From IMG/VR virus record IMGVR_UViG_3300037264_007739, positions 1 through 64,000 of that record: a DNA stretch of 64,000 nucleotides; one strand, 5' to 3'. Below, piece by piece: positions 1 through 64,000 of the stretch. The notes beneath the pieces were generated by a model, which ran no database searches, was not told where the DNA came from, and saw only the letters and a list, made by a program, of their open reading frames with translations. The position numbers and the translations under genes were made by a program. The number at the start of each line of letters is the position of its first letter. The stretch's first letter is position 1. This stretch comes from a virus.

Positions 1-314
1 GTACGCTCGTTCCTCTCTGCCGATCGTGCCACGCGACTCGGCACAAACGATCGCCCAATGCGTGTGGTCGACGACCGCCACCCGGTGAACCACCACCCTT
101 ATGCGCTTGTGGTTGCGGGCTCCATGTACGGTGGAAGCGCGTTCGTGGTTGGGCGACGTATCGGAAGGGGCACGGGAACGCAAGGGTGCCGGCGGTCGCA
201 AAGCTCGAGCCTGCGCCGTTGTGCAAATGTGGCTGCAGGTTGCCTGTTTCGTTTCGCAACGGACGTGGATGGAACGAATACAAACAAGGGCACCGTCAGC
301 GGCAGAAGGAATGA
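1..314 (+). CDS. HNH endonuclease C-terminal part with tandem CGC zinc motifs (5' end cut by window)
   Basis: The frame that ends at the TGA at 312-314 is open to the window edge and reads as protein, although it has no start codon in view. It begins with LVPLCRSCHATRHK, which matches the second half of an HNH nuclease (CxxC...HxxxH). Two copies follow of a module PLCxCGCxxxV...RGWxxYxxGHxxR, at about codons 32-60 and 66-98; these are likely small zinc-binding DNA-recognition units. The stop lies 3 bases before the next ATG at 318, so the gene is in the late operon. The HNH call is known family knowledge; the role of the repeats is inferred. The start and total length cannot be seen. Confidence 0.72.
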   Translation, partial: TLVPLCRSCHATRHKRSPNACGRRPPPGEPPPLCACGCGLHVRWKRVRGWATYRKGHGNARVPAVAKLEPAPLCKCGCRLPVSFRNGRGWNEYKQGHRQRQKE

Positions 315-317
315 GCA

Positions 318-509
318 ATGAGCGGCGCAGCGGTCTACTACCAGGAGCTCGTGCAGATCCTCGCGGACGTGCGCGCAGCGAACGGTCAGCAAGAGGGCAG
401 CGAGGTCGACGCACTTCTCGGCGAGCTCTCGAACGTCTGGGGCCTGATGTCGCCCGCAGAGCAGGAAGCCGCTGATCCGAAGCTCAAGGCTGTGCAGGAG
501 GGCGTGTGA
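318..509 (+). CDS. Small hypothetical protein, neck region
   Basis: A 63-residue acidic, helix-rich protein with no recognised domain. The start is supported by AGAAGGAATGAGCAATG upstream, and the stop TGA overlaps the GTG start of the next gene (GTGA), which implies translational coupling. Its place just before the tail-completion genes suggests a virion or assembly role, but nothing in the sequence proves it. Confidence 0.7.
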   Translation: MSGAAVYYQELVQILADVRAANGQQEGSEVDALLGELSNVWGLMSPAEQEAADPKLKAVQEGV

Positions 510-1366
510 GCGGTGGTGGGTCAACGCTGAAGCCGGTCTTCGGGATCACCAATCTGCCTCCGAATCAGACGAAGTCGAAGACGGGCGGCGCCGAGCTCCT
601 CTCGGACAAGATCATCGCGACGCTCGAAGTGAACGGCGCTCGCCTCGCGTGGTCGCGAGCGACGATCTGCCCGTGTCCAGGCTTCAACGAGCAGACACGG
701 CAGCCCGACCCGACTTGTCCGGAGTGCCGGGGTGGTGGCGTCCTGTACTTTGGGCCAAAGGACTACGTCCCTCCTGCTGAGGCCGGCACGCTCGACGATC
801 TCCAGAAGGCGCTCATCCTGAAGAACAAGGCCGCCGTGATTCGTGGTGTCATTCAGCGCGTGACGCAGGCGCAGGACTTCTACGACGTGCTCGGCAACTG
901 GGTGCGTGGCACGATGCAGGTCACCGTTCGGCCCGAGAACAAGATCGGCTACTACGATCGTCTTGTGAACATCGACTCTGAGGTCCCGTACTCGCAGATC
1001 GTCATCGCGCTCACCGATCCGACGTTGCTCGTGCCGCTGCGCTATCTCGCGACCGGCGTGAACACGATGATCGACCCGACGGGCCGGCGCTACGAGCAGG
1101 GCGAAGACTTCACCGTCAAGGACGGGCAGATCTGCTGGTATCCAGGCAAAGCACCAGTCGTGGGGACGCGGCTCTCGGTCCACTACCTCACGCATCCGAC
1201 GTGGCTCGTCGTCGACCACCCGCACGTACTGCGCGAGATCGCTCGTCGTCGAAAGCAGGTGCCGCGCATAACGCCGCTCGGCAACCCGACGCCGCTTCCG
1301 ATCCAAGCATCAGTGCGCCTCGAGTTCTTGCCGCCACGCGAGATTCCACCAGCGCCCGCATTGTAG
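506..1366 (+). CDS. Phage structural protein with rubredoxin-like CxC/CxxC knuckle, putative head-tail connector
   Basis: A 286-residue protein starting at GTG, overlapping the preceding stop by GTGA. Near residues 55-80 it has a CPCPG...CPEC arrangement followed by GGGVLYFGP, a knuckle found in many phage virion proteins. The rest is beta-rich and ends in a proline-rich tail. It sits between a small neck gene and an HK97 gp10-like gene, the slot usually taken by head-tail joining proteins. The connector role is inferred from position; only the virion-protein character is well supported. Confidence 0.6.
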   Translation: MSGGGSTLKPVFGITNLPPNQTKSKTGGAELLSDKIIATLEVNGARLAWSRATICPCPGFNEQTRQPDPTCPECRGGGVLYFGPKDYVPPAEAGTLDDLQKALILKNKAAVIRGVIQRVTQAQDFYDVLGNWVRGTMQVTVRPENKIGYYDRLVNIDSEVPYSQIVIALTDPTLLVPLRYLATGVNTMIDPTGRRYEQGEDFTVKDGQICWYPGKAPVVGTRLSVHYLTHPTWLVVDHPHVLREIARRRKQVPRITPLGNPTPLPIQASVRLEFLPPREIPPAPAL

Positions 1367-1378
1367 TAGAAAGAGTCG

Positions 1379-2107
1379 ATGGTCGATGTTCAGGTCACCG
1401 TCGATGAACGAGACGCTGAGCGTCTCGCTGACAATCTGCTCGGACTCTTTGATAGCTCGGTCTTCATCGAAGCGGTTGCCGCCGTTGCGTATGCGCGGTG
1501 GGTCGAGCTCGCGTACACGACGCTCACCAAGACGCGCGACGAGTACATCGCTGGCATCAAACCGCCACAGATCACCGGCGAGAACACGGCTGTCCTCGAG
1601 CTTGAAGGGACCATCCCGAACCTCATTGAGGGTGGGGCGCCGCCGTACGATTTCCGGCAGACGCACCTCAAGGGGAAGAGCTCGCGCGTGATCGCCTTCG
1701 GGCACGAAGCACCGGGTGGCGCGGCCGGGCCATCGGCGTCACCGCTCGGCTACGCCTTTCGGCAGTCGATGGGCGAGGCGTCCGCGAAGTCCCTTGGCCG
1801 CCGCGTGGCGAAGGCGGCGAAGCAGTTGGCGCCTGGGGCGCGTCTCCGCGCTGGAATGGCGCCAACACTCAAGCCGACGCACCAGGCGGACGTCTACGCC
1901 GGGCTCCAAAAGCGTGGGCGCCCGGCAGCGGCCGGCGGTGGGAGCGCGTATCTTACCTTTCGTACATTGTCGCAGAACTCCCCGGCCGGGACGTGGATGT
2001 ACCCCGGCGTCGAGGCCCGAGACTTGTCGTCGCGCGTCCTAGATGACATGGAAACGCTGGCGCCGGCCGTGATCGATGGTGTCCTGAGCGCACTGCTTGG
2101 CGGGTAG
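1379..2107 (+). CDS. Tail-completion protein, HK97 gp10-like candidate
   Basis: A 242-residue protein. The early part (ARWVELAYTTLTKTRDEYIAG, roughly residues 38-60, followed by an EGTIPNLIEGG stretch) resembles the gp10/minor tail completion family, whose members plug the head-tail joint or set tail length. The start follows AAAGAG with suitable spacing. The following genes are tail terminator-like and sheath, which agrees with this role. Similarity is by pattern only. Confidence 0.5.
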   Translation: MVDVQVTVDERDAERLADNLLGLFDSSVFIEAVAAVAYARWVELAYTTLTKTRDEYIAGIKPPQITGENTAVLELEGTIPNLIEGGAPPYDFRQTHLKGKSSRVIAFGHEAPGGAAGPSASPLGYAFRQSMGEASAKSLGRRVAKAAKQLAPGARLRAGMAPTLKPTHQADVYAGLQKRGRPAAAGGGSAYLTFRTLSQNSPAGTWMYPGVEARDLSSRVLDDMETLAPAVIDGVLSALLGG

Positions 2108-2121
2108 AACAAAGGAAGCGA

Positions 2122-2793
2122 ATGCTCGAGCGGATCATCTTCACAGCGCTCAAGGATGGCATTGCCGAGCTCGTAGCCGATCCAAACGAGGTTCGACGGC
2201 TGTTCACCAAGCTGAAGGGGCTATCTAGGACCGAGGCGGAGAGGATTGCCGATTATCTCCGCCGGCTCCCGCCTGATGTCATCCACAACTATCCGCGCGA
2301 GGACTCGAAGTTTCCGCTCTATGCGATCGTGCTCGACGACGAGAACGAGTCGCAGAAGTTCCTCGACGATCTCGGCGGGATCGTCGACGAGGAAGAGGCT
2401 GCCGTCTTCGACGATGCGTCGCTCGAGGGCGTTTACAAGCGGACGAGCATCTTCACGTCTAGGTACAACATCTGGGTCGTCGCCGATGATCCAGATGTCA
2501 CAATCGCCTATTACCAGATCGCGAAGTACGCCCTCGGCCGGAAGCGCTCATTTTTGAAAGGCCTCGGCGTGCTCGACACGCAGTTCACCGGCGGCGATCT
2601 CGCCCCGAACATGAACTACCTGCCGGCTTACCTTTTCGTTCGGCGTCTGACGCTCACGGCGATGTTCGAGGAGCCAGTCTTCGAGGAGTTCGGCGCCCGG
2701 GTCCGCTCCGTGGCCGGCATCCACGTTGATGACGACGCGTCTATCCCTGAAATCGGCGGCGTCAACGCGCTTGTTACAGTCGTGGAAGAATGA
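2122..2793 (+). CDS. Putative tail terminator / neck protein
   Basis: A 223-residue protein preceded by AAAGGAAGCG. It is acidic, with a stretch rich in D and E (DDENESQKFLDDLGG, DEEEAAVFDD). The later half (TSRYNIWVVADDPDV...IAYYQIAKYALGRKR) resembles tail terminator or neck proteins that bind the top of the tail. It lies directly upstream of a small gene and the sheath gene. The assignment rests on gene order and the alternating beta pattern. Confidence 0.45.
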   Translation: MLERIIFTALKDGIAELVADPNEVRRLFTKLKGLSRTEAERIADYLRRLPPDVIHNYPREDSKFPLYAIVLDDENESQKFLDDLGGIVDEEEAAVFDDASLEGVYKRTSIFTSRYNIWVVADDPDVTIAYYQIAKYALGRKRSFLKGLGVLDTQFTGGDLAPNMNYLPAYLFVRRLTLTAMFEEPVFEEFGARVRSVAGIHVDDDASIPEIGGVNALVTVVEE

Positions 2794-2807
2794 CAGAGGG
2801 ATGACAT

Positions 2808-3116
2808 ATGGCAACGACACGAAGATCTGTTCAACCTGTTGAGGAGCTTGTCCCGGACGAATACAAGGCCGTTGTTACGCCATCGGGTACGAGTGACGCC
2901 CCGAGGGCGGTGGTTGTTAATGGAGCAGAGGACACTACCGCCGCAGCCGAGCACAGGCCGGATCCGGTCTCGCTCGAAGTTTGGCTTCTGACCTCGGGCA
3001 TGAGGCCTGATCAGGCTGCCGGCTTCCGTCGGTGGGCGTCGTCGCGTAAGCTCGGGCCGCGAACGGGTCCCGAATGGGAACAAGTCCATCGTGAGTTTTT
3101 GGCGAGACCAGTGTAG
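2808..3116 (+). CDS. Small tail-region protein of unknown function
   Basis: A 102-residue protein whose start is fixed by AGAGGGATGACAT just before the ATG, a start context repeated in this genome. The C-terminal half (SLEVWLLTSGMRPDQAAGFRRWA...GPRTGPEWEQVHREFLARPV) resembles short accessory proteins that sit between neck and sheath genes. The antisense HNH gene follows its stop by about 36 bases. Confidence 0.65.
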   Translation: MATTRRSVQPVEELVPDEYKAVVTPSGTSDAPRAVVVNGAEDTTAAAEHRPDPVSLEVWLLTSGMRPDQAAGFRRWASSRKLGPRTGPEWEQVHREFLARPV

Positions 3117-3152
3117 AACGTGGGCGATGACGCCCGATGGAGGATGAGGGTG

Positions 3153-3860
3153 CTAGGAGACGTGTTGCTGACGACGACGATTCGCGATTCGGCTCACCGT
3201 ACTGATCGCGACGTCGAATCGTGTCGCCAGTTCTTCGAGCGTTGTTGGCGGCGTCTTTGCGCGCTCGGCTCGAATCACGCGCACGTCCTCGTCGGTGAGC
3301 CGTCTCTTCTCTTGAGGTTTGATCAACGCGCCCTCGACATGCTTCCACGTTCGACCAGTAGCTGCGGCGCTGACTGCAACGTGGCTGACATCGAAACGCT
3401 CAGCAAGCTCAACGACCGTCACCCCTCGAGCGCGTGCAGATCGGATCGCTTTGACTCGACGCTCAGTCAGCTTCGCAAGATGCTGATCAGCGCCACGAGC
3501 GTGATTATCGCGTTCTTTCTCGTACATATCATCCATGTTGGCTTTGTCGTCGCCAATGAAGAGATGGGACGGACGAACGCAAGCGCGGTTGTCGCAGCGA
3601 TGAAGAACAAGGCTGCCGTTAGTTATCGGACCGTTCTCGAGCTCCCATGCGACGCGGTGCGCATGAAGTGTCGCAAGAATATTTCGGTCAGCCGCTGTGG
3701 TCGCGCGAACCATGCCATAGCCGTGCGGGCCGATTGTCCTATCCCAAAGCCAGCACTCGTCGGCCGTGTTCGGCGCGGTGGGGCCGCATCGATCTACTCT
3801 CGACCAGAACCATTCAGGATTCGGTCGCCACTGTCGTCGAATTGGTCCTCTGATTCCCAT
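3153..3860 (-). CDS. HNH homing endonuclease (free-standing, antisense)
   Basis: A 235-residue HNH nuclease. The core runs from ECWLWDRTIGPHGYG through LHAHRVAWELENGP to LVLHRCDNRACVRPSHLFIG, the usual phage HNH_3 pattern with H and N metal-site residues. Two helix-turn-helix-like repeats follow (ERRVKAIRSARARGVTVVELAERFDV and DEDVRVIRAERAKTPPTTLEELATRFDV). It is the only - strand gene in the 26 kb late block and lies between a small tail gene and the sheath gene, as expected of a mobile cassette. The start at MGIRG was chosen because family members begin this way; an in-frame start 48 bases upstream is possible. Confidence 0.88.
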   Translation of the reverse strand: MGIRGPIRRQWRPNPEWFWSRVDRCGPTAPNTADECWLWDRTIGPHGYGMVRATTAADRNILATLHAHRVAWELENGPITNGSLVLHRCDNRACVRPSHLFIGDDKANMDDMYEKERDNHARGADQHLAKLTERRVKAIRSARARGVTVVELAERFDVSHVAVSAAATGRTWKHVEGALIKPQEKRRLTDEDVRVIRAERAKTPPTTLEELATRFDVAISTVSRIANRRRQQHVS

Positions 3861-3897
3861 GCTTACGTAGTAGCATGGTCTCGTAAGGATGGCAACC

Positions 3898-6519
3898 ATG
3901 GCTAGCACAATATTCTTTCAGGGCAAAGTCATCGCGACGCCGGGCTCGTACTCCGAGGTCGATGCGTCAGGACTCGAACAGATCGGTCTTGGCGCGACCG
4001 GCATTTGTGCGCTCATCGGCACGGCAGTCGGCGGCAAGCCGGTGTCGACGTCGTTGCAGACCTCCGAGTTCATCCGCCTGAACACGCCCGAGAAGGTCCG
4101 CCGCACGTTCCGCAGCGGCGACCTGCGCGAGGCCGGCTCGATGATCTTCGAGCCCTCGAGCGATGCTGACATCTTGGCCGGCGCGCAAGAGGTCGTCTTC
4201 ATGAAGACGAACCAAGCGACGCAGGCATCGAGGACGTTCAGCAACAGCAACGGGACGTCGCTGATCGTGGTCTCGCAGGACTACGGCGAGTTCACGAACC
4301 AGATCTCGATCCAGCATCAGGCCGGCACCAACCCCGGGACGAAGCGGATGACGGTGTCCTTCGAGGACACAACCGAGGCGGCCGACAACGTCGGCGGTTC
4401 GGACATCTTCACGCTGCGCTACACCGAGCCCAGCGCGCTCACGGGCTGGGACGCTGTCCGGGCGCAGATCCTCAACTCAGGCGTCAAGATCAATGCGACG
4501 CGCCGAGAGACGGGTCTCTCAGCCCACGTACTCGCGGCGATTACTGCCGGCGAGAATGTTCGTGTCTCCTCGAACAACGTGGGTGACACGCAGCAGATCA
4601 CTGTCTACGGCCTTGATACCGGCAACAACCCAGTGAGGGAGACGCTCCAGCTCAACGGCACGGCGCTCATCATCGGCACGCAGACTTGGAACACGGTCTG
4701 GGGCGCGTCGCTCTCGTCGCCGGCGATCGGCACCATCCTCGTTGAGGAGGACGCTGGTGCCTTCCCCGATCTCCTCTCGTTTGCTGCGGCGCAATCGACG
4801 CGCGGTCTCGTGCTCGGCTCGACGATGTTCGTCGCGAACGCGCCGCTGTCACTCGTGGCAGATGCGCCGTCCACGGCGTCCATTCTTCTGTATGGAAGAA
4901 ACGCCGCCGGCCTTGCAGCGGCCGAGCGCGTCATCCTTACGGGTACGACGTACGTTCGGACGCTGACCTCGTGGTCGCAGATCGACGTCATCGTGCTCGG
5001 CGATCTCGATTCTGTAGCGCCGCGTTTCCTGCTCATTGCAGGTACGGCAGTTCAATCGCTCAACACGACGCAGAACACGGTGAAGAAGCTCGCCGATCTC
5101 GTGAACGCCAAGAAGGTCGGCGCCGACGGCTTCACGCTCGAGCTCGTCACCGGGAACCTCTCGTTCCTCGTGGCGGATGTGGATCTCACCGCCGACGCTT
5201 CGCCGACGACGAACGCGGACATCACGCTGATCCTCCCGACGGGCTCGGACATCAAGACGGCGGTGCTCGGCTTCAAGGCGAACTTGAAGGCGATGCTCGA
5301 CTTCTACACGAGCAACTCGCAGCTCGCAGATGCCACGCGCATCGCGTTCCTGCCGAAGATCGTCGACGTCACGGTGACCGCGTTCGCGACGGTGACCGTC
5401 ACGATCGACGGCTACAACGTCTCGGGGACCGGTGGCACCATCGACGCGACGCGCGACGCGCTCATCGTGGCGATCAACAATGACCACCGCGTGAACCAGC
5501 GCGTCTTTGCCGCCTCGAACGGCGCGGGGATCGTGCGGATCACCGCGTTCACGCCGGCGGGCTTCACGTTCGCCGAGGCGGACGCGAACCTCACGAGCGC
5601 GAATATCCAGTCGACGGCGGGCGTCGGCGCGCCGCCGGACAACACCTCGCTGCCGGAGTTCCTGACGGGCGGATCGGAAGGGCTCTCGACGTTCGCCGAC
5701 TTCCAGAACGCGCTCAACCTTCTGAAGAAGGTCCGAGTGAACAGCATCGTCGTGATGACCGGCGATCCGGCTGTGCACGCCGCGCTCGACGCGCACTGCG
5801 CGTTCATGGGTGGGCTCGGGCGTTCGGAGCGCGACGGCTTCGTCGGCCTTCTCAACAGCGGTCTTACGGGCGTGCCGAATAAGACCGAGGCCAAGAGCCA
5901 GATCGTCGACATCAACTCGCGGCACATTCGCGCGTTCGCGCAGACGATCACGCGGTTCAACACCGCGGGCGAGCGCACGGACTTCTTGCCGCCGTTCCAG
6001 GCCGTCATCGCGGCTGGCATGCAGGCCGGCGCCGTGGTGGGCACATCGCTCACGCACAAGTTCGCCAACGTCCTCGACGTGAAGCAGGACGCGACCTGGA
6101 ATCCAATCGACGACACCGAGGAGATGATTCAGGCGGGCCTCTGCTTCATGGAGCGGCTCGACGGCGTTGGCCGTCGCTGGGTCCGAAATGTCACCACCTG
6201 GCTGAAGTCGAACAACATTGCCTTCATCGAGGGCTCGGTGAACCAGGCGGTGAACTTCGCCGTCTTCGAGTTCCGAACGACACTCGAGACCGTGGTCGGC
6301 AAGCGAGGCTTCGCAGGCACGATCAATGCTGCAAAGGGCGCCGCGCTCAACAAGCTCGGGCTTCTCATTGACTCAGGTTCAATCACGACGTTCCGCGCGC
6401 TCACGATGGAGCTCATCGTTGACGTGCTCGAAGTTTCGGTGGAGATCGCGCCGATCATCCCCATCAACTTCGTGAAGTCGACGATTCACCTGGTAACAAT
6501 CCGCCAGGCCGCCGCGTAA
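3898..6519 (+). CDS. Tail sheath protein
   Basis: An 873-residue contractile tail sheath subunit. The N-terminus (GKVIATPGSYSEVDASG) and the C-terminal third (LLIDSGSITTFRALTMELIVDVLEVSVEIAPIIPINFV) match the conserved sheath core that forms the helical collar and attaches to neighbouring subunits. The middle (about residues 130-600) carries large beta-rich insertions that should project from the sheath surface, making it longer than T4 gp18 (659 residues). Start 3898 is preferred because AAGG lies 9 bases upstream; an in-frame ATG at 3889 has no room for a ribosome site. It is followed by the tube gene. Confidence 0.9.
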   Translation: MASTIFFQGKVIATPGSYSEVDASGLEQIGLGATGICALIGTAVGGKPVSTSLQTSEFIRLNTPEKVRRTFRSGDLREAGSMIFEPSSDADILAGAQEVVFMKTNQATQASRTFSNSNGTSLIVVSQDYGEFTNQISIQHQAGTNPGTKRMTVSFEDTTEAADNVGGSDIFTLRYTEPSALTGWDAVRAQILNSGVKINATRRETGLSAHVLAAITAGENVRVSSNNVGDTQQITVYGLDTGNNPVRETLQLNGTALIIGTQTWNTVWGASLSSPAIGTILVEEDAGAFPDLLSFAAAQSTRGLVLGSTMFVANAPLSLVADAPSTASILLYGRNAAGLAAAERVILTGTTYVRTLTSWSQIDVIVLGDLDSVAPRFLLIAGTAVQSLNTTQNTVKKLADLVNAKKVGADGFTLELVTGNLSFLVADVDLTADASPTTNADITLILPTGSDIKTAVLGFKANLKAMLDFYTSNSQLADATRIAFLPKIVDVTVTAFATVTVTIDGYNVSGTGGTIDATRDALIVAINNDHRVNQRVFAASNGAGIVRITAFTPAGFTFAEADANLTSANIQSTAGVGAPPDNTSLPEFLTGGSEGLSTFADFQNALNLLKKVRVNSIVVMTGDPAVHAALDAHCAFMGGLGRSERDGFVGLLNSGLTGVPNKTEAKSQIVDINSRHIRAFAQTITRFNTAGERTDFLPPFQAVIAAGMQAGAVVGTSLTHKFANVLDVKQDATWNPIDDTEEMIQAGLCFMERLDGVGRRWVRNVTTWLKSNNIAFIEGSVNQAVNFAVFEFRTTLETVVGKRGFAGTINAAKGAALNKLGLLIDSGSITTFRALTMELIVDVLEVSVEIAPIIPINFVKSTIHLVTIRQAAA

Positions 6520-6552
6520 CAGGGAAGATGAAAGAGAAGCAGGAGAAGCGCC

Positions 6553-7044
6553 ATGCCGCATCAATTTCCAAAGGGTCACGTCTTCTCGGGAGCGCGGGCA
6601 CGTTTCTCGATAGCGGGAAAGGCCATCGGCTACGCTACGAACTGCACGGGGTCGGAAGAAATCCAATACGAGCCAGTCGAGGTACTCGATCACATTCAGG
6701 TGGCCGAGTTCGTGCCGGTAGGCTACCGCGTGACGTTCAGCGCGTCGCGCGTGCGCCTCATGGGCACGCAGGCCGGGATAGATTCGCTCCGCGGACTGGG
6801 TGTGTTCCCGAATCTTGGCAGCGACGACAGTAGCTTTCTCGAGAACATCCTCAACCTGATTCAGGCTGGCGATATGAATTGCCAGATCGAAGACTCGAAC
6901 CCGCAAGGCGCCGCCAAGATTTTCATGCAGCTCGAGCAGGTGGTGATTGCCAGCCACAACTGGGCGATCACACCTCGCGGCATCGTCGGCGAGGACATCA
7001 ACTTCCTCGGCGTTCGCATGAAGGACGACAACGAAGCTAACTAG
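6553..7044 (+). CDS. Tail tube protein
   Basis: A 163-residue protein in the canonical position just after the sheath gene. Its length and beta-rich pattern (ending in VVIASHNWAITPRGIVGEDINFLGVRM) fit the T4 gp19-like tube fold that stacks as hexameric rings. The start is well supported by AGGAGAAGCGCC. It should form the inner tube driven through the envelope when the sheath contracts. Confidence 0.82.
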   Translation: MPHQFPKGHVFSGARARFSIAGKAIGYATNCTGSEEIQYEPVEVLDHIQVAEFVPVGYRVTFSASRVRLMGTQAGIDSLRGLGVFPNLGSDDSSFLENILNLIQAGDMNCQIEDSNPQGAAKIFMQLEQVVIASHNWAITPRGIVGEDINFLGVRMKDDNEAN

Positions 7045-7073
7045 GCAGGCATTCAAATAAATGGAGGGATGAC

Positions 7074-7565
7074 ATGACGCAAACAGCAAAGCCGGAGACG
7101 CTTCAAGAGCGACTTCGCATGACCCATCTTGAGGGCGACATCGACGAGCTGAAGGAGCGAGTCGCTGCTTCAGTCTCGGTGCCAGAGGCCGCGGGAGACG
7201 CACCACCGGACGAAGAGACGTGGACCTTCCCGTTCTCGTATACCGACGCGCGAGGGCAGGTCTGGGCCGGCACGTTCACGAACGAGATCCTCGATCTCGA
7301 GAAGCAGGGCTACGTCGCGAACCTTCGCTCGCGCCTCCAAGGAGGGCAGCCGCAGGATTCGATTGACCCGTCGATCATCGAGCTGAATCTCGCGATCGCG
7401 TGGCTCGCCTACTCGCTCGTAGGGAAGAAGCCGGACTGGGCCAAGAATCTGCGCAAGATCAAGGACCCGGAGGTGGTCATGTCGCTCTACGTGAAGGCGA
7501 GGGCTCACGAAGACCGCTACTTTCGACGCACAGCGAATCCGAGCGCGAGCGAAAGCAGCGAGTGA
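7074..7565 (+). CDS. Tail assembly chaperone, short form
   Basis: A 163-residue acidic protein between the tube and tape measure genes, the position of the phage G-type tail chaperone that coats the tape measure during assembly. The start follows GGAGGGATGAC. Near the 3' end the + frame overlaps an open +1 frame at 7495-7962, so a longer fusion is likely made by frameshifting, as in many tailed phages. The fold (SIIELNLAIAWLAYSLVGKKPDWAKNLRKIKDPEVV) agrees with a helical chaperone domain. Confidence 0.75.
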   Translation: MTQTAKPETLQERLRMTHLEGDIDELKERVAASVSVPEAAGDAPPDEETWTFPFSYTDARGQVWAGTFTNEILDLEKQGYVANLRSRLQGGQPQDSIDPSIIELNLAIAWLAYSLVGKKPDWAKNLRKIKDPEVVMSLYVKARAHEDRYFRRTANPSASESSE

Positions 7566-7962
7566 CGACGGCGGATCCGTCCTTCGTCGCTGGTGGGTCC
7601 GAAAGTACAACTTACCGCCGAATCATGCGCTGCTCGTGCGGCGCACGCCGGCATCGCTCATTCAGGAGATGCTCGAAGATCTTTACGCGCGTCGCGAGGA
7701 GATCGCGCATGAGCTCAAAGACGCCTCAGGTGTCGCACGCGTGCGTTTGATGGAGATGATTGAATCCATCGATCGTGCGCTCGACGATCCGAAGAAGCTC
7801 ATTGACGACGGCCCGGTGATCACGGGCGACCCGCTCGTCGACGAATGGGAGCGTGCGATCGCGCGTGGCGAGATGCCGGATCTTACGAAAGGGCTCCCAC
7901 CGAAGAGCAAGCCCAAAGGCGGGCGTGGCAGTATGACAGAGCCGCTGCCCTCTGGTAGGTAA
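7495..7962 (+). CDS. Tail assembly chaperone, frameshifted T-like extension
   Basis: This frame opens after a TGA at 7492 and reads through to 7962. It contains GGSVLRRWWVRKYNLPPNHALL followed by ASLIQEMLEDLYARREEI, a signature of the second half of tail assembly chaperones (WW.RKYNLPP). No ATG or good ribosome site precedes the conserved part, so translation most likely enters by a +1 shift from the upstream gene. The fusion would end near residue 295 of the joined product and is followed by the tape measure gene. Confidence 0.65.
   Translation, partial: RRGLTKTATFDAQRIRARAKAASDDGGSVLRRWWVRKYNLPPNHALLVRRTPASLIQEMLEDLYARREEIAHELKDASGVARVRLMEMIESIDRALDDPKKLIDDGPVITGDPLVDEWERAIARGEMPDLTKGLPPKSKPKGGRGSMTEPLPSGR
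7521..7524 (+). other. Candidate +1 ribosomal frameshift site (TTT C)
   Basis: In the chaperone frame the codons are TAC TTT CGA. A Phe tRNA can move from TTT to the overlapping TTC, putting the ribosome in the downstream frame at GAC. This falls inside the only overlap window (7495-7563) that can join the two chaperone ORFs. An alternative is a shift at the terminal GAG TGA C. Neither is proven. Confidence 0.4.
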
Positions 7963-7976
7963 CAGAGGGGACCGCG

Positions 7977-10289
7977 ATGGCAAAGGACATCAAGAACCAC
8001 CAGATCGTCGTCAACATCAAGCCCCAGATCCCGGGTGGGGCGATCAAGAATCTTGGTCAACAGCTCGCGAGCATCATCTTGAAGGAGCTCACGCCGGCGA
8101 TCACGAAGGCGATCACGGCTGGGTTCGCCGGCGCCCAAGGGCAAGTCAAACAGGCGGCTAAACAGGCCGCAGAGACGACGTCGAAGGAGCAGATCAAGGC
8201 CGTCGACCAGACCGCGACCAGGCAGAAGCGCGCCGTAAACGACGTCGAGCGGCACAGGGGTGCGCTTCGACGGCAGGAGCTCAAGTACGAAGAGAACGTC
8301 GCCAAGGCTGAGGAAACGCGCCAACGGCGAACAGCGAAGACGCGGCGTGACGCACAGATCGCGATCGAGTCTGGTGTCCAACAAGAACGCCGTCGCTTTG
8401 AGACACAAGGAGCCGCTCGCGTTCGACGCACAGCGCAGATCACGAGGGCTGCGGAAGCTGCGGACGCCGAGCTTCGCCCCGGTCGCGCTGAACAACTCGC
8501 GGCCGGGCCGCCATCGCAGTTTGCACGTGTGATGGAGCGCTTCAAGGACGACGCAGTCAAGAATCGCGCGGAGGGAAAAGAGCGCGAGGGCGCGGCCAAG
8601 GCGAAGAGCGCGGAACAGATCAAGCAGACACGCGCGGAGAGCGCGCAAGAGAGAACAGCGACGCGAGCGTTCGATACGCGTATGCAGGGCGTGCGGCGCG
8701 ACCTTCGCCGCGTTCGTGGTGCAGAGGGCGAGCTCGCGCGCATTGAGGGACTTGATGACCCACGACTTGCGGATGTCGACGCCGCTGCCGCACGTCTCGG
8801 TCGACCCGCGATGGGCGGTCGTCTTGCTCGCGCAAGACGTCTTGGGGCGATGTTCCCTGGTGCTGGCCGAGCCGCACAGGCCACGGGGCTCCCCGTCGGA
8901 CTTATGCGCGGTGGTATGGCCGCGGGCCCGATACTCGCTGGCATTGCCTCGGGGAACATGACCGCCGGTGCTGGTGGCGGTGGTGTGAGCGGCTTTCAAG
9001 CAGCCGGTCTAGCTGGCTTTGGCGGCGGGGCTGGTGCGGCTACTGCGGGACTCGGCGCGCTTGTCGGTGCTGTTGGTGCGGGCGTCGTACGTGGCATGCG
9101 TGAAGCAGCCGAACATGCGCCGGCCGCACTGAGCTTTCTTCGTGGAGTTCAAGGTCTTATGCCGGGACTCGAACCAAGTGAGCAAGGCAATCTCGAAGCA
9201 CGAACAAATCAACTTATTAGTCAGGCGATAAGCGCCTCGGCTTACGGTTTCGACCCGAACCAGGCGATCGATATCATGTCGCGTGTCCAGCGGACCCGTG
9301 GAGGTTGGCAAGACACACAAGGCATGCGCAACGCACAACATCAGGCGCTCGTCTTAAACCGCGCGTTTAATGTTGCGCCTGAGACCGTAGGCCAGATCGA
9401 GTTCGCACGCCGTCGTGGCGGTGTCGCGAACGCGCACCTTGCTGACCCATTCACGCTGACTGAATCAGCTATCGGTCTTGGCTTCCAAGGACAAGAAGAG
9501 GTCAGCGGTTTCCTCCAACGTCAAGCTGGGCTCCAGACGCGTGCGCGTGAACAAGGGACATTCTTCCAACGGGCCCCGTTCGAGAATATGCTCGAGAGTT
9601 TCTCGCCCGCAGTTGGACAATTCCAGGCCGAGAGCCTCGCGACAGGTTTCACTGGCGCGCTCCAGAACATTGCGACGCGGGGCATTGCTGGTGCGCCAAG
9701 TCCTGAGACGGGGCTCATGATGCTTCAGGCGTTTGGCGGGCTTCAACTCCCGCAGCGCGGTGGTGTGAGTGCCCAGGATATCTGGGATGCACAGCAACGA
9801 ATCGAGGCTGGAAAGTTCGATCCACAAGCGTCGATGGCGATGCTAGGTCGGTCCATCCGCGGGGCTGCTGGCGGTTCCGCCGGACTTGCGCGTGTCATGA
9901 CACAACAATTTCTTGGTGCGTTTGGAATGTCGCAAGGGCCAGGGAATATCGAATCGCTTTTTGCTGGCGGTCCTGCCGGACCGATGGCGATGGACATCGC
10001 TGGGACAATCACAAGTACAGCCGAAGCTCAGCGTGAGCTCGCAGCGCTCCGTGCGGGTGGAGGACTCGAGGGACGTGCAGGTCTGAAAGGCATTACGCTG
10101 CCACAGGTTGGTATGGCAGCAGGCGTTGAAGCTACTACTATCGCGGCAGGACTTTTGGCGATGCCTGGTTGGCAAGAGCTCAATCAGGCGTGGGCGGATA
10201 TGGCGAAGGAAGTTGCTGAGTGGGCCTCGACTATCGATAGGCTAAAGGCGCTGCCTCCAGCAGTCATCAAGCTCATGTTGGGGCATTGA
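7977..10289 (+). CDS. Tape measure protein
   Basis: A 770-residue protein with an N-terminal amphipathic region, a long charged coiled coil (about residues 60-230, rich in E, R, K, Q and A), then Gly/Ala-rich hydrophobic segments (near 310-380) typical of tape measure proteins. It follows the chaperone pair and precedes the baseplate hub. At about 0.15 nm per residue its length would set a tail near 115 nm. GAGGGGACCGCG upstream supports the start. Confidence 0.85.
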   Translation: MAKDIKNHQIVVNIKPQIPGGAIKNLGQQLASIILKELTPAITKAITAGFAGAQGQVKQAAKQAAETTSKEQIKAVDQTATRQKRAVNDVERHRGALRRQELKYEENVAKAEETRQRRTAKTRRDAQIAIESGVQQERRRFETQGAARVRRTAQITRAAEAADAELRPGRAEQLAAGPPSQFARVMERFKDDAVKNRAEGKEREGAAKAKSAEQIKQTRAESAQERTATRAFDTRMQGVRRDLRRVRGAEGELARIEGLDDPRLADVDAAAARLGRPAMGGRLARARRLGAMFPGAGRAAQATGLPVGLMRGGMAAGPILAGIASGNMTAGAGGGGVSGFQAAGLAGFGGGAGAATAGLGALVGAVGAGVVRGMREAAEHAPAALSFLRGVQGLMPGLEPSEQGNLEARTNQLISQAISASAYGFDPNQAIDIMSRVQRTRGGWQDTQGMRNAQHQALVLNRAFNVAPETVGQIEFARRRGGVANAHLADPFTLTESAIGLGFQGQEEVSGFLQRQAGLQTRAREQGTFFQRAPFENMLESFSPAVGQFQAESLATGFTGALQNIATRGIAGAPSPETGLMMLQAFGGLQLPQRGGVSAQDIWDAQQRIEAGKFDPQASMAMLGRSIRGAAGGSAGLARVMTQQFLGAFGMSQGPGNIESLFAGGPAGPMAMDIAGTITSTAEAQRELAALRAGGGLEGRAGLKGITLPQVGMAAGVEATTIAAGLLAMPGWQELNQAWADMAKEVAEWASTIDRLKALPPAVIKLMLGH

Positions 10290-10290
10290 T

Positions 10291-11946
10291 ATGGCAGAGT
10301 CTGTCGCCAAACAAGGCTTCCAGGGTTCTGAGACCTCGCGCGTCGAGATCACTGCGTACAGCTTTGGTGATGAATCTGGTCTCTCGCGCAGCCTGATTAC
10401 GCACAGCGTGGCCTTCTCGGATGCGGGCGTGCCGCCTAGTAATGAGAAGATCGACTTTTTCGGGAAGCGACAGCACACCGAGGGTGTGCCGTATATTTCG
10501 CGCGTCACGACATCGAAGCAGTTGGGCGCGCCAGCAGGCATCTTCTCGTTTGACGTCAAGGCTGATGGAATTGGCCGCGCCGCCGTAGCAGCGCTCGCTG
10601 ACGATGATTGGGTCGACATCGTTATGACTCGGCACGGCGTCAAAACGCATGTCATGAGGGGCCAGATCGAGGACATTCGGCTGGAGTCCGTCGTGGTGGG
10701 CACCGGAGCCACTTCTGATATCATCCGCGTCTCTGGACGAGACTTTGGCCGCATCTTCGAGCTCACGCCGATCTGGTTCGATATCCTCACCGATGGCGCG
10801 CTAGGCGCAGGCGCGACGGCACGTGTGCTCGAGGCGAACAACGCGTTCTTCGCGGATCCGGCGACAACGGTAGAGTCGATCCTTTCTGGCTTTCTTCGCG
10901 AGCTCTCGAACGTCGGCCGATCGCATTGGGAGATCCCACCGTCGCTTCAGAACATCCAACGCGTCGGCGGGGGCAGTGCAGCGTTCATCGACAACGCCTG
11001 CTTCTTCGACCGGGACTTCATCAACCACCCGGCACGGGCGAACACGCTTGGACCGTCAATCTACTCGATCAACAACCAGAGCGTTTGGAACTTCGCGCTT
11101 CAGTGGGCGGACCTCGGGCTCTGCGAGATCTACACTGATCTGCTCAGTGCGCCGCTCGATATCTTTTTTCGTAGACGGACGCAAGCGAAGTTCGGTGTGG
11201 CATCAGACCGCATCGATTATGCGCCGCCGAACAACGACCTCGAACATCCTGTCGAGCTCACACCGGCGGATTCGATCATGGCAGTGGTCTTCCGGGACAG
11301 GCCGTTTCCGTCGGACACGTTCGTCGATCGGAGCAATATCGCGCTCGCAATCGAGAAGTGCGCGTGGTTCAATCGGCTCCCGCTGGTCACCGTTCCTCGT
11401 CAACACGTTACGAGCCGATCAGTTGGACGGAGCGGGGCGGAGCGGCGGAACGCCTTCTTCGTCAAACCGCGTCTCTACCATGAGCTCGCAGGCAGCTACT
11501 TCGATTTCAACCGTCCGCTCTTTCACACAGATGACATGAAACGGCACGGCATGCGCCGTATGGACACAACCTTCGTCTACACCCGCGGCGCCGACGACAA
11601 GAACCTCGCGCTCGCGGAGACGTACAAGCGGCGCATGCGCGATTATCACTGCATGAATCACCTATTCTACAACGGGACGATCACGCTTGGTTACGGACGT
11701 CCTGACATAAGAATCGGGACGCGCTTTCGGATCTCGAACGGAGATGAGGAGACGCAGGAGACCTACTACGTCGAGTCGGTCAACCACGAGTGGACATTGC
11801 GCGCTGGCCTTCGTACATCACTTGGTGTCTCCCGCGGCTGGGTCGGCTCTGACGGCTCGCTCGTTGATCAGTTGCGTGAGACTGTCCAGAGATACTTCCG
11901 CGTCTCCGAGACAGCCGAGGTCGAGACGGACGAGGCTGTAGCCTAG
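10291..11946 (+). CDS. Baseplate hub protein, gp27/gpD-like
   Basis: A 551-residue protein directly after the tape measure. It opens with a beta-rich domain (DDDWVDIVMTRHGVKTHVMRGQIEDIRLE), and near the end has IRIGTRFRISN...QETYYVESVNHEWTLRAG. The latter is the hub pattern of gpD/gp27-type proteins, which bind the spike and seat the first tube ring. The stop lies 8 bases before the spike gene start. The fold assignment is by pattern and order. Confidence 0.72.
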   Translation: MAESVAKQGFQGSETSRVEITAYSFGDESGLSRSLITHSVAFSDAGVPPSNEKIDFFGKRQHTEGVPYISRVTTSKQLGAPAGIFSFDVKADGIGRAAVAALADDDWVDIVMTRHGVKTHVMRGQIEDIRLESVVVGTGATSDIIRVSGRDFGRIFELTPIWFDILTDGALGAGATARVLEANNAFFADPATTVESILSGFLRELSNVGRSHWEIPPSLQNIQRVGGGSAAFIDNACFFDRDFINHPARANTLGPSIYSINNQSVWNFALQWADLGLCEIYTDLLSAPLDIFFRRRTQAKFGVASDRIDYAPPNNDLEHPVELTPADSIMAVVFRDRPFPSDTFVDRSNIALAIEKCAWFNRLPLVTVPRQHVTSRSVGRSGAERRNAFFVKPRLYHELAGSYFDFNRPLFHTDDMKRHGMRRMDTTFVYTRGADDKNLALAETYKRRMRDYHCMNHLFYNGTITLGYGRPDIRIGTRFRISNGDEETQETYYVESVNHEWTLRAGLRTSLGVSRGWVGSDGSLVDQLRETVQRYFRVSETAEVETDEAVA

Positions 11947-11954
11947 GTGATGAC

Positions 11955-13205
11955 ATGAGCATGAAGGAGTACGTCGCGGCGCTCATGGATCATGGGGCGG
12001 TATCGCAGTCATCAATGCCGAAGATCCCAACAGATTCACTACGCGGTACGGCTGGGTATGCCATCCGCGGTGTCGTGCTGGCGACGTATTTCGTCGATGA
12101 CAAAGAGACGATCCCGAAGCCACAAGACAACGTTCCGACAGGGAATCGAAATCTGACCGGCGAAATCTTCTCGATGCCTGCGGACGGCTCTATTCATATG
12201 TACTGCGACGTCCTCGCGTACTCTAGCATAGACGGGGGCCTGGTCTGGAGGATCCCGCGTGCGCTCGTCGCGCAACCTGGTGGCGGGATGCACACAGGCG
12301 CTGTCTGGGTTCCGCGGCCGACGTCATTTCGCATCGACGGACAGATCCTCGACACCGATCGCCTCGGGACGATCAACCCCGGTATTCTGGACGGCGACCA
12401 TGTCCTCGTCGCGTTCATGGACGGTGATGAGCGCCTTCCCGTGATCATCGGGAGCGTGCCGCATCCGAGCAGGGACATCGGCAATGAGGAGAAGGACCAG
12501 ACGAGCACGCTCCCCGAGTCCGTGAAGGCGCAGTCGACACGACTCAAGAAGGCCGACGGGTTCCCGCGGCTGATGAAGCATCACGGCGTCGTGTGGGGCG
12601 TCGACAAGGAGGGGAATTATGTCATCGACGCGACCCGTGCGCATGCGGGCAAGCTCGACGACAAGGGCCGGGAGCCGAAGCTGCCGTCCGACCCGCCGAC
12701 GAGCTCGAACGTCGACGTCCCAGCGACGAGCGGGAACATCAACATCAAGCTCCGTGCAGGGCTGAAGGCGCGTATCTCGGTCAGCACCGACCCGGTCAAG
12801 CCGACCGATCCTGCGACGGAGGAGGCGTTCTTCGAGCTCGAGGACGGCATCGTCACGATCGCGGTGAAGAACAAGAGCGCGGGCGGGACGCCGACGCTGG
12901 TCAAGATCGAGGACAACAAGGTCACCGTCACGACGCAGGGTGGTGCTGGCATCGAGGTCACCGACAAGGATGGAAGCGCGAAGCTCAAGATCGGCGATGG
13001 TGCGATGCACGCGGCGATCGTCGAGCATCTCGAAGCGATGTGGAACCGCTTCATGAACGATAAGCTCACGCCGTGGAACGCGCAGGGCGCAACGGGCACG
13101 ACGTTCGTCACGGCGCTGGGTCCGGCGTTCCAGGTCGTGCCGCTCATGCCTGAGCCGTGGGACCCGACGATCAACTCTACGAAGGTCTCCCTCCCTGACG
13201 GCTAG
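11955..13205 (+). CDS. Baseplate spike protein with OB-fold, gp5/gpV-like
   Basis: A 416-residue protein. The middle (GTINPGILDGDHVLVAFMDG...LPVIIGSVP, about residues 135-170) is the OB-fold seen in gpV/gp5 spikes. After it come beta-helix-like repeats (LEDGIVTIAVKNKSAGG, VTVTTQGGAGIEVTDKDG), expected to trimerise into a needle. The position behind the hub gene and the AGGTGATGAC start context support the call. No lysozyme domain was seen. Confidence 0.78.
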   Translation: MSMKEYVAALMDHGAVSQSSMPKIPTDSLRGTAGYAIRGVVLATYFVDDKETIPKPQDNVPTGNRNLTGEIFSMPADGSIHMYCDVLAYSSIDGGLVWRIPRALVAQPGGGMHTGAVWVPRPTSFRIDGQILDTDRLGTINPGILDGDHVLVAFMDGDERLPVIIGSVPHPSRDIGNEEKDQTSTLPESVKAQSTRLKKADGFPRLMKHHGVVWGVDKEGNYVIDATRAHAGKLDDKGREPKLPSDPPTSSNVDVPATSGNINIKLRAGLKARISVSTDPVKPTDPATEEAFFELEDGIVTIAVKNKSAGGTPTLVKIEDNKVTVTTQGGAGIEVTDKDGSAKLKIGDGAMHAAIVEHLEAMWNRFMNDKLTPWNAQGATGTTFVTALGPAFQVVPLMPEPWDPTINSTKVSLPDG

Positions 13206-13212
13206 ATGACAT

Positions 13213-13764
13213 ATGCCGCTGAACGTTCTCACGTTGACGACCGAGCTCCGGAAGTTCATGGACCCAGACTTCGACGAGTTCGTCACGAACGACCCAGCGT
13301 TGTTCGACCCGGTCGTCTTTCCAACACCAGAAGAACGGCTCGATGAGCATGCGCGGCTTCTCAAGGACGACGCGCAGTACAAGGCGGATCGGTGGACGAC
13401 GGCTTATGACACATATATGGGCGAGATCTCACTGCCGGCGCCGCCGACGAACGCCCCTGCGGCAGAGGTGGCACTCAACGGCGCGCTCGTCGCGTACTTC
13501 AGCATCCCGAAGACGCCGATCAGCGTCGTCACCGATCTCATCGGTTTCGTCGCGACGTTCCCGATCTACACCAACCTGCTCGTGTTCCCGAACTTTGCGC
13601 CTGGGACGCCGCCGATCCCGCCAACGGGGCCGATCCTCCCCCCGCTTGCCGTGCCAGCACCAGCAGCAGGCATTTGCGCGGCCATGGCAGCCGCCTTTCA
13701 CGCCTGGACCATCACGAACAACCGAGTTCCTATTCCACCCGGCCCGCCCGTCCCGTTCGCATGA
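13213..13764 (+). CDS. Baseplate-region hypothetical protein
   Basis: A 183-residue protein with an acidic N-terminal half and a proline-rich hydrophobic C-terminal half. The start is backed by AGATGACAT just upstream. It lies between the spike gene and the LysM/gp25 fusion, so it is probably virion-associated. No family was recognised. Confidence 0.6.
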   Translation: MPLNVLTLTTELRKFMDPDFDEFVTNDPALFDPVVFPTPEERLDEHARLLKDDAQYKADRWTTAYDTYMGEISLPAPPTNAPAAEVALNGALVAYFSIPKTPISVVTDLIGFVATFPIYTNLLVFPNFAPGTPPIPPTGPILPPLAVPAPAAGICAAMAAAFHAWTITNNRVPIPPGPPVPFA

Positions 13765-13825
13765 ACGCCGGGCTTTCCAGAGAGCGGCAAGTCGAGCAAG
13801 ATGGCGCCACTCGTGAGGTGATGCA

Positions 13826-15709
13826 GTGGCGGTATCGATTATCGACATCGCGAAGGAGAAGGCACGTCAGGAGAGCGGTGACGACAAGAAGTTCTTCAAG
13901 TCGTTCGTCTACTTCTTCGAGCTCGATGTCCCTGCGGAGGCCCTTGAGGGTGTCTTAGGAGCCGCAGGTGGTGTCACATCGATGCTCTTCCCGTTGATGT
14001 TGAATCCACAGAGCATCTCGGTTTCGGAGCCCTACGCCCTGACCGTGACGCCAACTGTCGACGGTGGTCTCTTCCTCGAAGAGAACGGCGTCCTCGCGCG
14101 GACTATCACCATCGAAGGACACACCGGCTTCAAGCCACGCCCTATGCGTGGATCAGGTGTGGCCCTCTCTGAGTTCTTCAAGACCGACGTCCTTTCATTT
14201 GACCGGCGTGGGGTATTTTCGCCGCTTGCGCTCTCGGGACAGCGACACTTCCAATTTCTCCAGGATCGCGTCTTTAGGACATATGCAGAGCTCAAGCGTG
14301 ACCCGGCGACGTCGCGGCTCACGAGACTTGCTTTTCACAACGTCAAGGACGACGAGCACTGGTTGGTCGCGCCGATTCGTTTCGATATGCGGCGCAATGC
14401 TGCCGACTCGCGCTTCACGTATCGATACTCGATTGAGCTGCTCGCCTACAACATCGCGAAGAAGCGCGAGGATGAGTTCGTCACCGAGGACAAGAGCTGG
14501 CTCGACAAGATCAAGGATACGATCCAGGACATCAAGAACACCGTCGATTCGATTATCGCGGTTATCGAGGACGTACAACAGTTTGTGCGGGAGCTCGAAC
14601 AACTTGTCACCGGGGTCATCTCACTCCTCAACAAGGTCAGCGAAATCCTGAATGCCGCAGTCGACTTCATCAGTGGTGTCGCCGACTTTATCGCCGCGCC
14701 GTTTCAGGCACTCATTGATGTCGTTCGCGGACTCGATGAGACGATCGAGCGCATGATCGCGCTACCCGATCAGTTTCGAGATACGATCACGCATACGTTC
14801 CGGCAATTGGGGGACGCCCTCCTTAATTTCGGCGCCCACAAGGATGTGTTCGCTTCGCCCGCGCAGCAAAGAATTGCCAAGCTCAATTCATTGAGCACGA
14901 TCGGTACGTCAACGAGCGACACGGCGCTCGCCGATGCCGAAGCTAACCCACCCAAGACGCTGCGCGCTACCGGCAAACTTGGAACGAAGCCCATGCCTGG
15001 CGATCGTATCCGCGCCGATGCTTCACGCGGGGCGACGCGTGCGCCCGCGTTCTCGAGCGCTATCGAGTACGTTGTCAGCTCGACGGACACTCTTCAAAGC
15101 CTTGCAGCGCGCTTCCTCGGCGGCGCGAAAAACTGGCGTCTCATTGCCGCGCTCAATGATCTCGCTCCGCCGTACATCTCGGAGAGCCCGTTGCCTCGGA
15201 CGGTTCGACCGGGCGGGCATATCTTGATCCCCTCGCGCGCTCGTGCGCCGCTTGCGAGTCCGAACGCCGCCGTTCTTGGTGCGACACGTGAGGTCTCACT
15301 TGCTGAGCGGGTTCTCGGCGTTGATCTTCGCCTCGATCCCGTTGAGGGCACGCGCGATCAGTATGATCTCGTCCTCGATCCCGCATCGGGTGGGACGGAC
15401 GTCAAGCTGATAAAGGGCGTCAACAATCTCAAGCAGGCCATACGCACACGCATGATCACGGAGCAGGGGTCGAATGTGTTATACCGCCGCCTGGGGCACA
15501 AGCGCCTCATTGGGATTGGGATCCCATCTGTGGAGGATGAAGTGGTCAGACTCAGGCTCAGAGAGGCGATCGCGGCCGACCCGCGGATCGCAAACGTTGG
15601 TGCTGTACGGTTCAATGAGCCAGCTTCGCCTGACACCATCGACGTCGAGATCGACGCGACAGTGCGTGGTCTGAACGAACCGATCACTGTGTCGGCGGGT
15701 ATTTCGTAG
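13826..15709 (+). CDS. LysM-domain tail protein fused to gp25-like baseplate wedge
   Basis: A 627-residue protein starting at GTG with AGGTGATGCA upstream. Residues 1-215 resemble XkdP-like tail proteins (SISVSEPYALTVTPTVDGG...LARTITIEGHTGFKP). Residues 225-340 are helical or coiled. A LysM motif lies near 413-470 (VVSSTDTLQSLAARFLGG...GGHILIPS). From about 490 the sequence matches gp25/gpW baseplate wedge proteins (VKLIKGVNNLKQAIRTRMIT). In many phages these parts are separate genes; here one reading frame joins them just before the J-like gene. Confidence 0.75.
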   Translation: MAVSIIDIAKEKARQESGDDKKFFKSFVYFFELDVPAEALEGVLGAAGGVTSMLFPLMLNPQSISVSEPYALTVTPTVDGGLFLEENGVLARTITIEGHTGFKPRPMRGSGVALSEFFKTDVLSFDRRGVFSPLALSGQRHFQFLQDRVFRTYAELKRDPATSRLTRLAFHNVKDDEHWLVAPIRFDMRRNAADSRFTYRYSIELLAYNIAKKREDEFVTEDKSWLDKIKDTIQDIKNTVDSIIAVIEDVQQFVRELEQLVTGVISLLNKVSEILNAAVDFISGVADFIAAPFQALIDVVRGLDETIERMIALPDQFRDTITHTFRQLGDALLNFGAHKDVFASPAQQRIAKLNSLSTIGTSTSDTALADAEANPPKTLRATGKLGTKPMPGDRIRADASRGATRAPAFSSAIEYVVSSTDTLQSLAARFLGGAKNWRLIAALNDLAPPYISESPLPRTVRPGGHILIPSRARAPLASPNAAVLGATREVSLAERVLGVDLRLDPVEGTRDQYDLVLDPASGGTDVKLIKGVNNLKQAIRTRMITEQGSNVLYRRLGHKRLIGIGIPSVEDEVVRLRLREAIAADPRIANVGAVRFNEPASPDTIDVEIDATVRGLNEPITVSAGIS

Positions 15710-15721
15710 GGAGAAAAGGCC

Positions 15722-17137
15722 GTGCCGACGCTACAGCTCCTTAGCCAAGAGCAGGTCCTCCAAAGAATGGCGACGCGTGTCATCGCGCGCACTAATCTCA
15801 CGGATCTCATTGACTCGTCGGCGATGAAGCAGATCCTCGCGGCGTTCGCGCGCGAGATCGACGACGTTTACTTTCAGCTCACACGACTGAACGACCTGTA
15901 TGACCTTCGACGCGCTGCGGGCGACGATCTCGACGCCCGCGCCAAAGAGATTCAGCCAGGGACGCTGCGCCGACTTGGTGCGCTCAAAGCCATTGGGCAG
16001 ATCGTCTTCTCGCGGTCCTCGAACACGCTCACGACGATCACGATCCCTGCTGGGACGGTGGTGAAGACCGCTGACGGCGTCTCGTTTACGACGACTGAGC
16101 AGACGCAGATCACGGCGACGTCGCCGCAGCAGATCGCAGGCCACGGAGTGGGGCGGGATTCGTCTGCGGTATCAGCTACGGCGAACACAGCAGGAGTGGC
16201 TGGCAATGTCGGGACGGGCGCGGTTGTTGCGTTCTCGTCGAAGCCACCCGGCATCACCGAAGTCACGAACGTTACGGCCTTTTCACAGGGGCGCGAGATC
16301 GAGACCGATGACGAATTTCGTGCTCGGATCCTCGATTACGTCGCCTCGCTCTCGCGCTGCACGGTCGAGGCGCTCGAGTTCCTGGTCCTGAACGTCACCG
16401 ATGATGTGAGCGGCAAACGCGTCGTCTTCAGCCACGTCTTCGAGGACCCGATCGACCGCGGCAACGTCATCATCTATATCGATGACGGCGCCGGGACCGC
16501 GGCGACGTTCGGGACGGCGATCGTAAACGAGATCGTGCTCGCACTGGCCCTCGGCGGTGAAGAGTTCCTGTTCGTCGACTCGAAGCCGATCGCGATGTCG
16601 CAAGGCTTCACGCTGACGCTCAAGCGTGGTGTCACGACGTACGCGCTGATCTCGGGCACCGATTATTACGTGAACCCGGCGAGCGGTCTTCTCTTCGTCC
16701 CCGCTCCCGGACTCGGTGGGATCATTGCCGGTGATGAAATCAGAGCTTCGTACACGCCGTTCACTGGGCTCATCCCCGTGGTGCAGAAGGTCGTCGACGG
16801 CGACCCAGCAGACCGGCTCAATTTCCCTGGTTTTCGCGCTGCGGGTGTGCTCGTTCGCGTGCTCGCGCCGCAGGTTGTCTCGTTTTCGATTACGGCGGTG
16901 TTCACCATCCTCGATGGCTTCGATCACGATACGGTCGTCGACGCCGCAGAGACAGCAGTGCAGGACTATGTGAACAATCTCGGGATCTCCGGAGATGTCA
17001 TCCGGTCGGAGCTCATCGAGCGGATCATGGAAGTCGACGGAGTCTACGACGTGAATCTGACAGCGCCGGCAGGCAATATCACTATCCTCGACGATCAGAT
17101 CGCGCGGATCGCCATCGCGAACATCAATATCAGTTAA
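15722..17137 (+). CDS. Baseplate J-like / gp6-like wedge protein
   Basis: A 471-residue protein with the J-like pattern: an N-terminal helix ending in DLRRAAGDDLDARAKEI, then ITIPAGTVVKTADGVSFTTTE and VTNVTAFSQGREIETDDEFRARI. Such proteins form the wedge ring that links hub and fibres. The GTG start lies 12 bases after the preceding stop, with AGGGAGAAAAGGCC in between. Confidence 0.87.
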   Translation: MPTLQLLSQEQVLQRMATRVIARTNLTDLIDSSAMKQILAAFAREIDDVYFQLTRLNDLYDLRRAAGDDLDARAKEIQPGTLRRLGALKAIGQIVFSRSSNTLTTITIPAGTVVKTADGVSFTTTEQTQITATSPQQIAGHGVGRDSSAVSATANTAGVAGNVGTGAVVAFSSKPPGITEVTNVTAFSQGREIETDDEFRARILDYVASLSRCTVEALEFLVLNVTDDVSGKRVVFSHVFEDPIDRGNVIIYIDDGAGTAATFGTAIVNEIVLALALGGEEFLFVDSKPIAMSQGFTLTLKRGVTTYALISGTDYYVNPASGLLFVPAPGLGGIIAGDEIRASYTPFTGLIPVVQKVVDGDPADRLNFPGFRAAGVLVRVLAPQVVSFSITAVFTILDGFDHDTVVDAAETAVQDYVNNLGISGDVIRSELIERIMEVDGVYDVNLTAPAGNITILDDQIARIAIANINIS

Positions 17138-17153
17138 TTGAGGAGTAATTTCG

Positions 17154-18191
17154 ATGATTCCTGTCAAAACTTGGTACGTCGACACGAACGTCATTCCGTC
17201 TGGAGCGAGCGCGATCGACGCCGCGACTTCACTCGCCCAGTACCAGCGAATAGTCTTGAATCGAAAGCTCTTCGTGACAGGCGCGGCCTTCTACGAGGAC
17301 GGCGTGCGCGTGCCAGACGGCAGCGGTGCGGCAGGTGCGTGGCCCGTCATTAGCAGCTCTGATGGAGTGACGGCTGGCGCAGGGGACCGCTGGTTGACGC
17401 CCGCGAACATCATCCAAGCGGCGGGAGCGCGCTCGTGGATCGTGCTGCGTTCGCCTGCCGGTTGGCTCCCAGGCGGCGCGTACGTCGAGATGCTCATCGA
17501 TGTCGTCACGTCGGCCGGGACATCAGAAGGCGTCACTATCTCAGTCGCGCCGAGCTCGAATCCCTTTGCGATCTCCGTGCTGCCTGCAACACCGCCGGCC
17601 TTACCGGCGAATGGCGTCGCGCTCGGTACGCATCAGATCTCCGAGTACACAGCGCCCGCTGACCATAAGGGCCACTTTTGGCGAAACAGTGAAGGCGACG
17701 TCATCTTGACGTCGTCGCGCAACGGAAGTGGAAACTTCGGCTCGTACATCAAATCATTGCAAGGTGAGAGCGGTGAGAGCATCTCGATCTATCCATGCAC
17801 TATAAATATGGGCCATACCTCCTTACTCGGGGCGAGCGCACTAATATACCAAAATCTTCAAGCCCCTGGGTCGACGGCGGGATGGTCCATCGACAACACA
17901 CCACGTGACGCCATCATCTGTTTTCCGTCTTCCATTACGGCGGGCCTGCCCGCGACAACCGGCTACGGAACTTCGGGCGGCCTTTCGGGACGGAACCCGA
18001 ACATGCCCATCGATCTCTTTCAGCTCGACCCGATTCTAGGGCTCTACCACGGCCGCGTGCCGGACGTACGATATGGGTCAAACTTCCAAGCAAACTTGAC
18101 GCTCGAGTCCACGGCGGACGCCTTCAAGCGTATGAACGTCGGGCAGCTCGTCTTGTTCAAGCACGATTCAGACGCGTTGCCGTCTTTGTGA
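17154..18191 (+). CDS. Putative tail protein of unknown function
   Basis: A 345-residue protein preceded by GAGGAGTAATTTCG. It is rich in small residues and beta-prone. No clear family is visible. It lies between the J-like wedge gene and a group of small genes before the large tail protein, so a baseplate-periphery or fibre role is likely but unproven. Confidence 0.6.
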   Translation: MIPVKTWYVDTNVIPSGASAIDAATSLAQYQRIVLNRKLFVTGAAFYEDGVRVPDGSGAAGAWPVISSSDGVTAGAGDRWLTPANIIQAAGARSWIVLRSPAGWLPGGAYVEMLIDVVTSAGTSEGVTISVAPSSNPFAISVLPATPPALPANGVALGTHQISEYTAPADHKGHFWRNSEGDVILTSSRNGSGNFGSYIKSLQGESGESISIYPCTINMGHTSLLGASALIYQNLQAPGSTAGWSIDNTPRDAIICFPSSITAGLPATTGYGTSGGLSGRNPNMPIDLFQLDPILGLYHGRVPDVRYGSNFQANLTLESTADAFKRMNVGQLVLFKHDSDALPSL

Positions 18192-18199
18192 GGTAAACG

Positions 18200-18316
18200 A
18201 TGGTCTTCTTTTCAGTCCCCGATGAACCAAGCAGCCCGCTCTTCGTAGAGCGAGGACAGGCCATGGGCGACCTCGAAGAGTGCTTCTTCGTCATCGCCCT
18301 ACAGCCAGCGAATTAG
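18200..18316 (+). CDS. Short hypothetical protein, 38 residues
   Basis: A complete small frame found by reading the gap after the previous gene. GAGGTAAACG precedes its ATG, and the stop is TAG at 18314-18316. The product (MVFFSVPDEPSSPLFVERGQ...) shares the pattern of a short E/P-rich start with the gene at 18532 (VPVEPSEALFFERARG), which suggests a local duplication. Function unknown. Confidence 0.55.
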   Translation: MVFFSVPDEPSSPLFVERGQAMGDLEECFFVIALQPAN

Positions 18317-18328
18317 GTCGAGGTTTTT

Positions 18329-18532
18329 ATGGCGTGGAATGGGAATCAGAAGGTGCACTCGAGTGGCGCGGTCGCTGATGTCGAGCAGGCGCCGGCTGGT
18401 CTGTGGTGCTACATCATTCGGAAGACGAACGCGCCCGCGTACAAGGCAGCGGACCGCGACTTCGATACGGATGCAGACGCGAGGGACGCGGTCGATGCGT
18501 TCCTCTTGGAGAGACACGGCGCGGTTGACTGA
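18329..18532 (+). CDS. Small hypothetical protein, 67 residues
   Basis: Start follows CGAGGTTTTT; the TGA stop shares a base with the start of the next gene. The sequence is acidic and ends DARDAVDAFLLERHGAVD. No family recognised; context is late tail genes. Confidence 0.55.
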   Translation: MAWNGNQKVHSSGAVADVEQAPAGLWCYIIRKTNAPAYKAADRDFDTDADARDAVDAFLLERHGAVD

Positions 18533-19044
18533 TGCCGAGTCTCGAGTACATCGCAGTACCGGTCGAACCGAGTGAGGCGCTCTTTTTTGAGCGCGCACGC
18601 GGGACGATTACGTTCTGTGCGCCAGCTCCGCCGCCGCCTCCACCGATAAGCGTGTCTCCATCTATCGTGCAGCGCGACGGCGGCTACAGTGTCACGTTGG
18701 TTGGCGGCGTTTTGATCCCGGACGGCACTTATATCGTGCATGTCGGTCCGCTTGGAACTGAGGAAGACCCAGACTGCTATTCGGGTATTGAAGGCTCCGG
18801 ATCGGTTACTCCTTTTGAAGACGGTTCGGCCTCTATTGTGATCCCACCGCTTCCGGTCGGTGGCCCGTATGCGTTCACGTTGCGCCGTCTCACGGGTTCA
18901 GGTGATCCACTCATAATGACCGACCCCATTCTAACGGTGACTCCACAACATTTCCGCAGCGGCACATTTCGGCTAAGACGCTATCTGATGCCGTGGATGC
19001 GGATTGGTAACCGTTCGCTGGATCAAGTGAGGTTCCCGCAATAG
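18532..19044 (+). CDS. Hypothetical tail protein with polyproline linker and Ig-like domain
   Basis: A 170-residue protein. After a short head comes a polyproline run (PAPPPPPPIS), then a beta-sandwich-like region (GGYSVTLVGGVLIPDGTYIVHVG...) and a basic tail. The form fits a small virion decoration or adaptor. Its start overlaps the previous stop by one base. Confidence 0.55.
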   Translation: MPSLEYIAVPVEPSEALFFERARGTITFCAPAPPPPPPISVSPSIVQRDGGYSVTLVGGVLIPDGTYIVHVGPLGTEEDPDCYSGIEGSGSVTPFEDGSASIVIPPLPVGGPYAFTLRRLTGSGDPLIMTDPILTVTPQHFRSGTFRLRRYLMPWMRIGNRSLDQVRFPQ

Positions 19045-19054
19045 GGAAGAATAT

Positions 19055-22000
19055 ATGACGGTCGGACTGCTCGAAGGACTGACGTCCTCCATCGGCGATG
19101 AGCTCACAGCGCTTTCGGGCTTCCGTTCGACGCGCACGACCGCGCTTGTCGACGTTGAAGATCGAATCCAGACCGACGTCAACAACGCCTCGAGTGTTGA
19201 TAGCGGCCTCAACATCACGTTCTCGGCGCCGATCCCCAACACCGGCCCGATCGTGATCGGTCTTCGCTTTCGGATGCTCTCTGATCCGGGGACAAACATT
19301 CTTCAGTCCGGCGTCGCGACAGTATCGGGTCTCTCGTCGGGGACGCGCGTCGTTCTTTCGGCAGGATCCTTCGCAGCAAGCGTTCAGCCCGGGCGGAAAT
19401 TCAAGATCACAACCGGCCCGCTTTCAGGAAAGACTGCGTTCATCAACAAGCGCGTCTCGAGCGTTGAGATCTTACTCGACGGTACTGGTCTCGGTAGCGA
19501 CTTCACGAACGAGAGTTGGGACGTGCTCTTCGATCTTGTGAACCGACACGCCAGGATCGCAGGCATCACATTCGCCGGCCCGAACATCACCGGGCTCGCA
19601 CTCACGCATCCACTCGGCGCCAACTTCACGACCCAGAGTTGGGAGGTCGTGCAAGACGCACCGACGACGATCCCTGTCGAAAATACACTCGATTGGGAGG
19701 CTGTCAGCGAGGCGTTTGTCGGGCCGACGCGCTACCGCTACGACTCGAAGACGCTCACGACACTCGACAGCCTTCGTGCTTCGCGCCATCTCGGTCGTGA
19801 CGGGCGCATCGTCGCGATCGCCGGAATCCTTATTGCTGACGGCGCGAAGCTCTCCGTCGATGACGGTCAGGGTGACGTCAAGACATTCGAGTTCCAAAAG
19901 ACTGCGACCGCATTTCCGGACATTCAGAACATCACGCTCAACATCACTAACCTGATGACCGCGACACAGGTTCGCGACGTGATCATCGACGGCATCGTGA
20001 ACCTCGCAGACATGAACCTTCGTGCGTTCCCGGGAACGACAACGGATGCCGTCGAGCTTCGCCACGCCATTCCTGGTGGAACAGGACGCATCGATGTCAC
20101 GGATACGGTCACGGATGCGGGTTTCCTCACCGAAGGCCCGCGTGGCATCGAAGCCGTTGTTCAGCCGCTCGAAGAGGTTATCGACTTTAGCCTAAAGCCG
20201 AGCGGCATCGACCAATATAGAAACTCGTTCATCGTCGAGCGCGCTGTCGGTGAAGAGCTCTCGACGCTCGGCCGAAACATCGGCGTCAGCCGCCCGTCGG
20301 CGCTTCAAAACGACGAGATCTTCCGGCGACTCATCGCCGCGATGGCATACGCGCCGCGAGGTACGATTCTGGCGATCGAGCTCGTGCTCGATGCGATTCT
20401 CGGGCCAGGAAACTGGGAACTTTTCGAGGATCTGACGCTCGGAAGCCTCAACCATCCGTGTGAGATCTTCTTTCGCCGGCGCGACGACAACGAGCTCAAG
20501 AGCGTTGGAAAGGCATTCCTCGACGGTGACGAGAACCGCGCGATGGCGACGGCGTCGACGCTCACGCTCGCTGCTGATCCAACACCTGGACGTGTCGAGG
20601 GCCTGCGTCTTGCTCCAGAAGGTGTCGAACGGCTCATCGCCTTCGGCTCGACGGCGACAGTCGTGCCAGGCGCAAATCAGACGGCAGCCGTCACGGGGCC
20701 TGCGGCGAGCTTTCCGACGGCTGTGAAGCCTGGTGACATCTTCTACGTCACCACCGGGCCGTACAAGGGAACGCAGGGCACGATCCAGGCACGCAACAGC
20801 GATTTCTCTCTCACACTCGGACCTCTTCGCGGATCCGAGAACATCGTCGTCACGCAGTCATTCACCGAGGTCGGATGGAAGATCGTCCGCCGACGGTCGA
20901 ACTTTCGTCACTATCGCCCGAGCGAGGAGTTCTACATCGAGCGATCTGGCGGGCCGTCGACGCAGATCTGGACCGCGCAGGGCACGCTCGCAGCAAGCGA
21001 GGCGACATACGTCACCTTCGTGACGGACACGCAGGGGCAATATCTTCAGATCGTGGACTCTGGTGGTGGTGCTGTTGCAGCCGACACGATGTTCTACCAG
21101 CACCTCGCGCGCATCGATCGCACGTCGCTCGCGTCGTTCGCCGTGCACATGAACATCGGTGCGTCCGCGGTCTTCCCAGTGGCGGGGGACAACAGCAAGC
21201 AAGCCTCCTTTCAGATCGAGGACGGCGTAAAGCTCATCATGGTCGGCATGACCTGGGACGGCGTTGGTGATGATCGAGACATCGGCTTCATCGATTCGAC
21301 AGGCGCGTACATCGGCACGCCGGTGAACGTCGACATCGCCCCTGTCTCGAACGCAACGGTGTGGAAGAACATCGAGATCGTGAAGGTTGCCGACAAGCAG
21401 GCGCTCCTACTCATTGGCGGGCACGTCGTCCAAGCTGTGCCGTACGCCTCACTCTCGGCGTCAGCGAATCGAAGGATCGCCTTCGGGGCGCAGTCGACGG
21501 GGAACTTCGGAGTGATGGTCCTGAAGGAAGTCGACTGGGGCATTATCACGCCGCGCGACTTCTGGAACGAGCGGCCCGCGAATTTCCAAACGACGGCGGC
21601 AGAGCACGTCACCGATGTGGCAGGCACATTCCGGTCGAGTGACGATGATCTACCGGTCAAGAAGCGCGTGCGCCTCTTCGATTGGAGCGCGCTCAATTCT
21701 GGCGGCGGCAACGTAAAAGGCGAATGGGAGATCGACACGTACGTGAGCGATGGCGACGTCAGCGTCACTGGGCCTAGGCTGAAGCGCGGATTATTCACGT
21801 TCGAGGACCCGTTCCGGTTCACGGGGCGCGACAACGAGAACGCGTTCACATGGCCGGATGCTCGTGGGCATTCCGTTCAGATTCTCACCGGGCCGAATGC
21901 CGGTATCTATCCAATCTCGAAGATCATCGACCCAGTAACGGGACGAGATGTCCAGGAGCCGCCGACCAACCTGAATGGGAACCCAAAGTGGCTTCGTGCT

Positions 22001-22891
22001 ATTTCAACTGATCCGACCGACGGAACGTACGGCGTTATCGCTGTGCCGTTTCCGATACCGCCAGGATTTTTGCAACCATTGAACCCGGCCATCCGCGTCT
22101 GGGGCAAGGTCGGCGGTGTTTACGTATTCGACAACTTCACTTTGATTCCTGGTTTTGGGTTGCTCTCCATATCGCCCACGTTCGACGCGGCGTCCATCGT
22201 CGCGATCGAATGCGTCGACGTCGTAAATCTTGGTGCGGGTGATGGCGTTGGCGGCAATAGAATGCCGACCTTCAGAGGCGACGTCATCGTCTTTGAGGGG
22301 CCGGAGAACACGGCGGTCACCGACCCGAACAACCGAACCGAGGTCATCCGCCTCCCCGCGGGTCAGCGGTCCTATGGAGGCCGAGAGCTCACGCGGCTGC
22401 ATGCTGCGGGCTGGACGAGCTCGAACGCGCAGCAGCTCATCCAGCGATCGCATATCGTCGTCCTCGACACCGCAGCCGGCGTCCCCGCACGCCCAAATGG
22501 CTTCGCGTTCACGGACGTTGAGGCGGATTGGCGTATCGTGCCGAACTTCCCCGTCGACCCGTCAGTGAAGGGCGAGATCGTTGACGCCGGGACCGTTGCG
22601 GGTGCAACGCTCACGCTCAGGAACAATTTGCCAATCACGCCAGTGGGCGAGTATCCGATCATGGCTGCGGCGCGAAGCCTGGTATTGTCGGCGCAGCTCC
22701 TCGACGAGAAAGAATCGAACACGTTGTTGTCTCTGCCGTCTAACTATTCGCACTATCCGTTCTACTTGGCGGACAACTTCGGTTTTGTGCGGACTGTTGT
22801 TGATCTCGTGACAGCAGCTGGTGTCATCCCCGATTTCGATCGACTATTCCGCGATGCGTCAGGCCCTCACCTGATCGGCAGAAATACGTAG
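19055..22891 (+). CDS. Large tail/baseplate-peripheral protein
   Basis: A 1278-residue protein, the largest gene in the late block. An early part (IDQYRNSFIVERAVGEELSTLGRNIGV...RRLIAAMAYAPRGTILAIELVLDAILGPGNWELFED, about residues 385-465) resembles phage tail protein I or gp7-like wedge segments. Later parts are beta-rich, and residues about 640-810 resemble a concanavalin/LamG sandwich that could bind glycans. It lies before the fibre gene, so a host-contact or fibre-anchoring role is likely. Confidence 0.62.
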   Translation: MTVGLLEGLTSSIGDELTALSGFRSTRTTALVDVEDRIQTDVNNASSVDSGLNITFSAPIPNTGPIVIGLRFRMLSDPGTNILQSGVATVSGLSSGTRVVLSAGSFAASVQPGRKFKITTGPLSGKTAFINKRVSSVEILLDGTGLGSDFTNESWDVLFDLVNRHARIAGITFAGPNITGLALTHPLGANFTTQSWEVVQDAPTTIPVENTLDWEAVSEAFVGPTRYRYDSKTLTTLDSLRASRHLGRDGRIVAIAGILIADGAKLSVDDGQGDVKTFEFQKTATAFPDIQNITLNITNLMTATQVRDVIIDGIVNLADMNLRAFPGTTTDAVELRHAIPGGTGRIDVTDTVTDAGFLTEGPRGIEAVVQPLEEVIDFSLKPSGIDQYRNSFIVERAVGEELSTLGRNIGVSRPSALQNDEIFRRLIAAMAYAPRGTILAIELVLDAILGPGNWELFEDLTLGSLNHPCEIFFRRRDDNELKSVGKAFLDGDENRAMATASTLTLAADPTPGRVEGLRLAPEGVERLIAFGSTATVVPGANQTAAVTGPAASFPTAVKPGDIFYVTTGPYKGTQGTIQARNSDFSLTLGPLRGSENIVVTQSFTEVGWKIVRRRSNFRHYRPSEEFYIERSGGPSTQIWTAQGTLAASEATYVTFVTDTQGQYLQIVDSGGGAVAADTMFYQHLARIDRTSLASFAVHMNIGASAVFPVAGDNSKQASFQIEDGVKLIMVGMTWDGVGDDRDIGFIDSTGAYIGTPVNVDIAPVSNATVWKNIEIVKVADKQALLLIGGHVVQAVPYASLSASANRRIAFGAQSTGNFGVMVLKEVDWGIITPRDFWNERPANFQTTAAEHVTDVAGTFRSSDDDLPVKKRVRLFDWSALNSGGGNVKGEWEIDTYVSDGDVSVTGPRLKRGLFTFEDPFRFTGRDNENAFTWPDARGHSVQILTGPNAGIYPISKIIDPVTGRDVQEPPTNLNGNPKWLRAISTDPTDGTYGVIAVPFPIPPGFLQPLNPAIRVWGKVGGVYVFDNFTLIPGFGLLSISPTFDAASIVAIECVDVVNLGAGDGVGGNRMPTFRGDVIVFEGPENTAVTDPNNRTEVIRLPAGQRSYGGRELTRLHAAGWTSSNAQQLIQRSHIVVLDTAAGVPARPNGFAFTDVEADWRIVPNFPVDPSVKGEIVDAGTVAGATLTLRNNLPITPVGEYPIMAAARSLVLSAQLLDEKESNTLLSLPSNYSHYPFYLADNFGFVRTVVDLVTAAGVIPDFDRLFRDASGPHLIGRNT

Positions 22892-22901
22892 GAGAGCAAT
22901 C

Positions 22902-24779
22902 ATGTCAGGCAAGCAGCTACTCAGAACGGAAGTTGGCGAACGCGTCGATCACCCTGACTTTGAGTTCCTCTCCGAGATCAGTCACCGAGACGCCGTCAAT
23001 CAGATTATGGAGGCGCTCGTCGTCGGCACCGACGACGTCCTCGACACCGCAGCGAATACGCATCCGAAGTTCTTCGTGCTCGGTGGCTTTCGCATGTCCG
23101 TGCCGAGCGGCGCCAATGTTCTTGTCGAAAAGGACGTGCCGAGCGGAACGTCGATTCAGCCTGGTGCTGCGATCATGGCCTTCCGTGATCGTGGCGCAGC
23201 CAAGTTCGGCGTCATCCTCTCTGGTGGTGACGCCTCTCGATTAATCGACATCACGACCTTCCCCAATGGGCTGTACGGAATCTTCGTCCGATTCGCGTTC
23301 AAGGACGATGTCGTGCAGAGCCGCCTCGTCTGGAACCCAATCACGCCGACGCCTGTCGAGACGCCACGTAGCATGCCGACGCGCAAGAGCGAGAACTGGG
23401 AGATCGCGATCGAGCTCGTGCAGCCTGGTCCAGAGTGGATGCGCATCGGCTCCGTTGACCGCGCGACGATGGTCATCACCGATGAGCGGAATTTTCTCTT
23501 CGAGGGGCGCGCGGCGAACAGCTACGCCGCAGTCGATGAGGAATGGGGCACAGCAGTCGATCGCAACAGTGACCGCGCCCTCCACGGCGCGTCCTCGATT
23601 TACAAAGCCATCCGCGGGCTCCAGCGCCAGGTGCAAGACATCATCGGCGAGACCAGCCCGAATGGGTGGTGGCGGTCGATCGAGAGAAGCCTGAAGGTCG
23701 CTCTTGTGCGGGATGGTTCGCGCACGATGCAAGGTAACTTACATCCAGACGCGACGAACACGCGAAATCTCGGTGGCGCGCTCGCGGCTTGGGCGCAGAT
23801 CTTCGTTGGCAAAATTTCACTTGGTTCGTTTTTGCTTGGTTCGGACGCCGATGCCGATCAACCGCGTGTCAGTGCCGCTTATTCTGGTGCGGCCGGGCGC
23901 GAAAAAACGCTCATGCTTTACTCAGATCGAGACGCGTCTTCAGCGTGGCCGCTCGCGATTTATCGCGCCCAAGTCGGTCTCTTCGGAGGGGCTGACGCGA
24001 TTCAATTCGTTTGGAACGCGCTCTACGCCAACGCGACCAATCTTTGGACACAGACGAACGCCGGCAATAGTCCATTGCTCATTGAGTTCGGCCGTCACGG
24101 ATTCGCAGTTTTCCGCAAGGACCCAGAGGTCGGCGCCGGTGGAACATTCACCGATATAGTTGGTCCTGCTGGATGGTCTGAGCGCGGAGCCCGATTTTTG
24201 TTCAACGGCACAACGGCGTTTTTCCACGAGCTCATAGCACCTGTACTGCGCGCCAGGGCCGGTGTCATCCACGTCGACGATGACGAGGACGACGCGCCGG
24301 CAGATCGATCTACGATAAATCTAAACGGACTTGCAGCATCGACGGCGAAGCGACACGCAATTCTCTCGAACTATGTTGCCAACACGCTCGAGCTACGCGG
24401 CGGGCTCAACGGTGATCAGGCGATCAAGATGTCCGGCCTAGGCGTCCAGCTCGCGCGAAATTGCATCGGCCAGAATGGCTTGTACGAAGAGTTCGGCCTC
24501 ATCTCCGGAACGGTGACAGCGGGGTCTATCCCCGCTGGTGGCTTCACGACTATCACGCTGACGACGGCGACCTCGCCGGCGATCAACATCGGTGATCACC
24601 TAGTTTACATTCTGCCGGATACTCAGACGGCCTTCGACAGCCTCTTCAATGTGCAAGCCAGCGTGAGTGGGGTGAACACGATCACGGTGTATCTTGGGAA
24701 CTTCTCAAGCGTGGCCAAGCCCGCCGCCAATCGAATATACAATTTTGACGTTCTCGTTCTTCGACGGGTGACAGGGTGA
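22902..24779 (+). CDS. Putative tail fibre protein
   Basis: A 625-residue protein following the large baseplate gene. The N-terminal half carries tail-attachment-like sequence (GNLHPDATNTRNLGGALAAWAQIFVGKI, a pattern typical of fibre shafts). The C-terminal half is a long beta-rich segment. It is the last virion gene before the lysis genes, the usual place for a receptor-binding fibre. Confidence 0.62.
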   Translation: MSGKQLLRTEVGERVDHPDFEFLSEISHRDAVNQIMEALVVGTDDVLDTAANTHPKFFVLGGFRMSVPSGANVLVEKDVPSGTSIQPGAAIMAFRDRGAAKFGVILSGGDASRLIDITTFPNGLYGIFVRFAFKDDVVQSRLVWNPITPTPVETPRSMPTRKSENWEIAIELVQPGPEWMRIGSVDRATMVITDERNFLFEGRAANSYAAVDEEWGTAVDRNSDRALHGASSIYKAIRGLQRQVQDIIGETSPNGWWRSIERSLKVALVRDGSRTMQGNLHPDATNTRNLGGALAAWAQIFVGKISLGSFLLGSDADADQPRVSAAYSGAAGREKTLMLYSDRDASSAWPLAIYRAQVGLFGGADAIQFVWNALYANATNLWTQTNAGNSPLLIEFGRHGFAVFRKDPEVGAGGTFTDIVGPAGWSERGARFLFNGTTAFFHELIAPVLRARAGVIHVDDDEDDAPADRSTINLNGLAASTAKRHAILSNYVANTLELRGGLNGDQAIKMSGLGVQLARNCIGQNGLYEEFGLISGTVTAGSIPAGGFTTITLTTATSPAINIGDHLVYILPDTQTAFDSLFNVQASVSGVNTITVYLGNFSSVAKPAANRIYNFDVLVLRRVTG

Positions 24780-24821
24780 CCATGTAACATGATGAGATGG
24801 ATGACATAAAGGATATAATTT

Positions 24822-25184
24822 ATGGAAGGCTTCGATTTCGGTCCATTGGTAGAGCAGCTCGTCACATGGCAGAACGGGCTCATCGTCGTCGCGTGCGGCG
24901 CGGCGATGGAGGCGTTCAAGCGCGGTCCTGGGACGCGCAAGATCGCCGAGAGCCGATGGGGCCAGGTGCTCGCGTACTACGCGCCTGTCGCGTGGGCGTG
25001 GCTCGCGCTCTTTCTACCGATCGGGCTCGCGCGTGACGGCGCCGGCGTCGGCGAAAGACTCTTGCTCGGCGTCGTGCTCGGGACAGTCACCGACTCGGCC
25101 TACGATTGGACGGTGAAGGCGCTCAGGAAGTTCCTCGGCGCGGGCGTGGCTGAGAAGTCGTCGTCGCTGTCGCTGCCGAAGTGA
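24822..25184 (+). CDS. Putative holin
   Basis: A 120-residue protein with two predicted membrane segments (about residues 47-67, VLAYYAPVAWAWLALFLPIG, and 75-90) and a polar C-terminus. It lies immediately upstream of spanin-like genes, in the normal lysis order. AAGGATATAATTT precedes the ATG. The holin role is inferred from topology and position. Confidence 0.55.
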   Translation: MEGFDFGPLVEQLVTWQNGLIVVACGAAMEAFKRGPGTRKIAESRWGQVLAYYAPVAWAWLALFLPIGLARDGAGVGERLLLGVVLGTVTDSAYDWTVKALRKFLGAGVAEKSSSLSLPK

Positions 25185-25187
25185 GCC

Positions 25188-25541
25188 ATGGTCGTCCTAT
25201 CGTTTCTGAAAAGGTACACATGGCTCGTCCTCTTTGCGATTGCAGTCGTGCTCGCAACGATCATCGCTGTCCTGTCGCGACGGAAACCAACTGACGGCCT
25301 CACAAGAGGGGCGGTGATCAAGGCCGAGCTCGCCGGCATTCGCGCCGAGGGCGAGCTCGAACGCCGGCTCGCCGCGAAGGGGGCGGAGGCCGCGAAGGCA
25401 GAGGTGGAGCGCGCCTATGAATCCGAGAAGCACGCGATGGCCGAGAGCGAGCGGAAGGAAGCCGAGGAGCTCAAGGCCGACCCGGTCAAACTCGCTGGTT
25501 TTCTTGCTAGGGCTGGCGCTCGCCGTCGCCATCGCTCCTGA
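25188..25541 (+). CDS. Putative inner-membrane spanin (Rz-like)
   Basis: A 117-residue protein with an N-terminal membrane anchor (about residues 10-28) followed by a long charged coiled coil, the typical layout of an i-spanin. Its 3' part overlaps a second gene in another frame by 125 bases, as Rz and Rz1 do. The start lies 3 bases after the holin candidate stop. Confidence 0.65.
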   Translation: MVVLSFLKRYTWLVLFAIAVVLATIIAVLSRRKPTDGLTRGAVIKAELAGIRAEGELERRLAAKGAEAAKAEVERAYESEKHAMAESERKEAEELKADPVKLAGFLARAGARRRHRS

Positions 25542-25971
25542 GCTCGCGCTCGCGGAATGCGACCCCAACGACCCGACGGCGTGCTCGACGCCGATCAACA
25601 AGGGCCAGGCGGCGCCGTACAGCGGCCAGCTCCTCACACCTGTCCTTGCGATCAGGCTCGGTCAGGACGCCGAGCACTGCGACGACCGCCTCGATCTCGA
25701 GCTCGCTCATACGAGCTCGCTGGCGCGCATCAGGCTCGACTACGAGAAAGCGCTCCGGGTGGTCGACGTTCGGCAGCTCACCCGCGAGCGTGACGCCTAC
25801 GAACGCGACAGGGACTTCTGGAAGGGCGAGGCGGGCCGCAAGGTCGAGCCACCTCATTGGACAGCTAGCCCGTACTTCGTCGTCCCTGTGGCCGTGCTCG
25901 CGACGCTGGGCGCGGTGTGGCTCGGCATCGAGGTCGTGAAGGCACGAGAGAAAGTTACGACCGTGCCTTGA
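25417..25971 (+). CDS. Overlapping second spanin-like exported protein
   Basis: A 184-residue product read in a different frame from within the Rz-like gene. After an Arg-rich head it has a signal-like hydrophobic stretch ending ALALA before ECDPND, then a Cys-containing periplasmic region, a charged helix (RERDAYERDRDFWKGEA) and a C-terminal membrane segment (VVPVAVLATLGAVWLGIEVV). It lacks a clear lipobox, so it is not a standard Rz1 lipoprotein. The start is uncertain; ATG 25417 is the only one that gives the whole signal segment. Confidence 0.5.
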   Translation: MNPRSTRWPRASGRKPRSSRPTRSNSLVFLLGLALAVAIAPELALAECDPNDPTACSTPINKGQAAPYSGQLLTPVLAIRLGQDAEHCDDRLDLELAHTSSLARIRLDYEKALRVVDVRQLTRERDAYERDRDFWKGEAGRKVEPPHWTASPYFVVPVAVLATLGAVWLGIEVVKAREKVTTVP

Positions 25972-26260
25972 CACCGTGCTCGAGCAGCGTTATGACCCCG
26001 CCCGCACGTAGGAACACCCAACGTGATTCCGTAGTGGCCGAAAGGCCCTCGCAGCCTGGCTGATCACTGGGCGAAGCGGTAAGCGGCGTCTGAACTGAGG
26101 AAGCGGCGCACGGCGCACGAACTCGGAAGGTGTTGGGCGCGGGACGGCGCTCGGGGCAACGTGGCTCGTCGCAGCGCAAGCTGCCAAACGAGCAGGCGAG
26201 CTCCAAGACAAGGATGTGCCGCGCGGCGACCTTGCCTCGACCCAACCTTTGAAAGCCTCG
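25972..26260. other. Non-coding stretch between convergent blocks, with GAAA-tetraloop hairpin
   Basis: About 290 bases with no convincing gene. Around 26036-26047 there is GGCC-GAAA-GGCC, a perfect short stem with a GNRA tetraloop. Several other GC-rich short dyads are present. It may be part of a structured RNA at the end of the late transcript or simply spacer. No tRNA-like T-arm was found. Confidence 0.35.
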
Positions 26261-26295
26261 GCCCCGAAAGGGTGTCCGGGGCTTTTGATTTTTTG
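26261..26295 (+). terminator. Intrinsic terminator of the late + strand block
   Basis: GCCCCG at 26261-26266 pairs with CGGGGC at 26277-26282, followed by TTTTGATTTTTT. It sits just before the convergent endolysin gene end at 26308 and should stop late transcription. Confidence 0.8.
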
Positions 26296-26307
26296 GGACT
26301 CTCAGTT

Positions 26308-26946
26308 CTACCCAGCCCTCGCGGCAGCGAGAATCCGGTCCCACGCGAACGCTGGCCCGGGGTCGGTCTTGCGCGTCGGGTCCACGTTCTCGTGGCCGGT
26401 GAATCGGCCGTCGGGCGGGCCGGACACTACACCGGCGTCTCGGAGCTGCGGGAACACGGCGACGAGCGTCTTCGTGAGCGCCTCGAGCGTCACGAGCTGT
26501 TCCTCGGCGTACGCGTCCCATTGATCGCCGTTCGGCATGACGATCGCGTTCCCCTTGTGCTCGACGCCCTTGTACGTGATGAGCTTGTCGCCCTTGAGCG
26601 CGAGCTTGCCCCAGTTCTCGATCTCGATGCCGATCGATCGGTTGTTCACCTGGCCCTTCGTGCGCCACTTCGAGGTCTGCCCGCCCGCGTGCCACGTGCG
26701 ATCGGTGAGCGGCGCGAGCTGCCACGGCTCGCCGTTCTTCTTGATGATGAAGTGCGCCGACGCCGAGGAATCCTTCGAGGTGAGCCATCGGAGCGAGCCA
26801 TCGAAGCCGCCTGCGGTGTAGTGGTAGACGACGAGCTCGATGGGCTGAATGCGGCTGGCCTGAAACGCCTTCGAGTAACGGTTCGGTGTCAGGCGTCGAA
26901 ACGCCTCGGGCACCACCCATCCATCATTTGTCGGCGCGATGATCAC
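26308..26946 (-). CDS. N-acetylmuramoyl-L-alanine amidase endolysin
   Basis: A 212-residue Amidase_2 (T7 lysozyme-like) enzyme that cuts the lactyl-amide bond of peptidoglycan. Visible motifs are VVYHYTAGG with the first zinc His at residue 42, SAHFIIKKNG, and the end RFTGHENVDPTRKTDPG with the later His and Asp/Lys active residues. It starts at GTG, overlapping the stop of the upstream gene by 4 bases. It has no signal peptide, so holin release is expected. It is transcribed opposite to the holin and spanin genes. Confidence 0.9.
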   Translation of the reverse strand: MIIAPTNDGWVVPEAFRRLTPNRYSKAFQASRIQPIELVVYHYTAGGFDGSLRWLTSKDSSASAHFIIKKNGEPWQLAPLTDRTWHAGGQTSKWRTKGQVNNRSIGIEIENWGKLALKGDKLITYKGVEHKGNAIVMPNGDQWDAYAEEQLVTLEALTKTLVAVFPQLRDAGVVSGPPDGRFTGHENVDPTRKTDPGPAFAWDRILAAARAG

Positions 26947-27779
26947 GACGTCTCTTCGTCCTCGTCGTCCTCGAAGACCGCTCTGTCATCTTCGATGGGC
27001 TCCTCGCCGTCAATGGGCTCCGCACCCGTCCCGATAGAAAGGACGCGCTCCGAGGCTGGTGCTGGCGGGGTGACATATCGCCCTTCGATTATGACTGGTG
27101 CCGGCCCTGGTGTGCCTGGCGGTGTGACCGGCGCCGGCGCGCCCAGGGTCGGGACCGTCGAGTCGAGCTGTGAGCCTTCGATGGGCATACGCAGTGCGCC
27201 GGCGATCGTCAGACGCATGCTGTCGCGCCGGTGGCGAAGGATCTCCTTGGCAGCAAGCTGGAGCTCCTCGGATGAGGCACCGACATCCTCGGGGCGGAGC
27301 TGCTTTTGCTCGCCCTGGCCGGGCATGAGCTCAGCACCGACCGCCGTGGCGATACGGTCCCTGTGCTCTGTGGCCTCGAGCAGGATCTTGGCAACGCCCT
27401 CCCAGCTCTTGGGCATCACCATCTCGTCGGTGAGCTTCTCGAGCGCGAGCGACCGAATCGTCTCGAGATCGGCGAGGTCGCGCTGGCGAAGGCGACAGAG
27501 CTCGGTCCCGAGGCGCTCCTTGGCCCGGCTCTTCCACGCCGAGAAGAAGGCCGATCGCCGCTCGACCCATTGATCCTCTTTGGACCAGCGCTCGAGCGTC
27601 TTCTGGGTGACCTTCGCGAAGCGCGGGTCCTTCGACATCTCCTCGAGCGTCGGCGTCTCGTGGGTCATGTAGTAGATGCCGGCCTCGGCCCGCAGGCGTG
27701 GGTCGCCGCGAGCAGGTCCCTCGAGCTTAGTCGTCGGGGCCAGCGGCAAGGAGGTCTCGGTAGCGTTCGGCGCGCTCAT
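26943..27779 (-). CDS. HTH protein, possible small terminase-like
   Basis: A 278-residue protein. Residues about 45-85 (EEMSKDPRFAKVTQKTLERWSKEDQWVERRSAFFSAW) resemble the N-terminal HTH of phage small terminase or related DNA-binding proteins. A helical middle is followed by a Pro/acidic tail. The stop overlaps the endolysin start. No large terminase is in view, so the packaging role is uncertain; a regulator is the alternative. Confidence 0.4.
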   Translation of the reverse strand: MSAPNATETSLPLAPTTKLEGPARGDPRLRAEAGIYYMTHETPTLEEMSKDPRFAKVTQKTLERWSKEDQWVERRSAFFSAWKSRAKERLGTELCRLRQRDLADLETIRSLALEKLTDEMVMPKSWEGVAKILLEATEHRDRIATAVGAELMPGQGEQKQLRPEDVGASSEELQLAAKEILRHRRDSMRLTIAGALRMPIEGSQLDSTVPTLGAPAPVTPPGTPGPAPVIIEGRYVTPPAPASERVLSIGTGAEPIDGEEPIEDDRAVFEDDEDEETS

Positions 27780-27972
27780 CCTCAGTCAACGATAGCAAAG
27801 TACGAGCTGCCTGGACATCCACTTTGCGGGCGTAGAAAACCAGGCGCCCTTTGCACGGTACGAGCTGCTTGGGCGCCCCGATCTCGGAGAGCGCCCGAAG
27901 CATGTTCATGTCATCTACAATGTCGCACTCGCTCGGGTCGAGCTCGTGCGGCCCGATCCGGATGCGCCGCAT
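27727..27972 (-). CDS. Small hypothetical protein, 81 residues
   Basis: Start chosen at the ATG after GGGAGATGTC, giving MRRIRIGPHELDPSECDIVDDM. The 3' end overlaps the start of the HTH gene by about 50 bases. No domain recognised. Confidence 0.55.
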   Translation of the reverse strand: MRRIRIGPHELDPSECDIVDDMNMLRALSEIGAPKQLVPCKGRLVFYARKVDVQAARTLLSLTEDERAERYRDLLAAGPDD

Positions 27973-27985
27973 GACATCTCCCTTC

Positions 27986-28225
27986 TTACATGAAGCCTCG
28001 GTGCTTCCTCGTTCGCCCAAGGACTGCACCGTCAACCTTCTGGCCATTCCCCATGATCGCGCCGACCTTCCATTGCGCGTCGGCGCGCAAGACCTGACCG
28101 GAGGGAATTTCGACCCGGGCGTGCTCGACGCCGCACGCGCACGTCTGCTGGTCGCGCTCGGCCATCGAGACGAGGCGGTTCTCCTCGAGCCCGCAGTTCG
28201 GGCACCTGTACTCGTACATGGGCAT
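27986..28225 (-). CDS. FmdB-like zinc ribbon protein
   Basis: A 79-residue protein beginning MPMYEYRCPNCG, with a CxxC pair and a second pair (CACG), matching the FmdB/CxxC_CxxC putative regulator family. These small zinc ribbons are common in phages. It probably binds nucleic acid or protein; the exact role is unknown. Confidence 0.7.
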   Translation of the reverse strand: MPMYEYRCPNCGLEENRLVSMAERDQQTCACGVEHARVEIPSGQVLRADAQWKVGAIMGNGQKVDGAVLGRTRKHRGFM

Positions 28226-28647
28226 CAGGTTCCTCCAACGTTCTTGAACACGACGTTCCTCTTCGGTGTGTAAAGCACGGGCGCGCCGTAGAGCAACTGC
28301 GCCCAGCGAAGGCTCGGGTCGACGATCCCTTCCTCTTCGAGGACCAGGATCCCCATCGTCATCGCCGCTTTCTGTTGCTCCTTCGTCATCACGGTGTCGT
28401 AGCCGAGCGCCTTGATCCCGCGGTCGAGCGCCTTCATCCGGTACTCGAGGTTCTCGCGAGCGCGCTGCTCAGCGACGCGCTTCTCGATGTCGATTACCTC
28501 GCAGTCGGCGCAGCGTGCGCACCGATTGTTGTACTCGTCCGGGGTGATCGCCCAGACTCGCTTGCACGAGCCGCACCTGAACGATGCGCCCTTGCCGGGC
28601 GTCCATTCGTAGAGGCCGTTCGCCGCTCGTTCGCTTGAATGGCTCAT
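28225..28647 (-). CDS. Zinc-ribbon hypothetical protein
   Basis: A 140-residue protein whose start is fixed by AAGAGGTGTCG. It carries FRCGSCKRVW...CARCADC, a zinc ribbon near residues 20-45, then a helical part. It overlaps the upstream gene by 4 bases (ATGA). Function unknown. Confidence 0.65.
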   Translation of the reverse strand: MSHSSERAANGLYEWTPGKGASFRCGSCKRVWAITPDEYNNRCARCADCEVIDIEKRVAEQRARENLEYRMKALDRGIKALGYDTVMTKEQQKAAMTMGILVLEEEGIVDPSLRWAQLLYGAPVLYTPKRNVVFKNVGGT

Positions 28648-28916
28648 CGACACCTCTTGATGTCCTCGAGCTCCTGCGCGTTCAAAAGGAGCGGCGGGTC
28701 CATTCGGATCTTGTGGTTCAAGATCTGCTGCTTCATGGCTTCGAGCTGTTCGAGCTTGCGATCGTCGCGCGTGCATTCGACGAGCGTGCGCGCCGCCTTT
28801 TTGTCTTCCGCGCTCATCTTGGCGAGCGGCTCTTCGATGCCGAGCTCTTCGCCGGCCCACGCCAGCGCAGCGGTGTCGCCGAGCTCGAAGAGCCGAGAAC
28901 GAAGGTCGATGTTCAT
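28644..28916 (-). CDS. Hypothetical helical protein, 90 residues
   Basis: Starts MNIDLRSRLFELGDTAALAW and is largely helical and charged. Its stop overlaps the next start (ATGA). No family recognised. Confidence 0.6.
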   Translation of the reverse strand: MNIDLRSRLFELGDTAALAWAGEELGIEEPLAKMSAEDKKAARTLVECTRDDRKLEQLEAMKQQILNHKIRMDPPLLLNAQELEDIKRCR

Positions 28917-28921
28917 GTCGC

Positions 28922-29332
28922 TCACTTGAACGGATTCCAGCTCTTGTCCTTCTCGAGGATCTGGTTGATGAGCCATACGCATGCCTCCTTCATCTCGTCG
29001 ACCTCGAGCAGGTCGCTCTTGCTGCGCACGATCACTTCGCCGGCGTTCGAGCAGAGCTCGCAGACGCGGCCCTTCTGGTGAACCTTCAGTTTTGGACACG
29101 GTGCGTAGTCGACGGGGACGCCGACGCGGTGCTGCCTGTACGCCTCGATTACCTGCATCAGGATGTCGACACCGTCGGGCCACGGCAGCGCGTCGACGAG
29201 GTCTTCGGACTTCAGCATGACCCATTGGCGCTTGCTCTCGATGAGCCAGCGTTTCAGGTGGCCTGGATCCTTGATCGCGGTCGCCAGGTGGTAGGGCGTA
29301 GGTTGCGCGAGTGGTGCGTTCACCTCTGTCAC
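28922..29332 (-). CDS. Hypothetical protein with CPKL...CELC motif
   Basis: A 136-residue protein with a GTG start. C-x(14)-CELC near residues 79-97 could bind zinc. It is acidic and helical elsewhere. The context is a run of small early genes. Confidence 0.6.
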   Translation of the reverse strand: MTEVNAPLAQPTPYHLATAIKDPGHLKRWLIESKRQWVMLKSEDLVDALPWPDGVDILMQVIEAYRQHRVGVPVDYAPCPKLKVHQKGRVCELCSNAGEVIVRSKSDLLEVDEMKEACVWLINQILEKDKSWNPFK

Positions 29333-29333
29333 G

Positions 29334-29651
29334 TCAGCCTCCGATCGACGCGACTGTCGAGCCGACGAGCGTCTTTTGCACGCGTGTCACGAACGCGTTG
29401 TACGCTGCGATCTCGATCAGGCCCACGCGCATAAGCGTGGAGACGACGCCGAGCGCATTGCCGTGGTGGATGAGATACTTCGTCTCGCGGCGGCGCAGCT
29501 CGCGGACGGTGTTCTTCGCCATCGCGTCGAGTGGTGCGTCGCAGGCACGACGCGCGTTTTCGCACGCAGCGACCATCTCTTCAGCCCACCGGAGCGCCTG
29601 CTCGGGCGTCTCGATGGGCGGTGGAATCTTGAGAAGTTTTTCGGGCGTCAT
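29334..29651 (-). CDS. Hypothetical protein, 105 residues
   Basis: Begins MTPEKLLKIPPPIETPEQALRW. A TTG start 9 bases upstream is possible but lies inside a small hairpin (GGCAAG-T-CTTGCC). Helical; no family recognised. Confidence 0.5.
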   Translation of the reverse strand: MTPEKLLKIPPPIETPEQALRWAEEMVAACENARRACDAPLDAMAKNTVRELRRRETKYLIHHGNALGVVSTLMRVGLIEIAAYNAFVTRVQKTLVGSTVASIGG

Positions 29652-29722
29652 CCAAGGCAAGTCTTGCCTGACGGCGTCACACGACGCAACCCGATCGATG
29701 TTGTTAGGCCGTAGCAGTGAGA

Positions 29723-30124
29723 TCAGGAACCGTAGGTCTCGACCATGTCGGCGTACGCGCCGAGGTCGACGGGCGTGGTGCCGACGGCTGACGAGACGAG
29801 CTCGATGGTGTCGCCTGACCCGACGGACACCGGCGGATTCACACCGCCCGACTTCACCACGCCGTTCGCGTCCGTGCCGAACACGAATGAGACCGACGCC
29901 TGCGAAACGCCGTTCTTATGTACCTGCACGGTGGTCGTGCCGGCCGCTTGCGATCCGAGCTTGGCGGTCAGGCCACGCAGGAGCCCAGGGCGACGGATGA
30001 GGCGCCCAGCGAGCGTCGCGGCTGCGGCTGGGACCGCGGCGAAGCCATTGAGCTCGATCGGAACTTCGGCGCTGCCCTCACGAGCGGCGCGGTCGGACGG
30101 GGATGGATTGGTCGTGGCTGCCAT
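29723..30124 (-). CDS. Small beta-sandwich protein, possible virion decoration or adhesion
   Basis: A 133-residue protein with an excellent ribosome site (GAGGAGGAATCGCA). The second half (TTTVQVHKNGVSQASVSFVFG...VNPPVSVGSGDTIELVSSAVG) matches the beta-sandwich pattern seen in phage fibre-associated and decoration proteins. It is unusual to find such a product in the early strand. The role is inferred. Confidence 0.5.
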   Translation of the reverse strand: MAATTNPSPSDRAAREGSAEVPIELNGFAAVPAAAATLAGRLIRRPGLLRGLTAKLGSQAAGTTTVQVHKNGVSQASVSFVFGTDANGVVKSGGVNPPVSVGSGDTIELVSSAVGTTPVDLGAYADMVETYGS

Positions 30125-30161
30125 TGCGATTCCTCCTCGCGGGTGAAGACGCTCTTTCCTA

Positions 30162-30353
30162 CTAGAAGTCTTCCTCGGCGTCGAGCCCTGATGTGACAGG
30201 GACGTGCGCGAGCGGAGGTGGCCGGCGTTCGTCGCGGATCCAGAAGCGCCAGAAGACGCGGCGGTAGTTCGTGATGTAGTCGTAGTTGAACGGCGACCAA
30301 TGGAGTGGACCGAGCTTGAAGGTGAAGACGGAACGAGGCGGACGACGAGACAT
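30162..30353 (-). CDS. Small aromatic-rich hypothetical protein
   Basis: A 63-residue protein starting MSRRPPRSVFTFKLGPLHW with many W, Y, F and R residues. AGGCGG lies upstream. No family recognised. Confidence 0.45.
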   Translation of the reverse strand: MSRRPPRSVFTFKLGPLHWSPFNYDYITNYRRVFWRFWIRDERRPPPLAHVPVTSGLDAEEDF

Positions 30354-30414
30354 GGGGGCCGCCTGATAGAGCACGTCTCGATCGCTGTCAATGTGACATA
30401 TCAAGACCGTCGCC

Positions 30415-30445
30415 TGGCGGCCTGGAGGGGGTCTCCAGGCCGCCA
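30415..30445. repeat. 13-bp perfect inverted repeat (strong hairpin)
   Basis: TGGCGGCCTGGAG (30415-30427) and CTCCAGGCCGCCA (30433-30445) are perfect reverse complements around a GGGGT loop. There is no T-run on either side, so this is not a standard intrinsic terminator. It lies in a 199-base gap between two - strand genes, downstream of the recombinase cassette. It could be a processing site, a Rho-independent pause or a recombination-related site. Confidence 0.7.
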
Positions 30446-30552
30446 AGCGGCAGAAGGAATGACCGTGGCGATCGGGGAGGTGTCTCCGTGCCGTGTGGCC
30501 GTCTCCATGGTGCCATTTGCGGCCTCGGAGTCAAGTGGCACGCACGCCTGCG

Positions 30553-30759
30553 CTATTCTTCGCCGTCGACGGTGAACGCATCACTGAGCGCTTCAACATC
30601 TGGCTCGATATTGGCGACGTCTGCGTCGGGGATAAAGATGTGGACTTTGATTGTATCGCCGAGCTTCGCGATAAGCTCGGCGAAGTCATCGTCAGTGAGC
30701 AGCTCGCCAGATTCTTCTTCGATCCACATCGAGCCTGAGCGCCTGAACGTCGTCAGCAT
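30553..30759 (-). CDS. Small acidic hypothetical protein, 68 residues
   Basis: Strong ribosome site TAGGAGGGAAC before the ATG; product is acidic (IEEESGELLTDDDFAELIAKLGD). It follows the recombinase gene by 8 bases and may share its transcript. Function unknown. Confidence 0.6.
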   Translation of the reverse strand: MLTTFRRSGSMWIEEESGELLTDDDFAELIAKLGDTIKVHIFIPDADVANIEPDVEALSDAFTVDGEE

Positions 30760-30767
30760 GTTCCCTC

Positions 30768-31535
30768 CTACGCCGTGGCCGCCGCTCGTGTCGAGGACTC
30801 GGCGCGCTGAGCGGCGACGAGGTGAAAGACCGCTGGCAGGTGCCATCGACCCGGCACGCCGACGCCCTGCGGGGCGCCCTTCCGGTTCTTCGGGCGTGCA
30901 GGCACGCCCTCGGCGTTCAGCCGATCAACGATCGCGCGGAAGCTGAGCCCGCTGCCACGCAGCTCGATGATGTAGCGGATGACCACCTGCTCGCGCTCGA
31001 GCTCGATCAAGCGTACGCCGTCGGCCGCGAGCACGAAGCCGTAGGGGACTTGTCCTGGGTTCTCGCCTCGGCGTCGCTTGGCGCGGAGCGCGGCACTGGT
31101 GCGCGCCTTGATGAGCGCCCGCTCGTAGGCGGCGAACTGGTTCATGATGCCCTTGATGAGCTCGCCTTCGGCGCCCTCGGCCTGGCCCACACCGTCGGCC
31201 GAAACGAGCTTCGCCCCGAGGCGCCGGATCTCGGCGTCGAGGAGCCCGGCGAGGGTCGCGTCGCGCGCGAGGCGGTCGAGCTTTGCCACGACGAGCGCTG
31301 ACGCCTTCGTTCGGCGGACGGCCTCGAGCGCCGCCCCGAGGCCGGGACGCTTGTCGAGCGGCGCGGCGCCGGAGACGCCCTGATCGGCGTGGACCTCGGC
31401 AACGGTCTTTCCAGACCGCGCCGCCCATTCCTCGATTGCGGCGCGCTGGGCTTCAGGGCCGAGATGTTGCTCTTCGGTCGAGACACGGAGGTAAGCGATG
31501 ACGGTGGCGTTCGTGCGGAGCTTGGTTCGACGCAT
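30768..31535 (-). CDS. Serine recombinase (resolvase/invertase family)
   Basis: A 255-residue serine recombinase. The catalytic domain has YLRVSTEEQ with the nucleophile at Ser19, a DQGVSG block near residues 47-52, and KLDRLARD near 84-91. It is followed by a Recombinase-type domain (NPGQVPYGFVLAADGVRLIE...LSFRAIVDRLNAEGVPARP). It is shorter than large phage integrases (450-600 residues), so a resolvase/invertase or compact integrase role is likely. It could mediate phage integration or genome dimer resolution. Its own promoter with an operator-like dyad lies just upstream. Confidence 0.88.
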   Translation of the reverse strand: MRRTKLRTNATVIAYLRVSTEEQHLGPEAQRAAIEEWAARSGKTVAEVHADQGVSGAAPLDKRPGLGAALEAVRRTKASALVVAKLDRLARDATLAGLLDAEIRRLGAKLVSADGVGQAEGAEGELIKGIMNQFAAYERALIKARTSAALRAKRRRGENPGQVPYGFVLAADGVRLIELEREQVVIRYIIELRGSGLSFRAIVDRLNAEGVPARPKNRKGAPQGVGVPGRWHLPAVFHLVAAQRAESSTRAAATA

Positions 31536-31537
31536 GC

Positions 31538-31570
31538 TTATGTCATAACAACTTATGACATAAACGTCAA
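31538..31570 (-). promoter_or_regulatory. Promoter with overlapping inverted-repeat operator upstream of serine recombinase
   Basis: On the - strand, TTGACG (31570-31565) and TATGAC (31547-31542) are separated by 17 bases. A perfect 10-bp inverted repeat, TTATGTCATA / TATGACATAA with a 6-base spacer, covers 31538-31563 and overlaps the -10 region. Repressor or self-binding by the recombinase are both possible. The transcript would be nearly leaderless because the ATG is only a few bases beyond the -10. Confidence 0.55.
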
Positions 31571-31588
31571 GCGGTGGCCGAACGCCGG

Positions 31589-31789
31589 CTAAGATGACAT
31601 AAATAGATGCTCTTCGTGCCTGATAAATGGTGTGATAACGGTCGGCGCCGTCGAGGCGAGGTACTCCTGCATGCGCGTGAACGCGATCGTCGCCTCGATG
31701 TCCTCGACGATGAACTCGCTCTCGACGACCTCGGTGGTGCCGTCGGGTCGGAGGTGCTCGACCCAGCCTGTGATGACCCGCCGCTTCAT
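31589..31789 (-). CDS. Small hypothetical protein, 66 residues
   Basis: Begins MKRRVITGWVEHLRPDG, acidic and beta-prone. Its start overlaps the stop of the protease gene by 4 bases. No family recognised. Confidence 0.55.
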   Translation of the reverse strand: MKRRVITGWVEHLRPDGTTEVVESEFIVEDIEATIAFTRMQEYLASTAPTVITPFIRHEEHLFMSS

Positions 31790-32451
31790 CGATATGCAGA
31801 GCTCAAGAGCTTCTTGTCCTCTTCGGTGATCGTGTCCAGGCCCCAGCCCATCGCGCGCCCGCCGAAATACATGATCGAGTCCTCGAAGTCATCATGATCG
31901 AGCCCGAGCGCATGACCGAGCTCGTGCGTCGTGATCTTCTCCCACTTCGACTTGTCAGCGAGGCCGGGGAGCCCGATCTCGACGCAGCGGATGCGGCACG
32001 CCGAGTCGTAGTAGAGATGCGCGTGGCCCGGCGCTTCGACGACGCCGAGCTTCTCATCTGCCGCGCTCGCCGCGCCGTCGCTGTTGAGCCGCGTGATCAG
32101 GATGACCGGATCGCCGGGCTTCCCAGGCTCGCTGCACTTCGAGCGGTCATGTGCGTCACCGCTTCTCGGCTCACCGAGAAGTGCCTTGCCGGCGGCGTCG
32201 TTCCATTTCTTTGCGGCGGTCGCTGTGACACTGAGCCATTCAGCAGCGAGAGCGTCGAGCACGACGGGCACGGGGAGATCGCTGTAGCCCCACTTGGTGA
32301 AGCCCTTCGACGATTGGCCCTTTACACACTCGCGGATCATGAAGCCGCGATCCTCGCGCTTCACCAAGATGATCGTCACGAGAACCACCATCGCGACCGC
32401 GCCGGCGCCGAGTAGCGCGAGTGGTTTCCGGTTGCGTCTAAGCCACTGCAT
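31786..32451 (-). CDS. Membrane-anchored matrixin-type zinc metalloprotease
   Basis: A 221-residue protein with an N-terminal basic head and a membrane segment (about residues 11-30), then a zincin domain. The motif HELGHALGLDH places zinc ligands at His176, His180 and His186 with catalytic Glu177, and a Met-turn SIMYF follows at 192-196. This is the metzincin (matrixin/M10-like) signature. The anchor suggests action outside the inner membrane. Phage genes of this kind are uncommon; a role in lysis, superinfection exclusion or host-surface change is inference. GGGAGAAGAAAA supports the start. Confidence 0.82.
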   Translation of the reverse strand: MQWLRRNRKPLALLGAGAVAMVVLVTIILVKREDRGFMIRECVKGQSSKGFTKWGYSDLPVPVVLDALAAEWLSVTATAAKKWNDAAGKALLGEPRSGDAHDRSKCSEPGKPGDPVILITRLNSDGAASAADEKLGVVEAPGHAHLYYDSACRIRCVEIGLPGLADKSKWEKITTHELGHALGLDHDDFEDSIMYFGGRAMGWGLDTITEEDKKLLSSAYR

Positions 32452-32593
32452 TTTTCTTCTCCCTGTACTTCCGCGTTTCCATCCGTTGGCAGTTTTTGCA
32501 CGCGCGTCCACCGTCTGGACGGCGGTACAAATTGCTTCCGCTCAATGAATGTGCATGAAAGCGTTTGGCTGGATCTTCTCTCGGGCGCGCCAT
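32438..32593 (-). CDS. Small CxxC protein, 51 residues
   Basis: A complete small gene read in the gap upstream of the protease; its 3' end overlaps the protease start by 14 bases. GAGAGGAGACGAC gives a strong ribosome site. The product ends with GGRACKNCQRMETRKYREKK, a basic zinc-finger-like pattern often seen in tiny phage proteins near HNH genes. Confidence 0.6.
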   Translation of the reverse strand: MARPREDPAKRFHAHSLSGSNLYRRPDGGRACKNCQRMETRKYREKKNAVA

Positions 32594-32604
32594 GTCGTCT
32601 CCTC

Positions 32605-32934
32605 TCAAAACTCCCACTGAGCTTCGAGCGCCCGCACCAGGAGCGCAAGAGGTGATGGCTCTGCGAGGTGCCCGAATCTGAAGCGCGCTGCTTCCTCGTC
32701 GAATTGCTCAACGACGAAACGCGCCCTCTCGGGCATGCCTTCATCTCGAAGCCGAAGTGTCTTCGCGTGCACTTCGCAAACCGCGAAGCCGTGCGCGTTC
32801 ATCACAACTGCGCCGTGCCTGCATCGATGCACGTAGTTGTACGAGACGACGACTTCACATCGACCGTCGAAGTACGATGCTTCAGGGTTCAATGTTCTCC
32901 AACGCTCTTCTGGCGTTCGTCCCTTGATTCCCAT
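32605..32934 (-). CDS. Hypothetical protein, 109 residues
   Basis: Starts MGIKGRTPEERWRTLNPEAS and has C-x(11)-C-x(15)-C spacing that might bind metal. The ribosome site is weak. It follows the deoxynucleoside kinase gene. No family recognised. Confidence 0.5.
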   Translation of the reverse strand: MGIKGRTPEERWRTLNPEASYFDGRCEVVVSYNYVHRCRHGAVVMNAHGFAVCEVHAKTLRLRDEGMPERARFVVEQFDEEAARFRFGHLAEPSPLALLVRALEAQWEF

Positions 32935-32938
32935 ATCG

Positions 32939-33577
32939 CTAGGTCGCTTCGAGTCGTTTGACGATCCGATCGGCAAGAACGGCCGGGTCTTGAAAATCGA
33001 CGTTCCACGGAACGCGCATGACCGAAATTCCCTTCGACCAGGCGTGGTTGCCGTGCTCGATCTCCTCGAGAAGATCGTAATAGCCGGCGCGGAGGTCCCG
33101 CAGGTACTCGATCGGCACGCCGACCTCGGCGCCGCGGGCGCGTCTCTTCATGCGCTCGTACGCGGTCTCGGGCTCGACGTCGAGGAAGACAAGCAAGCTC
33201 GGCGGCCGAAGATCGGACATCATCAGATCGAAGTGCTCTTCGTAGACCTTCCAGGAGCGCTCGTCGATGTTGCCGGTTCGGGTGTGCAGCCGCGCGAAGA
33301 CGCGGTCTCCAGGCAGGCCACGATCGAGGATAGCACTCCGACCGTTCAGCGACTCGGCCACCGCGAGCTTCTGCATCCGGTATCGACGTGACATCAAGAA
33401 GAACTGCATCACGAAGGCCCAAGCCTTCGGGTCCTTGTAGAAGTCCGCGAGGAATGGATTGTCGTCGACCGGCTCGTGGTGCACGTGAGCTTTGAGGAGA
33501 TCGCCGAGCTGGTCCGAGACGGTCGTTTTGCCGGAGCCGATCAAGCCCTCGACCCAAACAACATGGCCGGTCTTCAT
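32939..33577 (-). CDS. Deoxynucleoside kinase (dNK family)
   Basis: A 212-residue kinase. The P-loop EGLIGSGKTT is at residues 10-19, FFLMSRRYRMQKLA lies around 55-68, and ILDRGLPGDRVFA near 80-92 is the DRS-type motif. The lid region (YERMKRRARGAE) and the YLRDLRAGYYDLLEEI helix are also typical of deoxyadenosine/deoxyguanosine/thymidine kinases. It salvages nucleosides for phage DNA synthesis. The start overlaps the upstream stop (ATGA). Confidence 0.85.
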   Translation of the reverse strand: MKTGHVVWVEGLIGSGKTTVSDQLGDLLKAHVHHEPVDDNPFLADFYKDPKAWAFVMQFFLMSRRYRMQKLAVAESLNGRSAILDRGLPGDRVFARLHTRTGNIDERSWKVYEEHFDLMMSDLRPPSLLVFLDVEPETAYERMKRRARGAEVGVPIEYLRDLRAGYYDLLEEIEHGNHAWSKGISVMRVPWNVDFQDPAVLADRIVKRLEAT

Positions 33578-33921
33578 GAGAGCGGCTTTCCGTTCGGATC
33601 GACGAGGACTGTTTCGTTCATCATGTGCGTGCCTTCGCAAGTCGGCGACCTGCACGTCGTGCACACGACGGCCTTGAAGCACTTCTCGAGCGCCTTGTAG
33701 AGCGCGAAGGCCATCGGCTCGGGCATCTTCTCGATCGCTTGATCCGTGCGAAGGACGAGCAGCGTGCCGGTCCACTCCGGGTTCTCGGAGCGCATCTTCG
33801 CATCGAGCGCGACCATCGCCTTTTGGCTATATTCGTCATCGGACCGGATGATGAGGATCTCGCGTCCCTTTAGTTCCGATAGGACGTACGTCTCGCTGTA
33901 CTTCTTGCCTGGGTTGACCAT
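33574..33921 (-). CDS. Hypothetical protein with C-terminal Cys cluster
   Basis: A 115-residue protein with a strong ribosome site (AAGGAGACGCACA). It ends with VVCTTCRSPTCEGTHMMNE, a possible zinc site. Its stop overlaps the kinase start, so the two are probably co-translated. Function unknown. Confidence 0.6.
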   Translation of the reverse strand: MVNPGKKYSETYVLSELKGREILIIRSDDEYSQKAMVALDAKMRSENPEWTGTLLVLRTDQAIEKMPEPMAFALYKALEKCFKAVVCTTCRSPTCEGTHMMNETVLVDPNGKPLS

Positions 33922-33940
33922 TGTGCGTCTCCTTCTTGCT

Positions 33941-34252
33941 TCACCAGCGGTGAAGCTCGTTGTCGTCTTCCGCGAACCCGAGTATTCCTTTGTGCGATTT
34001 CCGTTGTTTGTCGAGCTCATTGTCCGATGGCTCGTCACCTTGTTCGAGCGCGATCAACACCGAGATCGCCCTGTCCTCTTCCTCGTTCCTCGATGCTTGA
34101 TAGAACGCGAGCGCCGTGAGTTTGAGCTTCTTCTCGGCCTCTTCGAGCGTCGGCCCCGTGCTCGTGAGGACAACGCTGCCATAGTGGAGCGCGGCGGCCT
34201 TGAGCATCTGCGCGATCTCGTCGAGCTTACGGTGTCTTGGTTTTGCTTCCAT
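33941..34252 (-). CDS. Hypothetical helical protein, 103 residues
   Basis: Begins MEAKPRHRKLDEIAQMLKAA, mostly helical and charged. It overlaps the TSCPD gene 3' end by 26 bases. No family recognised. Confidence 0.55.
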   Translation of the reverse strand: MEAKPRHRKLDEIAQMLKAAALHYGSVVLTSTGPTLEEAEKKLKLTALAFYQASRNEEEDRAISVLIALEQGDEPSDNELDKQRKSHKGILGFAEDDNELHRW

Positions 34253-34661
34253 GGTCGCCCCCGTTCCCGTTTGTTGGCTTGCCGAACTTCGAGAGCAGAT
34301 ATCGAAAGATGTAATCGAGCAGGCTTGATGCCTCGGGGATCGGCTTGTAACCGGTGAAGCCGAACGGCTCGAAGCGCGTGCCGATGAACTTGTCGGCGAA
34401 GACCTCGAGCGGAACGCCGTACTGGAGCGCGACCGAGAGCGTCGTCGCGAAGCCGTCCATCATGCCCGAGAGCGTCGAGCCCGCCTTCGACATCTTGATG
34501 AAGACCTCGCCGAGCGTGCCGTCTTCGTAGAGCCCGCAGCGGATGTAGCCCTCGAAGCTGCCGACCGCGAACTTGTGGACGATCCCGGCGCGCTCCGGCG
34601 GGAGCCGTTTTCGAGCTGGCGCGTGGTGCTTGTGCGCGAAGAGCGGCTGATCAATGACCAT
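34227..34661 (-). CDS. Stand-alone TSCPD domain protein (class II ribonucleotide reductase C-terminal domain)
   Basis: A 144-residue protein. Residues about 28-130 (HKFAVGSFEGYIRCGLYEDG...GEVFIKMSKAGSTLSGMMDG...RFEPFGFTG) match the TSCPD domain found at the C-terminus of adenosylcobalamin-dependent NrdJ. The catalytic barrel is absent. TSCPD-only proteins are known but their function is unclear; here the context is nucleotide metabolism (deoxynucleoside kinase, MazG, dNMP kinase). It may regulate or complement a host reductase, which is inference. Confidence 0.75.
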   Translation of the reverse strand: MVIDQPLFAHKHHAPARKRLPPERAGIVHKFAVGSFEGYIRCGLYEDGTLGEVFIKMSKAGSTLSGMMDGFATTLSVALQYGVPLEVFADKFIGTRFEPFGFTGYKPIPEASSLLDYIFRYLLSKFGKPTNGNGGDHGSKTKTP

Positions 34662-34708
34662 GAGGGTCTTCCTTCCTAATCCTGCTCGAGTCTCGAGTCA
34701 TCCGCCGG

Positions 34709-35842
34709 TCAGCCTCGAAGATGAGCGAACTTTGCCGCCGTCCGTAGGCCCATGGCGGTGAGCGTGCCCTCAGCCTTCAGGATCTCGTATGCGTCGGCGA
34801 GCGACGCTTGACCGAGCTCCGGATACCGAGCGCAGAGCTCGACGAAGACCGCCCATACGACCTTCGCGTCGTTGAGCGCGTCGTGGGTGACCGATAGACG
34901 ATCGCCGAGTCCCCAGCGGCGGACGGCGTCCTCGAGCCCGTGGCGCTGCTTCTCGTTCACCGCGAAGCTCTCCTGCGCATATTTGCGCTCGAAGAGGAGG
35001 ACATCGAGGAAGTCGACGTCGTCGACGGGCCCGAGCGTCTCGCCGAGCTGCCGTGTCAAGATCGGAACGTCGAACTTGCCGATGTTGTAGCCGACGAGGA
35101 CGCGCTTGCCGATGAACTCGATGAGCTCGAGTGCGATCTCGCTGAAGCTCGACGCGAAGTGGAGCTTCTCGGCGGTGAGCCCGTGGATGGACGACGCCTT
35201 CTCAGGGATCGGGATGGACGGCTTCACGTTCACCGAGACGCGCCAGCGAGCGCGCCCTTTGTCGACCTGGCAGAGGCCGATCTGGACGATCTGATCCTTC
35301 TCGGTCGAGAGCCCCGTCGTCGCGCACTTGATGATGCAGAAGTCGTTCTCGGAGATCAGCCGCGGGACCGAGCCGGTCGTGATGGTCGCTTGGCTTTGCG
35401 TCGGCGCGTTTGCGGGCGCTCGGCCTCCGTGAACGGGGCCGGGCTTTGGTCCCGACCGCGACCCAGGAGCGGAGAACTTGCGCGGAGAAGACGGAGCGCT
35501 GTGTCCGCCGCCTCCAGGTGGAGTGAGACCAGCCGGTTGAGGAGAACCGAAAAGTCCAGGGGCGACAGCCTGACCCGAGAGGCCGGTGGGCGCGGCGAGG
35601 CCGCCGTTTGCTTGATCCCAGCTCCCCGTCGTGTTCGTGACGTTCCCTTCGTCGTAGAAGTTCCGTTCGCCATTCGGGCACTCCTCCTTGAGGAGGATCA
35701 TACAGCGTTTGATGCTGCCTTCGTGCTGGCCGAACGATTCAGTCTGATGCCCGCAGCGCCCGCACGTCACCTTGACGCACGGGACCTCACGCCCCTGCTC
35801 ATTCTCGATCTCGCAGTAGTCGACTTCACACAGAACCTTCAT
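34709..35842 (-). CDS. Zinc-ribbon / DnaQ-like (DEDDh-fold) protein with degenerate ExoI
   Basis: A 377-residue protein. Residues 1-65 form a Cys-rich phage domain (CGRCGHQTESFGQ...RCMILLKEECPNGERNFY). A long Pro/Gly/Ser linker (about 75-160) leads to a DnaQ-fold exonuclease domain (165-350). ExoII (GYNIGKFDVPIL) and ExoIII (HDALNDAKVVW) are present. ExoI reads FCIIKCATTGL, so the catalytic Asp and Glu of DxExTG are replaced by Lys172 and Ala174. The protein is therefore likely catalytically weak or dead and may act by binding DNA. GGAGGGGTC supports the start. Confidence 0.8.
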   Translation of the reverse strand: MKVLCEVDYCEIENEQGREVPCVKVTCGRCGHQTESFGQHEGSIKRCMILLKEECPNGERNFYDEGNVTNTTGSWDQANGGLAAPTGLSGQAVAPGLFGSPQPAGLTPPGGGGHSAPSSPRKFSAPGSRSGPKPGPVHGGRAPANAPTQSQATITTGSVPRLISENDFCIIKCATTGLSTEKDQIVQIGLCQVDKGRARWRVSVNVKPSIPIPEKASSIHGLTAEKLHFASSFSEIALELIEFIGKRVLVGYNIGKFDVPILTRQLGETLGPVDDVDFLDVLLFERKYAQESFAVNEKQRHGLEDAVRRWGLGDRLSVTHDALNDAKVVWAVFVELCARYPELGQASLADAYEILKAEGTLTAMGLRTAAKFAHLRG

Positions 35843-36063
35843 GACCCCTCCACGACGAAACGCGGCACGCCGTCTTCGTTGTTGCCCATGAACTCGACGA
35901 GAGGCCGAATCCATACAACGCTGTCGGCGAGGTTCCGGTACACGACGTGCTCAATGAGCGTCGCCTCGAGCTTACCAATCGTCACGATCTCGTAGCGCGT
36001 GCCGCGCTTCTGATGCCGGACGACCGTCCCAGGCCGGATGACCTCGACGTCAAGCAATTTCAT
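35839..36063 (-). CDS. DUF1653-like protein
   Basis: A 74-residue protein with GTVVRHQKRGTRYEIVTIGK...VVYRNLADSVVWIRPLVEF, the DUF1653 pattern. Such small beta-barrel proteins are frequent in phages; the function is not known. Its stop overlaps the exonuclease-like gene start. Confidence 0.65.
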   Translation of the reverse strand: MKLLDVEVIRPGTVVRHQKRGTRYEIVTIGKLEATLIEHVVYRNLADSVVWIRPLVEFMGNNEDGVPRFVVEGS

Positions 36064-36254
36064 TTCCTCTTCTCCAACCGAACATCGAGGCCGGCGAGCT
36101 CGAGCTCTTCGTTCGCGATGTCGACGGCCGATTGCGGTACGCCGAAGACGCCGTTCTTCACGCGGCGGAGCTCGAACGCGAGCTTTGCAGCGGCTTCTTC
36201 GACGCGTGTCGCATCGTGCTCAGCTTCACGAGCAGCAGACTTCCCGTCGCTCAT
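36060..36254 (-). CDS. Small helical protein, 64 residues
   Basis: Charged and helical (REAEHDATRVEEAAAKLAFEL). Start and stop overlap both neighbours by 4 bases, consistent with a translated operon. Function unknown. Confidence 0.55.
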   Translation of the reverse strand: MSDGKSAAREAEHDATRVEEAAAKLAFELRRVKNGVFGVPQSAVDIANEELELAGLDVRLEKRK

Positions 36255-36505
36255 CGCCGGTCCTCCTCTACGAGCACGGCGATCACCTCTGGCTCGCCCA
36301 CGAGCTTGAACGTGTGATGCCGCTGCGCGACCTCGGCATCGGATGCCGGCGCCTTCCGCTCGATCAGATTGCGCAGCGCTCCGAGCGCAGAGTCCTTCCC
36401 CTGCTTCATGACCTGTTCGAGCCCGCAGTCGCTACCCCAGTGATCGCCGGTCGCGATCTCCAGCATGACGCGAACGCGAGCGGTCGCCTTCACCTGCTTG
36501 CTCAC
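36251..36505 (-). CDS. Small hypothetical protein, 84 residues
   Basis: GTG start overlapping the MazG-like gene stop (GTGA). Contains VRVMLEIATGDHWGSDCGLEQV and GALRNLIERK. Unknown family. Confidence 0.55.
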   Translation of the reverse strand: MSKQVKATARVRVMLEIATGDHWGSDCGLEQVMKQGKDSALGALRNLIERKAPASDAEVAQRHHTFKLVGEPEVIAVLVEEDRR

Positions 36506-37026
36506 GGCTGCACCTCGCCGCCGGTGACGGAGTTTTTCTTGAAGTCGCGGAGCTTCACCTTCGCCCAGACCGGTTCGGTGATCTCCATGAGCGTCCAGCC
36601 GAAGTGCTTGGCGATCGATTCGAGATCGGTGAGCACGCACAGCAAGTCCTGTTGTGCCTTTTCGGCGTGCTGCTCGGCCGATCCGCGGATCCCTTGTTCG
36701 GTCTTGAGTTGATGGTGGGCGACCGCGCCCATCGCGATGAAGATGTCCCCGAGCCAGTCTATTGGCTTGTCTGCGGGTACGGCGGCCACTTTCGGGAAGA
36801 TCGATTCGTAGTCCCAGCCGCGTTTCGTGCAGTAGTCGGCGCAGAACACGACGAAGTCGGCCAGGCTGTCACGGATGTCCTCGGTGTCCTCTCGGTCGAT
36901 GGCCCTTCCTAGCTCGCCGAGCTCCTCGATCATGCCGAGGAGCGGTTGATGCGGCTGCCCTGGGCCAAAATTCCATTCAACCCACGGGCGTTGTTCTTCT
37001 TGGAGCTGTCCAGGTGTGAGCGTCAT
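36502..37026 (-). CDS. MazG-like nucleotide pyrophosphohydrolase
   Basis: A 174-residue protein of the MazG fold. It carries LGMIEELGELGRAI (EExxE-like) and DSLADFVVFCADYC (the D/ExxD partner), followed by a helical C-terminus ending EITEPVWAKVKLRDF. These enzymes hydrolyse (d)NTPs to monophosphates, which could affect nucleotide pools or alarmone. The start overlaps the tiny ThyX-like ORF (ATGA). Confidence 0.75.
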   Translation of the reverse strand: MTLTPGQLQEEQRPWVEWNFGPGQPHQPLLGMIEELGELGRAIDREDTEDIRDSLADFVVFCADYCTKRGWDYESIFPKVAAVPADKPIDWLGDIFIAMGAVAHHQLKTEQGIRGSAEQHAEKAQQDLLCVLTDLESIAKHFGWTLMEITEPVWAKVKLRDFKKNSVTGGEVQP

Positions 37027-37085
37027 GTTTTCTTCTCCATGAATAGTTCGACGTAGCCATGATCCAGAACATCGATCCTTGTCAT
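37023..37085 (-). CDS. 20-residue ORF resembling the N-terminus of ThyX
   Basis: A short ORF with a strong AGAGGGATGAC start context that overlaps the MazG start by ATGA. The product MTRIDVLDHGYVELFMEKKT resembles the conserved beginning of flavin-dependent thymidylate synthase (VLDHGYVxL) but stops at once. It may be a thyX relic or a leader that couples MazG translation. Similarity is short and may be chance. Confidence 0.45.
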   Translation of the reverse strand: MTRIDVLDHGYVELFMEKKT

Positions 37086-37094
37086 GTCATCCCT

Positions 37095-37370
37095 CTATTC
37101 AAAATCACCGCAACTCAGAAAAAAGCCGCAGCCTTCAGTTTTGCAAGTCAGCTTGCATTTGTGTTTGGTGAGCACCTCTCCGCAGTTGGGACACCGAGCT
37201 TGCTCTCCGAAGATCTGCTCGCGCCAGGCAAGGAGCTTTTTCGCGAACTCGGCGCGCTCGCCTTCAAGGCGAAGATGCTTCGGGGTCTTCGGGTCGAGCG
37301 CGACCCGAATGAGCATTGTCGGCGTCGAAGCAAGCCGCGTCTCGAAGTCGTCTGTGGGAACGGGCTTCAC
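37095..37370 (-). CDS. Zinc-ribbon protein, 91 residues
   Basis: GTG start overlapping the ParB-like gene stop (GTGA). The C-terminal part carries CPNCGEVLTKHKCKLTCKTEGCGFFLSC, a multi-Cys zinc ribbon. Unknown function; likely nucleic-acid or protein binding. Confidence 0.6.
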   Translation of the reverse strand: MKPVPTDDFETRLASTPTMLIRVALDPKTPKHLRLEGERAEFAKKLLAWREQIFGEQARCPNCGEVLTKHKCKLTCKTEGCGFFLSCGDFE

Positions 37371-38305
37371 GATCGAGCTTCCTCCTTCGAGAGCTGGCGC
37401 GAGAGCTTCCGCTTCACCGAGGTGATCGCTAGCTTCAGGACGTCGAAGTCGGCGAGCGCCTTCGTGTCGCCGTTCATGATGAAGTCTATGAGCCCGATCG
37501 CGACCTGCACTTCCTTCCCACGCTTGTCGTAGAACTCGAGCTCTTCCTTGAGGAGCTTGAGCTCGCGGCGCCCCCAGGTCTTCTTGCGCTCCGGCGGGGT
37601 GTAGTCGTGCCCGTTCTGCTGGGCCTTCACGACGTCTTTCACCTCGTGGTTCTTGGTCGCGCTGTTCTCTTTGAGCTTGACGAGAACGGCCTCTTGCTCT
37701 TCGCGCGGGACTTCGGCGAGTGCGTCGATCGAACCGATGGGCACTTCACCGGAATCGATCGCCTTCTGCGCCGCCGCCGACAGGTTGAGGAAGCGCAGGA
37801 GACTTGCGATGCGCTTCGGGCTCATGCCGCACGCCTTGGCGATCTCCTCGTTCGAGCGCCCGAGCTTGTTCACGGCGCGCACCTTCCACGCGAGCGACTT
37901 CACCGACTCGTTCTTTCGGTGCGCGTTCTCGGCGATCGCGATGAGGAGCATGTCGGCGTCGTCGCCGTGGACGAACGTCACCGGGATCTTCGCCGCCTCG
38001 GTGCCCTTGCCACGACGCGTGTTCGCCTCGATCAGGTGTCGCGTGCGCCGGCGTCCAGCGATGACCTGAACGATGAGCTTGCCACCCGAGACGCCGTTGT
38101 CGCGGCAGACGATCGGCTGGAGCACGCCGCGCTCCATGATGTCGAGGACGAGCGCTTCGTCGAGCGGGTCCTCGGCGCGAGGATCGTAGAGCACGTGCGT
38201 CTTGTCCGTAATGATCGTGAGCGCCTCCGGGTCGACGTACGTGATCGTCCCTCGGCTTGCGTCCACCCCTGCATCCTTCAACTTGTCGGCTATCGACTTG
38301 GCCAA
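37367..38305 (-). CDS. ParB-like partition/nuclease-fold protein
   Basis: A 312-residue protein with a ParB/Srx core: PIVCRDNG...VIAGRRRTRHLIEA (box I, near residues 62-92) and IAENAHRKNES (box II, near 124-134). An HTH region follows (RSNEEIAKACGMSPKRIASLLRFLNL, near 150-172). It starts at TTG after AGGAGGGATGACATC. No ParA is in view, so a regulator or stand-alone ParB-like role is possible alongside partition of a plasmid-like prophage. Confidence 0.82.
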   Translation of the reverse strand: MAKSIADKLKDAGVDASRGTITYVDPEALTIITDKTHVLYDPRAEDPLDEALVLDIMERGVLQPIVCRDNGVSGGKLIVQVIAGRRRTRHLIEANTRRGKGTEAAKIPVTFVHGDDADMLLIAIAENAHRKNESVKSLAWKVRAVNKLGRSNEEIAKACGMSPKRIASLLRFLNLSAAAQKAIDSGEVPIGSIDALAEVPREEQEAVLVKLKENSATKNHEVKDVVKAQQNGHDYTPPERKKTWGRRELKLLKEELEFYDKRGKEVQVAIGLIDFIMNGDTKALADFDVLKLAITSVKRKLSRQLSKEEARS

Positions 38306-38318
38306 GATGTCATCCCTC

Positions 38319-38492
38319 CTATTGGATCACCGCGAGCCGACTGCGCTTCGACTCTATGATCTGTTTTTCATCCTTCGAGTACGCGGTCTCTTGAAGCTGC
38401 TCGACTTTGGATTTCGCCTTTTCGATTTCGGCTCCGGGCTTTCGCTTCGGTTCCTTCTTTGCCTTTCGTTCATTCCACGTGGTTTCGCTCAT
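38319..38492 (-). CDS. Small highly charged protein, 57 residues
   Basis: Begins MSETTWNERKAKKEPKRK; rich in Lys and Glu and predicted helical. Its start overlaps the upstream stop. May bind nucleic acid, but no family recognised. Confidence 0.55.
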   Translation of the reverse strand: MSETTWNERKAKKEPKRKPGAEIEKAKSKVEQLQETAYSKDEKQIIESKRSRLAVIQ

Positions 38493-39022
38493 CCCTCGTC
38501 CTCGCCGATTGCGCGGATCGTCTCGATGAGGCTCCCGTCCTTGTCGAGCACGACCTGGTTCTCGTGCAGAAGCTCGAGCCGCTGTTCTTTCGTCAGATGG
38601 TGCACGGTCATCTTGCTGTTCACGACGAGGTACTGGATCTTGGCCCCGGTCTCTTTGAAGTGATCCTGCGAGAGCGCGTAGAGACTTCGACGGAAGAGAC
38701 GGAGCTGCCGCTCGGGCACGGCGTCCTCGATCGCCAGGATCACCACGTCGCCATGCTGTGGCTGCACGTGGTGGATGATGGTTTGGATCATGACGCTCTG
38801 GCCTCTCGGCAATGACTTGTCTGGTTGAACCAAGTCGCAATCCTTGCTGTGCTTCCCCTGCGCGGCGTCGCAGTTACAGACCTTGTTGCGGACGACGAGG
38901 TCGATCGCTGTGTTTCGTGCCGTCGCCTTTCGACGCGTCACCGTTGGGTCATCCCCGAGCGATGATGATTTCACAGTCCGGCTCGTGCTCACCGCCGGGA
39001 CATTCTTTCTTGCCTTCGGCAC
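38489..39022 (-). CDS. Hypothetical protein, 177 residues
   Basis: GTG start after GAGGTAAAC. The central part CNCDAAQGKHSKDC could bind metal. The C-terminal half is mixed helix and sheet (HVQPQHGDVVILAIEDAVPE). Function unknown. Confidence 0.55.
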   Translation of the reverse strand: MPKARKNVPAVSTSRTVKSSSLGDDPTVTRRKATARNTAIDLVVRNKVCNCDAAQGKHSKDCDLVQPDKSLPRGQSVMIQTIIHHVQPQHGDVVILAIEDAVPERQLRLFRRSLYALSQDHFKETGAKIQYLVVNSKMTVHHLTKEQRLELLHENQVVLDKDGSLIETIRAIGEDEG

Positions 39023-39024
39023 GT

Positions 39025-39234
39025 TTACCTCGTCCCAAACGGTGCTGGGAGCTCCAGCTCGATCGGCTCAGCGATGATCGCTTTGAGCTCGTCGCCGTCG
39101 ATCCAGGTTTTCTTGATCCCCGCGAGCGGCTTTTTCTCGAAGCGTTTCTGCGCCGATTCGATCGCCTCCTGCGTGATGAAGTCGCCCGTGTAGCCTCGGT
39201 GACCAACTTTCATGAGCGTGACCTCGTACTCCAC
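39025..39234 (-). CDS. Small hypothetical protein, 69 residues
   Basis: GTG start after AGAGGTAGCT. Beta-prone and acidic; no family recognised. It lies directly after the ATPase stop. Confidence 0.5.
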   Translation of the reverse strand: MEYEVTLMKVGHRGYTGDFITQEAIESAQKRFEKKPLAGIKKTWIDGDELKAIIAEPIELELPAPFGTR

Positions 39235-39236
39235 AG

Positions 39237-41897
39237 CTACCTCTCGATCACGAGCCAGCCGGCTGGGACTTCGTCCTTGCGCACGCCGCAGACCATCGCC
39301 TGCGTGAGCGCGCCGGTGTCGACGGCCTCCTTGATCTTCGCGAGGAGCGTCTGGAGGTTCTCAGGACTCGAGTGAAACGGCCCCAAGTCCTCGTCGTCGA
39401 GGGTGAGGAATCGCGCCGGGGCGCCCTCAGTCCACGCGAGCGCGAGCGCGACGAGAAGGCTTGCTTTCTCAGCGCCGCACATCGTGTGCCGGTTGTGGGG
39501 CCGGTTGTCGGCGCCGATCGATCGCCACTCGCAACCGCCGCCCGAGAGATCGAGCTTCGCCGTGAAGCCGACCGGCATATACTTGTTGACCGCCGTCTCG
39601 GCGCCGACCGCGACCTGCTGGAGCAAGTTTTGGAGGAGCGTCTCGGCCTCCTTCTCGAGCACCTTGGCGATTGCTTGCTCGTTCCGCTTCTCGCGGATCG
39701 TGGTCTCGAGCTGCGCCGTCATCGTGCGCATGTTCTCGGTCTCGCGGAGCGTGTCGATCTTCGCCTTGATGCTCGCGCTCGACTCCGAGATCGCCGCTGG
39801 CGCCGATGCGAGCACCTGCTGGAGCGCTTGGATTCGAGCCTGTGTCGTGGCCGCCGATCCTTTCAGGATGCCGCGCTTCGTGTCGTGACTCCCCTTCGCG
39901 CGGTCGTAGGACGACTTCTCCTGCGTGAGGCGGTCCTTCGTCTGCGCAATGTTCTGGTCGATCGTCCGAATACGCGCCTGGAGCTGCTCATGTGCCGGTC
40001 CGCGTTCTTGGATGATGGCGGCGAGCTTGTTTCGACACGCGACGGGGTCGATCTCGACGTCGAGGATCGGGAACGTCGTCGCGCTCGCTTGGATCATCGC
40101 CGCAAAGATGTCGTCGAGCGCTTGGATCCGCTTCAGTCTTGGTGCGAGAAGCGCGGCCTCGTCGACGAACTTCTGGCGCTCGACGTTCGCGTCGGCGATC
40201 GCGCCGTTCATGACCTGATCGAGCTGGGTGAATTTCTCGCCCCACTGCACGATCTCGCTATCCTGGCGGAGAAACTCGTTCGCCTGCGTCTCGAGGCCGG
40301 CGTACTCCTGCTCGGAAAGCTGGAGCTGCCGGCGTGTGCTCTCGAGGTTCTCGTACGCAACCGCCGCCTTGAATTGCTCCTCGAGCTGCGGGATGAGCTC
40401 GGCACCGGCAGCGGCCTCGGCGAGCTTCGTCTGCGCTTCCTTGAGCTGCTTGTCCGCCGCGTTTGCTTCCTTCCCGAGCGCGAGCTTCTTGGACGCCATC
40501 ACGCGGTTCATCTCGGAGAGGATCTCGGAGGCGTCGCTCGTCTTCGCCGCGACTTCTTCGATCGTCGTGCGCCAGAAGATCGTCTGATCGGAGTTGAGCC
40601 CCTTCGGCATCGGCACGCCTGCTTGATGCGCGGTGACACCGTGGCCGAAGCGCTGAAAGATCGCGCGCCGTGCCTTCACGTCGCCGACGAGGAAGTTCTT
40701 CATCGTCGTCGCAGGAAGCGCTCGGTCTCGGGCTTCCTGCCCGTCGAGCACCTTGAGTGCGCCAAAGTATTCGGGCTTCTCGGGCGGCTTCTTGCCGTCC
40801 TTCACCTCGTAGTGCGCCGACCCTGTCGTCGAGATCAGCATCGAGGAGATCTCATCGGCGCCCTCGGGCGCGTACTCCATGTAGTCCTGCGCGTGAACGC
40901 AGCCGGGCGCCTTGCCGGTGATTCCCATCTCGAAGGCGACGCGCGTCGCTGTCTTGCCGCGACGATTCCCACCGCAGACCGCCATGAGCGGCGCCAGGGC
41001 TACATCACCGTGGAGCCCCTTCAGGTTCGCCTTCATCGAATTGAAAGGCTCGATCTTCGCGGGCGCAGCCGATGTTTGAATCCCGCCGACGCTCGGCGTG
41101 AAGCCAACGCCGAGACCGAGCGGTGTCCCCATGAGGTTCGTGCCGACGTTGCCGACGTGCGCGGGCGGCGCGTGACCGTTGCCGGCCCCGTTGCTCGCAG
41201 GCGCAGCCGTCACTGGTGCGCCGAAGCCGAACGGGTCGTCCGCCGTCGCGATGGCTTCACGGTCCTGTTCGATATCGGTCTCGTCGGTCAGAACAACGCC
41301 TTCGCCTTCGTTGATCGACACGGGATCGGTCTTCGACTTCTTGGTGCTCACGGTCTTTCGTTTCGCCATGGTCATCCCTCTCTTTTCTGCTTCTGCTTTT
41401 GCGTCCCACGGTCGCATTCGCGGACCGTCGGGCGGTGGGTTCGGTGTGTAGATTACGACTGCGCTCGGGAACGTCGCCCCGCTCTCGGCGCCCTCGAATT
41501 GAATGCGGCCCTTGATGAGCCGGACCTCGGTGGCGCCGTCGACGACATGTGAAAACCACCATTGAGTGTCGGGCCGCGCCGGCACGAGCATGATGACGAC
41601 GCCCGGATGCGCGCGAACTTCGGCTTTGGCTTTTGCCATCCACGCGCCGATGCCACGTCCATATGGAGGATTCACAAATACACTGAGTATATCGCCAGCG
41701 CTCAGGTTCGATGGACCGAGCCACGGCTGCACGAGCGCGTCGTCTTTCTCGGTCCAAAAGAGCGAGCACTTCGCGTTTTCGGGCGACGCCGCCGCGTCGA
41801 GATCGAAGGAAAACTCGAGATGGAGAAGACTGAAGAGCCACGACGGCGTCGCCCAGTCCATTTTCTCGCTCGAAGTGAGCACGGCGTGACCCTTCAT
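39237..41897 (-). CDS. Phage Dam methylase in frame with SMC/Rad50-like ATPase (886 codons)
   Basis: One uninterrupted frame. Codons 1-173 are a phage DNA N6-adenine methyltransferase (Dam, pfam05869 type) with DWATPSWLFSLL, DLDAAASPEN and catalytic NPPYG at 76-80. There is no stop before a second protein that begins MAKRK at nt 41369, where AGAGAGGGATGACC forms a perfect internal ribosome site. The second part is SMC/Rad50-like: Walker A GGNRRGKT (near codon 305), long coiled coils, signature MCGAEKASLLVALALAW and Walker B RFLTLDDEDLGPF. Both a fused product and a separate ATPase are plausible; the sequence favours the latter also being made. The ATPase likely acts in recombination or repair. 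Confidence 0.8.
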   Translation of the reverse strand: MKGHAVLTSSEKMDWATPSWLFSLLHLEFSFDLDAAASPENAKCSLFWTEKDDALVQPWLGPSNLSAGDILSVFVNPPYGRGIGAWMAKAKAEVRAHPGVVIMLVPARPDTQWWFSHVVDGATEVRLIKGRIQFEGAESGATFPSAVVIYTPNPPPDGPRMRPWDAKAEAEKRGMTMAKRKTVSTKKSKTDPVSINEGEGVVLTDETDIEQDREAIATADDPFGFGAPVTAAPASNGAGNGHAPPAHVGNVGTNLMGTPLGLGVGFTPSVGGIQTSAAPAKIEPFNSMKANLKGLHGDVALAPLMAVCGGNRRGKTATRVAFEMGITGKAPGCVHAQDYMEYAPEGADEISSMLISTTGSAHYEVKDGKKPPEKPEYFGALKVLDGQEARDRALPATTMKNFLVGDVKARRAIFQRFGHGVTAHQAGVPMPKGLNSDQTIFWRTTIEEVAAKTSDASEILSEMNRVMASKKLALGKEANAADKQLKEAQTKLAEAAAGAELIPQLEEQFKAAVAYENLESTRRQLQLSEQEYAGLETQANEFLRQDSEIVQWGEKFTQLDQVMNGAIADANVERQKFVDEAALLAPRLKRIQALDDIFAAMIQASATTFPILDVEIDPVACRNKLAAIIQERGPAHEQLQARIRTIDQNIAQTKDRLTQEKSSYDRAKGSHDTKRGILKGSAATTQARIQALQQVLASAPAAISESSASIKAKIDTLRETENMRTMTAQLETTIREKRNEQAIAKVLEKEAETLLQNLLQQVAVGAETAVNKYMPVGFTAKLDLSGGGCEWRSIGADNRPHNRHTMCGAEKASLLVALALAWTEGAPARFLTLDDEDLGPFHSSPENLQTLLAKIKEAVDTGALTQAMVCGVRKDEVPAGWLVIER
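41369..41385 (-). promoter_or_regulatory. Internal ribosome binding site and start inside the Dam-ATPase frame
   Basis: On the - strand AGAGAGGGATGACC precedes ATG at 41369. It matches the start context of several other genes here (GAGGGATGAC) and would start the SMC-like protein apart from Dam. Confidence 0.6.
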
Positions 41898-41907
41898 CGA
41901 AGTCTCC

Positions 41908-42096
41908 CTATTTCGCCTGTCTCAAGATCGTTCGCAGATCTCCGACGTTCTCTGCGTTCTGCATGACTACGATGTCCATCCATGACGCCAAGCCGAGCCA
42001 GCCCGCAATCGCGTTGCTCGCGCGGTAAATCATCTCGCGGTCCCGAATGTTCTTCGGATCGTTTCCGTAGTGCGACCGCACCACAGCGAGCACCAT
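41908..42096 (-). CDS. Small hypothetical protein, 62 residues
   Basis: Begins MVLAVVRSHYGNDPKNIRD and has a moderately hydrophobic middle (NAIAGWLGLASWMDIVVM). It follows the 35-residue gene without a gap. Function unknown. Confidence 0.5.
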   Translation of the reverse strand: MVLAVVRSHYGNDPKNIRDREMIYRASNAIAGWLGLASWMDIVVMQNAENVGDLRTILRQAK

Positions 42097-42204
42097 TCAG
42101 AGACTTCCGTCGCGGCGGACGGCCCCTTTTCGGCTATCGAGAATCGCAGCCTTCGCAGCCTTCTTGTCTTTTGCCGTGAGCTTGAGTGTTGCCTCGCGGT
42201 TCAT
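42097..42204 (-). CDS. Basic short protein, 35 residues
   Basis: Complete frame read in the gap; ATG at 42204 overlaps the stop of the upstream gene (TGATG) and the TGA abuts the next ATG. Product MNREATLKLTAKDKKAAKAA... is Lys/Ala-rich and probably helical. No separate ribosome site; translation coupling is likely. Confidence 0.5.
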   Translation of the reverse strand: MNREATLKLTAKDKKAAKAAILDSRKGAVRRDGSL

Positions 42205-42500
42205 CAGTAGCCTCTCAGTCCCTTCGAGCCGCCGTAGAGGCTCTCAGCGATCCCGTGGACCATCGTCCGAATCAGCTCGATCTTGTGGTCGGCAATGCTT
42301 GCGGCTTGCACTGCCGCGTTGACCGCGCTCTTGATCTTTTCGTACTTCTCATCGGGGAGCACGAGCGGTACGAGGATCTCTTCGTCGAGAACCTTTGCGA
42401 GCTCGGAGACCGCGAGCGAGAACTCGCTATGGTACGACTGCGTGATCTCGTGGATGTACGAAGGATTGAACTCCTTCGGTTGCTCGAGAACAAATTGCAT
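42204..42500 (-). CDS. Hypothetical protein, 98 residues
   Basis: Start supported by CGGAGGGCTG. Begins MQFVLEQPKEFNPSYIHEI and is helical. Shares TGATG overlaps with both neighbours. Function unknown. Confidence 0.55.
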   Translation of the reverse strand: MQFVLEQPKEFNPSYIHEITQSYHSEFSLAVSELAKVLDEEILVPLVLPDEKYEKIKSAVNAAVQAASIADHKIELIRTMVHGIAESLYGGSKGLRGY

Positions 42501-42832
42501 CAGCCCTCCGCCTCGACATTGCCGGAGACGATCTGCCCGACCGCCATCCCGATCTCGAGGAGCTCCTCGGCGGTGTACTTCGAGCGCTCTTCGGGCGTGC
42601 CGAAGAACGGGTGCTCGGCGCCCCAGAACTCGTAGATGCGCTTGGCGACCTCGAGCGAGTAGTACCCGCTCGCGTAGCCGAGATGCTCCTTGATCACCGC
42701 TTCGGCGTGATCGCGTTCGACGCCGGTCGCTGCCATCACGAGGCCGATCTCGTGCTCGAACCACTTGGTGGCGTCTTCCTTCGATGTGCAGCGCAGCGCA
42801 CCGCGCTCGAACCATGACTTGAGATTCATCAT
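42500..42832 (-). CDS. Hypothetical protein, 110 residues
   Basis: Begins MMNLKSWFERGALRCTSK; helical (VERDHAEAVIKEHLG). GGAGAGCAATCG provides the ribosome site within the end of the phosphatase gene. Function unknown. Confidence 0.55.
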   Translation of the reverse strand: MMNLKSWFERGALRCTSKEDATKWFEHEIGLVMAATGVERDHAEAVIKEHLGYASGYYSLEVAKRIYEFWGAEHPFFGTPEERSKYTAEELLEIGMAVGQIVSGNVEAEG

Positions 42833-43410
42833 CGATTGCTCTCCTCTTTGACGTGATTCCGAATCGACGGCCAGCTCATGAGCCGAAGCAACTTCGTGGC
42901 GCTGCCGTTCGGTGTTTGGTTGTACGAAGCGTCGAACAGAAAGGCGCGCTCGTATGCGTTCGCCGCGCTCGTCCAGCGGTGCGCCCAGGCTTCGACCGTC
43001 TCGAGCTTGTCGTCGATGAGTAGGTCGCCGTGGACACGCGCCTTCTTATTGCCGGGCACGGACATCATGTGGTCGTGCGAGATGTCGAAGTGCTTCTTGA
43101 GCCACGCACGACGGACGCCCTCCCAGTCCTTGCAGGAGTGGAATGGTGCGGTGATTGCGACGACCTCGTAGCCGATCTCGCGCAGGTGCTCGACGCCCTC
43201 ACGCGCGCCATCGAGAACGGGGATCGCGAGCCACCAGTCCGGGTCGTGCCAGAGCTTCTTGAGCTCGGCTTTTTCCTTTTCATCGAGATAGTCGCGGATC
43301 TCCCAGGTGACGATCTCGCTCGGCTTCACCCGTCCGCCGACGCAAGTGAGCGTGTGCGGCGTGAAGGCGGCGAGTACGCCGTCGACGTCGATGAGTGCGG
43401 TGCGGTTCAT
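42829..43410 (-). CDS. 5'(3')-deoxyribonucleotidase (HAD family)
   Basis: A 193-residue HAD-type phosphatase. The catalytic motif is IDVDGVLAAF with Asp8 and Asp10. VVAITAPFHSCKDW (motif II) and GDLLIDDKLETV (motif IV, near residues 125-136) follow, as in NT5C-like enzymes that dephosphorylate deoxynucleotides. This fits the phage nucleotide-metabolism set. Confidence 0.8.
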   Translation of the reverse strand: MNRTALIDVDGVLAAFTPHTLTCVGGRVKPSEIVTWEIRDYLDEKEKAELKKLWHDPDWWLAIPVLDGAREGVEHLREIGYEVVAITAPFHSCKDWEGVRRAWLKKHFDISHDHMMSVPGNKKARVHGDLLIDDKLETVEAWAHRWTSAANAYERAFLFDASYNQTPNGSATKLLRLMSWPSIRNHVKEESNR

Positions 43411-43604
43411 TCTGAGTCCTCTTCTCCCCGATTCGGCAGCCCGTGGTTTGCGTATCCAGTTTCGACAAGCGACTTGAGCTGATCGAATACGCGCTCTGCG
43501 TCTTCATCGAGGCTCACATTGAACGTGAATGCGCCGTCGTTGGGGTCCAAGTAGTCGATGCCGATGCATGAGCCCTTACGCCAAAGCGACTTGAAATTAT
43601 CCAT
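43407..43604 (-). CDS. Small hypothetical protein, 65 residues
   Basis: Very strong ribosome site AAGAGGAGGAGACGG. Product begins MDNFKSLWRKGSCIGIDYLD and is acidic. The start overlaps the stop of the upstream gene. Unknown function. Confidence 0.6.
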   Translation of the reverse strand: MDNFKSLWRKGSCIGIDYLDPNDGAFTFNVSLDEDAERVFDQLKSLVETGYANHGLPNRGEEDSE

Positions 43605-43833
43605 CCGTCTCCTCCTCTTGATGGGTGAAGATGCTCGGCGGCGTAATCGTGCACCGTGCGTCGTTGAGTCCGTCGGCGATGAGTTGCGCGAGATCGACGG
43701 ACTTCAGATCAGGCCGCACGTAGCGTCCGACGACGAAGTACCCGTCACCGCAGAAGGCGAGGATCCTCTCGTCGTTCCTGAGATCAGGAATCCGACGAGC
43801 GGTCTCGTCCATCTTCACGACCCGGGCACTCAT
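43597..43833 (-). CDS. Small hypothetical protein, 78 residues
   Basis: Start overlaps the polymerase stop (ATGA). Beta-prone (ILAFCGDGYFVVGRYVRPD). Unknown function; co-transcribed with the polymerase. Confidence 0.55.
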   Translation of the reverse strand: MSARVVKMDETARRIPDLRNDERILAFCGDGYFVVGRYVRPDLKSVDLAQLIADGLNDARCTITPPSIFTHQEEETDG

Positions 43834-46800
43834 GCGTTGTCCGCCAAGTTTCTCGAGGCTTTGGCTTCAGCAAAGATCGGCATCTTCCACCCGTCGGCGC
43901 ACGTCATCTCGGTGCGCATGCACTTGTTGAAGATCTTGATCGTCTCGTCGGCACGCTCTTCGGGCACGAACGCCGCGAGGTAGTCGTGGATGTCCATGCA
44001 GAGCCCCGTGTAGCGCGACCACTTGCCGAACGGGATCTCCTCGTGGAGCCGCAGGATCGCTTCGTTCTTGATCTCGCCGGCCGCGCCTTGGATCTCGTGG
44101 TTGGGCGGCGCGTTCTTCTTGTTGGGCCCGCCAACGAAGAAGCGCTTGCGCTGCGACATGATCGGCGTCATCGCGTAGCCGTTGCGCCGAACGAAGTCGT
44201 GCACGCGACGGTGCCACCGCTTCGTCTCGGGGTGGCGCTTCTCCCAGCGCTCCTCCCACTCGGCGACGCGGGATGGCTGAAGGTTCGGGAAGACGCGCTT
44301 GCCGGTCGCCTTGTCGCGCTCGGAGCTCATCGCGGAGAAGAGCTTGTCTTCCTCGCCGCCGTAATTCTTCAAGTAACACACGCGTTTTGCGACCGTGCGG
44401 ATGTACTTCATCTCGGACTTCTCGTCCTTGGTGCCGTAGAAGTGCTTCCGCATGAACTCGCCGTAGAGCGGCATGATGTCGCTCTCGTGCTCGGCCATGA
44501 TCGTCGCCGCGTTGAGGCAGTGCGGGTCGGAGTGATCCTTCCCGTTCACGACGAGCGTCTCCTTGAAGGACCGCAGGACGTACTGATCGTCGGCGACGAC
44601 GCCGTAGATTCGGAGCTCGATCTGCTCGTAGTCGGCGCCGACGATCACGTGCCCTGGGGGCGCGATGATCATCTTGCGCATGTTCGTAGGCTTGCCGTCG
44701 ACGGTCCATCCACGCGATGGCCAGTTCTGGATCGTGGGTTCGCAGACCCAGCGGCCTCCTGGAATTACATGAATTTTCCACGTCACCGGCATCCACGAGA
44801 TCTCGGGACGCGCCGGTAGGATCTCGGCGTTGTCGATGATGACGGGGTCGAGCTGCCCGAGGCACGCGAGGAAAGCGCGCATCGCCTTCACGTCACCCTT
44901 CCAGGTGATCGTCTCGTCGTGCATCACGGTCCAGTCGTAGTGGACCTTGAGGTTGTCGATGTACGACCCTCGTAGCTTGTCGCACGCTCTGAACTCGAGC
45001 TCGGCGTTGATGAACTGCTCGGCCTGGTCGTCGACGCCGAAGTCGAGGAGCTTCATCAGTGACGGCGTCGATGACGAAGCATCGTCGCCGGGCTCCCATT
45101 CGTAGCCTTCGGTGTTGAGCGGCGGCGCATAGCCCTTCTGCCCGTAGAGGAAGTCTTTCACCTGCGGCGGCGAGCGCGGGTTGAAGTCGTTGCGCGCGAC
45201 GATCGTGCGGATCTTGTCTGTGAGCCCTCGGGTGATCTTGTTGAACTTGAGGGAGAGGTCGCCGCGCTCCTTCTCGTCGATGAAGAGGCCGAGGCGCCCC
45301 ATGTCGCGCGCGATCGGCGCGAGGTTCGAGTCGAGGCGGAACTGCGGCACGTTGCCGCACTCGACGATGCGGTTCTCGATGATTGGCTGGATCCGCATTG
45401 TGATCAGCACGTCTTTTGAGTTGTAGAGGTGTAGATCGCTGTCCTTCTCGGTGTTCTCGTCAGCTTTGTGGTCAACGTCGTGCTTCCAGAGAGGCGCCTC
45501 GGTGAATTGTCGGGCGCAGAATCCAAGGTCGTGTGGAAGGTCGTTGGAGTCGGTGTTCTTTTGCCCGACCATCGTGTCGAACCAGATCTTCGACACGTCG
45601 GTCATGAGGCCGAGACGGAGAAGAACGCCGGTGTCGAAGAGCCCGTTGTGGAATGTCAGGTGGCACGTGTCGATCGCGCGCCGAATGGCGTCCTCGACGC
45701 GCGTTCGATGCGACCGGTTCCGCCAGAACTCGCGGCCGGAGCGCCACAGGAGCGGGGCAGAGATGACGCGCTCTTGTTGTCCAATCAGAGACGAAACGGT
45801 CATGCCCATGCCGACGACGCGGATGAGGCACCGAACGCCGATCGAATCGGTCTCGATGTCGACGGTGAGCCGCGCGACGCCGGCGTTCGCTACGAACCAC
45901 GCCGAGTGCTCTTCGATAATCCGTACGCGGGTCTCGTCGTCCTCGGGCCATTTCTCGAAGTAGGCGAAGTTCGGCTCGTGCCAGTCGATCTTGTTTCCGC
46001 GCTTGGCGATATGCGCTGCCCGAGCGATGTTGTCGCGGACGACCTGCGTGTACTGCCGATTGTTCCGCATCGCGAACGCAGGATGCAGTGATGAGGCGAG
46101 GATCGTTCCGTCTGGCATGACAGCCGGTGAGCCGTGCTGCCCCTTGATCGTGGAGAGCACGGTGTTGCCCCTGGTGCTCCTGACGTTCAGCCCGTAGGAG
46201 ACGCCATAGTGATGCGCCATCGCGCGCAGAGCCTTGCCGCCGACGGCGAGCACGGTCTTCGACGCCGAGACGTTCATCTCGTAGAGCAGACGCGGCGCGC
46301 AGGCTTCGAGCGGCGAGATCTTTCGTTCAGGTGGTGGAAGACCGCGTTTCTCGGCGTCCTCGCACGCCTTCTTGTGAGCACGTGTCAGCTTCTCGAGGTA
46401 GTCGTCGAAGTCCTCTGGTGGTTGGCAGAGAATTGTGTTCGTGATCGTGCAGTCGTTCCGCGCGAGACCGCCCTGCGCGAGTGATTGATCGAGCTCGACT
46501 CCGCTTGCTCCACAGTTATGCACCACGAAGCCGTTTGCGATAAATGTTCCGGCCGTAGTCTGAATATCGACGACCTCTCTGGCGCCGTGTGTATCCTTCG
46601 ACAGGACTTCCGATTCGCTGAGTCGCGCCTCTGGTGGGCGTGATCCGAGCATTCGGACGAGATCGTTCAAGAGCCGCGTCGGCCGTGTGACGCCAAGGAA
46701 CCTCAGAGAGGCATTGAACCCACCAGCAATGTGCCGGCGTGCGCAGACGACGCCGTTCTTCCTAGACTCCTCCTTCGCGCGAAGGGAGAAACCGAGACTG

Positions 46801-47522
46801 GAGACCGCACGCTCAGCACGCGCCAGCACCGGGCCGACATTCTGCGAGAATCCGGCAATGAGCTTCGCCCTATTGGTTTTGTTCCGCTTCGAGCCTGTGA
46901 GATGGCCTTCGCCGTCGATGAAGCCAGATAGCCAGCCGGCTTCGTAACTCATGTCCTGCTGCCATGGTCGTCCGATCCAGACAATTCGTGAGGCGTGACC
47001 ACCAGGTCGCCTGGCGCGTATGAGCTGTTGAATCGTGCTCCAGCCCGCTGTGTTACTCCGCCTTCGGCAGAGCACACCATGATCGTCCGTTCCAATCAGC
47101 TCGCCATCCGCAAGCATGACCCGGGTGGTCGGACGCACGGATTTGTGGACGCCTGTAATGCGCGCAATTCTCCAGCGGCGTCCCTTCCGCTTCGTAACGC
47201 CGTAAGTTGCAGAGGTTGCATGCTCATCAATCGTGAGGATCTCATCCCCGATCTTGGCATCGCCGAGGAGGCGCCAAGTGAGATCTGCGTAAAGAACGAG
47301 TGTCTCCGGTACGAGGCAGAATGGTCTTCCTTGCTCGACTTCGTTTCGCCCCGGCGCCTCACCGATGACGGTCAGTCGCGCGTTCGGTGTGAGCTCTCCG
47401 ATGACGGGGCCGCGCCCGCAGCCAAAGAGCGGACACTCCTTGCATCTCGCACCCAGAGCGATCGCGGGTGCGTGAGCTTCATCGGCGGTCTTGGGGCGCG
47501 TAGTGAAGTTGAGCAGATCCAT
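43830..47522 (-). CDS. Family-4 uracil-DNA glycosylase / family A DNA polymerase fusion, intein-interrupted
   Basis: A 1230-residue precursor starting MDLLNFTTRP; an upstream in-frame extension is Arg-rich shadow of the SSB-like gene and was dropped. Residues about 20-68 and 337-500 are a Fe-S type UDG: CKECPLFGCG, the active-site loop GEAPGRNEVEQGRPF, ITNTILCQPP and C later. The 3'-5' exonuclease has DIETD near 558. The polymerase palm has motif A GADYEQIELR (near 960), motif B KRVCYLKNYGG and motif C MDIHDY (near 1170). A 268-residue intein splits the UDG. After splicing the protein would be 962 residues, able to excise uracil and synthesise DNA, probably the phage replicase. Confidence 0.9.
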   Translation of the reverse strand: MDLLNFTTRPKTADEAHAPAIALGARCKECPLFGCGRGPVIGELTPNARLTVIGEAPGRNEVEQGRPFCLVPETLVLYADLTWRLLGDAKIGDEILTIDEHATSATYGVTKRKGRRWRIARITGVHKSVRPTTRVMLADGELIGTDDHGVLCRRRSNTAGWSTIQQLIRARRPGGHASRIVWIGRPWQQDMSYEAGWLSGFIDGEGHLTGSKRNKTNRAKLIAGFSQNVGPVLARAERAVSSLGFSLRAKEESRKNGVVCARRHIAGGFNASLRFLGVTRPTRLLNDLVRMLGSRPPEARLSESEVLSKDTHGAREVVDIQTTAGTFIANGFVVHNCGASGVELDQSLAQGGLARNDCTITNTILCQPPEDFDDYLEKLTRAHKKACEDAEKRGLPPPERKISPLEACAPRLLYEMNVSASKTVLAVGGKALRAMAHHYGVSYGLNVRSTRGNTVLSTIKGQHGSPAVMPDGTILASSLHPAFAMRNNRQYTQVVRDNIARAAHIAKRGNKIDWHEPNFAYFEKWPEDDETRVRIIEEHSAWFVANAGVARLTVDIETDSIGVRCLIRVVGMGMTVSSLIGQQERVISAPLLWRSGREFWRNRSHRTRVEDAIRRAIDTCHLTFHNGLFDTGVLLRLGLMTDVSKIWFDTMVGQKNTDSNDLPHDLGFCARQFTEAPLWKHDVDHKADENTEKDSDLHLYNSKDVLITMRIQPIIENRIVECGNVPQFRLDSNLAPIARDMGRLGLFIDEKERGDLSLKFNKITRGLTDKIRTIVARNDFNPRSPPQVKDFLYGQKGYAPPLNTEGYEWEPGDDASSSTPSLMKLLDFGVDDQAEQFINAELEFRACDKLRGSYIDNLKVHYDWTVMHDETITWKGDVKAMRAFLACLGQLDPVIIDNAEILPARPEISWMPVTWKIHVIPGGRWVCEPTIQNWPSRGWTVDGKPTNMRKMIIAPPGHVIVGADYEQIELRIYGVVADDQYVLRSFKETLVVNGKDHSDPHCLNAATIMAEHESDIMPLYGEFMRKHFYGTKDEKSEMKYIRTVAKRVCYLKNYGGEEDKLFSAMSSERDKATGKRVFPNLQPSRVAEWEERWEKRHPETKRWHRRVHDFVRRNGYAMTPIMSQRKRFFVGGPNKKNAPPNHEIQGAAGEIKNEAILRLHEEIPFGKWSRYTGLCMDIHDYLAAFVPEERADETIKIFNKCMRTEMTCADGWKMPIFAEAKASRNLADNA
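46515..47318 (-). mobile_element. Intein with LAGLIDADG homing endonuclease inside the UDG domain
   Basis: 268 codons (precursor residues 69-336). Block A begins Cys69 (CLVPETLVL), block B has TDDH, a LAGLIDADG-like motif AGWLSGFIDGEGHL lies at intein positions 127-140, block F reads VVDIQTTAGTFIANGFVVHN, and the C-extein starts with Cys. The insertion is between GRPF and CGASG of the glycosylase motif. Splicing residues (Cys1, B-block His, terminal His-Asn, +1 Cys) are intact. One clear LAGLIDADG motif suggests a dimeric or minimal endonuclease. Confidence 0.93.
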
Positions 47523-47544
47523 GCGATACTCGAGGCGCTGATCG

Positions 47545-47591
47545 TGAAAAGACGGGACCGGGTCGTGAGTGCGCCTCCCACGACCCGGTCC
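47545..47591 (-). terminator. Intrinsic terminator between the SSB-like gene and the polymerase
   Basis: Arms GGACCGGGTCGTG (47555-47567) and CACGACCCGGTCC (47579-47591) are perfect 13-base inverted repeats with an 11-base loop. On the - strand the stem is followed by GTCTTTTC. It lies in the 88-base gap after the SSB-like gene, so it may reduce polymerase transcription. Confidence 0.7.
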
Positions 47592-47610
47592 TGAGCCATC
47601 CGAATCCGGA

Positions 47611-48288
47611 CTACAGGATCCCGAGCGCGCCGGTCTTCGGCGCCGACTGCTGGGGCTGCTGCGTGTTCTGCGCGCCGTTCGCGTTCGTGTTCGCCGGCTG
47701 TCCACCACCGAGGTTCAGACCGCCCGACTGGCCGCCGCTGGCTGCCGGAGCGCCGCCCGCGACCTGCGGCGGGAGGTTCCGGTGATGCTGGTTGAGCCCC
47801 TTCGACTCGGTGTACTTGCCCTTGTACGTGAAGTTCGCGATCTCGGAGTTCCACGCAGTGGAGCCGTCATCGCGCTGGAACGAGCGCGCCCGAACCTCGT
47901 AGTACACCGTCTTGCCCGTGAGCTGCGACTGGATGACGGCCGAGTCGAGGTTCTGTCCCTCGAGCGAGCGCGCCTTCGCGATCGAGTCCTCATCGGACAT
48001 CGTCTCCGAGTACACGGAGCCGACGACGTCGAGCAGACCGAGCACGTTCGGCTTCCCATCCGAGCGCAGGCCGGTGACCGGCACCCACTTCTTCGCCTTC
48101 ATGCCCTTCGCCTCGGGCTCTTCGCACCCGATCGTGAAGACGAGCATGTTGTTCTTCGACTCCTTCGCGACCGCCTCTTCGATCTTGAGGATCTTGCCGA
48201 ACGTCTTGCCCTCGAACGGGTAGAGATCGCCTCCGCCCTCGTACGGCGTGTAGTCCTTGGCTCCTGTGAAACTGATCGTAAAGCCCAC
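47611..48288 (-). CDS. Putative single-strand DNA-binding protein
   Basis: A 225-residue protein, GTG start after AGGCAGGATAGCAAA. An N-terminal beta-rich domain (GFTISFTGAKDYTPYEGG...) is followed by a Gly/Gln/Asn-rich tail (GGAPAASGGQSGGLNLGG, QNTQQPQQS), the layout of SSB-like proteins. It sits between the polymerase and the RecA-like gene. The OB-fold is inferred, not proven; the glycine-rich tail ends TGALGIL rather than the bacterial SSB acidic tip. Confidence 0.62.
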   Translation of the reverse strand: MGFTISFTGAKDYTPYEGGGDLYPFEGKTFGKILKIEEAVAKESKNNMLVFTIGCEEPEAKGMKAKKWVPVTGLRSDGKPNVLGLLDVVGSVYSETMSDEDSIAKARSLEGQNLDSAVIQSQLTGKTVYYEVRARSFQRDDGSTAWNSEIANFTYKGKYTESKGLNQHHRNLPPQVAGGAPAASGGQSGGLNLGGGQPANTNANGAQNTQQPQQSAPKTGALGIL

Positions 48289-48311
48289 TTTGCTATCCTG
48301 CCTTTCCTTTT

Positions 48312-48325
48312 GTGTGTGCACACAC
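48312..48325. promoter_or_regulatory. 14-bp perfect palindrome upstream of the SSB-like gene
   Basis: GTGTGTGCACACAC lies 24-37 bases upstream of the GTG start of the SSB-like gene. It could be a repressor operator. No matching copy was noticed elsewhere by eye. Confidence 0.4.
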
Positions 48326-48386
48326 GCCCGATACCGTTTCACGCCACCACCGCTCGGAGCCGACAGCGAGAGCGCGTTGAGATTGC

Positions 48387-49250
48387 TTACGTCGAGTAGC
48401 CGCACTCCTTGATGACGACCTCGAGTGGCTCGTATCTGAGCTCGTGGAGACGATCGATCGTGATGCCGCGGATCTTCGCGTGCTGATCGACCGGCACCTT
48501 CCATACGTGTCTTGGGCCCTTTGGCCCTGACGCTGCGCTAAGGTCGAGCGAGCCACCTCCATCCTCGAGCTGCGAGAGGAGCGAGAGGTGCGCTGCCGCG
48601 CCGATGATCTTCGACGTTCGCTGGTTCGGCATCGTCGGTCCGCCCATCTTGCCGTCGCCGCCCTCGGTGTCGTGGCAGACCATGACGAGGTTGGCGCCCA
48701 TCGAGAGGATGGTGCGGAAGCGGTCGATCACCTCGCGCGTCCATACTTGGAGAGCGCCGTGGTGCGCAGGCCCGTGTCGATTCTTCTCGACGGCGTTGCC
48801 GGCGAGGTCGCGGCCCGTGGTCATCTCGCGGATGATCTCGACGAGGAAGCGATCCCAGAACACGGAGCCCTCGTCGACGATGACGTTCCGGAAACGTGGT
48901 GGCCGCCCGGCCTCCTTGTCCTGCGAGAGCGCTCGCGTCACGTCGATGACGACCTGCTCGAACGTCTCGCGCTGCGGGACTTTGACGGGCTCGCCGTCTT
49001 TGTCGAAGCGGACGGGCGCACCGTTGACGCTGTATTGATCGACGACGACGGTCTTGAGCGGCGGCTTCTTGCCGAGCGTCTTTGCTTCGGGCTCTTTGAG
49101 CCGCGTGTTCGTGTAGAACTGATCGAGGTTCTCTTCGGACGCGACGTAGAGCGCGTCTTGAAACGCCCACAACGCCTCGGACGTCTTCCATCGGCCTGGT
49201 GGGCCGTAGACAACGAAGAAGCCTTTTCGCCCGCCGTTATTGCTTGCCAT
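48387..49250 (-). CDS. RecA-like / Sak4-type ATPase with atypical Walker A
   Basis: A 287-residue P-loop protein. The N-terminal motif is GPPGRWKTS (residues 16-24), in which Trp21 replaces the usual Gly before Lys22. RFRNVIVDEGS (near 118-128) is the Walker B, and MGANLVMVCHD follows. This layout fits phage RecA-like/Sak4 recombinases next to an SSB gene. The start follows AGGTGAGGG. Trp at the P-loop Gly may reduce activity. Confidence 0.7.
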   Translation of the reverse strand: MASNNGGRKGFFVVYGPPGRWKTSEALWAFQDALYVASEENLDQFYTNTRLKEPEAKTLGKKPPLKTVVVDQYSVNGAPVRFDKDGEPVKVPQRETFEQVVIDVTRALSQDKEAGRPPRFRNVIVDEGSVFWDRFLVEIIREMTTGRDLAGNAVEKNRHGPAHHGALQVWTREVIDRFRTILSMGANLVMVCHDTEGGDGKMGGPTMPNQRTSKIIGAAAHLSLLSQLEDGGGSLDLSAASGPKGPRHVWKVPVDQHAKIRGITIDRLHELRYEPLEVVIKECGYST

Positions 49251-49500
49251 CCCTCACCTCGATCTCGATCTCGACGTCCTTCTTGAAGGACGCCGCGACG
49301 ACAACTTTCGCGAGCGCGAGCACGACTGATTGATCCGTGGCCGCCACCCAACCACGGGCCAAGCAACGATGCACGGTTCTGTTCTCGAGCATCCAAAAAA
49401 GACCGCGACGCCCTCGCTCGATGAGGAGGAAGATCGGTCTTTGCTTCGTCTTCGGTGCTTGCGCTAGCCCGTCATCATCAGACTCCCTTCCCTCCGCCAC
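49237..49500 (-). CDS. Small hypothetical protein, 87 residues
   Basis: GTG start after GGAGGAATGAGAA. Central part FLLIERGRRGLFWMLENRTVHRCLA and beta-prone C-terminus. It overlaps both the nuclease gene and the RecA-like gene. Function unknown. Confidence 0.55.
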   Translation of the reverse strand: MAEGRESDDDGLAQAPKTKQRPIFLLIERGRRGLFWMLENRTVHRCLARGWVAATDQSVVLALAKVVVAASFKKDVEIEIEVRDGKQ

Positions 49501-50503
49501 TTCTCATTCCTCCAATGGTCACGATCGTCGATGGTGCTCCTGCGATCGGCTTGTGCATATCGTGCGTGCTCCGGAAGGAGCTGTTCATGATCGCCTGCTG
49601 CTCCTGCTTCGTGCCGGATGCGCAGAGATCGTGGTAGTCGCACTTGCCGTACCGCCCCCAGCACGAGGAGAAGTTCGGCGTCGGCGTCTCGCCGCGCGCG
49701 ATCTTCCCCATGATCGATCGTTCCTTTGCAACATATTCGCGCGCCGCGCGTGGCACCGCCTGATAGGCGAGCGCCGGGACCGAGATCAAGTTTCGATCGA
49801 AGTCGTACGGCGGGCGCTGCTTCACACGTTGAATGACGAACCCGCGGATCATTCGTCCGCCGAGCTTCTTCACATTGGACGGCGCACGAAGGATGTGCAG
49901 GTTCATGAGCACCTGCCAGTTCATCTTCCACTCTCCGTCGTCCTTCCACGGATCGAGCCGGTCCTTGCCCCCGTAGCCCCCGCCCGTCGACTTGTGATCG
50001 ACGATCCAGAGATCGCCATTCGACTCGATCACGAGATCCGTTCTGCACGTCACGATCTCGGAGTCGAGCGTCGAGTCCGGGCCGCCCGGATCGAGCTCGC
50101 CGATCGTCGCCTCGAACTCCTCCTCGACGAAGACCGGCTTCCACGTATCGCCCGCGAAGCGATGCTTGAACGCCTCGTAGACTTCCTTCGCAACGCGGAC
50201 GAGCTCCGGATGTCCCTCGCCGTCGTCCTCGAGCGCGTCCGAGAGCGACTTCTTGTGGAACCAGTCCGGCGGCTTCGCCATCAGCGACGCGTAGTGATAC
50301 GCGAGGCAGGTGTGGATCAGCGTGCCCTGAAGTCGGTTCGGCGGGTCGTACTTCGTGATCAGCCCGTAGACCGTGCGCAACGTCCAGAGACGCTCGCACG
50401 CCGTCGACGCAAGACGGTGCGGACCCCGCTTGCTCGAGCCGCCGTGCTGCGGCGAGGTCGACATCCGGTCCGGCGAGAGCGTAAGTGGAGTCGCGAGTGC
50501 CAT
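49478..50503 (-). CDS. Cas4/RecB-like exonuclease with Fe-S cysteines
   Basis: A 341-residue PD-(D/E)XK nuclease. Motif I His lies in LIHTCLAYHY. TCRTDLVIESNGDLWIVDHKSTGG carries the D...DxK catalytic set (about residues 152-174) and QVLMNLHIL the motif IV Gln. CWGRYGKCDYHDLC plus an N-terminal Cys (near 36) gives four Cys for a Fe-S cluster, as in Cas4/AddB-type enzymes. With the RecA-like and SSB-like genes it forms a recombination module. Confidence 0.82.
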   Translation of the reverse strand: MALATPLTLSPDRMSTSPQHGGSSKRGPHRLASTACERLWTLRTVYGLITKYDPPNRLQGTLIHTCLAYHYASLMAKPPDWFHKKSLSDALEDDGEGHPELVRVAKEVYEAFKHRFAGDTWKPVFVEEEFEATIGELDPGGPDSTLDSEIVTCRTDLVIESNGDLWIVDHKSTGGGYGGKDRLDPWKDDGEWKMNWQVLMNLHILRAPSNVKKLGGRMIRGFVIQRVKQRPPYDFDRNLISVPALAYQAVPRAAREYVAKERSIMGKIARGETPTPNFSSCWGRYGKCDYHDLCASGTKQEQQAIMNSSFRSTHDMHKPIAGAPSTIVTIGGMRSGGGKGV

Positions 50504-50508
50504 AAGCG

Positions 50509-51126
50509 CTATCTGTGACCATGATCCTCTATCCCGGTCAAGGCAGCTTGCTTGTAGGTCAGCCCAAGCCGAATGAACCGAATCGTCTTGGGCGCAAGTC
50601 CGAAATGACGTGCGATTTCTCGCGTGGGTAGATCCGATTGCCGGATTTCCTCCGCTTGCCGGTCCGTCAGTTTCCTCTTCTCACTTCGCTTACCGCTTGT
50701 GTTCCTGCCCTTTTGGATCATGTCGTGCACGTTGTCAGTACGCGTTCCGAGGAATAGATGATCCGGATTCACACACGCCCGAACGTCGCAACGGTGCAGT
50801 ACACAGAGCCCTGATGGGACGGGTCCTTGCTGTAGCATCCAACTCACAACATGGGCTCGCCCTTTTTGCTCTGTTCGTTTTCCGATAGCGAGCACGCCGT
50901 AGCCGCTGCGGGTGATATATCCGATCCAGAGAAGGCATCCGCGCTCTGTAGGGATGTGACAGATCTTCGCTTTGATGACGAGCTCGATCGACTTCTCGAT
51001 GCGCGCGATCGCCGCACGGTTCTCTTCGAGCTGCTCTTCGACTGCCGCGCAGATCGACCCGAGGTTTCCGTTCGGGTCGACTGGGCCCAGACGCGCTTCG
51101 AGCGATTCGCGCACGCGCCCCATCAT
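50509..51126 (-). CDS. HNH endonuclease with coiled-coil N-terminus (possible chimera)
   Basis: A 205-residue protein. Residues about 65-140 form an HNH domain (GCLLWIGYITRSGYG...VLHRCDVRACVNPDHLFLG) and a HTH-like tail follows (LTDRQAEEIRQSDLPTREIARHFGLAPKTIRFI). The first 54 residues (ICAAVEEQLEENRAAIARIEKSIELVIKAK) are an unrelated coiled coil. The HNH may have inserted in or after a small gene and fused with it. It lies between the SF2 helicase and the nuclease gene, overlapping the helicase stop. Confidence 0.83.
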   Translation of the reverse strand: MMGRVRESLEARLGPVDPNGNLGSICAAVEEQLEENRAAIARIEKSIELVIKAKICHIPTERGCLLWIGYITRSGYGVLAIGKRTEQKGRAHVVSWMLQQGPVPSGLCVLHRCDVRACVNPDHLFLGTRTDNVHDMIQKGRNTSGKRSEKRKLTDRQAEEIRQSDLPTREIARHFGLAPKTIRFIRLGLTYKQAALTGIEDHGHR

Positions 51127-53168
51127 TCGACCTCGTCGTCGTAGGCACCGAGATCGGTGTCCACGCCTTTCATCATGGCCTTGATGATCTGCGCCAAGTT
51201 CTCCTTGCCGACGCCGTGGGCGAGCGCGTTGCGCAGCTCATCGGCGCCTTTCTCGTTCACGACCTCGGCGAGCGTTCGGACCTTGGGGAGCACGATCGAT
51301 TCGATGTGCTCGTCCACGCTGCCGCGCACGATGTAATAGAGGATCGAGAGCCCGGTGATGCCGACTTCGTACGGTCGGTCTTCGGCTTGGAGGAGCGCCG
51401 CCGGCTGCCAGTGCAGATCGGCGAAGTGAACGCTCGACGCTCCTTTTAGGCTGATCGCCACCTGAACGGAGTCGATGGTCGCGACGAAGACGCCGGCCTT
51501 CGGGTGCTCGCGGAACGCACGCGCCATCTCGAAGCGCCCCTGCGGTGATGTATCGCCGTGCACAGTCCAGATCTTCGTGTCGACCTCGCGCATCCGCGAC
51601 TTGACGTCGTGCTTCTTGCACGCGGCCTCGATGGCCTTGCCCATCTTCTCGGCGGATGCACGGAGGTACACGAAGACGACGCACTTGTTTCCCTCGCCGA
51701 GCTCGCTGATGACGTTCTCGGTGACGAAGTCGACCTTCGCATCGAAGGTCTTCTTGAGAAGGGAGGCGAGCCGCGCTTCGTCATTAGACCCGCGGGGCTT
51801 CTTCGAGCCGACGTCTCCTGCGTCGACGCGCACGACCTGGCGCACCTTCGGGGGCATCTGCGACAGGATGAGATTCCTCGGGCGTTGGATCTTGAACATT
51901 GGGAGCCGCACCTTGAGCTCCGTGTCCACGTGGATGCTTCGACCGTCAGCCTTCCAGCCGTACTCGTCCTTCATGCCTTCGCAGTATCGGGCGTGGAACG
52001 CGAACGGCAGGCGATCGGTCTGCGACGTGCCGGTGAGCGCGCCTTTGCTGATCGCGTCGAGCGGGCCCCACAAGTCGCGCGTGAATCCAAAGATCGGTGT
52101 GCCAGTGAGCGCCCAGACAATGTCGAAGTTCTCGGTGACCTCGACGACGCGATCGCGCCGCGTCTGCCCCTTGCGCGACGAGTCCGTCGAGAAGCCGCGG
52201 ATCATATGCGCCTCGTCGAGGATGCCGAGGTCGAATCGGTGCGACGCGAGCACCGGCGCCCAGCCTTGCAAGTTCTCTTGCACGTGCAGCTTGCCGGCTG
52301 CATCGCTGTTCTTCTGAGCAACGAGAATGTCGTAGTTGCAGACGACGTACTTCGCGTTCTCGATCGCAGCGTGAAGCTCATCGAGGCAGAGGACACACGG
52401 CTCAATGAGCCCGCGCGTGTTCCATGATGGCGGCGCGTCATTATGCTTCGGGCACTCGGCGATCAGCGCGCCACTCACGTCCCATTCCCAGACGTACGTG
52501 TCGAAGACCTTGTAGCCGTTGGCCTGCCCGTTTCGCATCTTGCACACGGCGCAGTAGGCGTCGTCGACGCGACCGCGTGCATCGCACGTTCGGCAATAGC
52601 GCTTGGCGAAGTCGCCGGCGCGGCCTTCAAGGATCAGCGCCTCCTCCTTGAGCCACTTCGCGATCTCTTCGGCCCAGACGTACTTCGCGAGCGCCGGACA
52701 GACAACGAGCGTGCGTTTCGCGTCGACAAGGACGCTTGCTGCGAGTGCCATGGCGCTTTTTCCTGACCGCATCGGGTCGCACTGCATGGCGTAGGCGCGG
52801 CGCGCGAGGAAGAGCGCGCCCTCCTTTTGATACGGTCGAAGTTTTGCGGGGAGCTCGAGCCGGCGGTAGCGTTCGAGGCCGGGGAGTGCGGCGGCTTCGG
52901 CTTTGAGCGCCTCGTCCGACAGGTTCTCTTCGGTCGGGGGTGGCGGGCAGGGAAGGCCGAGATGCTCGGCCAGCATCGGTGCGATGTCCCAGGTGCAGGC
53001 AACGCCGCCCGGCGCCCGCGCGATACCTGGAATCGATGTCAGCTCCCGAAGGCGCGGCCAGGGGAGCTGCACGGCGAAGAACGCCGGGCGCTCTCCCCGA
53101 GCGCCGAGGGGCGGAACATAGGGCATGCCGGGGACCCTCGCATGGGGCCAGGATGTGGTCAAGGTCAT
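51123..53168 (-). CDS. SNF2/SF2-type DNA helicase
   Basis: A 681-residue helicase, start at MTLTTSW because GAGGAGCGACGAA lies just upstream. Motif I is CDPMRSGKSAMA (near 145), motif II is LGILDEAHMI (near 320), and the end has GASSVHFADLHWQPAALLQAEDRPYE (motif VI). An internal zinc region (CRTCDARG...CAVCKM) lies between motifs I and II. It probably remodels or unwinds DNA during phage replication or recombination. It starts the leftward block. Confidence 0.86.
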   Translation of the reverse strand: MTLTTSWPHARVPGMPYVPPLGARGERPAFFAVQLPWPRLRELTSIPGIARAPGGVACTWDIAPMLAEHLGLPCPPPPTEENLSDEALKAEAAALPGLERYRRLELPAKLRPYQKEGALFLARRAYAMQCDPMRSGKSAMALAASVLVDAKRTLVVCPALAKYVWAEEIAKWLKEEALILEGRAGDFAKRYCRTCDARGRVDDAYCAVCKMRNGQANGYKVFDTYVWEWDVSGALIAECPKHNDAPPSWNTRGLIEPCVLCLDELHAAIENAKYVVCNYDILVAQKNSDAAGKLHVQENLQGWAPVLASHRFDLGILDEAHMIRGFSTDSSRKGQTRRDRVVEVTENFDIVWALTGTPIFGFTRDLWGPLDAISKGALTGTSQTDRLPFAFHARYCEGMKDEYGWKADGRSIHVDTELKVRLPMFKIQRPRNLILSQMPPKVRQVVRVDAGDVGSKKPRGSNDEARLASLLKKTFDAKVDFVTENVISELGEGNKCVVFVYLRASAEKMGKAIEAACKKHDVKSRMREVDTKIWTVHGDTSPQGRFEMARAFREHPKAGVFVATIDSVQVAISLKGASSVHFADLHWQPAALLQAEDRPYEVGITGLSILYYIVRGSVDEHIESIVLPKVRTLAEVVNEKGADELRNALAHGVGKENLAQIIKAMMKGVDTDLGAYDDEVE

Positions 53169-53272
53169 TTCGTCGCTCCTCGTGCGAAAGTTTTCATGTG
53201 TAGGTTTGACGCGCCGGGCGCGAAGGATTTTGACCGATACGGTGTCGTTCCCGTTGCGATAGGTCGTGCCAT
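53169..53272. promoter_or_regulatory. Divergent intergenic region between helicase and DUF927 gene
   Basis: A 104-base gap separates two divergent blocks, so promoters for both must lie here or within the gene starts. A GC dyad CGCGCC-G-GGCGCG lies at about 53211-53223. No strong sigma70 pair was clear by eye. Confidence 0.45.
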
Positions 53273-55132
53273 ATGGCAACGTCGCCCCCCATGACGCGAA
53301 AGAAGCCCGAGCTGACAGTCGTCGACGGCGAGAGAGACGCTGCCGACGACGCGCAGCCGAGGCCGGTCAAACGGCCGGGCCAAAAGATCGGCGACTTCAC
53401 CGTCCCATACGGGTACGAGATCTGGAGCGACGGCCTGTACACCATCTCGACGCCGACGCCCGACGACCCATCCGAGCCAAGTCTGAAGGACTGCCCAAGT
53501 CCGGCGCAGCGGACGAATCTTCGCCGGATATGTCATGAGCCAGTGTGGATCCGTCGCTTCGGACGCGTGCTCGACTCGGACGAGCAACTTCTCGAGCTCG
53601 CCTACAAGGATGCGCTCACCGGCGAGATCGTTGCCACCTGGGTCGACCGCCTCCAGATCGCCTCGAAGCAGGCGATCACAGCCCTCTCCAGGAACGGTGT
53701 CCCCGTCACCGAGGGGACCTCGATCTCCCTCATGCACTTTCTTGACGCAGCGCTCCATCTGAACGGCGGCAAGCTCGAGATCCACCAGATCGTCCGGCGA
53801 ACGGGCGCCCACGAGATCAAAGAGGGCATAGGCTGGATGATCGGCGACCGCTGGATCGGACCGATCAACACCCGTGTCGTTCCCGACCCGCGGAGCCGGG
53901 CCGACTTCTCGGACGGCTTCACTGTCTCGGGCGACGAGGATCAGTGGTTCGCGACCTTCAAGCGCGTCGCCGAGATCGGCCCGGTCGCCCGTTGGCTCAT
54001 CTACTCGGCCTTCGCCGCGCCGCTCCTGCGCTTCGTCGACGAGCGGACCTTCGTCATTCACCACTGGGGCGACTCCGGCACCGGCAAGACCGCCCTCGCG
54101 AAGTTCGCGATGAGCGCCTGGGGCGACCCGAATCGCCTGATGATGACATTCAACCGGACCAAGCTCTCCTTCACCGAGACGTTCAACTACCTCGACGACG
54201 TCCCAGTCCTCTTCGATGAGCTTCAGGTCGCGAACCGAGATGACATATTGGCGGCGATCTACTCCCTCGTGCTCGAGCAGCACCGGATGCGCGCCGGCCA
54301 GTCTGGCGGTCTCCAGGCCCGAGGCGGTGGCTGGCACACGGTCGTGCGGACCACCGGCGAGGAGGAGATCGCCGGCCGTGACGGCAAGGTCGCCGACCTT
54401 GGTGGCGCCGCCAACCGCACGATCCAGATTGGCGTGCCGGTGCTCGTGCCCGAGCAGGCCCGCGAGGTCCACAAGTGGCTCGCGAAGAGGCACTACGGCT
54501 GGGGCGCGATGCGCTTCCTCTCTCAGCTCTCGACCATCGCCGGCCTCCCAGACGGGCAAGGGAAGGCGCTCCTGACCGAGCGCTTCACCCAGATCCGTGA
54601 CGAGGTCACGGCGCGCTCGGTCTCGACGCCGACGCTCCACGCCCGCGTTGGGCAGCTCGCCGTCGTCGCCCTCGCGCAGTACCTCGCCGATCGCTGGTTC
54701 TTCTCAGCGAGCCCAGACGTCGCGCTCGAGTGCGCCATCGCCGACGCGGTCGTAGTCGCCGCCGCCCTCTCCACGGGCGAGAACCGCACGCCGCTCGCCG
54801 ACGAGGCTCTTCAGCTTCTCCACGACCACTTCGTCGGGCACAGGCACCTCTGGTTCGACCTCGCCAACGAGGCCGAGGAGAAAACCGTCAGTGAGGGGCG
54901 CCAGAAGCAGATGTTCGGCGTCCTCGCCCCAGGCGAGATCTGGCTCATCCAGCGTGAAGCCAACAACCTGCTGAAAAAGCACAGCTTTCCTCCGCGCCGT
55001 GTCTGGGCCGACCTTCGGGACCGCGGCCGGCTGCTCCTGCCGCCGAGCGCCAAAGGCACATTCGGTAGCCCGCGCAGACATGGTAGCCTCTACGCGAAGG
55101 TCTATGTCATTGATCGCGCTGGCCTTTTCTAA
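53273..55132 (+). CDS. DUF927 family helicase/ATPase
   Basis: A 619-residue protein with the DUF927 layout. A mixed N-terminal half contains WVDRLQIASKQAITAL, and an ATPase follows with Walker A HHWGDSGTGKTAL (about residues 262-273) and Walker B VLFDELQVANRDD (near 311). DUF927 ATPases are replication-associated helicases of phages and integrative elements. ATG 53273 is used; a second start at 53291 would lose the first 6 residues. Confidence 0.83.
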   Translation: MATSPPMTRKKPELTVVDGERDAADDAQPRPVKRPGQKIGDFTVPYGYEIWSDGLYTISTPTPDDPSEPSLKDCPSPAQRTNLRRICHEPVWIRRFGRVLDSDEQLLELAYKDALTGEIVATWVDRLQIASKQAITALSRNGVPVTEGTSISLMHFLDAALHLNGGKLEIHQIVRRTGAHEIKEGIGWMIGDRWIGPINTRVVPDPRSRADFSDGFTVSGDEDQWFATFKRVAEIGPVARWLIYSAFAAPLLRFVDERTFVIHHWGDSGTGKTALAKFAMSAWGDPNRLMMTFNRTKLSFTETFNYLDDVPVLFDELQVANRDDILAAIYSLVLEQHRMRAGQSGGLQARGGGWHTVVRTTGEEEIAGRDGKVADLGGAANRTIQIGVPVLVPEQAREVHKWLAKRHYGWGAMRFLSQLSTIAGLPDGQGKALLTERFTQIRDEVTARSVSTPTLHARVGQLAVVALAQYLADRWFFSASPDVALECAIADAVVVAAALSTGENRTPLADEALQLLHDHFVGHRHLWFDLANEAEEKTVSEGRQKQMFGVLAPGEIWLIQREANNLLKKHSFPPRRVWADLRDRGRLLLPPSAKGTFGSPRRHGSLYAKVYVIDRAGLF

Positions 55133-55432
55133 AGGCGCTACCACAAGCCCCCCAGTTCACCACTTTTTTGAAGATAGACTCTAAAACTTGACAGGTAAAG
55201 GGCGATTTACTTGGGGGGTCGATCTATATATATCCTTTACGTGTGCGGTCTATACTAGTCTTTTATCTAAAAGATCTAGTAGTAGTAGTAGTAGTAGCGC
55301 GTATGTACCTGATCTACCTTTCCTTTTTCTATTACCAGAAAGGGGAAACCCCTATGGTAGCGTTTCAGTAGCCGAGGTAGCAAACCGACTGATATCTATT
55401 GACGATGTCGTCGACGTTATGTATTACGTGTC
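55133..55432. other. AT-rich intergenic region with (TAG)7 and dyads, candidate origin or control region
   Basis: 300 bases of unusually low GC for this genome. It contains TTGACA (55188), TATATATAT, an imperfect dyad around CTAGTCTTTTATCTAAAAGATCTAG-like sequence (about 55256-55280), seven consecutive TAG units near 55277-55297, and an AGGGG-AAA-CCCCT hairpin near 55336-55348. CCCCCCAG and CTTGGGGGG flank part of it. It has no convincing gene; a replication origin or regulatory hub is plausible. Confidence 0.55.
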
Positions 55433-56122
55433 ATGCCCGCAAGCGTAGAATCAATGTTCAACTTCGTCGAGATATGGAACGCTGCAACGTCCATAATGGA
55501 TGTTGCAAAGAACTACGGTATCAAGCCGCTCTCTGCGCTCGCTCGAGCGAGGCGTCTTCGCGCTACGGGATTGCCGCTCAAACAGCTCTCGGACGAGAGC
55601 CAGGCGTACGCCCTCACACATCCATCCCGCAAGCCCCCGAAGCCGGACGGTGCGGCAACCGAACCGCGCCCGCGGGGCCGCCCGCCAAACGAGTCGAAGC
55701 CCAGGACGACGTTCAACTGCCACGTGCAGACGATGGTCACCTACGAGACGTTCGGCCGACTCCTCGCCGGCGAGCGGGCGCTCTCCTCCGGGCGGGTCCG
55801 CGAGATCATCGAGCTCGGGCTCGAGGCCGAGCTTCAGCTGACTGCCGAGAGCGTCGAGGTCGAGGTCGAGGTCCCTGTCGTCGCGGCCCAAGCCGAGCAC
55901 GGTGAGTGCCTCGATTGCGACGCGCTCATTTTGACGCATCGCGCCGGGCGCACGCACTGCTGGTGCGGCGAGGACTGGCCCTGCCCGGTGCTCGGAGCCG
56001 CGCCGCTGACGCCATCGCCCGACCCCCAGGAGGGGCGCCAGGAGGCACCCGCGCTGCCTGCGCCCGCTCCGCCCGCCTTTGACCTCTTTGGGCCTACTCC
56101 GGGCCTTGGCGGTGCCTCGTGA
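55433..56122 (+). CDS. HTH/zinc-containing regulator-like protein
   Basis: A 229-residue protein. The N-terminus (VEIWNAATSIMDVAKNYGIKPLSALARARRL) resembles a small HTH. The middle is RGRPPNESKPRTTFNCHVQ. The C-terminal part has CLDCDALIL...CWCGEDWPC, which may bind zinc, then a Pro-rich tail. A shorter start at 55454 is possible. It lies just after the AT-rich region and before the UvrD-like gene (GTGA overlap), so it may act there as initiator or regulator. Confidence 0.55.
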   Translation: MPASVESMFNFVEIWNAATSIMDVAKNYGIKPLSALARARRLRATGLPLKQLSDESQAYALTHPSRKPPKPDGAATEPRPRGRPPNESKPRTTFNCHVQTMVTYETFGRLLAGERALSSGRVREIIELGLEAELQLTAESVEVEVEVPVVAAQAEHGECLDCDALILTHRAGRTHCWCGEDWPCPVLGAAPLTPSPDPQEGRQEAPALPAPAPPAFDLFGPTPGLGGAS

Positions 56123-57624
56123 GCGGCAACGGCATCATTTGGGACCGTTATCAACGAGCCGTCTTCGACGACCTCGCCCAGGGCCAGGGGCACACCGTGG
56201 TCCTGGCCCGCGCGGGGTCGGGGAAAACGACGACCATCATCGCCGGCCTCGACCATCTCCCCTCCTGGGGCACGGTGCTTCTCACCGCGTTCAACAAGGG
56301 CGTCGAGCGCGAGCTCAAGGCTCGGGCTCCGAGCCATGTTCGTGTGCGAACGCTTCACGGCCTCGGGTACAGCGCTCTTCGCCAGCATCACGGCAGTGTC
56401 GAGATCGACGAGCACAAGGGGCGGAACATCGCGTACCAGGTGCTCAACGACTACGCGAACCAGTACCGTGTGCGGATCGACATCGGCGAGCTCGCCCCGA
56501 AGCTCCGGCAGCTCTCCTCCCTGGCGAAGAACTGCCTCGCTCGTGATCTCGCCGACGTCGAGCGCATCGCCTACGCCTTCGGGCTCGATAGCTACGACTT
56601 CCCCGCGCCGTTTGCTGCACAGCTCGTGGCTGAATGTCTCAAGCGCGCCACGGCTGTCACAAAGCGCATCGACTTCGATGACATGATTTATCTCCCCGCG
56701 AAGCTCGGCGCGAATCCAAGCCCCTTCGACTTCGTGCTCGTCGACGAGCTTCAGGATGTCAATGCGGCGCAGCTCAATCTTGCTGCAAGTGCGTGCAAGG
56801 GCAGGTTTATTGGTGTTGGTGACATAAATCAGGCGATTTATTTATTCCGTGGGGCAGATGCGAACGCGATCCCTCGCACTATCCAAGAGCTCAATGCCAA
56901 GGTGCTTCCGCTCAGTGTGACATATCGGTGCCCGCTCGCCGTCATCGCGTACGTCCAGTCTAGGGTCTCAGGCATCGAAGACCTTGAGCCACGTCCAGGC
57001 GCGCCCCAGGGCGTCGTCGCCGAGCGCCGTCTCGAGGAGCTCCTCGGGCCGTTCGGTGCAAGACCTGGAGACTTCATTCTTTCCAGGCTAAACGCGCCGC
57101 TCATGCCGATCTGCATGCACTTCCTTCGACATGGCATACCGGCCGTTGTCGCTGGACGTGACATGGGGCGAAACCTCGCCGACCTCGTGAAGAAGGCAGG
57201 TGCGTACACCACACGGGATCTTCTTGGGTGGCTCGACGACCACCAACGGAAGGAGTACGAGCGCCTTCTCCAGGCCGACAAGCTCGAGCGATATGTCCAG
57301 GTCCAGGACCAGATCGACGCCGTCCGCGCCCTCACCGATGGCACGAAGCTCGCCGCCGAGGTCACCGCCGTGATCGAGACCATCTTCTCGGACGACCGAC
57401 CAACCGGAGCGGTGGTCTGCTCGACGGTGCACAAGGCAAAGGGGCTCGAGCGGGACCGGGTCTGGCTCCTCGACAACACCTTCTTCCTTTGGGACGGGAT
57501 CGAGGAGGAGAACCTTTATTATGTCGCTTGCACAAGATCTAGATCTGACCTGTATCTCGTGCCAGATGGCGTTCCGACCGCCAGTAGCATCCGCGGCCTG
57601 ATGGCGAATCACGACGTCTCTTGA
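56119..57624 (+). CDS. UvrD/PcrA-like superfamily 1 helicase
   Basis: A 501-residue SF1 helicase. Motif I is ARAGSGKTTT (near 30-39), Ia includes AFNKGVE, II is VLVDELQDVN (near 205-214), III is GDINQAIYLFRGAD, V is STVHKAKGLERD and VI is YYVACTRSRSDL. This is the complete Rep/UvrD set in a compact form. It is likely to unwind DNA in replication or repair. The GTG start overlaps the previous stop. Confidence 0.9.
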   Translation: MSGNGIIWDRYQRAVFDDLAQGQGHTVVLARAGSGKTTTIIAGLDHLPSWGTVLLTAFNKGVERELKARAPSHVRVRTLHGLGYSALRQHHGSVEIDEHKGRNIAYQVLNDYANQYRVRIDIGELAPKLRQLSSLAKNCLARDLADVERIAYAFGLDSYDFPAPFAAQLVAECLKRATAVTKRIDFDDMIYLPAKLGANPSPFDFVLVDELQDVNAAQLNLAASACKGRFIGVGDINQAIYLFRGADANAIPRTIQELNAKVLPLSVTYRCPLAVIAYVQSRVSGIEDLEPRPGAPQGVVAERRLEELLGPFGARPGDFILSRLNAPLMPICMHFLRHGIPAVVAGRDMGRNLADLVKKAGAYTTRDLLGWLDDHQRKEYERLLQADKLERYVQVQDQIDAVRALTDGTKLAAEVTAVIETIFSDDRPTGAVVCSTVHKAKGLERDRVWLLDNTFFLWDGIEEENLYYVACTRSRSDLYLVPDGVPTASSIRGLMANHDVS

Positions 57625-57667
57625 CCAGATTGTTTCCAGAATCGCCAGACATGCGAGGTTAGGACAC

Positions 57668-57678
57668 GACATATTGTC
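57668..57678. promoter_or_regulatory. Dyad upstream of XRE regulator
   Basis: GACATATTGTC lies 36 bases upstream of the XRE-type gene and is inside a larger imperfect dyad (GGACACGACA... / ...TTGCGTCC). It could be the operator for autoregulation. No close copy was identified by eye. Confidence 0.4.
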
Positions 57679-57713
57679 TTGCGTCCACTTCCAGAAACCG
57701 GTACAACTGACAC

Positions 57714-58046
57714 ATGGCAAGTAACGGCGACGCCACTGTGGTCGCGATCGATGCGGGCGGTGATGTAGAGAACGGCGAGCTCCCGGCGTCGGTCGCGCGA
57801 CTTGCAACGGCGATCCGTAAAGCGCGAGAGAAGCGTGGATGGTCACAGGCGGTGCTCGCCGAGACCGCGCACGTTTCGCACGACATCGTGCACCGGCTCG
57901 AGACCGGAAAGAGCGATGTGCTCTTCGGCGTTGCAGTCGACATCGCGCGCGTGCTGAACGTGTCGCTCGATGATGTCGCGTACACGCCGCGCGTGTCGAA
58001 GCGTGTTCGAGAAGCGGCGGAAGCCGCAGGGCAGGAGGAAGCATGA
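57714..58046 (+). CDS. XRE-family HTH regulator
   Basis: A 110-residue protein with an HTH_3 region (LATAIRKAREKRGWSQAVLAETAHVSHDIVHRLETGKS, about residues 30-67), then LFGVAVDIARVLNVSLDDV. This is a Cro/CI-like repressor type. The upstream dyad fits autoregulation. A lysis-lysogeny switch is possible but not shown. Confidence 0.83.
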   Translation: MASNGDATVVAIDAGGDVENGELPASVARLATAIRKAREKRGWSQAVLAETAHVSHDIVHRLETGKSDVLFGVAVDIARVLNVSLDDVAYTPRVSKRVREAAEAAGQEEA

Positions 58047-58468
58047 AGATCCGTGATGCAGTTCAGGTCGCTGCGGAAGCCGTGCTGTCCGAGCTCCTTG
58101 TGCCGAACGCGGCCAAGGAGCTCGCGTGTCAGATCGGCGAGCGCGCCGAGACGCATGTCATCGCCGCGATCACCGGCGACGCTTCGTCCGTCACGCCTAG
58201 GGCGAAGACGGCGGCGCATGCCATCGCCAAGAAGGCGAAGGCGAAGAGGGCGGTCAAGACCAAGCCCGAAGCCAAGCCCGAAGCCAAGCGTCGCAAACCG
58301 CGCCAGCGCACGAACGGGGTGCACGCCCAACCAGCGGAGCAGGCAATGCCGCCCGTGACCGAGGGCAATGTCGTACCGATCAACGGTACGGCCTCGGTGG
58401 CAGCTCCGGTGGCAGCCCCTACGGACGAATCTGTCCAGACAGAGGGCAAGCCTGGTCTCGGCTTGTAA
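58043..58468 (+). CDS. Lys/Ala-rich protein with repeats
   Basis: A 141-residue protein whose start overlaps the regulator stop (ATGA) after AGGAGGAAGC. The middle is basic with KPEAKPEAK repeats, like nucleoid-associated or histone-like tails, and the C-terminus is Val/Ala/Pro-rich. It may bind DNA. No enzyme motif. Confidence 0.55.
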   Translation: MKIRDAVQVAAEAVLSELLVPNAAKELACQIGERAETHVIAAITGDASSVTPRAKTAAHAIAKKAKAKRAVKTKPEAKPEAKRRKPRQRTNGVHAQPAEQAMPPVTEGNVVPINGTASVAAPVAAPTDESVQTEGKPGLGL

Positions 58469-58483
58469 GGGGAGGAAACGGCG

Positions 58484-58750
58484 GTGCTTCTTCAACAACT
58501 CATCGGAAAGTCAGTCAATTCAGGAAATGGACACGCACCGCGCGTCCAGAAAGCGTCCAGGAAGAAGACGCAGAGTCCCAAGGTCAAGAAGTCGGAAGAT
58601 ACCGACTCCCGCTGCGTCCAGGTCAAGTCGGCTGTCCGCCGAACCGAGAAGCGGGCTTTCGAGGAGCTGGCGATCAAGCGCGAGACGACCTTGTCAGACC
58701 TCATCAGGGACTTCTTGTTGGAGGAGGCGAAGAGCGAAGGGCTGTTGTGA
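58484..58750 (+). CDS. Ribbon-helix-helix-like small protein
   Basis: 88 residues, GTG start after GGGGAGGAAACGGCG. After a basic head the sequence CVQVKSAVRRTEKRAFEELAIKRETTLSDLIRDFLLEEA (residues 46-84) matches the ribbon-helix-helix pattern. It could act as a transcription factor or plasmid-type regulator. Confidence 0.6.
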   Translation: MLLQQLIGKSVNSGNGHAPRVQKASRKKTQSPKVKKSEDTDSRCVQVKSAVRRTEKRAFEELAIKRETTLSDLIRDFLLEEAKSEGLL

Positions 58751-58795
58751 AGGTGGAGGGCCTGTGTCCTCGACCCTCACAGAAGGAGGGCAACG

Positions 58796-59104
58796 ATGGA
58801 TCGCAGAAATGGGCTTCCGCTCGCGCTCGTCAAGAGCGTTCCGGATTATGACATGAACCCGACGGGCCTTCCGTCCGTCGCGAGCACGAAGTGTGGCCAC
58901 TGCGGTGGCACGTTGACCGAGCGCAAGGTCGGCACCGACTACTGCTGCAAGGACGCCGAGCTCGAGACCCTCCGCTCGGTTGTCGTCGAGCTCGATCAGC
59001 GCCTCGCCGTCGAGCTCGAGGACCCCCCGCAGGATCGACACGGAGCACTATTTCTTTCGTGGGCGAAGGCGCGCGTCCGTCGTGCTCTTCGTCTTCCGTC
59101 GTGA
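58796..59104 (+). CDS. Small zinc-finger-like protein, 102 residues
   Basis: Strong ribosome site AGAAGGAGGGCAACG. CGHCGGTL...DYCCK may bind zinc; a coiled-coil-like helix follows. It is the last gene of the rightward block, and its end lies 3 bases from the convergent dNMP kinase gene. Confidence 0.55.
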   Translation: MDRRNGLPLALVKSVPDYDMNPTGLPSVASTKCGHCGGTLTERKVGTDYCCKDAELETLRSVVVELDQRLAVELEDPPQDRHGALFLSWAKARVRRALRLPS

Positions 59105-59107
59105 GGT

Positions 59108-59884
59108 TCACACGAGTCCGGCACAGCGGGCACGTAGGTCGTCGAGCGTCCCGTCGTTCACGAGGACGTGGTCGAACAGCACCTCGTCGATCCCGTCCTG
59201 CTCGGTCTCCGAGAGGTGCGCCCCGGCCATGCCGGTTAGCCCCGCCTCTGGGCGCTTGATCTTCCAGACCTCGCCGCCGGCCTCCCTGATCGCCAGCACC
59301 TCGTTGCGAAAGCGGACGTCTGAAAAGATGACGAGCTCTGTCCGCTCGATGACATAAGATGACGCGAAGTGCTCGACGTCGGCAGGACGCCGAATCCGAT
59401 GCCCGTTCGTGAGCCCCTGCGCACGACGCACACCGAGGTCGATCCACGTGTTCGCGTACCGCTCGCGCGCCCATTCTGTGCCGAGCGTTTGGAGCGCCTC
59501 TCGCGGTGTCAGGTGCGAGCAGACCTCGATGCTGAGTGGTCTCCCGCAGCGCCGGCACCGAGGATCGTCATCAGGCATCGGACCGGGCACGTGCCGCCTC
59601 GGGTAGCGCTCGTCCGGCTTGTTGCGCTCGGCTGATGGTCCCCAGAGTTGCATGTACGAGAAGTCGTAGACCTCGCGGCAGATGACCTTGAGCGGATCGG
59701 CGAGCGCCATCTGCACCGCCCGTGCCTTGAGCGCGGTCTTCTTGCGCTCCTTCGCGGCGGTCTCGTGGACGAGCACCTCGATATCGACCCACTGCCCGTC
59801 CATCCACACGGGGTGGACCGGCGCGATCATCGCCGCAACAGAATCCTTCCCGGAGCCCGCTTTTCCCAAAAGGCCGATGATCAT
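59108..59884 (-). CDS. Deoxynucleoside monophosphate kinase (T4 gp1-like)
   Basis: A 258-residue kinase. The P-loop GLLGKAGSGKDS is at residues 4-15, and the body matches phage dNMP kinases (LADPLKVICREVYDF, EALQTLGTEWARE, VIFSDVRFRNEV). A CRRCGRPL zinc-like insert lies near the middle. The start follows TAGGAGGGACG. It converts dNMPs to dNDPs for phage replication. Confidence 0.83.
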   Translation of the reverse strand: MIIGLLGKAGSGKDSVAAMIAPVHPVWMDGQWVDIEVLVHETAAKERKKTALKARAVQMALADPLKVICREVYDFSYMQLWGPSAERNKPDERYPRRHVPGPMPDDDPRCRRCGRPLSIEVCSHLTPREALQTLGTEWARERYANTWIDLGVRRAQGLTNGHRIRRPADVEHFASSYVIERTELVIFSDVRFRNEVLAIREAGGEVWKIKRPEAGLTGMAGAHLSETEQDGIDEVLFDHVLVNDGTLDDLRARCAGLV

Positions 59885-59897
59885 CGTCCCTCCTACC

Positions 59898-60107
59898 TTA
59901 GAACTCTGGTCGCGAGGCGATCTCGAGAATCGTCGCGTGCCCAACGATGCGACTACCCTCTTGCATCGGGACCACAGAGCCGATCGTTACGTGCCCCCAG
60001 AACTCCACCGTGAGCGGCTCAATGTGTATTTCTCCTTCATCACCCGGACGAAGCTCGGCTACTCCATCAAGCAGAACGGGCGCGGGTTCACGAAGCCGTT
60101 CCCGAAG
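59898..60107 (-). pseudogene. Frameshifted EF-Tu domain III-like C-terminal segment
   Basis: This frame opens at 60107 and encodes VAELRPGDEGEIHIEPLTVE...GSVVPMQEGSRIVGHATILEI, which matches the domain III beta-barrel of EF-Tu-like proteins. It has no start codon and no good ribosome site, and lies in the -1 frame relative to the ORF at 60059-60442, whose end reads into the same region. A one-base deletion near a CCC run would fuse the two. No slippery heptamer was found, so a damaged gene or assembly error is likelier than a programmed shift. Confidence 0.6.
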
Positions 60108-60442
60108 TCATCGCTCCAGCCGTGCAGGCCATTCTGGCCGTAGCGATACCGGTCAGACCTGTCCTCCAATAACAAGTCGAAGCGATTGCACATCTCGAGG
60201 AGTAGAGGCTCGCCACCGCGCGGCACCCGAAACCAGTCGATACTCTTTTCGTTCGAGTGTGTGTGCGCAATAATTCGTCGGCCGTCCCTCTTTCGCTCGA
60301 CGTAGAGACGCTTGACCTTCCCGCCGTCATCCAACGTCCACTCCTCGGCACGCTCGAGCGCGAGACGTGAATCTTGCTCGAGTGTCGATTCGAGCTCGTC
60401 GATCGTGACTTTCCCACGGATGATACTTACGTCTTGACCCAT
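60059..60442 (-). CDS. N-terminal ORF of frameshifted EF-Tu domain-like gene
   Basis: A 127-residue ORF, start at ATG 60442 with AAGGAAGAAAAATACG upstream. It begins MGQDVSIIRGKVTIDELES, and its C-terminal part (GQNGLHGWSDDFGNGFVNP) would continue naturally into the -1 frame (PVLLDGVAELRPGDEG). As encoded, it stops at CLME. See the 59898-60107 entry. Confidence 0.6.
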   Translation of the reverse strand: MGQDVSIIRGKVTIDELESTLEQDSRLALERAEEWTLDDGGKVKRLYVERKRDGRRIIAHTHSNEKSIDWFRVPRGGEPLLLEMCNRFDLLLEDRSDRYRYGQNGLHGWSDDFGNGFVNPRPFCLME

Positions 60443-60469
60443 CGTATTTTTCTTCCTTTGACTCTCTAC

Positions 60470-60646
60470 TCACTCCAGCCGCTTCCACGAGCGGCGCTTC
60501 ACGATGTCCCGGATCGTGACCGGCTTGACTCGGTAGTCGACCGCGATCTTCGCGTAGCTCTCCCCCGTGGTCTCGCGTCTCGCGCGGATCGCCCGGACGT
60601 TCGCCTCGGTCAGGATCGCCGCTCCGTGTCTCGAGCCGAGTGACAT
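60470..60646 (-). CDS. Small HTH protein, 58 residues
   Basis: A complete small frame read in the gap: MSLGSRHGAAILTEANVRAI...SYAKIAVDYRVKPVTIRDIVKRRSWKRLE. The LTEANVRAIRARRETTGESYAKIAVDYRV-like sequence matches the small HTH repeat seen next to phage HNH proteins. The ribosome site is weak. It may have originated from an HNH gene tail. Confidence 0.62.
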   Translation of the reverse strand: MSLGSRHGAAILTEANVRAIRARRETTGESYAKIAVDYRVKPVTIRDIVKRRSWKRLE

Positions 60647-60676
60647 CGCCGACGGTCTCGTCTGAATCCCAGTCTG

Positions 60677-61060
60677 TCATAGCAAGAACTCCTCCACGCA
60701 GCGTCGACGGTCCGCCGCGGTCTCGCCGCACAACCTGAACATCATCACGAAGCGCCGGCGCGCCGCCTCGTCATCGCGTGCTCGCTTGAGCGCACGGATC
60801 GCCCTTCGTTCCATCTCATCGCTTCGATGCGTACGCAGGTCTTCGATACGAAATGACCGCACGATCATCGACGCCCACTGCGGCACGAAGAGCCCACGCC
60901 AGAGCTTGCGGTCTGAATCCCACGCCAAGTCTTCGGGCTCGAGCCCCTTTGCTGGCGGGTCGTCGTGCTTCTCGAGCACGCCGGCTGCCTCGTAGATCGA
61001 GGCGTGCTTATCCGAGACTTGGACCGTGTCCTCAGCTCGGTCGATCTCGGTCACCTGCAT
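60677..61060 (-). CDS. Hypothetical protein, 127 residues
   Basis: Start MQVTEIDRAEDTVQ lies within the end of the upstream gene. Contains WRGLFVPQWASMIVRSFRIEDL and an Arg-rich helical tail. No family recognised. Its stop region abuts the small HTH gene. Confidence 0.55.
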   Translation of the reverse strand: MQVTEIDRAEDTVQVSDKHASIYEAAGVLEKHDDPPAKGLEPEDLAWDSDRKLWRGLFVPQWASMIVRSFRIEDLRTHRSDEMERRAIRALKRARDDEAARRRFVMMFRLCGETAADRRRCVEEFLL

Positions 61061-61233
61061 CTCCCGCACTCGAGCGCGGCTCCGTCCGCGATCAACTTCA
61101 AAGCGATGCGGCGCCGCTCGACGTGCTCGTCCTCGGTTTCCTCCAGGTCTCGAACGAGGAGCGACGAAAGACCGACAGCGCCGCCGCAGTAGCAGCACCA
61201 CACCTTTGGCAACGCCACCTCTTCGACGTTCAT
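61051..61233 (-). CDS. Small zinc-ribbon protein, 60 residues
   Basis: Starts inside the HNH gene stop (TGATG). CCYCGG and CGRC at the two ends give a CxxC...CxxC zinc ribbon. It may be an old neighbour interrupted by insertion of the HNH gene. Confidence 0.6.
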   Translation of the reverse strand: MNVEEVALPKVWCCYCGGAVGLSSLLVRDLEETEDEHVERRRIALKLIADGAALECGRCR

Positions 61234-61778
61234 CAGAGTCCTACGCGTTCGGCCCATTCTGCCACCGATAGCCTTTCTCCATTGAAAGTCACACGACGTG
61301 TCCACCGCTTGTTTCGCGATTGATCTCTCATCGTGGCCCAACAACAATTTCGCGGTGAATAGCCTCCGTTGTTGTTCTTCCGTTCGATTGTTGCGCCAAG
61401 CCCGGGGCGCGGCCCCATGTCAGCAAAGAAATTCTCGAACTTCGCCCATCGTTTGCAGACCTTGATTCCTCGTCCACGGTAGTCATTCTTCTCTCGGCAT
61501 CGACGATGCATCTGCACCCAGGTTTTGTACTCCAGGGAGGACTGTCCCTTTGTGGTGTGGCCGTGCGTGGTTCGGCGACGTGATGCCTCCTCTTTCATGA
61601 GGCAGCCGCATGATCGTGAAGCTCGATCGTCGCTCCGGAGCAGCGCCTCTGCGGCGACTTCCTGTATGGCGCCGCATAGACAGCGACAAGTCCAATATGT
61701 TCGTCCGTTCCGACTTGGTGCACGTTCCTTCACACACCAACGGCCGATTTGCTGCCCACGCAGATCTTTCAATCGCAC
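61233..61778 (-). CDS. HNH-like homing endonuclease (DxRNNNG / NCCWAT type)
   Basis: A 181-residue protein of a common phage family. It has a CRCLCG...CGC zinc-like head, YKTWVQMHRRCREKNDYRGRGIKVCKRWAKFENFFADMG in the middle, and IERKNNNGGYSPRNCCWATMRDQSRNKR, the HNH/His-Me finger-like core. A final segment (TFNGERLSVAEWAERVGL) resembles a HTH. The GTG start overlaps the previous stop (TAGTG) and its stop overlaps the next start, so it sits precisely between two genes. Confidence 0.8.
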   Translation of the reverse strand: MRLKDLRGQQIGRWCVKERAPSRNGRTYWTCRCLCGAIQEVAAEALLRSDDRASRSCGCLMKEEASRRRTTHGHTTKGQSSLEYKTWVQMHRRCREKNDYRGRGIKVCKRWAKFENFFADMGPRPGLGATIERKNNNGGYSPRNCCWATMRDQSRNKRWTRRVTFNGERLSVAEWAERVGL

Positions 61779-62206
61779 TAGAGCTTATCTATAGCCTTAT
61801 TGCGTGCTTTGCAACTGAACTCCACGTGGTCGCGCCACATCGATGCGTCATCGAACTTTTTTCCGCATGAGCACACCAACGTCTGCGCGAACTCTTGACC
61901 GAGCTGCTCGACGAGATCTTTGCGGTCCGCTGGGTCGATGCAGCACACGAGCGTGGTCACGATCTGCGCGACGCCTGGGTCACGCGCCGCCTTCTTGAGC
62001 GCGCACATCTTGAGCCGCTGCGAGACCTCCTCGACGGAGCAGATCGCCTCCGCCCACGCCGGTGCGAACGCTGGGGCCGAGTAGTCGTTCGACGGCACAT
62101 TCTCGACGGCGACGCCGTCCAGTCCTGCGGCCCTGATATACGACGCCGTCTGTCGACCGACCTCGATCCACCCCGGATGGGGCGGCTTCACTTCTGGTTT
62201 GCTCAT
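61778..62206 (-). CDS. Hypothetical protein with C-terminal zinc finger
   Basis: A 142-residue protein; start MSKPEVKPPHP chosen because AAGAGGGATGACG precedes it. The C-terminus has CSCGKKFDDASMWRDHVEFSCK, a C2HC-like finger. Otherwise helical. Function unknown. Confidence 0.6.
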   Translation of the reverse strand: MSKPEVKPPHPGWIEVGRQTASYIRAAGLDGVAVENVPSNDYSAPAFAPAWAEAICSVEEVSQRLKMCALKKAARDPGVAQIVTTLVCCIDPADRKDLVEQLGQEFAQTLVCSCGKKFDDASMWRDHVEFSCKARNKAIDKL

Positions 62207-62208
62207 CG

Positions 62209-62532
62209 TCATCCCTCTTTCTTCTCGCCGTCGATCGTGAACGTCATCGTCACGAAGTTGACTGGCACCTTGAGCTGGATCTCGGCGTGGATCTCGTGCG
62301 CGTCCGCGCCTGGCAGCTCGACCTCGCACGCGACCAACGTCCGTGCGACCTTCGCGTCTTCTGGGTCAGCGAAGAAGTGCTGGAACCGAACGCCGTCCCA
62401 AATGCCCGCGTTGTAGCGCGAGTCCGACACCGACGACTTCGGCGCGTCGATCCACTCCGAGTGCACAGGGCGCCCAAGCTCTTCGAGCGCCTTCTTCTCG
62501 AGCTGTGAGATCTCGACCCAGCCTTCGATCAT
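62209..62532 (-). CDS. Hypothetical protein, 107 residues
   Basis: Begins MIEGWVEISQLEKKALEELG and ends with a beta-rich part (VEL...IHAEIQLKVPVNFVTMTFTIDG). The start overlaps the upstream stop (ATGA). Unknown function. Confidence 0.55.
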   Translation of the reverse strand: MIEGWVEISQLEKKALEELGRPVHSEWIDAPKSSVSDSRYNAGIWDGVRFQHFFADPEDAKVARTLVACEVELPGADAHEIHAEIQLKVPVNFVTMTFTIDGEKKEG

Positions 62533-63008
62533 TTTTGCTGCGCCTTTCTGACTTCGTCGAGCATCGCGCGCTTCTCGTTCTCGAGCCGCTCGAGGTCGAT
62601 GCCTGCATACCGCGCGAGGAGCTTCATGATCGGCTCGTGAATGCAGTTCATGATGCCGTCGTTCTCGTAGCCGCAGTCCTTCTCTTTGTGCTTGTACCAG
62701 CGGCCGTTCTCGCTCTGGTGACGGAACGGGCTTGGGCAGTGGGGGTACTCGTCATTGTTGTAGGAGACGCCGTCGCCGATCGATTCGCAGTTCACCTCGT
62801 GCTTCCAGAAGCGCGCGAGCTGAATGCCGTCCTGTTGGAGCCACTCGAGGAATCGACCGAGCTCCTCGGTCTTGAGCTCCTCCTTCGCTGCGTGCAGCTT
62901 CTCGTGCTCCGGATACCGTGGCTCGGCGCAGTCCGCGCAGAACGTCGGCGCGTTCGCCCGCCACTGCGCGCCGCACTTCGTGCACTTCCAGAATCCCTCG
63001 CCGGTCAT
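62529..63008 (-). CDS. Zinc-ribbon hypothetical protein, 159 residues
   Basis: The N-terminus CTKCGAQWRANAPTFCADC is a CxxC...CxxC zinc ribbon (residues 9-27). A helical middle and Cys-containing region follow. Start and stop overlap neighbours. Function unknown. Confidence 0.6.
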   Translation of the reverse strand: MTGEGFWKCTKCGAQWRANAPTFCADCAEPRYPEHEKLHAAKEELKTEELGRFLEWLQQDGIQLARFWKHEVNCESIGDGVSYNNDEYPHCPSPFRHQSENGRWYKHKEKDCGYENDGIMNCIHEPIMKLLARYAGIDLERLENEKRAMLDEVRKAQQK

Positions 63009-63232
63009 CGAACCCTCATGATCTCGGCCTTCGTGAACGTCGCCGTCTTCTCGAACTTCTCTTGGAAGTCACCGAGGTCCGCGATCTCGACGCGGAAGTA
63101 GAGCATCCCCTCCTGATAGTTCGCGCTTTCGCTACCCTGGATCTTAGCGCCCGACGAACGAAGGTCAGAACGCGCTGCCTCGAGATCGCCGGTGTGCTGC
63201 GCGCCCGACACGTGAACGTAATACTCAGTCAT
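63005..63232 (-). CDS. Small hypothetical protein, 75 residues
   Basis: Begins MTEYYVHVSGAQHTGDLEAA. Mixed alpha/beta and soluble. It overlaps both neighbours by a few bases. Function unknown. Confidence 0.55.
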   Translation of the reverse strand: MTEYYVHVSGAQHTGDLEAARSDLRSSGAKIQGSESANYQEGMLYFRVEIADLGDFQEKFEKTATFTKAEIMRVR

Positions 63233-64000
63233 CGCGCGCCTCCTCTTCGAGCGCGCCCGACGCCATCGGCGGCTTGGCGCTCGGCGCGACGAGATCGATC
63301 TCCTTTGCGAGCGAGCGTGCGAGGTCGAGGATGCCGCGTCCCTTGTCGGAGGATTCGAGGATCTTCTTCATGAGCGACTGCTTGGCGTGCTGCGATCGCT
63401 TCTCGAAGGCGGTGACCTCTTCGCGCAGGTAGTCGAGCCGATCGCACGCCGCTTCGAGCTCGACGACCACGGCCTCGAGCATGCCCACAGCCTCGATCTC
63501 GCCGAGCTCGGCCGCGCTCACGTACGCCACGAACTGAGCGCCGTGCCGCCGGTCGAGATTGCCGAGCTCGAGCTTCGCGTATTCGACTCGCGAGCGCCGG
63601 GCGCGGAATCCGTTCATGAATGACGGCCGCTTCTCCTGCATCGGCTTCCGTGACGAGACCGACGAAAACGAGACGATGTGCGACGCCGTCGCGTACGAGA
63701 CTTCGACCCTCGGCACCGGCTTATCGTCGCCATCGGAGAAGGCTCGGATCATCTTCGCGAACCGCTTCTTCATGATGTCGGCGACTTCGGTCTCAATGCT
63801 TTTCGTGATCCCCAGGACTTCATCCCGAAGATTGATGCACCGCTGGCGCTCGATCTCGAACGCCTTCTCGAGCCCGGCCTTCGCCTCGTGCAGGCACAGA
63901 TCAAAGATGTCGCCCCGCGACAGCCTGATCTTGATGTCCTTCGCGTCCTGAACGACGAGCGCGCTCGTTGCTTCGCTGAGCTTCTCGGTCTTCTTCGTCA
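63225..64000 (-). CDS. Coiled-coil hypothetical protein (5' end cut by window)
   Basis: The frame is open from the stop at 63225 to the window edge; the ATG at 63773 is internal. It encodes long charged helices (KDIKIRLSRGDIFDL, RLDYLREEVTAFEKRSQHAK). It probably forms a coiled-coil protein. Start and full size are outside the window. Confidence 0.5.
   Translation of the reverse strand, partial: TKKTEKLSEATSALVVQDAKDIKIRLSRGDIFDLCLHEAKAGLEKAFEIERQRCINLRDEVLGITKSIETEVADIMKKRFAKMIRAFSDGDDKPVPRVEVSYATASHIVSFSSVSSRKPMQEKRPSFMNGFRARRSRVEYAKLELGNLDRRHGAQFVAYVSAAELGEIEAVGMLEAVVVELEAACDRLDYLREEVTAFEKRSQHAKQSLMKKILESSDKGRGILDLARSLAKEIDLVAPSAKPPMASGALEEEARDD

Follow-up and report, generated by a model that had tools for sequence, protein, structure and literature searches.

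Fusions of a uracil-DNA glycosylase (UDG), an exonuclease, and DNA polymerase A (PolA) have been published for PaBG (gp205) and the Lupandier group (11 phages), in a paper whose main text mentions inteins in the terminase only (PMC7412058). Separately, members of an intein family residing in terminase-like proteins have been published with splicing shown, and a reporter assay showed splicing of one of them, the Pham3880-g intein of ScottMcG gp245 (PMC5050341). The uracil pocket into which such an element might intrude is well-defined in the family-4 enzyme Thermus UDGa, where it comprises E41, G42, E47, F54, N80, and H155, and where the F54A mutation lowers activity about 17-fold (PMC5387724). 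Here, we describe a member of this intein family situated within the UDG of a three-domain fusion, in a viral stretch of 64,000 nucleotides (hereinafter the window) that forms part of the 73,097-base IMG/VR record IMGVR_UViG_3300037264_007739.

The Host Gene and Its Neighborhood

The UDG–exonuclease–DNA polymerase A precursor gene occupies positions 43830..47522 on the minus strand (1230 codons plus the stop, with the ATG at 47520-47522), and its stop-free frame (43833-47522) specifies 1230 aa, with an N-terminus, MDLLNFTTRP, that matches the start of the Rctr197k PolA in alignment. Pfam searches recovered UDG as two pieces, one on each side of the intein, DNA polymerase A (PF00476, 3.6e-27) at residues 926-1225 (43848..44747, minus strand), and, weakly and below the cut-off, a 3'-5' exonuclease. 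The host of the intein is the DNA-copying enzyme of a tailed phage. Removal of the 268 intein residues from the 1230-residue precursor leaves 962 aa, the arithmetic behind the spliced length of about 962 residues given in the first-pass annotation. That annotation had also named a counter-case, namely an intact UDG elsewhere in the genome with a degenerate domain here; the record instead has one UDG, with its pocket residues kept, and a second intact copy is thus absent from this record, which may be a fragment.

Directly downstream of the fusion gene is a gene for an NT5C-type pyrimidine 5'-deoxynucleotidase (42829-43410, minus strand), which could also be active on dUMP. The window also has a gene for an 886-aa protein (39237-41897, minus strand) whose N-terminal region is a Dam-type adenine methyltransferase and whose long C-terminal part has no Pfam match. 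The window further contains a free-standing homing-type HNH_3 endonuclease gene (50509-51126, minus strand), with a PD-(D/E)XK nuclease encoded on one side of it and an SNF2-like helicase on the other.

The Interrupted UDG Domain

We mapped the insertion point by alignment with intein-free UDG–PolA proteins and solved family-4 UDGs. The N-terminal piece of the UDG (residues 27-68; 47319..47444, minus strand), delimited by Pfam, NCBIfam, and alignment, contains C27, C30, and GEAPGRNE, and has F68 as its last residue. The C-terminal piece (residues 337-520; 45963..46514, minus strand), delimited by Pfam and alignment, contains N362, C366, C408, and LHPAF with H480. The cut falls between GRPF and CGASG, immediately past the uracil-pocket phenylalanine F68 (F54 of the Thermus thermophilus enzyme, Tth), and in its general form the motif is G-x-PF-(V/C)-G with the break after the Phe. 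The alignments thus bear out the earlier proposal that a family-4 UDG motif is split at PF↓CG (the arrow marks the insertion point).

The family-4 motifs GE(A/G)PG..E, PF, TN, and HP(S/A) are all present in the window exteins, as are the pocket residues E55, A56, E61, F68, N362 (Tth N80), and H480 (Tth H155), with D371 at the position of Tth N89. The four putative Fe–S cysteines, C27, C30, C366, and C408, are likewise kept. Thus, the exteins resemble an intact family-4 pocket divided just after the pocket Phe. The NCBIfam family-4 UDG model scores 57.8 bits (curated cut-off 125.3) with the domain split by the intein. Residues 1-520 were also modeled in unspliced form from a 10-row alignment (pLDDT 81), and the resulting structure has inteins as well as family-4 UDGs among its matches. 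Because the insert follows F68, the uracil pocket is interrupted before splicing, as had been suggested for the precursor, and it is plausible that UDG activity would be lost until splicing.

A Class-1 Intein with a Single LAGLIDADG Unit

The intein spans precursor residues C69-N336 (268 codons; 46515..47318, minus strand), with borders supported by NCBIfam, relatives, and an AlphaFold2 model; the previously annotated interval was right to the base and its frame is open. It begins with CLVPETLVL and finishes with VVHN, followed by a Cys at +1. On its own, it is matched by the NCBIfam intein-containing model (3.4e-13) and intein C-terminus model (0.035), while independent relatives align across all 268 residues with E as low as 5e-26. 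The family occurs once in the 73,097-base record in a profile search (E 1.9e-104, with a profile that includes the window intein).

Among 66 aligned relatives, C1, H80, E137, G138, H267, and N268 are invariant. Accordingly, the splice residues regarded as intact in the first-pass annotation are all in place: Cys1 of block A (47316..47318), the TxxH of block B as TDDH at intein residues 77-80 (47079..47090) with H80, the C-terminal His-Asn of block G (46515..46520), and, from alignment with intein-free hosts, the +1 Cys of the C-extein (precursor C337, 46512..46514), all on the minus strand. This is the full set of class-1 positions. The block-F His, a common feature of inteins, is missing from the window intein and likewise from its relatives. 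The AlphaFold2 model, built from an alignment of relatives with three rows from annotated records left out, has a mean pLDDT of 93.5 and displays the Hint fold plus one LAGLIDADG unit; in the PDB, it is matched best by the PI-SceI and GyrA inteins (Foldseek, inteins E 3.5e-7). Judged from its sequence and modeled fold, the insert is a class-1 intein of a phage-borne family, with self-splicing predicted.

The endonuclease unit (intein residues 125-226; 46641..46946, minus strand) is modeled with an alpha-beta-beta-alpha-beta-beta-alpha topology and matches Pfam LAGLIDADG_3 with an E of 0.0035, under the Pfam cut-off. The LAGLIDADG motif noted earlier is present in one copy as GWLSGFIDGEG (46905..46937, minus strand), with the Glu at the catalytic position, E137, being one of the invariant residues. 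Two such motifs are usual in intein endonucleases; the window intein, with one unit per chain, is at most of the single-motif type, and it would therefore be expected to act as a homodimer. The endonuclease part and the N-terminal splicing part are equally conserved (40.3% vs. 41.9%).

An intein from a Streptomyces plasmid (L010:2501-3505), whose first 37 residues are close to those of the window intein (CLAPETLVLYADMTWRPIGEAKIGD), has two LAGLIDADG-like motifs and lies in an unannotated host protein, with a similar site in L112.

Inteins at the Same Codon in Other Hosts

A whole-gene pattern search of viral contigs, made before the alignment was used, gave no match, and L003, the sole match of the first intein search, proved not to be an intein. 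We then scanned 2.9 million viral contigs with the intein alignment and considered the best 80 of 220 relatives. The nearest relatives of the window intein, at the top of the ranking of these best 80 of 220, are same-site inteins: the four best contigs represent three loci (L016, identical to L017; L018; and L019), all with the identical UDG site. A second scan added the locus L099 and a genome scan added L113. As for cellular family-4 UDGs with a window-type intein, one genome scan returned none and another returned L113 only, on a contig labeled as a Salinibacterium MAG that may be phage. In all, the scans yielded five other loci (four viral contigs and one bacterial MAG contig) with an intein at the identical codon, making six with the window. 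In these five, the intein is preceded by PF or PL and followed by CG. A UDG–PolA fusion is encoded at 5/6 of the same-site loci, with L113 coding for an incomplete UDG without a fused polymerase.

Among the intein-free host relatives, the nearest five have Val at +1, a residue that cannot act as the nucleophile; hence, the Cys of the window lineage was either co-converted with the intein or already present in the invaded allele. Among viral stretches with GE(A/G)PG..E...G.PFC (n = 98), 89 are intein-free PFCG, and the intein is found in only four contigs (three loci). Thus, Cys at +1 is natural in viral UDGs, and we ruled out that it is a scar solely of the window intein.

A different intein-like insert was observed in the exonuclease region of the UDG–PolA protein of L014 (frame 5731-7353, from about residue 390) at RWLD↓CYLDSETEFL; the UDG site of this protein is intact as RPF↓VGKTG, with no insert.

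Probable Mobility of the Intein and Alternative Readings

Across the same-site loci, identity is 37-49% for the inteins and 22-27% for the C-exteins, although part of this difference may be due to inteins evolving more slowly, and not to transfer. In the window, GC3 is 64.9% for the intein vs. 85.1% for the C-extein, equal-length (804-base) stretches of which range over 79.1-92.2%, and the intein has a lower GC3 than its C-extein at 6/6 same-site loci. Moreover, host proteins closer than those of any other intein carrier have the site empty: L011/L012 are 47% identical to the window host protein and L141 is 44% identical to that of L019. The shared site, the intein vs. extein identity, the low GC3, and the empty closer relatives together form the pattern of a homing intein with horizontal movement. 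At the DNA level, the site showed no evident conservation other than that imposed by the protein motif. The window intein is thus probably a mobile element, and the PF↓CG position of the UDG seems to be a repeatedly invaded and hitherto unreported intein site.

We infer splicing, endonuclease activity, and homing for the window intein, and consider it highly likely that this is a class-1 intein with a single-motif endonuclease, set in the UDG pocket, whose splicing restores a 962-aa enzyme and which homes at PF↓CG. After translation, it would excise itself by the Cys1/Cys+1/Asn route, ligating GRPF to CGASG and restoring a family-4-like pocket on the 962-aa enzyme. Its endonuclease, probably as a homodimer, would cleave intein-free UDG–PolA genes of co-infecting phages at PF↓CG, and repair of the cleaved gene would copy the intein into the site.

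In place of one homing lineage, the same-site inteins might stem from separate insertions at a favored protein motif. In the tree, the six group with the inteins of L101 (5001-5771, a UDG–PolA protein) and L102 (5001-5765, a similar protein), which lie at the exonuclease site (W)RYN↓CEDAV. In the best tree the UDG-site inteins are not a clade, as L101/L102 are nested among them, which speaks for separate insertions; one possible reading is that the intein relocated within UDG–PolA genes. However, this eight-row group is supported at 100/96 and has one codon position in all but two rows, and a single clade of the six UDG-site inteins is not rejected (p-AU 0.173), leaving separate insertions unlikely. 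We regard as very improbable the reading of the element as a decayed insert that has lost splicing or endonuclease activity, with the phage polymerase being UDG-dead: while the relative at L113 might hint at such decay, in the window the splice and endonuclease residues are all intact in an open frame, the extein pocket residues and cysteines are kept, and the fold model is of high confidence.

The intein might also be a post-translational switch, with splicing awaiting a redox or metal cue and thereby timing uracil removal or the whole polymerase. Its position next to the pocket Phe, separating the two halves of the putative Fe–S cysteine set, the use of Cys for both splice nucleophiles, and its retention at an identical site in six divergent hosts are all compatible with this. 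Against it, L019 (3800-7582) retains the intein though its UDG is decayed (SDYPG in place of GExPG, no HPx), whereas in its relative L141 the UDG reads GEGPG and the PFCG site is empty; control of the UDG is therefore unnecessary for persistence. Further, the nearest host relatives are intein-free, the intein GC3 looks foreign, and homing elements choose conserved-motif sites anyway. Together, these observations make a switch quite improbable, and we likewise give little credence to the more specific conjecture that PF↓C of phage UDG–PolA is a dedicated hotspot at which conditional splicing (e.g., on Fe–S loading or redox) times uracil removal in replication. The earlier suggestion that the intein "gates" the glycosylase is hence unsupported as regulation; under the homing reading, the interrupted glycosylase is only a physical consequence of the insertion.

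With these loci, a DNA-repair pocket joins the list of sites used by homing inteins. Six inteins at one site in widely differing hosts, along with empty relatives, provide material for comparison, through which one could test how the site is chosen, how the flank is converted (Val or Cys at +1), and what it costs to have a glycosylase disabled prior to splicing. The single-motif endonuclease of the window intein is of a compact type.

Comparison with Known Systems

The solved family-4 enzymes, Thermus thermophilus UDGa (1ui0/1ui1), T. maritima TM0511, and S. tokodaii UDG (4zby), share the motifs and the fold around the insertion point but are intein-free, and TM0511 has V after PF in the alignment where the window has C. 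The Virus Rctr197k PolA (KX853510) is 40% identical to the window protein, with matching domain order and UDG motifs, but its UDG is intact (EREGF↓VGASG) rather than intein-split. PaBG gp205 and the Lupandier group show the same three-domain order, with the intein comparison drawn from the main text of the paper. An intein is also present in the family-A polymerase of the M. intracellulare plasmid pM018 and is 29% related to that of the window, but it is located in the polymerase domain at ALNY↓CIQS. To say that the polymerase part is the usual home of inteins is thus imprecise: in related phage or plasmid polymerases, they occur in the exonuclease region at L014 and L101/L102, in the polymerase region of pM018, and at the UDG site. 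No publication on a UDG intein turned up in the literature searched, which included few subscription journals and not InBase, so the site is only provisionally unreported.

The Pham3880-g intein of the Bixzunavirus (LinStu gp250, ScottMcG gp245) belongs to the same family, being 32% identical over all 268 residues, and like the window intein has one LAGLIDADG motif, C1, and a terminal HN; we infer from its description that the LinStu protein in our tree is the Pham3880-g member. Unlike the window intein, it resides in a terminase-like ATPase domain, rather than a UDG, and has Ser at +1. Thus, while UDG–PolA fusions and a splicing relative were already known, what seems new here is the intein at the UDG site in unrelated phages.
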